Virus record (IMG/VR): IMGVR_UViG_3300034284_001564 | Span: 1-31,250 of that record | Reading direction: 5' to 3' (one strand) | Length of the DNA stretch: 31,250 nt | Source of the DNA: a virus | Part shown: positions 1-31,250 of the stretch, piece by piece | Position numbering within the stretch: position 1 is the first letter of the stretch | How the letters are laid out: every line of letters starts with the position of its first letter | Position numbers and translations under genes: made by a program | Notes under the pieces: model-generated | Seen by the model: only the letters and a program-made list of their open reading frames with translations | Databases searched by the model: none | What the model was told of the DNA's origin: nothing

Positions 1-222
1 CAGCACCCAAATGCAAGTCAGGAGCCCACGGCATAGGTGATCTCATTGCGTCAGTCATTAGTTTTTCGTCAATATTGCCGTCAATTACTATCTCATCATG
101 CACGTGCATGACTATGTTGTAATTTTTCAGACGTTTAAGCGCCTCAGTCAAAACATCTCTTGCAATGGCTTGCACAATATTTTCTACAAGCTTGCCTCCA
201 TAAGTGTCTTGCGTGGACCATT
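1..222. repeat. Terminal redundancy, left copy (matches 31029-31250)
   Basis: Bases 1-127 are identical to 31029-31155. Bases 128-222 align to 31156-31250 without gaps but with 8 substitutions. Both copies encode the same stretch of the polymerase palm around motif C. This shows a circular or circularly permuted molecule in which two strain variants were joined. Confidence 0.95.
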
Positions 223-1867
223 GTTTTGTCGTTTGGTCCATGCCTTTGTAAGTGATTGCCTTGCCGTTATATGTTGCTGAAATATAAACCAAATTGCGTC
301 CAGAAGGCAATTCAATGATCAGGTTTTTATTTTTAAAGGAAAAATTTAATTTGTCCATTTTGCTGGAGCCGTACATAATAGCCTCAATTGCGCAGTCATT
401 TACTGTTGTCCACAAGTCAACTATTTTTTTGTTTCCGTTTCGCCACTGTTTAACAAGCCTTGTCATCTCGTCACTTGACAAGCCCATTGCAGCGCCACCC
501 ATTCGCTCAAGCGCACCAACAGCCCCCTGGTAGCCAAGCGCAAGCTCTGCAATTTTACCTTTTTGCCTCAGTTCTTTTGTGATTTCATTAAGAGGGATTT
601 TGAACATAACAGAAGCGCTGGCTTCGTAAATTTTGCCATGCGTTGCAAAAACGTCAAGCCTCCACTTTTCGCCAGCAAGCCAAGCAATTATCCTTGCCTC
701 AATTGCGCTCAAATCTGAGACAATTAGACTGTTGCCTGGTGACGCAACAAACGCAGTCCTTATCAGATTGCTCAAGACATAGCCAACGTCATCAAACAGC
801 AGCTCAAGCACCTCCAAGTTGTTTTCTTTGACAAGTTGCCTAGCCAAGTCAAGCTCTTTGAGATCATTGCGCTTCAAGTTTTGAAGCTGCACGTTGCGAC
901 CTGCCCAGCGTCCTGTCCTGTTGGCGCCATAATATTGAAATAAACCTTTCACTGAGCCGTCATTGCAAGCGCTGTTTAAAATGGCTGTAAACTTTTTTAT
1001 TGACGTTCTGCTAAGCTTCTCACGAATCTTCAACACGTGCTCAATTTCAGTGTCTTTAAACATGCCGTTGACTTCTGCCATTGCGCCCTTGTTTAAAGAT
1101 TTGACGTCCTCACCTGTTGCGTCCATGATAAACTTTTTGACTTGCGCATTTGACTTTGGATTGGAGATTTGCGTAAGTTCAAACATTTCCTCAACTAACT
1201 TGTCAGCCACTATTTTATCCATGGCAACAGCGTTGCGGACAAGTTCTAGGTCAACTTTTACGCCTCTGTTGTTTATTGTTTGGTCCAATGCCCAAACTTC
1301 CTTTTCAAAGTCAGGCACGTTAAACCAAGAAAGTTGCGCACGTATGCCCAACTCCGTCTCAACATCTTGTATGCAGTATTTTTTAAAATTTGCCCACTTG
1401 TCAAAATCGTCAATTGGCCTGTTGCGTGTGCGCATGTTGTTTGATCTTGAAGGGACGCAAGGCATAGTGAAATATTTAATAAGATCTTTGCCTTTGGTGT
1501 CTTTTTGCACGGCATTGCCCATTGCCTTGGCAACATTGCCAAGTCCAAACGGCCAACCTGCTTGTGCTGCAAGTGCTTGCGTGCAACTCCATTGGTGAGG
1601 ATCTAACTGCAATTTAAAAAAGCTTTGCAGACACGTCATCTCAAATGCTGCATTGTATGCTGTTTTTGTGCAAGTCTCGTCAGTAAGCAAATTGTAAATT
1701 TCACCAGGTATTTTTTCACCCATTGCCAAGTCAATGATTTGCACAGGTCCAGCATTGATTGAATACGCAAAAAGTAATATCTCGAATTTAGGACACTCAG
1801 CATATTTGTGGACACCCCATTTTATGTCATTTTCTGAGTAAGTCTCAATGTCAATAGCTAACTCCAT
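1..1867 (-). CDS. Family A DNA polymerase with 3'-5' exonuclease domain (3' end crosses the window start)
   Basis: Replicative phage DNA polymerase of the Pol I family. It starts at ATG 1867, one base over the stop of the preceding gene. The N-terminus has DnaQ-like exonuclease motifs: DIE at residues 6-8, NAAFE (exo II) and YCIQD (exo III). The polymerase domain shows motif A (SDLSAIEAR, about residues 380-390), a motif B-like RQKGKIAELALGYQG (about 429) and motif C HVHDEIV (about 585). The frame is open to base 1. Because bases 1-222 recur at 31029-31250, the gene continues at 31028-30997 and ends AETFTAQYYQK, giving a full protein of 632 residues. Its neighbours are an ssDNA-binding protein upstream and a VapE-type primase/helicase downstream, forming one replication operon. 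The family call is secure; the full length depends on the circular reading. Confidence 0.95.
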   Translation of the reverse strand, partial: MELAIDIETYSENDIKWGVHKYAECPKFEILLFAYSINAGPVQIIDLAMGEKIPGEIYNLLTDETCTKTAYNAAFEMTCLQSFFKLQLDPHQWSCTQALAAQAGWPFGLGNVAKAMGNAVQKDTKGKDLIKYFTMPCVPSRSNNMRTRNRPIDDFDKWANFKKYCIQDVETELGIRAQLSWFNVPDFEKEVWALDQTINNRGVKVDLELVRNAVAMDKIVADKLVEEMFELTQISNPKSNAQVKKFIMDATGEDVKSLNKGAMAEVNGMFKDTEIEHVLKIREKLSRTSIKKFTAILNSACNDGSVKGLFQYYGANRTGRWAGRNVQLQNLKRNDLKELDLARQLVKENNLEVLELLFDDVGYVLSNLIRTAFVASPGNSLIVSDLSAIEARIIAWLAGEKWRLDVFATHGKIYEASASVMFKIPLNEITKELRQKGKIAELALGYQGAVGALERMGGAAMGLSSDEMTRLVKQWRNGNKKIVDLWTTVNDCAIEAIMYGSSKMDKLNFSFKNKNLIIELPSGRNLVYISATYNGKAITYKGMDQTTKQWSTQDTYGGKLVENIVQAIARDVLTEALKRLKNYNIVMHVHDEIVIDGNIDEKLMTDAMRSPMPWAPDLHLGA

Positions 1868-2100
1868 TATAGATCAAATGACTCATTAAGGCTGCGCATG
1901 ATTGGTTTTGATATTATTGCAAGGTCTTGCTCAAGTGAAGTAATATCGTTTTGCATTTGTGTTATGCTATCCATTAGACTTTTCAAAAACAATTCGTCAC
2001 TTGTTTTGTTTAGACTCAATGACAGCTCTTGCAATGCTTTCTTTTTGTTTTCAAGCTTAGTGCGAATTTCGCCACCGCTCAGGTTTTTTAAATTTTCCAT
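1867..2100 (-). CDS. Small coiled-coil protein of unknown function
   Basis: A 77-residue protein starting at the ATG at 2100 (MENLKNLSGG). An upstream TTG would extend it, but nothing supports that. The sequence is rich in Lys, Glu, Leu and Ser with heptad-like spacing over residues 10-60, suggesting a helical coiled coil. It ends in a TAATG junction with the polymerase gene, so the two are likely translationally coupled. Its place between the ssDNA-binding protein and polymerase suggests an accessory replication role, but I recognise no family. Confidence 0.75.
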   Translation of the reverse strand: MENLKNLSGGEIRTKLENKKKALQELSLSLNKTSDELFLKSLMDSITQMQNDITSLEQDLAIISKPIMRSLNESFDL

Positions 2101-2194
2101 ATATTTATAAGATTTTGCGCCTGTGCTAAACATCGAATTTAGCAATGGCAAGGTCACACTTGCCAATTTCCACCATACAGGCAACCATTGCTAT

Positions 2195-2743
2195 TTATAG
2201 CAAATCGTCTGTTTCAATTTCCACATCTTCAAAAGCTGCGTCAACACTTATTTTAGTGCTAAAAGGCTCACCGTCTTTTGTCTTCATGACGTGATTTAAA
2301 CCAGCTGCAACACCTTTTGAGCCAGCAGCGTTGTAAGGATAAAAAGTCACGTTCAAATAACCATACGCACCTGAGTAGATCTCGTCTTGGTTTAAAATTT
2401 GTTGACGATTAGCGTTTACGATACCTGGACGAGTTGTTGAGTGACAAGACACAAACATGCTGTTTGCATAATTCTCGTCTTCGCTTCTGTCTTCGTCACC
2501 GTCTCTCAATGGTGATTTCAAATTTGCTGGGATTTTGCCTGCAAACTTAGAGTCTTTGCCATTCAATTTGGCAAGCTCAATTGCACCTTGGATCTTTTTG
2601 ATTAGCGCCTTGTCAGACTTTGGAATGATAGCACTGCAAGAGAATTTTTTAGGCTGGCCTTCCTCAATTGCCTGAGGCTCCCAAACGTGTAAGTAACTAA
2701 ATCTTACCGGGCCAATTGTGATTGTTGTTGTTTCTGTTGACAT
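2195..2743 (-). CDS. ssDNA-binding protein, DUF2815 (Enc34-like) family
   Basis: A 182-residue protein with the hallmarks of DUF2815 phage ssDNA-binding proteins: an N-terminal beta-rich start (GPVRFSYLHVWEP), a central charged segment, the conserved run DEIYSGAYGYLNVTFYPY at about 120-137, and GVAAGLNHVMK followed by an acidic tail ending in TDDLL. It would coat single-stranded DNA at the phage replication fork, and the acidic tail is typical of partner-recruiting SSB C-termini. It starts at ATG 2743 and lies upstream of the polymerase, in keeping with a replication operon. The tail motif AAFEDVE resembles the C-terminus of the exonuclease at 5398-6570. Confidence 0.9.
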   Translation of the reverse strand: MSTETTTITIGPVRFSYLHVWEPQAIEEGQPKKFSCSAIIPKSDKALIKKIQGAIELAKLNGKDSKFAGKIPANLKSPLRDGDEDRSEDENYANSMFVSCHSTTRPGIVNANRQQILNQDEIYSGAYGYLNVTFYPYNAAGSKGVAAGLNHVMKTKDGEPFSTKISVDAAFEDVEIETDDLL

Positions 2744-2779
2744 ATTTATTTTGTGCCGTCTATGGCTGTTTAGTGTTGT

Positions 2780-3031
2780 TTAAAGTGTTTCTATTGTTTG
2801 CATTGCGTTTATGATTTCTGAGACGTCTCTAATTTCTGCGTCAAGTATTCTGACAGTCTCTCGAAAGGTCACTTGTCCTTCGTTTTTAGGATCGTTTTCT
2901 ATGCGCTCAATTCGTTTATACATTTTTGTCCTTTCTTGAGTCAGCGCTTTTGCAATAAGTATTTGCTCCCATTGTTCAAATCTGAAAGCTTTGACTTGTC
3001 CTTTTACTTCTGTTGAATATTCAAATTCCAT
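2780..3031 (-). CDS. Hypothetical protein, 83 residues
   Basis: Starts at ATG 3031 (MEFEYSTEVKGQVKAFRF) and ends IINAMQTIETL. The frame is open further upstream, but that stretch is better explained by another small gene in a different frame. The protein is charged and mostly helical (ERTKMYKRIERIENDPKNEG), without a recognised domain. It sits directly before the ssDNA-binding protein gene, so a replication or recombination role is possible. No function is assigned. Confidence 0.7.
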   Translation of the reverse strand: MEFEYSTEVKGQVKAFRFEQWEQILIAKALTQERTKMYKRIERIENDPKNEGQVTFRETVRILDAEIRDVSEIINAMQTIETL

Positions 3032-3050
3032 ATTTTTGATTTTTGATTGG

Positions 3051-3194
3051 TTAGTAATATTTAAAACTGTCTTCAAGCTTTGATCGGTCTTTTGACTTTT
3101 TGATCTCCTTTTCTTTTGCCTCTTCACCAGGGACAATCTTGACTGAGATTTTTCTGTGATCAATAACTTTGTCCTCTTCGTCACGCAGCTTCAA
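3051..3194 (-). CDS. Small Lys/Glu-rich protein with an uncertain, non-ATG start
   Basis: An open frame with no ATG, ending KLEDSFKYY and a TAA at 3053-3051. It begins at best at TTG 3194 (47 residues) or at ATA 3206 (51 residues), where the ATA would overlap the TAA stop of the upstream 53-residue gene in the same 4-base way other gene pairs here overlap. The segment SLKLRDEEDKVIDHRKISVKI looks like ordinary coding sequence, with GAC for Asp as in core genes. It could also be the 3' part of a frameshifted fusion with the upstream gene. Function unknown. Confidence 0.5.
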   Translation of the reverse strand: MKLRDEEDKVIDHRKISVKIVPGEEAKEKEIKKSKDRSKLEDSFKYY

Positions 3195-3202
3195 GCTAAA
3201 AG

Positions 3203-3364
3203 TTATGCGTCACCTTGCAGACGCTCCGAAACGTAATCTTTGACCATTTTTTTAATTGGTTCTACAAATTCAACACGAACACGAAAGGCAATAGTTTTAG
3301 TTTCATAGTCTGCTTTTTTACGACCAGAGCCAACACGTTTACCACCTTTAGTATTTTGCTTCAT
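3203..3364 (-). CDS. Ribbon-helix-helix-like small protein
   Basis: A 53-residue basic protein starting at ATG 3364 (MKQNTKGGKRVGSGRKK), overlapping the previous gene by 17 bases. After a Gly/Lys/Arg-rich N-terminus comes TIAFRVRVEFVEPIKKMVKDYVSERL. This strand-then-two-helices pattern, with alternating residues in the strand, is what Arc/MetJ/CopG-type DNA-binding proteins show. Such proteins bind DNA as dimers through the beta-strand and often autoregulate. It is the third gene behind the canonical promoter at 3806-3836, so it is a candidate early regulator. The fold is inferred from pattern only. Confidence 0.6.
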   Translation of the reverse strand: MKQNTKGGKRVGSGRKKADYETKTIAFRVRVEFVEPIKKMVKDYVSERLQGDA

Positions 3365-3578
3365 TTACCCAATGGTTTAAATCGTTTTCATTACAGGTTG
3401 CTCCGTGAGCCTTTGCAAATAATACCATATCATCAACCGTAAATCTTCCATCTTTTAATCTATCTGTTTTTATAGCTTGTTCAATCATTCTCAATACTTT
3501 ATTTTCATTATATTGATTTAAACCAGCATACCCACCATCAGGTAGGTATTGGTCTATTATTTCTTTGTTGCTTTTCAT
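3348..3578 (-). CDS. Hypothetical protein, 76 residues
   Basis: Starts at ATG 3578, overlapping the preceding stop, and ends WVNEAKY. Predicted helical, acidic to neutral, with no family recognised. Asp is written mainly GAT (6 of the 7 codons read), unlike core genes such as the terminase and primase, where GAC prevails. Together with its upstream neighbour this looks like a cassette acquired from a source with different codon preferences. Confidence 0.7.
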   Translation of the reverse strand: MKSNKEIIDQYLPDGGYAGLNQYNENKVLRMIEQAIKTDRLKDGRFTVDDMVLFAKAHGATCNENDLNHWVNEAKY

Positions 3579-3781
3579 TATTCAGTTATTTGGTCGTAAA
3601 TAGTATCAAATTCTGTTTCTGAAATTCTTGTGGCAAGAACATCCATAATTAAAGCAAAAATCATTCTTTGTGTTTCATCTGTTTTATTAGCTCTTGCAAC
3701 TTTTGCATCAGATATTAATTCTTCGTTTGTTCTTGTAGCTAATTTAGCTTTAATTGTTTTGTGTAATTGTTGAGTTGTCAT
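3578..3781 (-). CDS. Hypothetical protein, 67 residues; first gene of the replication operon
   Basis: Starts at ATG 3781 (MTTQQLHKTIKAKLATRTNEE), about 24 bases downstream of the -7 box of the promoter at 3806-3836. A longer reading from TTG 3808 would lie inside the promoter and is rejected. The protein is short, helical and charged, with no recognised domain. Codon use (mostly GAT for Asp) differs from the core genome. It would be the first protein made from this unit. Confidence 0.7.
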   Translation of the reverse strand: MTTQQLHKTIKAKLATRTNEELISDAKVARANKTDETQRMIFALIMDVLATRISETEFDTIYDQITE

Positions 3782-3805
3782 TTGTTTTTGTTTTAATTTC
3801 TGATA

Positions 3806-3836
3806 CAAATATACAACCTATTTTGATAACTGCAAA
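3806..3836 (-). promoter_or_regulatory. Canonical Bacteroidota promoter for the replication unit
   Basis: Minus strand: TTTG at 3836-3833, 19 bases, then TATATTTG at 3813-3806. This matches the TTG...TAnnTTTG -33/-7 consensus of Bacteroidota sigma factors with normal spacing. It lies just downstream of the structured element at 3899-3985 and 25 bases before ATG 3781. It has no GTAAAA-N3-TTTTAC palindrome, unlike the other promoters here, so it is the best candidate for an early promoter recognised by host polymerase alone. Confidence 0.7.
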
Positions 3837-3898
3837 CTTTTTTCAAAGTATTTTGAATTTATTTTTAAAATATTTTCTAACTTACTGAAAATCAATAC

Positions 3899-3985
3899 TA
3901 AAAAATAAGGCGAACGCATAACAGCACATAAGCAAAAGCCCAAATCCCTCGCTAAAGCCAACGCTATTTGTGCCTTCGCTTATCT
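3899..3985 (-). terminator. Long structured element with a U-tract, probable transcription terminator
   Basis: On the minus strand the segment opens at the stop codon of the 41-residue gene with ATAAGCGAAGGCAC. About 45 bases later it closes with GCGTTCGCCTTAT followed by TTTTTA. ATAAG/CTTAT, CGAA/TTCG and GCA/TGC can pair with one bulge and one mismatch, and an inner GCACA/TGTGC pairing is also possible. The position between the accessory unit and the canonical promoter at 3806-3836 fits a terminator separating two transcription units. The interior is more GC-rich than its surroundings and could also be a small structured RNA or a captured intergenic repeat. Confidence 0.6.
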
Positions 3986-4105
3986 GCAAAACGATATTTT
4001 GCGAGCTGACGCCTCGTCCCTTGCTTCCTTTTTATCAAAAGCTTGAATTGTCTCAGATCCTTGCAAATTGCCATTAAAATAAAAATCTAGTTTAAAAGTT
4101 GCCAT
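3980..4105 (-). CDS. Hypothetical protein, 41 residues
   Basis: Starts at ATG 4105 (MATFKLDFYFNGNLQGSETIQ), one base after the stop of the 80-residue gene. An upstream in-frame extension runs through that gene in another frame and is rejected. It looks like a small alternating beta-strand protein with a charged helical end. The stop codon is built into the base of the structured element at 3899-3985. No function can be proposed. Confidence 0.6.
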   Translation of the reverse strand: MATFKLDFYFNGNLQGSETIQAFDKKEARDEASARKISFCR

Positions 4106-4106
4106 T

Positions 4107-4349
4107 TTATCCAAGTTTTTTTTGCTCGTCATTAATAAAGCCTGTGCCGTCCTTTTCAGTTGCTTTGATAAAGTCAACTTCAACTTTTGCCGAGTTGACA
4201 ACAACCTGAGCCAAGTCAGCAATTGCAGCAGCTCTTTTTATTTCCTTTTCCAATGTGATTGGATTTTTCATTGTGGCGTCATCGTCCAAGCGCTCAAGAG
4301 CTGCAAAAACAATATTGCGCAGATCTTCAATTTTATTTTTTGTCCCCAT
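4107..4349 (-). CDS. Hypothetical helical protein, 80 residues
   Basis: Starts at ATG 4349 (MGTKNKIEDLRNIVFAALERL), overlapping the end of the HNH gene by 17 bases. It is strongly helical, with the run LEKEIKRAAAIADLAQVVVNSAKVEVDF and a glycine-containing C-terminal tail. Small proteins of this look are common in Bacteroidota phages next to HNH or replication genes, but I recognise no function. It is probably co-expressed with the HNH gene from the promoter at 4975-4982. Confidence 0.75.
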   Translation of the reverse strand: MGTKNKIEDLRNIVFAALERLDDDATMKNPITLEKEIKRAAAIADLAQVVVNSAKVEVDFIKATEKDGTGFINDEQKKLG

Positions 4350-4965
4350 GATTTTTTAATTTTTTATTTAATTTTGATACTATTTTAATTGTTGCAATAA
4401 TTTCAGCTGGAAAGCGTTGGATTGAATTTCTCAACATGTTTTGTTGGCGTGTCAAAAGCTCCAAATTGCTCACTTCCAAATTTGTTTTGTTGTTGTCTTT
4501 AAAACCAACGATCATGTTTTTTGGTATTGGTCCAAAGTTTTCAGTCCAAATGACTCTGTGTTTTAGCATATAACCTTTGGCCGTTTTAATTTCAAAATAC
4601 CCGTCTTTGCTTAGCCTTTCAGTCCCAATTTGCTTGTGATTAGCTGGCACGTTTCCTTTTTTAAACCTTGTTTTTGCGGTCCTTTCAATTGCTTCTGGAG
4701 CCATGTAGTCCTTTTGCTTTTTGCCTTTGTTTGGAGGAATTTGCCCAGGTTTAAATCTTGTTTTTTGCCCTAATACTGACAAAGGATTGAGACGGCCACT
4801 TGCCTCAGACTTCAAGAAAGCTTGAGATTTCCTCAAGCCAAGTTGATGTGCTTTCCTGTACACAATAACAGTGTCCAAGCCAAGTTCCTGAGCAATATAG
4901 ACAGTCTGCGTTTCAGCATATTTGTCTTTTATCAGTTGTATTTGTTGTGGCGTCCAATTTCTCAT
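4333..4965 (-). CDS. HNH endonuclease with N-terminal helix-turn-helix
   Basis: A 210-residue protein from ATG 4965 (MRNWTPQQIQLIKDKYAET). The first 50 residues resemble a Myb/HTH DNA-recognition module (YIAQELGLDTVIVYRKAHQLGLRKS). The C-terminal third holds an HNH_3-type motif: MLKHRVIWTENFGPIP, then IVGFKDNNKTNLEVSNLELLT, giving the His, Asn and distal positions of the metal-binding beta-beta-alpha nuclease fold. It may act as a free-standing homing endonuclease or assist packaging or host DNA cleavage. The promoter -7 box ends only 9 bases before the ATG, so the mRNA should have almost no leader. A TTG at 4977 lies inside that -7 box and is not used. Confidence 0.85.
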   Translation of the reverse strand: MRNWTPQQIQLIKDKYAETQTVYIAQELGLDTVIVYRKAHQLGLRKSQAFLKSEASGRLNPLSVLGQKTRFKPGQIPPNKGKKQKDYMAPEAIERTAKTRFKKGNVPANHKQIGTERLSKDGYFEIKTAKGYMLKHRVIWTENFGPIPKNMIVGFKDNNKTNLEVSNLELLTRQQNMLRNSIQRFPAEIIATIKIVSKLNKKLKNHGDKK

Positions 4966-4974
4966 GTCGTTTAG

Positions 4975-5013
4975 CAAAGATAAGATTGTTTTTAAGGTGT
5001 AAAACGATTTTAC
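4975..5013 (-). promoter_or_regulatory. Promoter with 15-bp palindromic operator upstream of the HNH gene
   Basis: Minus strand: palindrome GTAAAATCGTTTTAC (5013-4999), exactly 16 bases, then -7 box TATCTTTG (4982-4975). No TTG is present at the -33 distance; the palindrome occupies that place. The same palindrome-N16-box arrangement occurs at 8845-8883. Confidence 0.75.
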
Positions 5014-5048
5014 TAAAATAATTTATAAACCTTTGATTATTAGCTTGC

Positions 5049-5087
5049 CTAATTTTCAACGTCTTCAAAAGCACTACCGCTAAAACC
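5049..5087 (-). pseudogene. Possible remnant of a gene 3' end (SAFEDVEN and stop)
   Basis: Just past the stop of the 101-residue membrane gene, another frame reads GFSGSAFEDVEN and then TAG. The last residues resemble the C-terminus of the neighbouring exonuclease (AAFEDIEN) and of the ssDNA-binding protein (AAFEDVE). At DNA level 5051-5072 matches 5412-5433 at 19 of 22 positions. This suggests that a gene end was left behind when the 101-residue cassette entered. The match is short, so chance cannot be excluded. Confidence 0.35.
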
Positions 5088-5385
5088 CTAACGCCTTAAA
5101 CCAATTTGACATCCATTCCCATTTATACCCCCATGTTCCAGTAAACATAAATTTTATAGGTAAAGTGATTAATAATAGCAGTATGAATATTAACCCAAAC
5201 GGCAAAGACAATCTCACCCAAAATGGTTTAGGTTTACTTTCTTGGCTGACAATTCCTAATCCACTACCTCTTAAATTATCAACTATATCATCAGTTGAAG
5301 TTCCTTTAAGTTGCGGTAAATGCTTTTTCAATTCAATAGCAGTCCAGTAGTAATCTCGTTTTTTAATTTCCCAAAAGTTTGACAT
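5080..5385 (-). CDS. Single-pass membrane protein of unknown function
   Basis: A 101-residue protein starting at ATG 5385 (MSNFWEIKKRDYYWTAIELKKHL). The first 55 residues are soluble and helical. A strong hydrophobic segment follows at about residues 61-82 (LPFGLIFILLLLITLPIKFMF), then a Trp-rich tail (WGYKWEWMSNWFKALGF). It could be a membrane-anchored moron product, for example an exclusion or host-modifying protein, but this is inference. It is flanked by 22-bp imperfect direct repeats (5051-5072 and 5412-5433), consistent with insertion as a cassette. Confidence 0.75.
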   Translation of the reverse strand: MSNFWEIKKRDYYWTAIELKKHLPQLKGTSTDDIVDNLRGSGLGIVSQESKPKPFWVRLSLPFGLIFILLLLITLPIKFMFTGTWGYKWEWMSNWFKALGF

Positions 5386-5397
5386 ATATTTTATTTT

Positions 5398-6570
5398 TTA
5401 ATCGTTTTGTAAATTTTCAATATCTTCAAACGCAGCAACTGCTGCCTCAGTGCTTGACAGCTCAGCACGTTTGTCCCAAACAGGCACAAGCGTTGCAGCT
5501 CCAGCAGGCTTTGTGATAAAATTGCCTAATAGTTTTGACACCTCTGACTTGCCAAAGTTCTTTTCCAGCGCTGTTATGCTTAATAATTTTGGCGCTGTAA
5601 GGAATAAGTCTTTGCCATAGTTTTGCTGTGATAAGGTGTCAACTACAGCAGCCTCGTCAACTATTTTTCTGCTGCTGCGTCCAGCTACAAGTTTAAAGCC
5701 TGGCCATTTCTTTTCATTCTTTACGGCTTGCTCAAGAGCATAGGCAGTAATATTAGTCAGCCACACTTTAAAGTCAGGAGCCTTTTCTAAAATTTCAGCA
5801 ATTGCCTCGTCACTTAACTTGTTTGGATCTTCAAACGAATATTTTGCCAACGTCATATTGTGCTCAGCAAGTGCTTTGCATTGGTTTCGAGCTTTGCAAA
5901 ATCTGCAATGTGATCCTGGCTCATAATTGCCGTCACCTTGGAAAGCTTTGTTTGCCCTTGGCTTCACAAACTCTTCACCCCATTGCATAAGCCATTTGGC
6001 GTCAACTCCATAACTTGAGTAATTGTCAAGTCTTGGCTGGTAGATAGTCATGCGCACCTCGTCAATATGGTATAAAAGAGAAAACTTTTGCAAAGCCCCA
6101 AGCGCATACAACATCATTTGCTTGTTTTCATGCGCTTCAACCAAAACACCTTTGCCATACTTCAAGTCCACAATTTCCAACATATAGTCTGAAATAAGCA
6201 CAAAATCAACTGTGCCAAATCCTTCTGGCACGTAGTCCTCCAAACTAATCTTCTCTTCAATTTTTATTGTCGGCTCCTCATATTCGCCAATTTTGTCCAG
6301 GACAAAAGATACATAGTCCAAACAATGCGCATTGAGATCACTGTTATAAAGTGTATTGTTTTTGATTTTCTTGAGCTCGCTGTTGAAGGTGACGTTGTTT
6401 ATCAATTTTAAATTATTGCGCAAATACAGCTCACTTAAAGCATGTGCAAGTGTGCCCTCCTCAGCTGCTGCTGAGGTGTTATCCTCAAAATTCGACTCAA
6501 GACGAGCTGACGGAGTGCAAGCAAGCCAACGGCTTGCTCCACTCGGTGAAAGTAATGCGTGTCCACTCAT
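5398..6570 (-). CDS. DUF2800 / Cas4-RecB-like PD-(D/E)XK exonuclease
   Basis: A 390-residue protein from ATG 6570 (MSGHALLSPSGASRWLACTPSARLE), the characteristic start of DUF2800 phage nucleases. Visible motifs are EEGTLAHALSE near residue 37, the catalytic GTVDFVLI (about 118-125) and EIVDLKYGKG (about 131-140), and ENKQMMLYALGA (about 147-158). A cysteine group CRFCKARNQC (about 222-231) suggests an iron-sulfur or zinc site as in Cas4/AddB relatives. It likely resects DNA ends for recombination or replication. The 144-residue gene lies one base upstream, so the two form an operon from the promoter at 7031-7038. Confidence 0.88.
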   Translation of the reverse strand: MSGHALLSPSGASRWLACTPSARLESNFEDNTSAAAEEGTLAHALSELYLRNNLKLINNVTFNSELKKIKNNTLYNSDLNAHCLDYVSFVLDKIGEYEEPTIKIEEKISLEDYVPEGFGTVDFVLISDYMLEIVDLKYGKGVLVEAHENKQMMLYALGALQKFSLLYHIDEVRMTIYQPRLDNYSSYGVDAKWLMQWGEEFVKPRANKAFQGDGNYEPGSHCRFCKARNQCKALAEHNMTLAKYSFEDPNKLSDEAIAEILEKAPDFKVWLTNITAYALEQAVKNEKKWPGFKLVAGRSSRKIVDEAAVVDTLSQQNYGKDLFLTAPKLLSITALEKNFGKSEVSKLLGNFITKPAGAATLVPVWDKRAELSSTEAAVAAFEDIENLQND

Positions 6571-6571
6571 A

Positions 6572-7006
6572 TTATAGATCCTTTAATTGCTCATAAAAAT
6601 CAACATAGTGTGTCTCAGCTAAGCTTGACGCATTTGAAGCGCTAAACTCCTTCAAAAGAGCCACAATTGCTGTTGTTTTTTGGTCTGCTGCTTTTGCCTG
6701 GATCAACTCACGGATTTGAGTCAATGAGACACTTGCCTTTTCAGCTTGCTTTGGTGCTTTTGTCAACTCTTTTACGGCCTCTTTAATTTCCTCTTTTGCC
6801 TCAGCCTGTGTTGTTGTTGCCTCAACTATTGTTGGAGGCGCAAAGAATTGGACAAAGGCTTTGATTGCTTCACGCAAAAGAGCCTTGGTGTCCTCAGACA
6901 AGTCAATGACAATTGTCTGAGTGTTTTCACCCTGTTGTGTTTTTTTGGTTTTGGTTTTGTTTTGCTCAACTGACTCGTCAGGAGCTGTTTTTTGATTTTC
7001 TGACAT
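6572..7006 (-). CDS. Hypothetical protein with acidic/Lys-rich linker and helical C-terminus
   Basis: A 144-residue protein from ATG 7006 (MSENQKTAPDESVEQNKTKTKK). It has a disordered, charged N-terminus, a helical block (TKALLREAIKAFVQFFAPP), a second low-complexity stretch of Ala, Glu, Lys and Thr, and a C-terminal helical unit (LTQIRELIQAKAADQKTTAIVALLKEF). The C-terminal unit resembles small phage proteins often found beside DUF2800 nucleases and ssDNA-binding proteins in siphophages. A recombination accessory role is plausible but unproven. Confidence 0.75.
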   Translation of the reverse strand: MSENQKTAPDESVEQNKTKTKKTQQGENTQTIVIDLSEDTKALLREAIKAFVQFFAPPTIVEATTTQAEAKEEIKEAVKELTKAPKQAEKASVSLTQIRELIQAKAADQKTTAIVALLKEFSASNASSLAETHYVDFYEQLKDL

Positions 7007-7030
7007 AACTATATTTTATAAATGTTTTTG

Positions 7031-7053
7031 CAAAGATAGTAAAACTTTTTTAC
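7031..7053 (-). promoter_or_regulatory. Promoter with abutting 15-bp palindromic operator
   Basis: Minus strand: palindrome GTAAAAAAGTTTTAC (7053-7039) touches the -7 box TATCTTTG (7038-7031) with no gap, 24 bases before ATG 7006. The palindrome begins right after the stop codon of the upstream gene (7055). No -33 TTG is visible. The arrangement is the same as at the terminase promoter (26607-26629). Confidence 0.75.
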
Positions 7054-7054
7054 T

Positions 7055-7255
7055 TTAAAAAGTTGACGTTATGTCAATTGGTTTTTTTGGAGTTTCCGTT
7101 TTTTGAAGCAAGCCATTTTTTATTTGTTCTTTTGGCTTTTGAATAATTTTGAAGCCATTAAACTCAACAAACTCGTCCAAACGGTCCATAAATAAGTTTC
7201 TTTGTTCTTTTGTTGTATCGTCATTAAAAACGATTGAGATATTGCAATTGATCAT
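7055..7255 (-). CDS. Hypothetical protein, 66 residues
   Basis: Starts at ATG 7255 (MINCNISIVFNDDTTKEQRNLFM) and ends ITSTF. It begins with a beta-strand-like segment, then a helix (QRNLFMDRLDEFVEFNGFKII) and a Lys/Pro-rich tail. No family recognised. It lies at the end of the run of small accessory genes served by the promoter near 8845. Confidence 0.65.
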   Translation of the reverse strand: MINCNISIVFNDDTTKEQRNLFMDRLDEFVEFNGFKIIQKPKEQIKNGLLQKTETPKKPIDITSTF

Positions 7256-7284
7256 ATTTTTATATTTTTTTTAAATTGTTGGAT

Positions 7285-7533
7285 TTACTTTTTTGGTTTT
7301 ATTTTAAATGATTTACTTATGTCTTCATGACTGATACCAAGTTTTAATAGAATTTCTGCTGCTGAATCAACTCTCTTTATAGCCTCAATAATATCCTTAT
7401 CTCTTTCAATATCTTTGTGCTTTTTATCAATGTTTATTTCAGCCCATTCGCCTATAAGTTCAAGGTCTTTTTTAACATTTGTCATTAATGATTCGACAAT
7501 CAATTTGTGCATAAATGTAGGAAGCTCAATCAT
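7285..7533 (-). CDS. Hypothetical helical protein, 82 residues
   Basis: Starts at ATG 7533 in an ATGA overlap with the upstream stop. It is predicted all-helical and charged (NIDKKHKDIERDKDIIEAIKRVD), ending with a basic tail (KSFKIKPKK). No known domain is apparent. Its base composition is more AT-rich than core genes, and it pairs with the upstream 56-residue gene as a likely two-gene cassette. Confidence 0.65.
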   Translation of the reverse strand: MIELPTFMHKLIVESLMTNVKKDLELIGEWAEINIDKKHKDIERDKDIIEAIKRVDSAAEILLKLGISHEDISKSFKIKPKK

Positions 7534-7700
7534 AACAATCCCTTTAAATCATTCATACATTTTTCTATAAACACCGCTTTTGTTTGTGCTTTTTGAGCGT
7601 CACCATATTGGTATTTGGAAGCTAATTTTTTAGCTAATTTTAAGGCTTCATTTTGTTCAATGTGCCATTGTTTGATTAAATTTTCTAATTTCTTTTTCAT
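7530..7700 (-). CDS. Hypothetical Lys-rich protein, 56 residues
   Basis: Starts at ATG 7700 (MKKKLENLIKQWHIEQNEALK), overlapping the stop of the zinc-ribbon gene by 4 bases. A longer reading from 7739 runs through the end of that gene in another frame and is rejected. It is a single long basic helix followed by a second helix ending CMNDLKGLL. Function unknown. Confidence 0.6.
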   Translation of the reverse strand: MKKKLENLIKQWHIEQNEALKLAKKLASKYQYGDAQKAQTKAVFIEKCMNDLKGLL

Positions 7701-8098
7701 ATTACTTTTTTTCTTAGTCTTTTTACTTTCTCCCGGCAAGCCTTCACGGACCTGTTGTGGATTTGTGCAATAAGCTCATAGCTATACTTGCTGTTTGCTT
7801 CAGCCATTATTTGCATTTCCTCTTGTGGTGTCCAAAAGTTTTTGTCATATTTGGCTGGTGCTGCTGGTGCTGTTGCCAACGGAGCTGGCGCCACGTATGT
7901 TTTTGTAAGAATAACAAACACCTCCTCACCACATTTGCAAAAGTTCTTTTCAAGTGGCAAAATATTGCCACAGCTCTCACAGGTTTTCATTCCTAAGGCC
8001 ATAAGCGCCTCAACAGACTTGTGACTTATGCCGTCAGTGATCATCAACTTGGCATTTGGATTTTGTCTAATTACTTCTTTTACTATGCTAGGTGTCAT
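7697..8098 (-). CDS. Zinc-ribbon and Myb/SANT-like putative DNA-binding protein
   Basis: A 133-residue protein starting at ATG 8098 (MTPSIVKEVIRQNPNAKLMI), 11 bases inside the end of the upstream gene. A zinc-ribbon-like motif CESCGNILPLEKNFCKC lies at about 37-53. A Pro/Ala-rich linker (APAPLATAPAAPA) leads to a C-terminal Myb-type helix-turn-helix, WTPQEEMQIMAEANSKYSYE then IAQIHNRSVKACREKVKRLRKK. Longer readings from 8263 cross another gene. The DNA-binding features and setting between palindromic promoters make it a candidate phage transcription factor. The domain calls are by eye. Confidence 0.75.
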   Translation of the reverse strand: MTPSIVKEVIRQNPNAKLMITDGISHKSVEALMALGMKTCESCGNILPLEKNFCKCGEEVFVILTKTYVAPAPLATAPAAPAKYDKNFWTPQEEMQIMAEANSKYSYELIAQIHNRSVKACREKVKRLRKKVI

Positions 8099-8291
8099 AT
8101 TTGATAAAGTCATAAACTGCGTTAGGGATCTCGTCAATTTCTTTGTTGTCATCAAGCTTGTAAAAGCTGTCAATGATAAGGTCAGGATATTCTGCTGGGT
8201 GCTCAAGCGTCTCTCTAATATGTACGCCTTCAAAATGGTATTCAACACCAAATTCGTCACCATAATCGTCTTTATAAATTATAAAAGCCAT
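8088..8291 (-). CDS. Hypothetical acidic protein, 67 residues
   Basis: Starts at ATG 8291 (MAFIIYKDDYGDEFGVEYHFEG), one base after the upstream stop. It is strongly acidic (many Asp and Glu), with beta-strand character in the first half and helix in the second (FYKLDDNKEIDEIPNAVYDFI). Small acidic phage proteins can be DNA mimics or enzyme inhibitors, but nothing specific supports that here. Confidence 0.7.
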   Translation of the reverse strand: MAFIIYKDDYGDEFGVEYHFEGVHIRETLEHPAEYPDLIIDSFYKLDDNKEIDEIPNAVYDFIKYDT

Positions 8292-8292
8292 A

Positions 8293-8580
8293 CTAGTTTT
8301 GTTTTAAGCCGTTAATTGTCAATTCAATAATTTGTTGCATTTTCGGAGGCATTTCAGAGAAAGCATTTCCATAGTCTCTAATGGCCTCAAGCAAGCCAAG
8401 CATTTTGTTGTCAGCTTCATACTCCATTTCCATAACTTCTGACAATTTAAAGTCAATTGGCAAGTTGCCAAAACCAGCTTGCGTTTTTATCGTGACACGA
8501 TTTCCGTCAACTTTTTGCACTTGCAACCATTGATCATTTAGACTTTTGTGCGGTCCTTGGGTGTATACTTTGACTCTCAT
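8293..8580 (-). CDS. Hypothetical protein, 95 residues
   Basis: Starts at ATG 8580 (MRVKVYTQGPHKSLNDQWLQV). The first half alternates beta-strands (VDGNRVTIKTQAGFGNLPIDF), like a small barrel. The second half is helical (MLGLLEAIRDYGNAFSEMPPK, MQQIIELTINGLK). No family recognised. It is second in the operon headed by the 73-residue gene. Confidence 0.7.
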   Translation of the reverse strand: MRVKVYTQGPHKSLNDQWLQVQKVDGNRVTIKTQAGFGNLPIDFKLSEVMEMEYEADNKMLGLLEAIRDYGNAFSEMPPKMQQIIELTINGLKQN

Positions 8581-8600
8581 ATAGTCTTATTTGTTTTGAT

Positions 8601-8822
8601 TTAGTTAAATTTTATTTCGTTTAAACCTATGTTATAAGTAAATTGATACCTTGCAATTTCTTTTGAATCTTGGCATACAGTTGCCCATAGATTTTCAAGT
8701 GTTGGCCTGTATTCGTATTGTTTGGCAAGCTTCATCTCAATAAAATCTGTGTGCACATTTAACTCTGTTGTAATGCTGTTGAATTGGTAAGAACCTTCGT
8801 AAAAATTAATTGTTGTTGTCAT
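8601..8822 (-). CDS. Hypothetical protein, 73 residues; head of an accessory operon
   Basis: Starts at ATG 8822 (MTTTINFYEGSYQFNSITTEL), 22 bases after the -7 box of the promoter at 8845-8852, leaving a short AT-rich leader. It appears beta-rich and no domain is recognised. It is the first gene of a closely packed run down to 7055. Function unknown. Confidence 0.7.
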   Translation of the reverse strand: MTTTINFYEGSYQFNSITTELNVHTDFIEMKLAKQYEYRPTLENLWATVCQDSKEIARYQFTYNIGLNEIKFN

Positions 8823-8844
8823 ATTTGTTTTGTTTATCTGAGCA

Positions 8845-8883
8845 CAAATGTAATTTTATTTTTAATATGTAAAACTGTTTTAC
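8845..8883 (-). promoter_or_regulatory. Promoter with 15-bp palindromic operator 16 bp upstream of the -7 box
   Basis: Minus strand: palindrome GTAAAACAGTTTTAC (8883-8869), 16 bases, then TACATTTG (8852-8845). The palindrome is a perfect 7-bp inverted repeat around a single central base. Its distance to the -7 box equals that at 4975-5013. No -33 TTG is present. Confidence 0.75.
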
Positions 8884-8929
8884 CATTACAGACATAAAAA
8901 AATATGCAAGTGATTGAAAACCAATGCCA

Positions 8930-9082
8930 TTATTTTTTTAATTCTTTTGCAATTAGTGGGTGATTTTCTAAAATGTGAGTGATCAATGCGCTCTTGGACG
9001 CATACTTTTCGTTGAAGGTGACTACACGTATTGCCTCAATAAGCTCAGGTGTTGCTTTTGTATTTAGTATTTTCTTTGCCAT
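8930..9082 (-). CDS. Ribbon-helix-helix-like small protein, candidate operator-binding regulator
   Basis: A 50-residue protein starting at ATG 9082 (MAKKILNTKATPELIEAIRV) and ending AKELKK. The order is a short N-terminal strand, a helix beginning with the T-P-E-L cap, a second segment NEKYASKSALITHILENH, and a basic end, as in Arc/CopG-type repressors. The promoter at 9090-9097 overlaps a degenerate copy of the GTAAAA-N3-TTTTAC palindrome, so it may autoregulate and act on the other palindromes. This is inference. It has a monocistronic look, followed by about 107 bp of promoter-containing spacer. Confidence 0.65.
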   Translation of the reverse strand: MAKKILNTKATPELIEAIRVVTFNEKYASKSALITHILENHPLIAKELKK

Positions 9083-9089
9083 AATGGGA

Positions 9090-9109
9090 CAAAGGTAAAA
9101 CAATAATAC
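9090..9109 (-). promoter_or_regulatory. Promoter of the small RHH-like gene with a degenerate operator
   Basis: Minus strand: -7 box TACCTTTG (9097-9090), seven bases before ATG 9082, so the transcript is nearly leaderless. Overlapping it is GTATTATTGTTTTAC (9109-9095), which keeps one perfect half-site (TTTTAC) and four of six bases of the other half of the palindrome family. Confidence 0.5.
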
Positions 9110-9113
9110 CCAA

Positions 9114-9512
9114 TTAAAAAATTTTATTTGAAATTATGTACAAAGTCTCAATTGCAATGGCATATTTTGCAATTGTCAAAAAAGCCTTTTGTCGTTTCAA
9201 TTGCTTGGCTTGTTGCTGCAATGCCAGGTCCTTTGTTTTGATGTCTTTTGCGAGCGTGTCTGCAAGCATTTTGTAGTCAGCAATTATGTTGCTTGCAGCA
9301 GTTAGCTGCGTGTCTTTGGCATTAATCAAAAGCCTTAGTGTCTTAACCTCCTCAAAACATTTTATTGACTTGCTAATATTCGCCTGGCTCATAGGCATTG
9401 GCTTCTGTTGTCCAAAGCTTGTATGCGCTGTCAAAACTAAGACTGTCAACAGCAATAAACTTGTTGCGCAGCTTAATTTTTTCTTTAAAAATAAACGTGT
9501 CCTGTTTGACAT
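9114..9512 (-). CDS. Spanin-like partner: signal peptide, coiled coil, C-terminal hydrophobic segment
   Basis: A 132-residue protein from ATG 9512 (MSNRTRLFLKKKLSCATSLL). A signal-peptide-like hydrophobic core (SLLLLTVLVLTAHTSFG) is followed by QQKP, suggesting signal peptidase I cleavage. I see no lipobox cysteine at that site. A long helical region (EEVKTLRLLINAKDTQ to LALQQQAKQLKRQKA) leads to a hydrophobic C-terminus (FLTIAKYAIAIETLYIISN). It overlaps the upstream 96-residue membrane gene by 140 bases in another frame, as Rz/Rz1 spanin genes do. A lysis role is inferred from context and topology. Confidence 0.65.
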   Translation of the reverse strand: MSNRTRLFLKKKLSCATSLLLLTVLVLTAHTSFGQQKPMPMSQANISKSIKCFEEVKTLRLLINAKDTQLTAASNIIADYKMLADTLAKDIKTKDLALQQQAKQLKRQKAFLTIAKYAIAIETLYIISNKIF

Positions 9513-9663
9513 ATTCAATTTTATTTTTAGTGATGTTCTTATAGATCTTATCAAACAAGTCAAGCCTCTCAGGTGCTGTTGTCATTTGCTTGCTGTTCAT
9601 ATAACTAAGGCCAGCTAAAAAGCCAAGGACCAAAGCAAGCAAAACAACAGCAATAATTTTCAT
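9373..9663 (-). CDS. Membrane-anchored spanin-like protein (i-spanin candidate)
   Basis: A 96-residue protein starting at ATG 9663, right after the endolysin gene. An N-terminal transmembrane anchor (IIAVVLLALVLGFLAGLSYM, residues 3-22) is followed by a charged helical periplasmic portion (LDLFDKIYKNITKNKIEYVKQ). The arrangement endolysin, then N-in membrane protein, then overlapping second gene is that of two-component spanins, which fuse inner and outer membranes at lysis of Gram-negative hosts. The family cannot be named from sequence similarity. Confidence 0.65.
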   Translation of the reverse strand: MKIIAVVLLALVLGFLAGLSYMNSKQMTTAPERLDLFDKIYKNITKNKIEYVKQDTFIFKEKIKLRNKFIAVDSLSFDSAYKLWTTEANAYEPGEY

Positions 9664-9667
9664 TTTT

Positions 9668-10168
9668 TTATGTTGAGAAAAAAAGTTTTGCCTCTTCCTT
9701 ACGCCTTTTGATAAGTCCAGCCAATGGCTTTGGATTGCCTGCGCCTGTTATGTAGTGAGACGTCCACCAAGCCTCAAGCGTTTCTTTTGAAGCTTTTGTG
9801 TTAATCAACTTTGTCAATGTATCAGAAAAGCCAATGTTATAAAAGTAAGTCACAAGTGCGTCAAATTGGTTTTGGTTTAAAGGAACCTTTATTTTCTGCA
9901 TTACAAGCTGCTCTCTTGGTCCCAGGTCTTCCATTAAAGCCTTTGTTGCCTCAGCTTCGTTTTTGATTGAAGCACGTGAGAAAGCCAAAGCTTTATTTGC
10001 AGATCCTTTTATGAAATTTCCTTTGTCATCACGCATGGCTCGTCCATAGCCTTCTGTCCAAATGCCTGCTGGGCACATTTTAGGCTGCAAACCAACTTGA
10101 GACAAATCACCGTCATGCAACGCCTCAGACAACTTAATCAATTCAATGCCCTTAGTCCCTGTTTTCAT
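9668..10168 (-). CDS. Endolysin, GH24 lysozyme (muramidase)
   Basis: A 166-residue phage lysozyme that cleaves the glycan strand of peptidoglycan. It starts at ATG 10168 (MKTGTKGIELIKLSEALHDGD). The catalytic Glu is E15 (KLSEALHDGD), and the following TEGYGRAMRDD matches the GH24 T-x-G-Y-G core with the catalytic Thr at 38. C32 takes the place of Asp in the E-D/C-T triad, as in some phage endolysins. LNQNQFDALVTYFYNIG is the second conserved block, and LAGLIKRRKEEAKLF the C-terminal RR signature. No signal peptide is seen, so release needs a holin, and two small membrane proteins precede it. Confidence 0.93.
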   Translation of the reverse strand: MKTGTKGIELIKLSEALHDGDLSQVGLQPKMCPAGIWTEGYGRAMRDDKGNFIKGSANKALAFSRASIKNEAEATKALMEDLGPREQLVMQKIKVPLNQNQFDALVTYFYNIGFSDTLTKLINTKASKETLEAWWTSHYITGAGNPKPLAGLIKRRKEEAKLFFST

Positions 10169-10346
10169 TCTTATTTGGTACGTTTAATTTTGTGAGATAA
10201 CCTCCAAGCGCTATCATGCCAGGCAATATCAATTTTGGAGCGTCTTTTGGCCATTCAAAAGTTGTAAAGTCAATTGTAGACCATGCTGTGCCAAGTGCTG
10301 TAAGCAAGCCAGCTATTGTTGCTATATGTGATTGCCAATTTTTCAT
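10152..10346 (-). CDS. Holin-like small membrane protein (64 residues)
   Basis: Starts at ATG 10346 in an ATGA overlap with the upstream 54-residue gene, and overlaps the endolysin start by 17 bases. It has a short polar N-terminus (MKNWQSH), hydrophobic segments at about 8-24 (IATIAGLLTALGTAWST) and 39-53 (LILPGMIALGGYLTK), and a charged end (NVPNKNENRD). Size, topology and position before the endolysin suggest a holin or holin partner that permeabilises the inner membrane. No specific family recognised. Confidence 0.7.
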   Translation of the reverse strand: MKNWQSHIATIAGLLTALGTAWSTIDFTTFEWPKDAPKLILPGMIALGGYLTKLNVPNKNENRD

Positions 10347-10507
10347 TTTTCTTTTGTGATTGCTTTAAAAATCCAATTGCCAAACCTGTAAAGCCAATAA
10401 ATAATTGTGCAAATTGAGGCAATTGACGCAAACAAAAAGTTGTGCTTTTCAAGTAAGGCCACAAAGCCAACAAGTGAAACAATGATGTCTAAAAATCTAA
10501 AGTGCAT
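10343..10507 (-). CDS. Second holin-like membrane protein (54 residues)
   Basis: A short gene starting at ATG 10507 (MHFRFLDIIVSLVGFVALLEK) and ending with a TGA inside the next ATG. Two hydrophobic segments, about 5-20 (FLDIIVSLVGFVALLE) and 24-41 (FLFASIASICTIIYWLYR), are joined by a short charged turn, with a basic tail (KAITKEK). A small two-segment membrane protein directly upstream of another and of the endolysin suggests a holin/antiholin or pinholin pair. A 70-residue reading in another frame over the same DNA is less protein-like. Confidence 0.65.
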   Translation of the reverse strand: MHFRFLDIIVSLVGFVALLEKHNFLFASIASICTIIYWLYRFGNWIFKAITKEK

Positions 10508-10516
10508 ATTTGAGGT

Positions 10517-10723
10517 CTATTTATTATTAATTATTGGATTGTAATCTATTAGTGGCAATGCTTCAAGTTGTGTTCTAATATCAATAAAATCTTCATCTTC
10601 AATTACTGCAATATTGCAAACATACTTTCCATTTGAATCTAAAATAAACTCTAAAATAGAACCGTTCTTATAAGTTCCTTCAAGTTCTTTTTTTTGTGTT
10701 AATGTTGCTGTTATTACTTTCAT
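10517..10723 (-). CDS. Hypothetical protein, 68 residues
   Basis: Starts at ATG 10723 (MKVITATLTQKKELEGTYKN), one base after the stop of the adhesin-like gene. Beta-rich first half (SILEFILDSNGKYVCNIAVIE), then an acidic helix and DYNPIINNK. It shares the AT-rich style of the 278-residue gene next to it, and the two probably form one exchangeable cassette. A chaperone for that protein is possible but speculative. Confidence 0.65.
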   Translation of the reverse strand: MKVITATLTQKKELEGTYKNGSILEFILDSNGKYVCNIAVIEDEDFIDIRTQLEALPLIDYNPIINNK

Positions 10724-10724
10724 A

Positions 10725-11561
10725 TTATACTAATAATGCTGTTATAGTGTTAAATAAAAGCGTTCTTATTGCTTGAATGTCTAAACTTGCCGAACCATGA
10801 AAACTTGCTCCATGCGGTCTTGTATCGTAACTACCATCAGGTGTACCAACTCCATTAACGGTTAATTCAAACGTGTCTAAATTATTAATGGCTGAACCTC
10901 CCGAAGATGTATTTATATTTATTTCATTTGTATTAATAATGCTTTTAAAATTTGATGAATTACTGCGCTGACTTGCAATTAAAGTCCACCCACTTAATGG
11001 TAAGTATGCAGCTACTGAATTAGTCGAATAACTATTTGTTGAGTTTGCGTTTAATAGATTTCCATTACCTCTAATCAATGCAGTTATTCCAGCACCTGTT
11101 ATATCTCTGCTTCCCATTACTCTTAAAAAATCAACAGCAAAAGCAGGACTTAAAATCATTGCGCCAAATGAATTATTGTCTTTTTGAAACTTAACCCCAT
11201 TTGAAAATAATTTATAGTTCAAATTCAAATAACTTGTTCCATTTGTAGCATATCCATTATTCGTAAATGCTGGTGAACTTACTGGTGTAACGTAAAATGA
11301 CGAACTAATTAAATTAGTATTGGCAGCAACTTGGAATCCACTTAATCCTGCATAAATATTTAACCTATCTAATTGATTCAAAATATTTCCATTAGCCAAT
11401 GCAGGCTTAAAGAAATTATTATCAATAATCGCCAATTTTGCATCTGAAATAGTACCATTATTAGTTCCAATCCTTTCCCTCCATGCTACTGCTTCTGCGC
11501 TAAATCCGCCTGCAAACGGCAATGTCCTATGTCTTGTTATTTTAGCTCCAAAAAAGCGCAT
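10725..11561 (-). CDS. Putative adhesin / receptor-binding tail protein
   Basis: A 278-residue protein from ATG 11561 (MRFFGAKITRHRTLPFAGGF). It is rich in Asn, Ser, Gly and Thr with repeated beta-strand patterns (GVKFQKDNNSFGAMILSP, LPLSGWTLIASQRSNSSNFK, HGASFHGSASLD), and its C-terminus resembles proteins with lectin-like jelly-roll folds. It is the last structural gene before lysis, a usual place for host-recognition proteins. Its AT-rich, GAT-leaning style differs from surrounding core genes, consistent with exchange of host-range determinants. The function is inferred from composition and position. Confidence 0.55.
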   Translation of the reverse strand: MRFFGAKITRHRTLPFAGGFSAEAVAWRERIGTNNGTISDAKLAIIDNNFFKPALANGNILNQLDRLNIYAGLSGFQVAANTNLISSSFYVTPVSSPAFTNNGYATNGTSYLNLNYKLFSNGVKFQKDNNSFGAMILSPAFAVDFLRVMGSRDITGAGITALIRGNGNLLNANSTNSYSTNSVAAYLPLSGWTLIASQRSNSSNFKSIINTNEININTSSGGSAINNLDTFELTVNGVGTPDGSYDTRPHGASFHGSASLDIQAIRTLLFNTITALLV

Positions 11562-11564
11562 AAA

Positions 11565-11798
11565 TTAAGTCCTCACGATATAGCTCACGGAGCCTGTGCC
11601 AGATACTGTGATTTGGTTTGCATTGTTCACGTCAAGCTCAACGCCTTGTCCTGACGGCAAGCTTGCAACGTCACCGCCATTCACCACAAATGATAAGGCA
11701 ACAGCTGTTGAGTTAATTAAAATTAGGCCATTAGTGCCGAAAGCCGTCAATGCTACTTGAGAGCCTGTCAATGTTTGTACTTTTGATATACTTGGCAT
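11565..11798 (-). CDS. Small beta-rich structural protein, 77 residues
   Basis: Starts at ATG 11798 (MPSISKVQTLTGSQVALTAFG). It is almost entirely alternating beta-strand sequence with Gly/Ser/Thr turns, ending SGTGSVSYIVRT. It looks like a small decoration, fibre or head-fibre beta-domain protein. Codon style matches the core, unlike the next gene. It probably belongs to the virion; the exact role is unknown. Confidence 0.65.
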   Translation of the reverse strand: MPSISKVQTLTGSQVALTAFGTNGLILINSTAVALSFVVNGGDVASLPSGQGVELDVNNANQITVSGTGSVSYIVRT

Positions 11799-11810
11799 GT
11801 GTTTATTGTT

Positions 11811-12302
11811 TTAAATTCCTCTTATTCCAAATTTGTTTTTTGGCTTTCTTATGCTTGCTAATTTCGCATAACTTGTGCCGTCAAATGTGTTGTTTTTTGC
11901 AATGATTCTATTTTGAGCACGTGTCAAATACACCTCATAATCTCGCTCAGTGCTGCTTATCAATATGCCTCTGGTCTTGTCAGACACATTTGATGTTGTG
12001 TCGTCATTCACTGTTGCAATTCCAAATTGCGTCACGTTATTGCCGTGCCATTTCAAGAAACGAATATACGCGTTATAAGCCCATACTTGTTTAAAATAAT
12101 TATTGTAAAATGCTTTTAGTTCTGTGTTGCCTCCAGCAGTCAAATTGAGAGCAACAAGTGCTGTCAATAGACTTGGTGGCAAAACATTCTCAAAGCCAAT
12201 CTCAATTGCTTTTGTGATATGTGGATTTATTAATCGATCCTCAATATTAGTTGTGAATTGCTCCACAACTGCTGCAAGTTCTGTTTTAGTTAGTTGTGGC
12301 AA
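11811..12302 (-). CDS. Head-tail connector-like protein (DUF6712-like), TTG start
   Basis: A protein of about 163 residues with no ATG anywhere in its first 100 codons. The best start is TTG 12302 (LPQLTKTELAAVVEQF), preceded by AGGAGG with a 5-base spacer inside the end of the portal gene, the clearest Shine-Dalgarno-like site noticed. The frame extends up to 12383 but would overlap portal further. Helical segments and the block FYNNYFKQVWAYNAYIRFLK followed by GNNVTQFGIATVND resemble a family of Bacteroidota phage connector or neck proteins. Position directly after portal supports a head-completion role. Confidence 0.65.
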   Translation of the reverse strand: MPQLTKTELAAVVEQFTTNIEDRLINPHITKAIEIGFENVLPPSLLTALVALNLTAGGNTELKAFYNNYFKQVWAYNAYIRFLKWHGNNVTQFGIATVNDDTTSNVSDKTRGILISSTERDYEVYLTRAQNRIIAKNNTFDGTSYAKLASIRKPKNKFGIRGI

Positions 12303-13626
12303 TTTCTCCTCCTTTTTTACCAAGGCCAACAAGGCCTCTAATTTCGTCCTCAGATAAACTTTCCAATACTTTGTTTGCCACAAGTGGACTTAAACTGTTC
12401 AAGCTATTTATAAGCAGCTCTTGACTTGACGATGTTTTGGTTTGTGCTGGAGGATAACCTCCCAAAGCTCTCAACTCGTCTGAGTTCAAAGTTGCCAAAA
12501 CTTCTGTAGGCAAGTATTCATAAATGTTGAGCTGCTTAATTGCAAAATCGTATCCAGGAAACAAATTGCTCAAAGCAGTTTGGATCATGTTTTGGCTAGA
12601 TCTCACACTTAGTGTAAAAACTTTTAGTGAATTTGCAATTGCTTGTGAATTGCCAAGCACTGTTGGACTCTCCAAACCAATCAACACAGGTGGCACAGTC
12701 AAATGTCTGCACACGGCATTGGCCACACGCAGTCTTGCCTTGTCAACTCCGTCCAGCATTTCAGCCAAAGGAAAAACAGTGACTGTTGGCATAGAGTCTT
12801 TGGTTTGTCCTTCCAACAAACAAATTGAGGCTCCGTTTTCATTGGTGAAAGCTTGCAAAGTTTGCGTCAACTCTTCTGACTCAGTCAATCCTGAGTCTTC
12901 GTCAATTGTCTGGTCATCTGTTTTGCCAGCCATTGAGATAATTGCAGAAGGCTTGAAGCCTTTTACAATGTTTCGCTTCTCAAGTCGTTGCAATGCTGCG
13001 TCACTTATTATGTCCTCAAGTCCAGAGTTGCTGTTTGGTATTGGGTAGATGTGCCCAAAGTCAAACTCCTTGGCGTTAAAACAATACATGATTGCACCAA
13101 GTTGCTTGCCGTGCGTTTGTATCTCCTCAGCCACAATAATGGCTTGCTCCATTGGTGTCAATGCTGGATCGTATTCGCGCAAAAACAAGTCATCTTTTTT
13201 CTGATAGTCCTTCTCACCCATTCTATAATTCCAGCGAATTTTGCCAAAATTATCTTTGCGCAGTTCTTTGATTCCAATTTTATACACTGAGCCAAATGTG
13301 CCGTCCATTCTGAACAAAATGCGCAAGGCAAACGCCTCAAAAACTGCGCATGATGAAGCTATTTCAGCAAGCAATTGGTCAGCTGTCTGGCTCTTATTTA
13401 CTTTTAAAGTTTTTACGTTTTCTGCAATGAAGCCTTCGCCCTGGATAAATGATGTTAAACGGCTTATGCAAGTTGTGGCTGTGCCACTATCGTTTAAAGC
13501 ACGCAGCAAGTCATTTGGCAAAGTGTCCTTTGGTCCATATACGTAGCGCTCTAAGCCTGATTTCTGTTGGCTTATCTCAGCTACTTGGTTTTTTATAAAC
13601 CTTGCTATTCTGTTAAACTTGCTCAT
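12286..13626 (-). CDS. Portal protein
   Basis: A 446-residue protein starting at ATG 13626 (MSKFNRIARFIKNQVAEISQ); a TTG 4 codons upstream is less likely. It shows the HK97-type portal pattern: N-terminal LNDSGTATTCISRLTSFIQGEGF, a clip/wing region, EFDFGHIYPIPNSNSGLED, and the diagnostic VCRHLTVPPVLIGLESPTVLGN (about 312-333) before the crown. The dodecameric portal would sit at one capsid vertex as the DNA channel and terminase dock. It overlaps the upstream 107-residue gene by 14 bases. Its place downstream of the capsid gene, not next to terminase, is unusual. Confidence 0.9.
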   Translation of the reverse strand: MSKFNRIARFIKNQVAEISQQKSGLERYVYGPKDTLPNDLLRALNDSGTATTCISRLTSFIQGEGFIAENVKTLKVNKSQTADQLLAEIASSCAVFEAFALRILFRMDGTFGSVYKIGIKELRKDNFGKIRWNYRMGEKDYQKKDDLFLREYDPALTPMEQAIIVAEEIQTHGKQLGAIMYCFNAKEFDFGHIYPIPNSNSGLEDIISDAALQRLEKRNIVKGFKPSAIISMAGKTDDQTIDEDSGLTESEELTQTLQAFTNENGASICLLEGQTKDSMPTVTVFPLAEMLDGVDKARLRVANAVCRHLTVPPVLIGLESPTVLGNSQAIANSLKVFTLSVRSSQNMIQTALSNLFPGYDFAIKQLNIYEYLPTEVLATLNSDELRALGGYPPAQTKTSSSQELLINSLNSLSPLVANKVLESLSEDEIRGLVGLGKKGGEIATTN

Positions 13627-13936
13627 CTGATAGCTCAACTAAGTCCATTAGTGTTGAGCCTACAAAATGCTGCTCAACTAACTCATTGGTTAAATTTTCA
13701 GCGCTTATAATTTCGCCCAAACCTTTGATGAAAACTTGTGTATCCTCAAAGCCCTCTTTAAATTGATATAAACCGCTTGTGCTTGTGCTTGTTTTTGTTT
13801 TTGATTTTGTCATTTTCCTGTAGTAATTATACGCCTTGACTCTGTCAGTCCAACACGTTGGACAAAGTTGTAAACCTGTGTGCTGCTTGTAATAATCAAA
13901 CAGCACACCAGGATCTATTTCATAAATTGTTTGCAC
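13613..13936 (-). CDS. Hypothetical protein with a Cys-x2-Cys motif, 107 residues
   Basis: Starts at GTG 13936 (QTIYEIDPGVLFDYYKQ follows), just after the TAATAA end of the tube-like gene. The N-terminal third contains LCPTCWTDRVKAYNYYRKM, a CxxC next to a basic aromatic helix. A Lys/Thr/Ser linker follows, then an acidic half (IISAENLTNELVEQHFVG). It lies between a tube-like protein and portal, so a head or connector function is plausible. No family recognised. Confidence 0.65.
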   Translation of the reverse strand: MQTIYEIDPGVLFDYYKQHTGLQLCPTCWTDRVKAYNYYRKMTKSKTKTSTSTSGLYQFKEGFEDTQVFIKGLGEIISAENLTNELVEQHFVGSTLMDLVELSDEQV

Positions 13937-13939
13937 TTA

Positions 13940-14614
13940 TTAGGTGTAACACATTGCGTCCAATGCAGCAATTGTTGTTGCCAATGAAGCTGCTGGAAAA
14001 TACGTTTTTGGCTTGCTCCAAAATTCACCTTCCAAAACAACCTCAGACCAAGAGTCTGCGTTGTAGTTGATTCCTTCTGTCCATTTTTCAGACGTTGGAG
14101 CTAAACCTCTCTCGTCATCAAAGTCAGTTGAAATAAACGGATTCAAGTCAATGCCTAATGCTTTCGCTTGGCCTTGCAAATTAACGTAAATTAAAAACAT
14201 TCTTTTGCTTGCCAAAAGATTCTCAAGAGCAATTGTGTCTGCTTGTGTGAATGGGTACAAATACAACTTTGCGCTGTGCTTGTACTTCATGTTTACACCT
14301 TTCATTGGTATAAGGTCACAAGTGATTTCGTGTTGTTCTTTTTTGCCTCCAAATTTAGCAAGTTTCTTGCCAGCTCCTAAGGTAAATGTTGTGATTGCTC
14401 CAGCTGTTAAAGCTAGAGTTGCGATGTCTGGTCTGTAGCCAATATAAACTGTCCCGTCTATACCGCCTACTTTATTAAGACCGTTGCAGCTTGCTATAAA
14501 GTTAGCTGCTATTAATGTATTACATGCTGCTGCTGTTGCCATTGTTTGATTTGGGTTACTATTAAAAAAAGGTGGCTCTAAGCTTACGCCACCACCAACT
14601 GTTTCGTCTGCCAT
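13940..14614 (-). CDS. Putative major tail tube protein
   Basis: A 224-residue protein from ATG 14614, preceded by AAAAAAGGTGG, a purine-rich site consistent with high expression. It is Ala/Gly/Thr-rich with many short beta-strands (VNMKYKHSAKLYLYPFTQADT, RMFLIYVNLQGQAKALGIDL) and a C-terminal WSEVVLEGEFWSKPKTYFP. Size, amino acid make-up and position between capsid and portal genes are typical of an abundant structural protein, most likely the tail tube. A minor capsid role cannot be excluded. Confidence 0.6.
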   Translation of the reverse strand: MADETVGGGVSLEPPFFNSNPNQTMATAAACNTLIAANFIASCNGLNKVGGIDGTVYIGYRPDIATLALTAGAITTFTLGAGKKLAKFGGKKEQHEITCDLIPMKGVNMKYKHSAKLYLYPFTQADTIALENLLASKRMFLIYVNLQGQAKALGIDLNPFISTDFDDERGLAPTSEKWTEGINYNADSWSEVVLEGEFWSKPKTYFPAASLATTIAALDAMCYT

Positions 14615-14649
14615 AGCGCCACCTTTTTTATGTTAAATATTTATTTTAA

Positions 14650-15858
14650 TTATCCTACGTAAACAACTTTTGTTGATTGATAAAAAATCCAATTTTCCAT
14701 TGTGAAAATTAAATCATAGTAGAAATTCTTAGCGGGCGCTGGCAATTTATCTACAACAACATTTTCTAAATCTGCAACTAAATCTGTTGCCCAAACAAAG
14801 TCCATTGCATTACCTGCGATCATTGAATTGCTAGGTAGTGGCACAAACTGAATTGCAACACCACAATAAGAGAAATTGTCACCTTCGATTTCAAACATGT
14901 CTCTGAAATTTGCAGCAGTCTTGTTGTAAAGTCTGATAAACTTTTTGCAATTCATAGGCATAAAGATTGTTGCGTATTGTGACATTTCAGGATTGTTTAA
15001 TAAGGCATCGTCCATTTGAGCGTAAACCTTGTCAACTTCATCTTTGATATTTGTTGCGCTTAGAGTTGTTCCAGCTACTTTGATACGTGCTCCAACTGCA
15101 AATGTGCCTGGAGTTGTTGCGTCTGAGTAAATTAATTTGGTCAATACACCGTCAACATAACTTGTTGGTGCTGCTGCAACGTAAGCTTTCTCAGCTGTTG
15201 AAACTTGGTTTTGTGCTGTTCCAGCAGTCAATGCTGCAACTGCTGTTTGAGTGGCTGCTGTTGCACCGTTCCAAAAATCTGTCTCAACGGCTCTTGAAGC
15301 TTTGCCAGCCACTAAGCCTAAAATTGCTTGAGTGAATTTGTCTTGAACAATATTAGCAGCTCCGTCAGGAATTTCCAAAGAGCCTGCTGTATTACGGATT
15401 GTTTCATAATCAATGGTGTCATAAAACTCACGTTTCACAGGTGTGATAAGGCGCTCTTGTAAAGTTGTAGAACCTGAGGCAGTCGGTGCGTTGCTATATG
15501 CTTGGCCGGTCACTGTTGCGCTTAAAGCTCTAATCCTTCCAGATCCTTTTATTTGGTCAAAAAATCTGATCATGCCCTGGCCTACTGTCTTATTCATATA
15601 AATAATCTCAGTCAATAAATCCTGGTAAACTTCGTCAGTGAAAGTTGTCGGACCGTTGAAAGCAAGTACATAAGCAGCGCCTGACAGCTTAGCTGTTCTT
15701 CGTGCTTCTGCGTTGATGAAAGTTGATACAACTGAAAATGCTAAACCTAGCATAATTGAGTTGATTGTTGACATGCCAAAAGCATGCAAGCCTGTAGCTA
15801 CAGCCAAACCTGTGACTGCAATTAAAGCGATTGACGTGATTAAACTTATTTTTTTCAT
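14650..15858 (-). CDS. Major capsid protein with an unusual hydrophobic N-terminus
   Basis: A 402-residue protein starting at ATG 15858 (MKKISLITSIALIAVTGLAV); a TTG 30 codons upstream lies in a neighbouring gene and is rejected. The body has HK97-like capsid features: FTDEVYQDLLTEIIYMNKTVG, RLITPVKREFYDTIDYETIRN (E-loop-like), DKVYAQMDDALLNNPEMSQY, NCKKFIRLYNKTAANFRDMFE, and a C-terminal NWIFYQSTKVVYVG. The first 60 residues contain two strongly hydrophobic segments (about 4-24 and 34-52), not the charged delta domain expected for HK97-type capsids. It follows a ClpP-like protease gene, which may remove this segment. Confidence 0.82.
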   Translation of the reverse strand: MKKISLITSIALIAVTGLAVATGLHAFGMSTINSIMLGLAFSVVSTFINAEARRTAKLSGAAYVLAFNGPTTFTDEVYQDLLTEIIYMNKTVGQGMIRFFDQIKGSGRIRALSATVTGQAYSNAPTASGSTTLQERLITPVKREFYDTIDYETIRNTAGSLEIPDGAANIVQDKFTQAILGLVAGKASRAVETDFWNGATAATQTAVAALTAGTAQNQVSTAEKAYVAAAPTSYVDGVLTKLIYSDATTPGTFAVGARIKVAGTTLSATNIKDEVDKVYAQMDDALLNNPEMSQYATIFMPMNCKKFIRLYNKTAANFRDMFEIEGDNFSYCGVAIQFVPLPSNSMIAGNAMDFVWATDLVADLENVVVDKLPAPAKNFYYDLIFTMENWIFYQSTKVVYVG

Positions 15859-15859
15859 T

Positions 15860-16036
15860 TTATTTTGTTTTTGTTTTTGTTTTTGACTTTTCAATTGATT
15901 CACCTGTTGCCTCTTCAAAATCTTCCTCAGAAGCTTTTTCAGTTTCAATCAACCAGGCTTTTGTTTCTGCGTCCACTTCGGTCAATGGACTACAGCCAGT
16001 GCCAAAAGGATTTATTGGTGTGATTAATTTAAACAT
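15860..16036 (-). CDS. Small acidic protein between protease and capsid genes
   Basis: A 58-residue protein from ATG 16036 (MFKLITPINPFGTGCSPLTE), one base after the protease stop and ending one base before the capsid ATG. The hydrophobic start is followed by an acidic helix (ETEKASEEDFEEATGES) and a Lys-Thr repeat tail. Its position suggests a small head-assembly or decoration protein; no family recognised. Confidence 0.65.
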   Translation of the reverse strand: MFKLITPINPFGTGCSPLTEVDAETKAWLIETEKASEEDFEEATGESIEKSKTKTKTK

Positions 16037-16037
16037 A

Positions 16038-17225
16038 TTACTTTTTGCCTAAGTTCATCATTTCTTTTCTGCGCAAGTTTTGCAATTGCGCTGGAGTCAA
16101 TTTGCTTCTGTCAGTTGTCTCAACATTTAAGTTTCTCACGTCAGAAGGGATAAAAGCTTTTAATGCAATTACTTCTGTTGACAAGTCTTTTAACTCCTTC
16201 ACAACTGCGTTGGTGCTTTCCAATGCTGTTGCAAGTTGTGCTTTCAAGTCTGCGTTTTCAGCAGTCAAAGCAGCAAGTTTTTTTGCTTCCATTGACTCCA
16301 TTTCTGAAACTAAACCGCCCACAATAGTCACTTCGCTCATTTCAACTTCGTAAGTTCCGTCAGGCATTGGAATGGTCATTGCTTCGTCAGAAAAAACTGC
16401 TATGCCTACTGCAAGAGCTGCCTCTGAAAAGTACATAATTGTGCCGTCAACAGCTGTTGCGCTGCTGTTCTTTTTAGGATCAATTGGCGTTCCGTCCTCG
16501 TTTAAGTTTTGAGCCTTAAACACTGTTTTGATTGAGTTTTCTATGGCGTCAAATTTCGCCAGGATTTTGTTTATGTCCATGTTGTTTTTTGTTGATTTGT
16601 TTTTTGTAATATATGCAGCAATTTTATCTGTATAAGCGCCCAACGTGATGTTTTGCACTGCTGTGTTTTCGCCATTTATTATACTTGTCGCAAATCCATA
16701 TTTCAAAGCATTTGTTGACGTCAAGTCAGTGTCTGCTTTCATCAAATCTTTTATCTCCGCCTCAAATGTTGCGTCAAATCCAATTACTTCTTTGTACAAA
16801 TTAAAGATTTTAGCTTCACAAGCTCTTATGTCATCTGCAATTGCTTGCAGATCGTCAGCCTCAAGTCCTTCATAACCCAAATTCATTGGATTGATATATG
16901 GATTGTGAATTGTAAACTGAGCATTTTTAGTGATTTCTCTTTTTGAGCCTGCCAAAAATATCACTGTTGCAATTGAATTGGCTTTGTATGCCTTTGTAGT
17001 GATTTGCTTGCCACTATTTTTCAATAAATCATAAATCTCAAAGCCTTGCGTCACGGAGCCTCCGTTGCTGCTTATCTCAACAAGAATTTCTGTTGCGTCT
17101 GCATTTGCTTCTAAAAACTTAGACATGTCAGAAGCGCTAAACGACATTGCGTCAACGCCCATTGCTTGAGCAAAAAAGTCTGGCTCCCCTATGTCCGTGC
17201 TAATTGAGATTTTTGCAACTGTCAT
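16038..17225 (-). CDS. ClpP-like (S14) prohead protease with scaffold-like C-terminus
   Basis: A 395-residue protein starting at ATG 17225 (MTVAKISISTDIGEPDFFAQ); an upstream TTG lies beside a palindrome and is rejected. Residues about 1-200 form a ClpP-type domain: EILVEISSNGGSVTQGFEIYDL, the catalytic-Ser region ANSIATVIFLAGSKREI, TIHNP with the catalytic His, and a later Asp (ADTDLTSTNALKYGF). Then comes a small beta-domain (DGTIMYFSEAALAVGIAVFSD) seen in other Bacteroidota phage head proteins, and a C-terminal coiled coil (SEMESMEAKKLAALTAENAD) typical of scaffolds. It would assemble and mature the prohead. Confidence 0.85.
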   Translation of the reverse strand: MTVAKISISTDIGEPDFFAQAMGVDAMSFSASDMSKFLEANADATEILVEISSNGGSVTQGFEIYDLLKNSGKQITTKAYKANSIATVIFLAGSKREITKNAQFTIHNPYINPMNLGYEGLEADDLQAIADDIRACEAKIFNLYKEVIGFDATFEAEIKDLMKADTDLTSTNALKYGFATSIINGENTAVQNITLGAYTDKIAAYITKNKSTKNNMDINKILAKFDAIENSIKTVFKAQNLNEDGTPIDPKKNSSATAVDGTIMYFSEAALAVGIAVFSDEAMTIPMPDGTYEVEMSEVTIVGGLVSEMESMEAKKLAALTAENADLKAQLATALESTNAVVKELKDLSTEVIALKAFIPSDVRNLNVETTDRSKLTPAQLQNLRRKEMMNLGKK

Positions 17226-17245
17226 TTTAGATGTATTATCAATTT

Positions 17246-17253
17246 CAAAAATA
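17246..17253 (-). promoter_or_regulatory. Possible -7 box before the head gene block
   Basis: Minus strand TATTTTTG matches TAnnTTTG, 20 bases before ATG 17225. No -33 TTG at proper spacing is seen; a 17-bp palindrome (17261-17277) lies 7 bases upstream instead. In an AT-rich spacer such a match can occur by chance. Confidence 0.35.
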
Positions 17254-17260
17254 ATATTAC

Positions 17261-17303
17261 ACAAATAAAATATTTGTTTTTAAGGCCCATAAAATTTTAT
17301 AGG
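17261..17303 (-). other. Two palindromes between tape-measure and protease genes
   Basis: ACAAATAAAATATTTGT (17261-17277) is a perfect 7-bp inverted repeat with a 3-base centre. The near-perfect 18-base CCCATAAAATTTTATAGG (17286-17303) includes the tape-measure stop codon. In RNA they could form two stacked hairpins, perhaps an attenuator, processing site or weak terminator that separates expression of tail and capsid genes. Confidence 0.5.
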
Positions 17304-19528
17304 CTTGTTTTGCTTTTCACGTATGTCTGTTTTGCCTGTGCTTTGTTCACGTCAGAAACTAGCACAACAGGACTTGGCATGTTGGCCATTGCGTCTGCAA
17401 GTTCGCTGTAGTCAATGATTCCTTTTGCAGCATTTGCACGATCTGCAAAACCTCCGTATCCTGTTGTTGTGATTGTGCCACCTCCAGCCATTGCAATAAG
17501 TCCACTATTTGGATTGACTGTTGTTTTGCCTCGTCCACTCAACGGCTCCACGGTCACACGTTCACGGCCTCCTGGATTGTCACCAACAAGCAACAATGTT
17601 GGTTTGCTCGTCACAAAGTCTCCTCCTCCAGCTGCAGCTCCGCCAATTATATTTGTTGCGCTTGTTATTGCTGCAATAATCTGAGTCAAACCAGCGGCAT
17701 ATTTTATAAAACCAGCAACGCCACCTGTCACAAGGTTATCTGGACTAGGTGCTGACGTTGTTGCTGTTAAATTTCCGATTGCAGTTCCTAAGTTTATTGC
17801 CACATTTGTCAATGCCAGCGCTTTTTGCAAATCTGATCCTTGCTTTGCAGAGCTTGCAAGTTCACTTATTACGCCTTGCGCTGCTTGTGACACAGCAATG
17901 CTGCTTTGAATATCTGCTTTGGCAAATTTTTGTTTGTCTTCAGTTGACTTTTTATTGATTGCGTGTTTTGTTTGCGCAAGCTGCAACTCACTGTCTTCTG
18001 TGTTCTTATAGTATGTTTTTTCAATCTCAATTTGCGCTTCCAAATTCATCTGTTTTGCAGCCAACTGTTGAGCGTCAAATTGCTCCTGAGTCAAAAGACC
18101 TTTTGTCAACTCTTCTGTTCTTATTGTCTCAGCTCTTGTAAAAGATTGTTTAAGCAATTCGTTTGCTTTATTGAAAGCCTCTTCACGTTGTTTTATTATT
18201 CTCTTCTCATTATCGTCAATATGTTCAAGATATTTCTTGTCAGCTGCCAATAGTGCGTCAAGTAGTTTTTGCTCATCTGCTGCTGTTTTTGCGTTTCGTT
18301 TCTCTTGCTCAGCAGCAGCAGCTTGCCTTTTGGCTTCTGCTTTTTGATTGATTGCGTCAACTCTGTTTTCTCTTCGCTCTGTCGCAACTTCATACTGCTG
18401 CTGGATCTCTTCACGTTTTGCAAACGCCTCAACAAACTTTTTGCGGTCCTCCTCATTGATAGTTTGCGCTTTCATTTTTGCCACATTTGTGGCTGCAATT
18501 GCTTTCACCTCCATATCCGCAATTCTTAGTTTCCTATCAATTTCAGCTTTGTCCAGGGCTGCAATTTTATCACTAATTGCCAAGAGCTCGGATTGCGTTT
18601 TTGTTTTGTTTTTCAATTCAACATTTAGCGAAGCCACAGCCCTCTCATACTTACTTTGTGTAATTACACCGTCAGTTTGTGCCTCTTCAATTTTGTCAAA
18701 CATCTCAGCTATTCTATAGCCTTCCTGAGCTGCGTCAGAAATTGCTGTGCCTAAGTTGTCAAAGTTTAAAAGGATATTGCTAAAATCCAATGACAGGATT
18801 GCTTTGCCCACGTCAATAAATCTTGAAACAAGGACATCAACAGCTGCATTGACGCCAGCCATAACAAACTCAACTTTCTCAACTAACGGCTCAAACTTAC
18901 TGAAAGCTGCAACAAGACCTCCAACTATTGTAATCAACAAGCCAAGCGCACTTGCTTTTATAACTCCGTCCAAACTTGACAAGCCAACACCAGCCGTTTG
19001 CAGACCGTCTTTTGTTTTTGTAAGGCCTTCTTTTACGCCAACAAGTTTGTTTGTAAAGTCGCCAATTGGTCCTTTGATACCACTAAGCGCACTTGTGTAA
19101 TTTCCTATGTTTATTTTTTGCTGCTGGTAAGCGTCAACATTGTCTTTGATAAATTTATTGTGAGCGTCAATTGAAGCGTTTAGCTCAGTTTGTTTTTTCC
19201 TTCCTTCTGTTGTGCTCAGATCAAGTTTATTGCGCTCAATTGTCAACTGCTTGACAGCCGTTCTTGCGTCATCAATGCTTTTTGCCTCTTTGCCAAATGC
19301 TTCCATTGACGCAAGCACAGCCTTTTGCTCCTTGTTCCTTTCGTTTGTTGCTTGTTGGATCAACAAATTATTTTCAGCAATTGCTTTTGTGTTGTCGCCT
19401 TGTTGCAGTGCAAGTTTTTGATTGGCTTCTTTTAGGCCGTTGATGTCCTTAGTCAGCCTGGCAATTTTATCAATGCTGTCTGACTGATCTATTTGGACAC
19501 TAAATATTATTTTCTCTTCTGTGGTCAT
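17297..19528 (-). CDS. Tail tape measure protein
   Basis: A 743-residue protein beginning at ATG 19528 (MTTEEKIIFSVQIDQSDSID), overlapping the previous stop in an ATGA junction; an 18-codon upstream extension is rejected. Long coiled-coil stretches fill residues 20-160 and 300-560 (NGLKEANQKLALQQ, KAEAKRQAAAAEQEKRNAKT). They alternate with hydrophobic segments (KASALGLLITIVGGLVAAF; GFIKYAAGLTQIIAAITSATN) and a C-terminal GGGDFVTSKPTLLLVGDNPGG, common in tape measure proteins. It sets tail length, roughly 110 nm at 0.15 nm per residue if fully helical, and is ejected on infection. Identification is by architecture. Confidence 0.88.
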   Translation of the reverse strand: MTTEEKIIFSVQIDQSDSIDKIARLTKDINGLKEANQKLALQQGDNTKAIAENNLLIQQATNERNKEQKAVLASMEAFGKEAKSIDDARTAVKQLTIERNKLDLSTTEGRKKQTELNASIDAHNKFIKDNVDAYQQQKINIGNYTSALSGIKGPIGDFTNKLVGVKEGLTKTKDGLQTAGVGLSSLDGVIKASALGLLITIVGGLVAAFSKFEPLVEKVEFVMAGVNAAVDVLVSRFIDVGKAILSLDFSNILLNFDNLGTAISDAAQEGYRIAEMFDKIEEAQTDGVITQSKYERAVASLNVELKNKTKTQSELLAISDKIAALDKAEIDRKLRIADMEVKAIAATNVAKMKAQTINEEDRKKFVEAFAKREEIQQQYEVATERRENRVDAINQKAEAKRQAAAAEQEKRNAKTAADEQKLLDALLAADKKYLEHIDDNEKRIIKQREEAFNKANELLKQSFTRAETIRTEELTKGLLTQEQFDAQQLAAKQMNLEAQIEIEKTYYKNTEDSELQLAQTKHAINKKSTEDKQKFAKADIQSSIAVSQAAQGVISELASSAKQGSDLQKALALTNVAINLGTAIGNLTATTSAPSPDNLVTGGVAGFIKYAAGLTQIIAAITSATNIIGGAAAGGGDFVTSKPTLLLVGDNPGGRERVTVEPLSGRGKTTVNPNSGLIAMAGGGTITTTGYGGFADRANAAKGIIDYSELADAMANMPSPVVLVSDVNKAQAKQTYVKSKTSL

Positions 19529-19665
19529 TGCTTTTGGTTTAAATCTTTTTGCACTAATTTGTTGACTGCGTAAGACACGCACCTAGAACCGTATTTTGCA
19601 ACGGCTTTGTTTTTTGTCTCTTCACTGACATAAACTTTGATGACTTTTACTTTTTGCTTGCTCAT
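19525..19665 (-). CDS. Small basic protein before the tape measure gene, 46 residues
   Basis: A short gene from ATG 19665 (MSKQKVKVIKVYVSEETKNK) to a TGA that overlaps the tape-measure ATG. It is basic, with a strand-like start (VKVIKVYVSEETK) and a helix (YAVNKLVQKDLNQ), reminiscent of ribbon-helix-helix or small chaperone proteins. Tight coupling on both sides supports it as real. Function unknown; a tail assembly accessory is possible. Confidence 0.65.
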   Translation of the reverse strand: MSKQKVKVIKVYVSEETKNKAVAKYGSRCVSYAVNKLVQKDLNQKQ

Positions 19666-19666
19666 A

Positions 19667-21634
19667 TTAGATTCGTATTAATTCAACTTCTGTGGTAGAT
19701 CTGTTTGTCAAACTAAATTCGTTTATGCTGTCGCAGTAGAAATATCCGCAAATTGCACCATAGCCTAACAAGTTAAGCTCCAAATATATTGGCTTGGTAA
19801 AATCAACTTCCTCAAAATCCTTCAACTTCAAATTGAAATTTGCTTTTAGCGTATAAGTGTTAAGCAACATATTTGACACTATCTTGTAGTAAAGTGGAAT
19901 AAGTCTTGAAAATTCCAACTGCTGAAAGTAAACGCCTGCACTTGGTGAGCTGTCTTTTGCCCCTGTGCCTCCTCCATATTCGCCAGCTGTGCCGTGGATA
20001 GTTAGCGTTTCATCGTATCTCACATAAGCAATTCGAGGCTTGACGTTTTGCGTTCTTAATGTGTTTTCCTCAGTGATCCAAAGTTGAATATATGCCTGTT
20101 CACTTGTGTGTGGTGACTCTAAACAAATGCGTCTCACTATTGGTGCAAATTTTGACATGAAAACCTCTTTTGTGTTTTCCAAATTTACATTGTTGCAAAA
20201 CAACACACCTTGGCCGTATGTTGGTGTCAGTCTCAACAAGTTGTCATTTTCGTCAGTCTCATATTTCAACAAACTATTTTGCGCATACTCTTCAAGCTTG
20301 TACTTTATTTCAGGCTCCTTTGAAAAGTCAAACAACTCGGACCAATCCAATGCGCTGTTTTTGTTTGCCTCAACACTATTGAAATAGCTAAAATCAACAG
20401 TCCTTTTTGTTGTGTCAACTTTCAACATCAAGTTGTATTGATTTATAATTGTCGTCAAAAAGTCTTTTTGCGACACCTCAGGCAAGCAGTCAACCATGCG
20501 CAACAAGTCACCGTCAACAAGTGCTGTTGATTTGTATGTGTTCTCCCATTTAAAAGCGTTTAAAGAACCTGTGACACTATTGTTGTATTCAATTGCAATT
20601 ATAAAATGCGTGTCACTTGCTTTTTTTATTGCGTCAAAACTAAACACGTTTGCTCCGTTTGCTACTAAGAATCCTGTTTGTCCTACAGCGTTGCTAATGC
20701 TGGGCGTAAATTCATAAACATTTAGCCTCATAGTACCTGCTGATTTAGTCACATTTAAAGTAAGTTTTACGGTAAACGGGCTGTATCTTGTTGGATAAAA
20801 CGCAGTGTAGTCAAACCAACCATTGCCATAATAAAATTCTTGCTTTGAGGCAGTGCCAAATTGCAAACTGCTGTTTTGTGGAATTGCGTCTAATACTATT
20901 CTAAATGTGTTTTGTGGATGAGTATTTGGAAAAAATCTTCCTTGGGTGTATAAACCATAAGTATATAGCTCGTCCAAATAGTATTGAGGTGTTGTTGGGA
21001 TTTTTACCATTGGCAAAATCTCTTTGCCAAACAAGTCATTGCTTATAAACTCGCCTGTGACTGCATAGCCTATTGAGTGGAATATGCGCAAAAATAAATA
21101 CTTGCAAAAAATGGAAGGATATAAATCGTTCCAATGTGCGTGAGTTGTTGTTGTTGCCCATTTGCCATAGTCGATATTTGGATAAATAAAACCTTTTGTC
21201 CAAAGATTGTTTCTGTTGGCAATTACATTTGTCCAATTATATAAGTGGTCAATTGACGAGCCATTTGCATAATCTAAATTTAGTTCATTTAACATTGACT
21301 CACCAATTGCCTCAATGATACTGCTTACACCTGAGTATGCTCTAAGCATATACTCTTTGTTGGTTTGCTCAAGTTCAGCAAAGCCGTCCAACACTTCAAC
21401 ACTGCCCACAGTAATTCTGCAACTGTTTTTTGCGTATGGCAATTCAGTAACACTGTTGCTAGATTGTGCGTCTTTGAAAATATCTCTGTTGTTTATGGAC
21501 AAGCCACAAGCCACCTCACTAGAATATGAGCCGTTGCGCTCTTCAAGTGATTGCATTTTGTTGACTGCTTTTGTCAACAGCACGTCATTGTCTTTTAGTG
21601 CGTCAAGCTCGTTGTCGTTTATTAGTATCTTCAT
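19667..21634 (-). CDS. Large tail/baseplate structural protein, 655 residues
   Basis: Starts at ATG 21634 (MKILINDNELDALKDNDVLL), overlapping the upstream stop (TAATG). No enzymatic motif is seen. The protein is rich in aromatic residues and beta-strand patterns, with an N-terminal region (VEVLDGFAELEQTNKEYMLRAYSG) that resembles tail-tip or distal-tail domains. Mid-protein are WNDLYPSIFCKYLFLRIFHS and DGDLLRMVDCLPEVSQKDFL, and the C-terminal half includes TTIINQYNLMLKVDTTKRTV. The order tail-tip proteins, then tape measure is the reverse of the common tape-measure-first order. It is likely a tail-tip/baseplate hub component of a Bacteroidota siphophage; function inferred from size and context. 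Confidence 0.6.
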   Translation of the reverse strand: MKILINDNELDALKDNDVLLTKAVNKMQSLEERNGSYSSEVACGLSINNRDIFKDAQSSNSVTELPYAKNSCRITVGSVEVLDGFAELEQTNKEYMLRAYSGVSSIIEAIGESMLNELNLDYANGSSIDHLYNWTNVIANRNNLWTKGFIYPNIDYGKWATTTTHAHWNDLYPSIFCKYLFLRIFHSIGYAVTGEFISNDLFGKEILPMVKIPTTPQYYLDELYTYGLYTQGRFFPNTHPQNTFRIVLDAIPQNSSLQFGTASKQEFYYGNGWFDYTAFYPTRYSPFTVKLTLNVTKSAGTMRLNVYEFTPSISNAVGQTGFLVANGANVFSFDAIKKASDTHFIIAIEYNNSVTGSLNAFKWENTYKSTALVDGDLLRMVDCLPEVSQKDFLTTIINQYNLMLKVDTTKRTVDFSYFNSVEANKNSALDWSELFDFSKEPEIKYKLEEYAQNSLLKYETDENDNLLRLTPTYGQGVLFCNNVNLENTKEVFMSKFAPIVRRICLESPHTSEQAYIQLWITEENTLRTQNVKPRIAYVRYDETLTIHGTAGEYGGGTGAKDSSPSAGVYFQQLEFSRLIPLYYKIVSNMLLNTYTLKANFNLKLKDFEEVDFTKPIYLELNLLGYGAICGYFYCDSINEFSLTNRSTTEVELIRI

Positions 21635-22827
21635 TAGTTAACTTGAGATTGAGTTGTGCTTGCTAATCTAAATTTAAAACTAAAATTCAAGTAAGCGTCA
21701 AAGCTTCTGTATTGCAAAAATGATTTTTTCTCAATTACAATTGGCGTTAGACTGTCGCTAGTCATAAGCCATGCTTTTGGACTTGCTATCATTTGAGCAA
21801 TGCTGTCTGCATGAGTCAGACGCACATCTGTTGCGCTCACATTGTACTCTGTGAAGCTTTGGACAGCTAGTGTTTTTTCGTTTAGCCTGTCATCTTTAAA
21901 ACGTGTTTCGTTTTCAAAGTTTATTGATTGCTCAATGTCATTAAATACAACATAATTTCTAAGCGCTCCAAACGAATTTATGTAAAGGATATTTAATGGA
22001 TCTTTAAAGCAGCCTGTCATAATCTCAACTTTTTGGCTGCTTAGCTTATTGCCCGGAAAGCTGCTGCTAAATGTCACGTCGTAAGTTGAGTCACCGTAAA
22101 TGTTAAGTGATGGAGGAAACACTGAATATTTTAAATTCTCTTGCCAAATGGTCCTGTAGGTTTTAAAAAACACTAAGGTCTCAGCTCTCTCCAAAATCTT
22201 TGGTGTTATTTCAGAAGGGTCGTTGTAATGCAAGGCCACATCTGCTGAGTCAAATGTTGCATTGACAATTGTTGTCATTGCAACTAAACTTCCACTTGAC
22301 AAAAGTGGGTGGTATAAACCAACCATTACAGTTGTTTTGCCATTCAAAAACAAGCTCCTTACATACTCTGAGACGTTCAAACGAATCAAACTTGCATTTC
22401 GTATGTTAAATTTTACTCTAGCAAAAACGTCCAAAGGAGTTAAGCTTCCAGAGCTTTCTATTATCTCACGCAGCTCAATGACGTCTGAAACTATGTCAAG
22501 CGCATTTGCAATGAGCCCAGGTGCATAAACACTTGTATAAGTTGTGTTAATCACAGCAGTCACTTCTGTTGCTGTTGATGAAACTATCTCAGTCACTACA
22601 TGCGTGCCATAATAAGGACTTGAGCCAGCGTTGCAGAATATCATTTGTCCAACAAAGATTGTTGGCAATGTGCCACCTGTCAATTTGAATTTAGCCGTTG
22701 CCAAACCAAATGGAGTTGCACCTGAGACAGCCATGTTTAAGTCAACAGGCTGCGCTTCCATTGTGAAGATAATATCAGAGCTCACTGAGTTGATACTTGG
22801 TGGGACATTAGTTAATGCTATTGGCAT
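21634..22827 (-). CDS. Putative tail structural protein, 397 residues
   Basis: Starts at ATG 22827 (MPIALTNVPPSINSVSSDII), overlapping the upstream gene by 20 bases. The first 110 residues look like a small beta-domain (FKLTGGTLPTIFVGQMIFCN, VVTEIVSSTATEVTAVINTTY). The rest is also beta-rich (FARVKFNIRNASLIRLNVSEY; PSLNIYGDSTYDVTFSSSFPG) and ends AYLNFSFKFRLASTTQSQVN. No catalytic motif is visible. It is coupled to the 655-residue protein and is probably its partner in the tail tip or baseplate. I cannot assign a named family. Confidence 0.6.
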   Translation of the reverse strand: MPIALTNVPPSINSVSSDIIFTMEAQPVDLNMAVSGATPFGLATAKFKLTGGTLPTIFVGQMIFCNAGSSPYYGTHVVTEIVSSTATEVTAVINTTYTSVYAPGLIANALDIVSDVIELREIIESSGSLTPLDVFARVKFNIRNASLIRLNVSEYVRSLFLNGKTTVMVGLYHPLLSSGSLVAMTTIVNATFDSADVALHYNDPSEITPKILERAETLVFFKTYRTIWQENLKYSVFPPSLNIYGDSTYDVTFSSSFPGNKLSSQKVEIMTGCFKDPLNILYINSFGALRNYVVFNDIEQSINFENETRFKDDRLNEKTLAVQSFTEYNVSATDVRLTHADSIAQMIASPKAWLMTSDSLTPIVIEKKSFLQYRSFDAYLNFSFKFRLASTTQSQVN

Positions 22828-23287
22828 ATTTTATCTCGGTTATTTTGTTTGTGATTAATTTTCTTTTCACCTCTTCAAGTTTTGAATCAATATTTATGTC
22901 GTCCAAAAGTCCTGAATTGGCTCCCTGGTGCTCAAGGAATATTGACGATCCAATGTCCTTTAAATTTCTGACAATTGCACTTGCTGAGTAGTTCAAGCCT
23001 TTTGCCTCCAGCCACTTCTCAATTTCTAATTTTTCAACTTTTCCTCCTGGCGCCTTGCCATACACTAGATCATCAATGTATGCAAGCACATAAACGTCCA
23101 TGCTATTCTCAGTCATCTCTACTCTTGGACTGTCAGCCAAACGCCCAGAAGCATTTGCCACAGCTTCAAATCCTTCTGGATTTGCTACTGATTTACGTTT
23201 GATTGGCTTGTTTTTGATTGCGTCCTTAAACTGCTCAATATATGAGTCAGCCAAACTTTGCAATGCCTCTTGTTCAAAAATCGTCAT
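22808..23287 (-). CDS. Hypothetical late protein, 159 residues
   Basis: Starts at ATG 23287 in an ATGA overlap with the upstream stop. Helical N-terminus (MTIFEQEALQSLADSYIEQF), a basic stretch (KNKPIKRKSV), a beta segment (SPRVEMTENSMDVYVLAYIDD) and a helical C-terminus. This strand-helix layout and size fit tail-completion or head-tail joining proteins (HK97 gp10-like), but no specific motif is recognised. It lies in a tight run of five small late genes after terminase. Confidence 0.6.
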   Translation of the reverse strand: MTIFEQEALQSLADSYIEQFKDAIKNKPIKRKSVANPEGFEAVANASGRLADSPRVEMTENSMDVYVLAYIDDLVYGKAPGGKVEKLEIEKWLEAKGLNYSASAIVRNLKDIGSSIFLEHQGANSGLLDDINIDSKLEEVKRKLITNKITEIKYANSIN

Positions 23288-23463
23288 AGGTTTTTAAATT
23301 GATTTTTCATTGACTGCTTAACTTGCTGCAAGTCTATTTTGGCAATGTCAAAATATTCTTTTGTGTCAACAAGCTCACCATATTTATAAACGTCAAAAAC
23401 AACACTTTTTGCATTGATCTTTATGATTTTGCAAAAAACATTTGTGCTCACGTCAACTTTCAC
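23284..23463 (-). CDS. Small hypothetical protein with GTG start, 59 residues
   Basis: Begins at GTG 23463, whose last two bases start the TGA of the upstream gene (GTGA), and ends in a TGA within the next ATG (ATGA), so it fills the gap exactly. The protein reads VDVSTNVFCKIIKINAKSVV then DVYKYGELVDTKEYFDIAKID and ends KNQFKNL, with beta-strands followed by a helix. Coupling on both sides is the main evidence. Function unknown, presumably in virion assembly. Confidence 0.65.
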   Translation of the reverse strand: MKVDVSTNVFCKIIKINAKSVVFDVYKYGELVDTKEYFDIAKIDLQQVKQSMKNQFKNL

Positions 23464-23732
23464 AGGTCAACTGCAACAATTGTGCGTGCTTGACTCAACG
23501 CAATTACGTCTTCAACATATTTCTTGACAGCCTCAACGCCTCCAGACTTGTAGGCCGTCTTCAATCTGTTTTTGTGATTTACAATATGTAAGTCCTCTCC
23601 GTAAGTTGTGCGCTCAACACGTTTGTCGTCAAGCCTTTTATAAACGTGCTTTTTGACACCATACGTTGTCACAGGCAATTGCTTGCTTATGTTGCCAATT
23701 TTCTTTTCAATACTTTTTGTAATTGTTAACAT
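23460..23732 (-). CDS. Hypothetical basic protein, 90 residues
   Basis: Starts at ATG 23732 (MLTITKSIEKKIGNISKQLP), overlapping the upstream stop by 7 bases. Strongly basic (VKKHVYKRLDDKRVERTTYG), with a helix ending VEDVIALSQARTIVAVDL. No family recognised. Basic small proteins in this position may help head-tail joining, but this is speculation. Confidence 0.65.
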   Translation of the reverse strand: MLTITKSIEKKIGNISKQLPVTTYGVKKHVYKRLDDKRVERTTYGEDLHIVNHKNRLKTAYKSGGVEAVKKYVEDVIALSQARTIVAVDL

Positions 23733-24148
23733 GATACTAATTTTGATTGAAATTTGAATGATACCGAATAGCCTGACACCGTGCCTGCAAGTTGTGCGTA
23801 TTCAGGTGTTGCAACTATGTCTGCTATATTAAAAGTCTTTGGCATATAGTTGTCCAAATATTCCATAAAGTCATGTTGTAAGTCCCAGGCTTCTTGGATC
23901 AATACTTGACGTTGTGCAAGTGTGTTGTTGGTGCTGTCTTGCAAGAAAAAACAAACTGTCAATTGCCTTTCAATTTTGCCTGTTGCCAAATTGTAATTTT
24001 CTCTAAATGGAAGCGCCCAAATAATTGGAAAATTTGTTTGGATACTAAACAAACTTGCGTCTGGTCTTTTGCCGTGAATAAAAAAGCCATTTGGTGCAAC
24101 AACATCTGTTGCAGCGCTCAACACGTTCACTACCTCTAAGTACGTCAT
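23726..24148 (-). CDS. Putative tail terminator/completion-like protein, 140 residues
   Basis: Starts at ATG 24148 in an ATGA overlap. It has an N-terminal helix (MTYLEVVNVLSAATDVVAPN), beta-strands around FPIIWALPFRENYNLATGKIE and RQLTVCFFLQDSTNN, a long helix (QRQVLIQEAWDLQHDFMEYL), and a closing strand (AGTVSGYSVSFKFQSKLVSC). This helix-sheet-helix-sheet order is that of tail terminator and head-completion proteins. Family membership is not established. Confidence 0.6.
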   Translation of the reverse strand: MTYLEVVNVLSAATDVVAPNGFFIHGKRPDASLFSIQTNFPIIWALPFRENYNLATGKIERQLTVCFFLQDSTNNTLAQRQVLIQEAWDLQHDFMEYLDNYMPKTFNIADIVATPEYAQLAGTVSGYSVSFKFQSKLVSC

Positions 24149-24840
24149 TTTGTTTTCTCCCTTGTTTTAATTAGTCGTTTTTGATATTGTGCCTTTTCGT
24201 AGTCAATCAATAGTTGATTGTGCACCTCAAAAGCTGGCATTTGTTTCACCTGTTCACGTTTGGTTATGTCGGACTGCGTCAAAGCGTCCAACGTCAAATA
24301 AAAGCCTAAGTAGTCAAGTTGCCTAACACCAGCCAACAGCTCAGCTGTCTCAGGTTTATATTCGTTTAGCTTTTTGAAAGCTTCAAAAAAGTTGTTCAAC
24401 TGTTCAACATAGTGATTTATGATTGTCATGGCTTTTTGCAATGGCCAATCCAAAATATTTTCATTGGTGTAAATTTCAACAATTTTATCAATGACAAATA
24501 AAATGTCCTTGTCGCCATTGTTTTTGAGGTGCATTTTTGCAGCTTCAAAATTAAGCCAGGACTCGTCACCAATTATTTTCAAAAGGTCTGCGTCAACTAC
24601 GTGACATTGAATCTGACTTGGCTCAGCAATAAATGCAATATGAGGAATGATCATTGCCATTTGGCCGTCAGATATTTTGTGGACCAATTCAATTGGCATG
24701 TCTGCAAGCACTGAGACATTGAGCCTGTTTCTGTTGCTGCTTTCGTTGTTAATTAGCAAACGCCTATACTCACCAAAGCTAAGCAGCTCAAATGAGGTCT
24801 TCAATAAGTACGTTTTTTTGTCAATTGTGATTGTTGGCAT
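24145..24840 (-). CDS. Hypothetical late protein, 231 residues
   Basis: Starts at ATG 24840 (MPTITIDKKTYLLKTSFELL), following the large terminase by 20 bases. A short beta N-terminus is followed by an all-helical protein with conserved-looking FNEN-like helices (NHYVEQLNNFFEAFKKLNEY, LDYLGFYLTLDALTQSDITK) and a very basic C-terminal tail (QKRLIKTREKTK). The helical C-terminal half resembles tail assembly chaperones, which usually lie upstream of the tape measure. I see no clear slippery sequence for a frameshift product. The assignment is tentative. Confidence 0.6.
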   Translation of the reverse strand: MPTITIDKKTYLLKTSFELLSFGEYRRLLINNESSNRNRLNVSVLADMPIELVHKISDGQMAMIIPHIAFIAEPSQIQCHVVDADLLKIIGDESWLNFEAAKMHLKNNGDKDILFVIDKIVEIYTNENILDWPLQKAMTIINHYVEQLNNFFEAFKKLNEYKPETAELLAGVRQLDYLGFYLTLDALTQSDITKREQVKQMPAFEVHNQLLIDYEKAQYQKRLIKTREKTK

Positions 24841-24860
24841 ATTTCAGTATTGCAAATTTA

Positions 24861-26159
24861 TTAAATATTTCTTGCTTTTCTGCTAAATCTTTTATAAACG
24901 AGCTCAAAATAAAATCTCATCATGATTGAATCCCACTCGTCAGGTGATCGTCCAAGCTTCTCTTTGACATTGTCTTTGGACACAATTGCTGGCTTGCCGT
25001 CCTTGTCAATGTCCTTCATCTTTACTTGCTCCATTTCCTCAGACGTCATTGCTCTCACTTGCACATCTGTGCAAATTTCAGCTGTTTCTCTGTTCACTAT
25101 CTTTTCAGCCATGCGTATGCTGCATTGGCTTTTCAAGTTCTCATAGTTCTCGTCAAGTAGTGGCTTTGAGTTATTGATGAAACCTTTGCAGCCCAAAAAG
25201 TCAACAACGCCACCGCCCACTCCGTCCTCGTCAGCAACTGTGTTGTTTAGGCTTATGCCATGCTCAACTTGAATGGCTTTTGCCTTTGTCACAACATCTG
25301 TCAACGGTCCTTTTGTGATTTCGTATCTTTTGACGCACAGCCAGCCGTGCCAAACTCTGAAAATTGTTTTGTCCTTGCCTTTTCTGGCAACGTCAATTGT
25401 CAAATATTTCACGCCTTTGCCTGCAACATGTGAAGGACTAAAATAGTCCTGTATGCTGTCCGTGTCAATTAGCGCACTTGGATCATCGTCATATTCCCAA
25501 TTGCCAAATAGCAAGCGCTCTTTGCTGGTCTTGTCAAGTCTTGACAAACTGTTGACGTATGCCTCAGGCAAATGCTTGTTGTCCTTTGGCAGCGCTTGGA
25601 TAAATTTCCTGTAAGCTGGCAGCGTTTTGTCTCTGTCAGGTTTGTAAAATTCTGCATACGTCCAATTTTTAGCTGGATTGCATGTGCCTAACATCTTTGG
25701 CCTATTGTTTACAAGCTTGTAGCGTATTCGAGATTTGACGATTTGCCAAGCCTTGTAAGTGATTTGATTGCACTCGTCAATAAATGCGCCTGTGATTTCT
25801 AAGGAGCCAAGGCCGTCAAAGTTTGGATCAGAAGGATATAAAAACAAATCTTTTAAAAGGATCTCACTGCCATTTTTCCATTTGATAGTATTGGATTGAG
25901 CGTTGAATGTAAATTGATTTTGCAAGCCAAGTTTTGACGAAAGGTCAAAAAACGTGTTGAGCGTTGTTTCTTTTAGCGTTTTGAGTTTTGCTCGTCCCAA
26001 AAGCCACCTGGTCTCTTTGTGCACCAAGCAATTTTCAATAAGCCACAAGCAGCCAAACGCACTTTTGCCACCTCCAGCAGCGCCACCATACAAAAGCTCC
26101 TCAGTTTCCTGGTCTTTTAGATAGTACACCGCGTTTTCTTGTTTGGCTAGCAGCTTCAC
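24861..26159 (-). CDS. Terminase large subunit
   Basis: A 432-residue packaging motor. It begins with GTG 26159 overlapping the TGA of the small subunit (GTGA). ATPase motifs: Walker A GGAAGGGKS (25-33), Walker B GAFIDEC (about 124-130) with catalytic Glu, and a coupling-type GTCNP (about 158-162). The nuclease domain starts with LTIDVARKGKD (D256) and includes VADEDGVGGG (D310, D312), with a later Asp group near 415-425 (SPDEWDSIMM). It pumps DNA into the prohead through the portal and cuts concatemers. Confidence 0.95.
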   Translation of the reverse strand: MKLLAKQENAVYYLKDQETEELLYGGAAGGGKSAFGCLWLIENCLVHKETRWLLGRAKLKTLKETTLNTFFDLSSKLGLQNQFTFNAQSNTIKWKNGSEILLKDLFLYPSDPNFDGLGSLEITGAFIDECNQITYKAWQIVKSRIRYKLVNNRPKMLGTCNPAKNWTYAEFYKPDRDKTLPAYRKFIQALPKDNKHLPEAYVNSLSRLDKTSKERLLFGNWEYDDDPSALIDTDSIQDYFSPSHVAGKGVKYLTIDVARKGKDKTIFRVWHGWLCVKRYEITKGPLTDVVTKAKAIQVEHGISLNNTVADEDGVGGGVVDFLGCKGFINNSKPLLDENYENLKSQCSIRMAEKIVNRETAEICTDVQVRAMTSEEMEQVKMKDIDKDGKPAIVSKDNVKEKLGRSPDEWDSIMMRFYFELVYKRFSRKARNI

Positions 26160-26602
26160 GATTTTGTGCCGTTGCCTAAGTTAACAACTACAGGAGCCAT
26201 TTCACCTCCGTTTGTGGTGATGTCAATTTTTTCACCAAATTTCCTTGGAAGCATTTTGGACAAAAACCATTTGCGTGCGTCAATTCGCAGTCTTGAGCGT
26301 TGCACATATTCACTATTCATGTACTTTTTGCCGTCAATAATTATGACGTCTTCACTTTTATCGTCAGCTATTTCCAAGATCTCTTCAAAAATTTTGTAGG
26401 CCCTGTCCTCTTTTGCGCACGCGTATTTCTCAATCCATTCCTTGCGCTTTACCCATTCGTGAAAAGTAGTGTGTGAAACTTTGTATTTTTTGTAAACTTT
26501 ACTTGCTGGAGTTCCTTCTGATATTTCAGCAAGCATGGCCTCAACTAATTTGGGATCATACTTTGACGCATATTTGGTCCCTTGTCCTTTTTTACTAACC
26601 AT
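26156..26602 (-). CDS. Terminase small subunit
   Basis: A 148-residue protein from ATG 26602 (MVSKKGQGTKYASKYDPKLV). Residues about 20-60 form a helix-turn-helix (EAMLAEISEGTPASKVYKKY then KVSHTTFHEWVKRKEWIEKY). It is followed by a helical oligomerisation region (YKIFEEILEIADDKSED) and the characteristic SEYVQRSRLRIDARKWFLSKMLPRKFGEK of small terminases. It recognises phage DNA and recruits the large subunit. The -7 box of its promoter ends only 4 bases before the ATG, so the transcript should be leaderless. Confidence 0.92.
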   Translation of the reverse strand: MVSKKGQGTKYASKYDPKLVEAMLAEISEGTPASKVYKKYKVSHTTFHEWVKRKEWIEKYACAKEDRAYKIFEEILEIADDKSEDVIIIDGKKYMNSEYVQRSRLRIDARKWFLSKMLPRKFGEKIDITTNGGEMAPVVVNLGNGTKS

Positions 26603-26606
26603 ATTG

Positions 26607-26629
26607 CAAATTTAATAAAATCATTTTAC
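26607..26629 (-). promoter_or_regulatory. Late promoter with abutting palindrome, upstream of terminase
   Basis: Minus strand: GTAAAATGATTTTAT (26629-26615, 11 of 12 arm positions of GTAAAA-N3-TTTTAC) touches the -7 box TAAATTTG (26614-26607). The same zero-spacing arrangement occurs at 7031-7053. The site starts at the last base of the helicase gene, and no -33 TTG is present. Confidence 0.7.
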
Positions 26630-28008
26630 TATTTTGTGTATTTTTCAATTCGAGCTCTCACGGCTTTGATCATTGCCTCTTGGACCTTGTCTTTACTTTC
26701 AAGAGTTTGGATCACATCTTCGTCAATCGTGTTTTTGACAATTAGCCTGGTGTTTGTGACAACTCCAGCCACTCCGTTTCTGTGCACACGTTTTATGCCT
26801 TGCAAATATTGCTCAAGACTCCAGGGGCAACCGTACCAAAGCAAGTTTGTGCCACCAAATTGCAAGTTTAAGCCATGGCCTGCGCTTGCTGGGTGTGTGA
26901 CCAACATTTTTATTTTGCCTTCATTCCAATCTTTTATGTCCTGAGGCGTTTTCAAAGTCCTTGCCTGTTTGAAATTTAGCAATATCCTATCTTTGTCAGA
27001 CGTGTAAGTGTAGAAAACAAGCACAGGCTTGTCTTGTAACTCTTCAACAACCTCTTTGAGCCTGTCAAGTTTTTCACTGTGCACCTCATGTGACACTTTG
27101 TTTTCGTCATAAACCATGCCATTTGCAAACTGCAAAAGTTTGTTGGTCAATGCAGCTGCATTTATTGCCGTAATTTCTTTGTCAGCAAATGACAATACTT
27201 GCTCACGTTCAAACTCGTCATATTTTGCCTGGATCTCTTTTGGCAAAATAATAAATTGATTGTTGTCTATTTTATCAGGCAGCTCCAAATAGTCAGTTGT
27301 TTTCATTGAAAAGCAAATGTCACCAATTCTGTCAAAGATTTCTTTTCTGTAAAAATCGTCACCAAGTAAATTGTCACCTTTTTTCAAATTGTAATTGAAA
27401 ACAATATGTCCTTCACGTTTGCCAGCGTTGAAATACTTATCTCGGTAACGTGTGTAAGTCTCTCCAAGTCTTTTGCCTTTGTCCAACAAGTACACTTGAC
27501 TCCACAAGTCAAGCAAGCCATTTGGTGCTGGCGTTCCTGTCAAACACACAACACGTTTTATGTATGATCTCACAAGCTTTAAAGATTTAAACCTTTGTGA
27601 GTTTGGATTTTTAAAACTTGAGGACTCGTCAACAATAACCATGTCAAACGGCCAATTGTTTCCAAGTAAGGCCACAAGCCAAACGATATTTTCACGGTTT
27701 ATGATATAAATATTTGCAGAAGCTGCCAAAGCTTTTTTCCTATTCTTTTCAGGACCTAAAATTTGTGAGGTTTTCAAATGGTTTAAGTGGTCCCACTTTT
27801 CAATCTCGTCAGTCCATACAGTTTCAGCAACTTTCTTTGGTGCAATGATCAAAACCTTTTTGGCTTGTCCTGTGCTTATCAGTTCCACAATTGCTGTCAA
27901 AGTTGAGACAGTTTTGCCAAGTCCCATGTCCAGAAATGGTCCAACTTCTGAAAGCTTTATAATTTGCTCAGTTGTGTGCTGTTGATATTTTCTAGGCTTG
28001 TAGATCAT
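26629..28008 (-). CDS. SNF2-like superfamily 2 DNA helicase
   Basis: A 459-residue protein from ATG 28008 (MIYKPRKYQQHTTEQIIKLS). Helicase motifs: Q-like RKYQQ, motif I LDMGLGKT (26-33), Ia LIIAPKKVAETVW, motif II VDESS (126-130), motif III LTGTP (156-160). The C-terminal lobe has KPVLVFYTYTSD, LVTHPASAGHGLNLQFGG, and motif VI QGIKRVHRNG (about 405-414). Such short SNF2-type helicases are common in phage replication modules and translocate on double-stranded DNA. The VRR-NUC gene overlaps its start by 17 bases, suggesting a helicase-nuclease pair. Confidence 0.92.
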   Translation of the reverse strand: MIYKPRKYQQHTTEQIIKLSEVGPFLDMGLGKTVSTLTAIVELISTGQAKKVLIIAPKKVAETVWTDEIEKWDHLNHLKTSQILGPEKNRKKALAASANIYIINRENIVWLVALLGNNWPFDMVIVDESSSFKNPNSQRFKSLKLVRSYIKRVVCLTGTPAPNGLLDLWSQVYLLDKGKRLGETYTRYRDKYFNAGKREGHIVFNYNLKKGDNLLGDDFYRKEIFDRIGDICFSMKTTDYLELPDKIDNNQFIILPKEIQAKYDEFEREQVLSFADKEITAINAAALTNKLLQFANGMVYDENKVSHEVHSEKLDRLKEVVEELQDKPVLVFYTYTSDKDRILLNFKQARTLKTPQDIKDWNEGKIKMLVTHPASAGHGLNLQFGGTNLLWYGCPWSLEQYLQGIKRVHRNGVAGVVTNTRLIVKNTIDEDVIQTLESKDKVQEAMIKAVRARIEKYTK

Positions 28009-28264
28009 GTATTAATTTTTTTATTTTTTCCTTGCTGTCAATAATCAAAACTTCAAATCCTAACTTTTCAAATTGCTTTTTGACAAATTCTTGACGAGGT
28101 CTCAATTTTTTTCCTTCGTCTTTTACTTCAACAAATATTGTTTTGCCTTTGTATAAAATTATTCTGTCAGGCACGCCAGAAAAACTTGGTGACGTAAATT
28201 TTAAAGCTAGGCCTCCAATTTTTTTTATTTCAATTCTCAAATAGTTTTCAATCTGTTTTTCCAT
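27992..28264 (-). CDS. VRR-NUC domain nuclease
   Basis: A 90-residue protein starting at ATG 28264 (MEKQIENYLRIEIKKIGGLA); an in-frame upstream extension runs into the hairpin region and is unlikely. It holds the full VRR-NUC core: KFTSPSFSGVPDRIILYKGK with the catalytic Asp, TIFVEVKDEGKKLRPRQ with the E-x-K, and QFEKLGFEVLIIDS. Stand-alone phage VRR-NUC proteins are structure-specific nucleases, including Holliday-junction cleavage. It is coupled to the SNF2-like helicase and preceded by the presumed origin region. Confidence 0.9.
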   Translation of the reverse strand: MEKQIENYLRIEIKKIGGLALKFTSPSFSGVPDRIILYKGKTIFVEVKDEGKKLRPRQEFVKKQFEKLGFEVLIIDSKEKIKKLIHDLQA

Positions 28265-28567
28265 TTTTTTGTCTTTTTTGGGTGGTGGCACCCCTAAAAA
28301 ATAAAGGCACCACCAAAAATCCGCATAAAACATTCCAAATCAATAGTTTAAGCGTGCTGGCATACTTGGCTCACTATTTTTCTTATATAGTATATTAGAT
28401 TAGACTATATATCACCTCTTTTATACTCTAATTCAATTTATTTCTTTATAGTAGTATGACAAGTATGCCACTATATATAAATAATTAATAAAGAACATTT
28501 TATCTGGCATTTTGGTGGCGCTTTTTTGTTTTTTGGTATGCCATTGAGCTGTTTTTAGTATGCCACC
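28265..28567. other. Non-coding region, candidate replication origin
   Basis: This 303-bp stretch has no supported gene. From low to high coordinates it holds a hairpin next to the VRR-NUC start (28280-28293, GGGTG-GTGG-CACCC flanked by T6 and A6), a further GGCACCACC able to pair with it, an AT-rich tract with an 8-bp inverted repeat (28384-28411), and clustered copies of GTATGCCA. Repeats plus an AT-rich unwinding-like tract beside the primase/helicase gene suggest an origin of replication. No TAnnTTTG box was found here on the minus strand. Confidence 0.55.
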
Positions 28568-28599
28568 TCAATTTAAGAGCTCTTGAAGTGTGTATGCCA
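28358..28599. repeat. Five copies of the 8-mer GTATGCCA (iteron-like)
   Basis: Exact plus-strand copies lie at 28463-28470, 28536-28543, 28558-28565 and 28592-28599, and an inverted copy (TGGCATAC) at 28358-28365. Near copies are GTATGACA at 28454 and TGGCATTT at 28505. The fourth plus copy lies inside the end of the VapE-type gene, encoding VAY. About 0.007 copies would be expected by chance in 242 bp on both strands at equal base frequencies. Likely binding sites for an initiator or regulator. Confidence 0.7.
28384..28411. repeat. AT-rich inverted repeat TATATAGT...ACTATATA
   Basis: TATATAGT (28384-28391) and ACTATATA (28404-28411) are perfect 8-bp arms around a 12-base AT-rich spacer. The tract is among the most AT-rich in the window and lies between the inverted and direct copies of the GTATGCCA repeat, so it could be an unwinding element or a binding site. 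Confidence 0.5.
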
Positions 28600-30979
28600 C
28601 TTGAATCTTCTCATAAGATCCTTTGTGCCTTGGATAACTTGTCCCAAATCTGACTTGCGCATTGGTTTTTTTCCAACCTTCAATCTTGTCCATTGAAGAC
28701 TGAATCAATTTATTTCCATACATATTCAACGGCTCTTTTGACATTAGCACAAGCTCCCAAATCTCATATTTGCAAATCTTGGTGCGCTCAACAAGATCCT
28801 CAAGCACTTCAATTTCTTTATAATTTGACATAAAATCAACTTTCTCAAACTTGGTTTTATTGTACCAATCTTGTGGCAATTTCATGTTTAGGAAAGCTTC
28901 AATTTGCTCAACAAGTGGATTTTGTTCAGTGTAGTTGTTTTGGACTTTTTTGGCCTCGGCAACTAACTCTTGGCTCAAATAAAGCTCTTCACCTTTTGAA
29001 AACAAATGGCAAGCCTCAGCCCAAATTTGGTCAATTGTTTGTTGGTTTATTGAATAGACAGACTCCTTTGGTTTTTTGATGAAAGTGGCGACAGGCCAAA
29101 ATCTTCTGTTTCCGTTTTGAGACTTCAAAAAGTCCGTTGTATTAGTTGACGCAAAGAAAACACATTGCCTCAGGCGTTGCTCTGTGGTCCTTCCATAAGG
29201 ACTCCTGTAATTGTCTTGACGTGCTGAAATAAAAGATTTGATCCTTTCAACTTCAACTTTTGCCATACCTGCAAGCTCACCAATTTCAATGATCCAAACA
29301 CCTTGGATTTGCTCATAGGCCTCTTTTGACTGTAGCATGTGTAAGTTGAATGTGTCAGAAAACCATTTGCCACCTAATTTGTCCCACAGCGCTGACTTGC
29401 CTTGTCCTTCCTCACCAACAAGCGTCAACACGTTGTCAAATTTTATACCTGGCTGCAAAACTCTGGCAGCGCATGCAACTAGAGATTTGCGTGTGACGTT
29501 GCGTGTGTATTTGTTGTCGTCAGCTCCCAAGTAGTCAATCAAAAGTGTGTCAAGCCTGTTGACTCCGTCCCATTTGAGACTCCTCAAATAAGTGGTGATA
29601 GGGTGAAACGAAAAGCGCTCAAGCACCACTAAAAGTCCTTTGTTTAGTTTAGTGCCAGAAGACAATTTGTAAACCTTCTCAATATAATTCTCAATGTTGG
29701 CCAAGTCATTGTCATTAAGCATTGGCTTTTCGTCAACATCTCGCCAAGGAGTGTTGCGTTTAAGGATTGCCTGCTGTTTAAATTCGTCAAAGGCAATGTT
29801 GTCTGCAAAGATTGGATCATGTTCTAAAATCAAAGCCACATTATTAATAGTCAGCAAATAATTTCCTTTTCTGTCAACGTCCATTTCTTTGAGCCAATCC
29901 AAGTCAATTTCTTTTGTGGCTGCGTCACCAATGTCGCCAAAGGCTTCCTGAGCTGCGTGCAACTTAGCTTCACCAAGTTGCTGCTTTACTAGCGTGTCAT
30001 TTGACACAAGACTTGACATTGCCAAAAAACTTGGCCTCTTATTAATTGGCGCCTCAGAGCCTTCGTCCATAAGACTGAATTTGTGCAAGCGCACCAGGTC
30101 AAAAGCATTGCACAACACGTTTGAAGCTGGATCAGTTGAATGGTGACTAAAACTAAATTTGTTGTCATATATCACAACTCCAGCGCCTGTTGAGCCTTCT
30201 GCGTAAGTGTAACGTCCGTCTATGTCACACGGCAAGTAAACCTCAGGCAAATATTTTTCAATTGCCTCACTAATAGTGTAGGCTCTGTTGAAAGCACCAA
30301 TAAGCCCTGGCTTTTCTGACGGCTCTCCTTGCTTCTTAGCTTCAAAAGTTAAAATTTTATTCTCACGTATGCCAATTGGCCACTCGGACACGTCTTGCCA
30401 ATTTCTGTAGGTGGCAAGTATTTCGTCAGGATTGAGCCACTCACCGTCTTGAGTTTTATAAATATACTCACCATTTGAGCTGGTGCTTGGCCAATACATA
30501 AGCCTGTGAGGCTGGTAGCCTGTGACGTCAAATTGGTCAATGCCAATGTCGCCAGCCAAGCGTCTCATAATTGCGCTGTATTCGTCACAAAGGACCTCAC
30601 GTGCCAAAGGGATAACAAGCCTATATCTAGGCTTCTCAGGTGTGTGTTTATGCGTTGAGTATATGGCAGCTGCGCAGTCATATTGCAAGCAAAATTTTTC
30701 CCAAAAATCAACGTCAGCCTCGTCAGCGTCAAAAGTCAATAATTGTCTTGAGGTGATTGAGCCAACAAGCCTACGGCCTCCAGCCAAGTGCCCACCGACA
30801 AAACCTCCAACGTCTTTGATCTCGTCTTGACGTTCTTTTTTAAAGCTCACATAGTCTTCAACAGTCTCAACGGTCCTGTGCGTTGTCTCTATTTTTTTAA
30901 GGAATTGCTCCCAGGTCACTTGTTTGTTTTGCCATTTTTTGTCTAGTCGTGATTTGCCAACTGCAATATTGAATCTCAT
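28568..30979 (-). CDS. Primase-helicase: AEP-like N-terminus plus VapE/D5-like ATPase
   Basis: An 803-residue protein from ATG 30979 (MRFNIAVGKSRLDKKWQNKQ). The N-terminal part resembles an archaeo-eukaryotic primase domain: TFDADEAD with D84/D86 as metal ligands, STHKHTPEKPRYRLVIPL (108-125) and a later HRLMYWPS. After a linker comes the virulence-associated E ATPase: LRSLKWDGVNRLDTLL, Walker A VGEEGQGKS (521-529), Walker B VWIIEIGEL (561-569), STNTTDFLKSQNGNRRFWPV with sensor and Arg finger. It likely primes and unwinds at the phage fork, beside DNA polymerase. Its 3' end carries one copy of the GTATGCCA repeat. Confidence 0.92.
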   Translation of the reverse strand: MRFNIAVGKSRLDKKWQNKQVTWEQFLKKIETTHRTVETVEDYVSFKKERQDEIKDVGGFVGGHLAGGRRLVGSITSRQLLTFDADEADVDFWEKFCLQYDCAAAIYSTHKHTPEKPRYRLVIPLAREVLCDEYSAIMRRLAGDIGIDQFDVTGYQPHRLMYWPSTSSNGEYIYKTQDGEWLNPDEILATYRNWQDVSEWPIGIRENKILTFEAKKQGEPSEKPGLIGAFNRAYTISEAIEKYLPEVYLPCDIDGRYTYAEGSTGAGVVIYDNKFSFSHHSTDPASNVLCNAFDLVRLHKFSLMDEGSEAPINKRPSFLAMSSLVSNDTLVKQQLGEAKLHAAQEAFGDIGDAATKEIDLDWLKEMDVDRKGNYLLTINNVALILEHDPIFADNIAFDEFKQQAILKRNTPWRDVDEKPMLNDNDLANIENYIEKVYKLSSGTKLNKGLLVVLERFSFHPITTYLRSLKWDGVNRLDTLLIDYLGADDNKYTRNVTRKSLVACAARVLQPGIKFDNVLTLVGEEGQGKSALWDKLGGKWFSDTFNLHMLQSKEAYEQIQGVWIIEIGELAGMAKVEVERIKSFISARQDNYRSPYGRTTEQRLRQCVFFASTNTTDFLKSQNGNRRFWPVATFIKKPKESVYSINQQTIDQIWAEACHLFSKGEELYLSQELVAEAKKVQNNYTEQNPLVEQIEAFLNMKLPQDWYNKTKFEKVDFMSNYKEIEVLEDLVERTKICKYEIWELVLMSKEPLNMYGNKLIQSSMDKIEGWKKTNAQVRFGTSYPRHKGSYEKIQVAYTLQELLN

Positions 30980-30996
30980 ATTTTTATAATTAGTTT

Positions 30997-31250
30997 TTAT
31001 TTTTGATAGTATTGTGCTGTGAAAGTCTCAGCACCCAAATGCAAGTCAGGAGCCCACGGCATAGGTGATCTCATTGCGTCAGTCATTAGTTTTTCGTCAA
31101 TATTGCCGTCAATTACTATCTCATCATGCACGTGCATGACTATGTTGTAATTTTTTAGACGTTTCAAAGCCTCAGTCAAAACATCTCTGGCAATAGCTTG
31201 CACAATATTTTCGACAAGCTTGCCTCCATAAGTGTCTTGAGTGGACCATT
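30997..31250 (-). CDS. DNA polymerase C-terminus, second copy (5' end cut by window end)
   Basis: The frame runs from the window end through WSTQDTYGGKLVEN, then the motif C segment VMHVHDEIVIDGN, to AETFTAQYYQK and stop at 30997. Its upstream part duplicates bases 1-222 with only silent changes, and 30997-31028 supplies the 3' end missing from the polymerase gene at the window start. A separate start at an internal codon is not needed. The VapE-type gene begins 18 bases further on. Confidence 0.93.
   Translation of the reverse strand, partial: WSTQDTYGGKLVENIVQAIARDVLTEALKRLKNYNIVMHVHDEIVIDGNIDEKLMTDAMRSPMPWAPDLHLGAETFTAQYYQK
31029..31250. repeat. Terminal redundancy, right copy (matches 1-222)
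   Basis: The first 127 bases equal 1-127. The next 95 contain 8 substitutions and no gaps (first at 31156, T for C at 128). It closes the circle and captures a second allele of the polymerase gene. Confidence 0.95.

Follow-up and report, generated by a model that had tools for sequence, protein, structure and literature searches.

Directly behind the endolysin gene of a phage contig we identified two overlapping genes, A and B, that recur as a pair in related contigs and, with the same architecture, in two unrelated families. Judging from gene order and predicted protein features, we lean slightly toward the view that A/B is a two-component spanin-like module of Bacteroidota phages without a lipobox, whichever membrane holds the tail of B. 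The lipoprotein signal that defines spanins is missing, and thus we do not file the pair as a spanin. The window, by which we mean the whole stretch of 31,250 nt that was analyzed (IMG/VR record IMGVR_UViG_3300034284_001564, positions 1 to 31,250), carries the lysis cassette on its minus strand in the order endolysin, gene A, and gene B (Table 1). A and B are real genes that are kept as a pair in relatives, and their non-overlapping parts are under purifying selection.

Table 1. Features of the lysis cassette in the window
Feature	Position	Strand	Basis
Small membrane protein, 54 aa, hydrophobic, holin candidate	10343..10507	-	ORF; topology by eye
Small membrane protein P0004, 64 aa, two hydrophobic segments, holin candidate	10152..10346	-	ORF; topology by eye
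Endolysin, phage lysozyme, 166 aa	9668..10168	-	PF00959 5e-20; PHROG_7 endolysin 6.5e-20
Gene A, i-spanin-like, 96 aa, ATG start	9373..9663	-	ORF; N-terminal membrane helix, periplasmic helices, no cysteine (predicted topology)
Gene B, o-spanin-like without lipobox, 132 aa, ATG start	9114..9512	-	Signal peptide, long helix, hydrophobic C-terminus (predicted)
A/B overlap, 140 nt, B in the +1 frame of A	9373..9512	-	ORF coordinates, frame check
B signal peptide, predicted, residues 1-34, cleavage SFG / QQKP	9411..9512	-	Pattern; Q at +1
Cys52 codon of B, in invariant SIKCF motif (7/7 family rows)	9357..9359	-	Alignment
B C-terminal hydrophobic segment, residues 111-127, preceding 15 residues net +4	9132..9182	-	Hydrophobicity, charge count

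The gene pair and its relatives

A sequence-only reading of this DNA had described two genes that overlap by 140 bases in different frames behind the endolysin, and both the coordinates and the frame were borne out. Gene B has an alternative, longer start (TTG at 9563), and the sister contig L002 shares the position of the ATG. Using a topology scan for overlapping pairs, the thresholds of which were loosened until all known window-family pairs passed, we recovered exactly one pair, A/B, from 62.5 kb of window strand, and six pairs, each a known A/B, from contig pieces of six relatives. The same pair scan returned no pairs from 7.6 Mb of first-order Markov-simulated sequence.

The window family consists of the window and nine other viral contigs (L002, L003, L004, L005, L006, L012, L013, L014, and L018), which together encode seven distinct B and seven A proteins. 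Both genes are present, overlapping, and downstream of the endolysin in all ten contigs, with overlaps of 140 nt in the window and L002, 113 nt in L003, L004, L005, L006, and L018, and 110 nt in L012, L013, and L014. The A, B, and endolysin of L002 are 89%–97% identical to those of the window, and dN/dS outside the overlap was 0.40 for B (from few changes) and 0.13 for A in this comparison. The corresponding values for B and A were 0.24 and 0.35 between L003 and L004, and 0.23 and 0.14 between L012 and L014. Within the overlap, the dN/dS of 3.0 for B between the window and L002 rests on 1 silent and 11 replacement changes, and it is mainly A that selection protects there. Several relatives carry an extra small membrane protein just before A (L002 2455-2853, L012 2205-2504, L013 507-899, and L018 1937-2245), which lies directly after the endolysin in L002, L012, and L013 and is absent from the window; the three that were scanned had no Pfam match.

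The terminase of the window shares 68.7% identity with its counterpart in Cellulophaga phage phi10:1 and 56.3% with that in Flavobacterium phage 11b, the nearest named phages, and the portal protein has a distant match in Cellulophaga phage phiST (23.4%, 1e-8). From these relatives, a Bacteroidota bacterium is the most probable host. Genome contigs searched with A and with B yielded no confirmed relative, and therefore we name no prophage or host. Two small membrane proteins in the cassette are holin candidates: the 54-aa ORF had no Pfam or PHROG match, family searches with P0004 gave nothing significant, and a look-alike of P0004 precedes the endolysin in L014. Elsewhere in the window (28568-30979) lies a VirE-like primase/helicase, the best matches of which are in Clostridioides (46.7%) and Listeria phages (45.5%), with Bacteroides phages close (43%).

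Recurrence of the architecture beside endolysins

We screened the best 80 of at least 544 confirmed lysozyme loci, some of which end at contig ends, for overlapping pairs of A/B topology. Lipobox-free pairs were present in five loci (L080, L082, L088, L096, and L102), u-spanin-like genes with a lipobox in five (L039, L067, L075, L083, and L085), and lipobox-bearing overlapped pairs in four (L056, L057, L064, and L101, with L056 and L057 identical). No locus held two of these types and 66/80 held none of the three. Candidate pairs in L054, L079, and L103 were dropped as small membrane proteins that are holin-like by eye, and a candidate in L076 was dropped as a stray ORF.

Two families extend these findings. 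The L080 family comprises 27 loci (61%–100% identity), all with an overlapping A (overlap 101–122 nt), and the L096 family comprises 36 loci that, at 92%–100% identity, form one close lineage. In the latter, A overlaps B by 77 nt in all 32 loci with A on the contig, and the remaining four start too near a contig end to show A. The pair scan recovered 32/36 and 20/27 of the expanded loci. Gene B lies in the +1 frame of A throughout (10/10 in the window family, 27/27 in the L080 family, and 32/32 in the L096 family). Across the 26 distinct pairs of the L080 family, median dN/dS outside the overlap was 0.18 for B and 0.48 for A, and inside the overlap it was 0.77 for B and 0.40 for A. Profile comparison among the three B and three A families gave no significant similarity (best probability 11.8%) and leaves homology between the families unsupported. 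One architecture in three families without detectable similarity thus points to convergence or very old divergence. The spanin-like placement and gene architecture first proposed for the window are supported, and both turn up again in the relatives as well as in the L080 and L096 families.

The pair is retained in all three families although the endolysins that accompany it differ in kind. In the window family, the enzyme is a lysozyme in the window, L002, L003, L004, L012, and L014, and a Peptidase_M15_3 in L018. Lysozyme is found in 24/27 L080-type loci and another enzyme in the other three (M15_4 by Pfam in L183 and L184; L188 by eye), while among the L096-type loci, the 27 with over 700 nt of upstream sequence carry a lysozyme (5), an M15_3-type peptidase (9; Pfam on L122), or neither (13). 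In the window, A starts immediately after the endolysin, and the same holds for the lysozyme-bearing L080-type loci, in which the lysozyme match ends from 2 nt before to 41 nt inside the A start (24/27 loci). Other small genes lie in a wider gap of approximately 300–500 nt in the L096 family and of 675 nt in L018.

Further observations concern the neighborhood of these enzymes. In six inspected L096-type loci without either enzyme, a 182-aa ORF lies upstream (L126 1120-1668; similar in L096 1698-2246) that had no Pfam match (L126 scanned) and contains a WSAGCQV motif, which is reminiscent of YkuD-type enzymes. This ORF may be an unrecognized endolysin. In L184, an HNH_3 homing-endonuclease-like ORF (1838-2350) follows the M15_4 endolysin, and its end residues are those of the C-terminus of the L183 endolysin, as if it had been inserted near the 3' end of the endolysin gene. 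In L202 (LR756502.1, a 642-kb 'uncultured phage' record), a TonB-dependent-receptor-like ORF (4294-6345) with, by eye, a Bacteroidota-like signal peptide lies downstream of a lysozyme with two ORFs between, and could be cargo or a product of chimeric assembly.

A search for homologues beside the endolysins of Bacteroidota phages had been suggested. All A/B examples come from uncultured contigs, and eight Bacteroidota isolates, scanned whole but for 329 nt of RAP44, yielded no pair (0/8). Searches by tblastn with five B and two A proteins also gave no significant match in phage isolates.

A/B could conceivably be envelope proteins that accompany lysis genes but serve another purpose, such as superinfection exclusion. 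A lysis role is not proven by any family match, and behind the endolysins closest to that of the window among the 80 loci (L034 and L035, 62% identity) there is no A/B. However, in three unrelated families A/B follow unlike endolysins at a distance of no more than approximately 700 nt, and we judge this explanation very unlikely. A lysis-timing device, either an antiholin or a holin partner, would suit a pair that adjoins holin candidates and an endolysin, and the T4 antiholin RI has a cleavable signal peptide, according to the accessible text of PMC8385771. This proposal is improbable, as overlapping genes in i-/o-spanin order and the +1 frame occur in three unrelated families, and the window, where no lipoprotein spanin was found, would then be left with no outer-membrane function.

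Predicted topology of A and B

Residues 3–19 of A are strongly hydrophobic and are followed by predicted helices. AlphaFold placed helices at residues 2–26, 33–73, and 77–90 with low confidence (mean pLDDT 68.8). The C-terminal motif of A is DSLSFDSAYKLW, and the seven family A proteins share DSL-x-x-DS-x-Y-x-LW. By prediction, A has the layout of an i-spanin, that is, a type II inner-membrane protein with an N-terminal transmembrane domain and a periplasmic domain. The A protein of the window contains no cysteine and is therefore not a lipoprotein.

The type I-like signal peptide ascribed to B is supported by its pattern, in which SFG is followed by QQ. This agrees with the Bacteroidetes Q-rule, in which Gln is exposed after signal peptidase I cleavage (PMC5837995, in the portion available), and the signal recurs in relatives and in two other families. 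By pattern, Gln occupies the predicted +1 position in 5/7 proteins of the window family (Asn in L003 and L004), in 27/27 L080-type proteins, and in 36/36 L096-type proteins. A Porphyromonas phage paper likewise mentions, in its available text, Q-rule-conforming phage genes whose function is unknown (PMC10367356).

The claim that B has no lipobox cysteine stood as well, as its only cysteines are at residues 15 and 52 and neither is in a lipobox. B thus departs from o-spanins, which are outer-membrane lipoproteins with a lipobox, and from unimolecular spanins, which have an N-terminal lipobox. Cys52 provides the window family with the periplasmic cysteine of two-component spanins. The seven distinct B proteins align with SIKCF and a Glu near the C-terminus invariant, and the B cysteine is replaced by Ser in 12/27 L080-type proteins.

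It is possible that one partner is a lipoprotein after all, either because B derives from a u-spanin whose lipobox was lost or is atypical, or because A is lipidated in some relatives, on a cysteine just past its helix, and B is the inner-membrane partner. The end-to-end layout of B is that of u-spanins, a lipobox-like LIAC lies inside the B signal of L004 (the same in L005 and L006), and cysteines occur in A at Cys25 in L003, L004, L012, and L014 and after the helix in 19/27 L080-type loci (YKSC 6, YNSC 5, YKDC 4, and YNDC 4; none in 8). However, LIAC is confined to 1/7 family rows and missing from the relative L003, and the lipobox pattern was found in 0/27 L080-type B and 0/27 L080-type A proteins. 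The cysteines of A, just past the helix, have no lipobox consensus and are missing in the window, L002, and L018. We hold a lipidated partner to be highly improbable.

We also scanned all frames for lipoproteins in the window and in G001, G002, G004, G005, G006 (less its last 878 nt), and G007, with G003 left out. The scan recovered the u-spanin-like genes of 11b, RAP44, and phi10:1; it is strict, such that LIAC of L004 was not flagged and like boxes would be missed. In the window it found no credible ORF, its sole flag being a 51-aa ORF on the strand opposite the portal gene, and in the sister contig it found nothing. The relatives yielded 13 mostly short ORFs, among which G006 24744-24956 and G007 12957-13262 are plausible by eye; others are a 59-aa ORF with a hydrophobic tail in G005 and a 42-aa antisense ORF in G007, approximately 650 nt from B. 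A separate u-spanin topology filter found 11b alone of the three isolate genes. These three genes, which combine a lipobox with a C-terminal helix, are annotated as hypothetical in phi10:1 (L030 758-1231), 11b (L031 28129-28593), and RAP44 (L115 1209-1787).

For B, AlphaFold predicted the signal helix and a single helix of 89 residues at 43–131 (mean pLDDT 80.7; block pLDDT 88–94 over residues 51–130). The long helix of the proposed coiled coil is therefore present as a prediction, whereas a coiled-coil character goes beyond this evidence. No fold or homology unrelated to envelope fusion turned up in Pfam, PHROGs, NCBIfam, the PDB profile search, or BFVD, nor did any match there support a spanin-like role, and one long helix by itself is no diagnostic feature. 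The window proteins reached at best 0.056 (B) and 0.069 (A) against PHROGs, and single family members gave PHROG 'Rz-like spanin' matches (B 0.064; A 0.051 and 0.095) that are too weak to count. NCBIfam returned nothing for A or B of the window and only sub-cut-off matches for L096-type A (best 0.0021), and the BFVD fold search returned two matches only (E 8.8). A Pfam IL12 match to B (0.0076, below cut-off) and PDB profile matches (0.015 and above) were rejected as likely compositional.

The hydrophobic C-terminus attributed to B is present and recurs in relatives and two unrelated families, but it is weak in the window, where its mean Kyte-Doolittle value is 1.58 and K and E lie inside it. 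On a crude insertion scale, which like the hydrophobicity scales is approximate and of comparative value only, the segment scored +2.0, a borderline value for a membrane helix, in the window and L002, and -0.67 to -2.52 in the other relatives and the other two families, as expected of membrane helices. In 10/10 B proteins, drawn from all three families, the net charge over the 15 residues preceding the segment is +2 to +5 (segment boundaries were placed by hand); in larger sets this charge was +4 or +5 (27/27 L080-type) and +5 (36/36 L096-type). The same 15 residues carry 0 to +3 in seven u-spanin-like proteins, a range that touches that of B, and the tail after the segment, its ends also set by hand, carries 0 or +1 in B versus +1 to +3 in the u-spanin-like proteins.

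A Sec-exported helix usually comes to rest in the inner membrane. Within a spanin-like role, B may be a type I inner-membrane protein with a cleaved signal and a C-terminal stop-transfer helix, with the free ends of A and B reaching the outer membrane or the wall. This is possible, if on the unlikely side. The membrane-helix scores outside the window and L002 favor it, as do the use of a C-terminal helix by Bacteroidota u-spanins and the single K or R after the segment in 8/10 B tails. Against it, the charges before and after the segment run counter to the positive-inside rule, the segment of the window is marginal, and the outer-membrane anchor would be lost. Two parallel inner-membrane anchors would give only approximately half the reach of A and B end to end, and nothing would then connect the pair to the outer membrane. 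In the accessible text of their survey, Kongari et al. (2018, PMC6139136) allow that a type I inner-membrane protein, which the survey criteria do not cover, could act as an i-spanin, and that other topologies may serve as spanins.

Because the positive charge before the segment opposes the positive-inside rule, we keep the outer membrane in consideration, and anchoring of B there by its C-terminus, as first proposed, is possible. A cationic-then-hydrophobic tail would fit periplasmic delivery and membrane binding there, which is an argument rather than proof, and we consider contact of the tail with the periplasmic face of the outer membrane and contact with the inner membrane about equally likely. 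As a general scheme, Bacteroidota phages may use a signal peptidase I-secreted, helical, non-lipoprotein partner that enters the outer membrane from the periplasm via a cationic-hydrophobic C-terminal helix, perhaps evolved more than once. We regard this scheme as rather unlikely, and no description of such an anchor for lysis proteins was found in the literature searched, outside which most subscription journals lay.

Proposed mechanism and comparison with known systems

Under the spanin-like reading that we favor, A/B would be the outer-membrane-disrupting part of the lysis cassette without a lipid anchor. A would sit in the inner membrane, anchored through its N-terminal helix, and its helical domain would project outward, in the role of an i-spanin. 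B would be exported by Sec, cleaved by signal peptidase I to leave an N-terminal Gln, and paired with A through its long periplasmic helix, probably as a disulfide-linked dimer via Cys52. The periplasmic domains of A and B, approximately 75 residues each and 150 together, could span much of the periplasm if placed end to end, and the published range for two-component spanins is 62–300 residues (PMC6139136, available portion). The cationic and hydrophobic C-terminus of B would serve as a second membrane contact. Once the endolysin has cut the wall, the complex would collapse and draw the membranes together. Complex formation, disulfide dimers, the membrane location of the B tail, fusion, and the lysis function are all inferred.

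The pair resembles overlapped spanins of the lambda Rz/Rz1 type in gene order, +1 overlap, place in the lysis cassette, the N-terminal helix of the first protein, and export of the second, as well as in a conserved cysteine (window family) and a combined periplasmic length of approximately 150 residues. In the sections available, Kongari et al. (PMC6139136) describe the second spanin gene of lambda, P2, and T7 as lying in the +1 frame, o-spanin genes more generally as embedded, overlapped, or separated in the +1 or -1 frame, and at least one periplasmic cysteine in either partner for 507/528 two-component spanins. A/B of the window and its relatives fall within this range of frames and overlaps. 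Unlike these spanins, B has a signal of the signal peptidase I type, no lipobox, and a hydrophobic end, and there is no significant sequence similarity.

Unimolecular spanins (T1 gp11 and the look-alikes Flavobacterium 11b gp49 and Riemerella RAP44 gp03) resemble B in having an export signal at the N-terminus, a domain in the periplasm, and a hydrophobic segment at the C-terminus. B differs in its lack of a lipobox, its overlapping partner, its predicted helical fold where T1 gp11 is mainly beta, and its more cationic pre-segment. Unimolecular spanins are annotated in the Cellulophaga phages Ingeline and Nekkels (PMC8776804, accessible text), and a 2025 survey that required a lipobox lists, in the portion available, only unimolecular spanins for Bacteroidetes phages (PMC12596118). 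The lipobox is required by both spanin surveys as far as their available texts extend (PMC6139136 and PMC12596118). A lipobox-free spanin pair in Bacteroidota phages was not described in the literature that we searched, which left most subscription journals outside.

No recognizable spanin was present in approximately 13% of 677 surveyed Gram-negative phages, whose way across the outer membrane is an open question, according to the accessible text of PMC6139136, Table 10 of which lists Bacteroides phage B124-14 and Croceibacter phages P2559S and P2559Y as spanin-less. In these phages of Bacteroidota hosts, B124-14 ORF016c, P2559S gp29, and P2559Y gp23 lie beside the endolysin and have, by eye, an N-terminal hydrophobic helix, as does A; unlike in the window, the pair scan found no overlapping B-type partner. 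The endolysin-adjacent proteins of P2559Y (L117 22998-23621) and B124-14 (L114 6765-7370) combine this helix with a possibly beta-rich C-terminus (by eye), and perhaps represent another lipid-free solution. Part of the spanin-less gap would be explained by a recurring lipobox-free pair, which would also show that lipobox filters can hide systems. A/B offer concrete, testable genes for how spanin-less Bacteroidota phages break the outer membrane.
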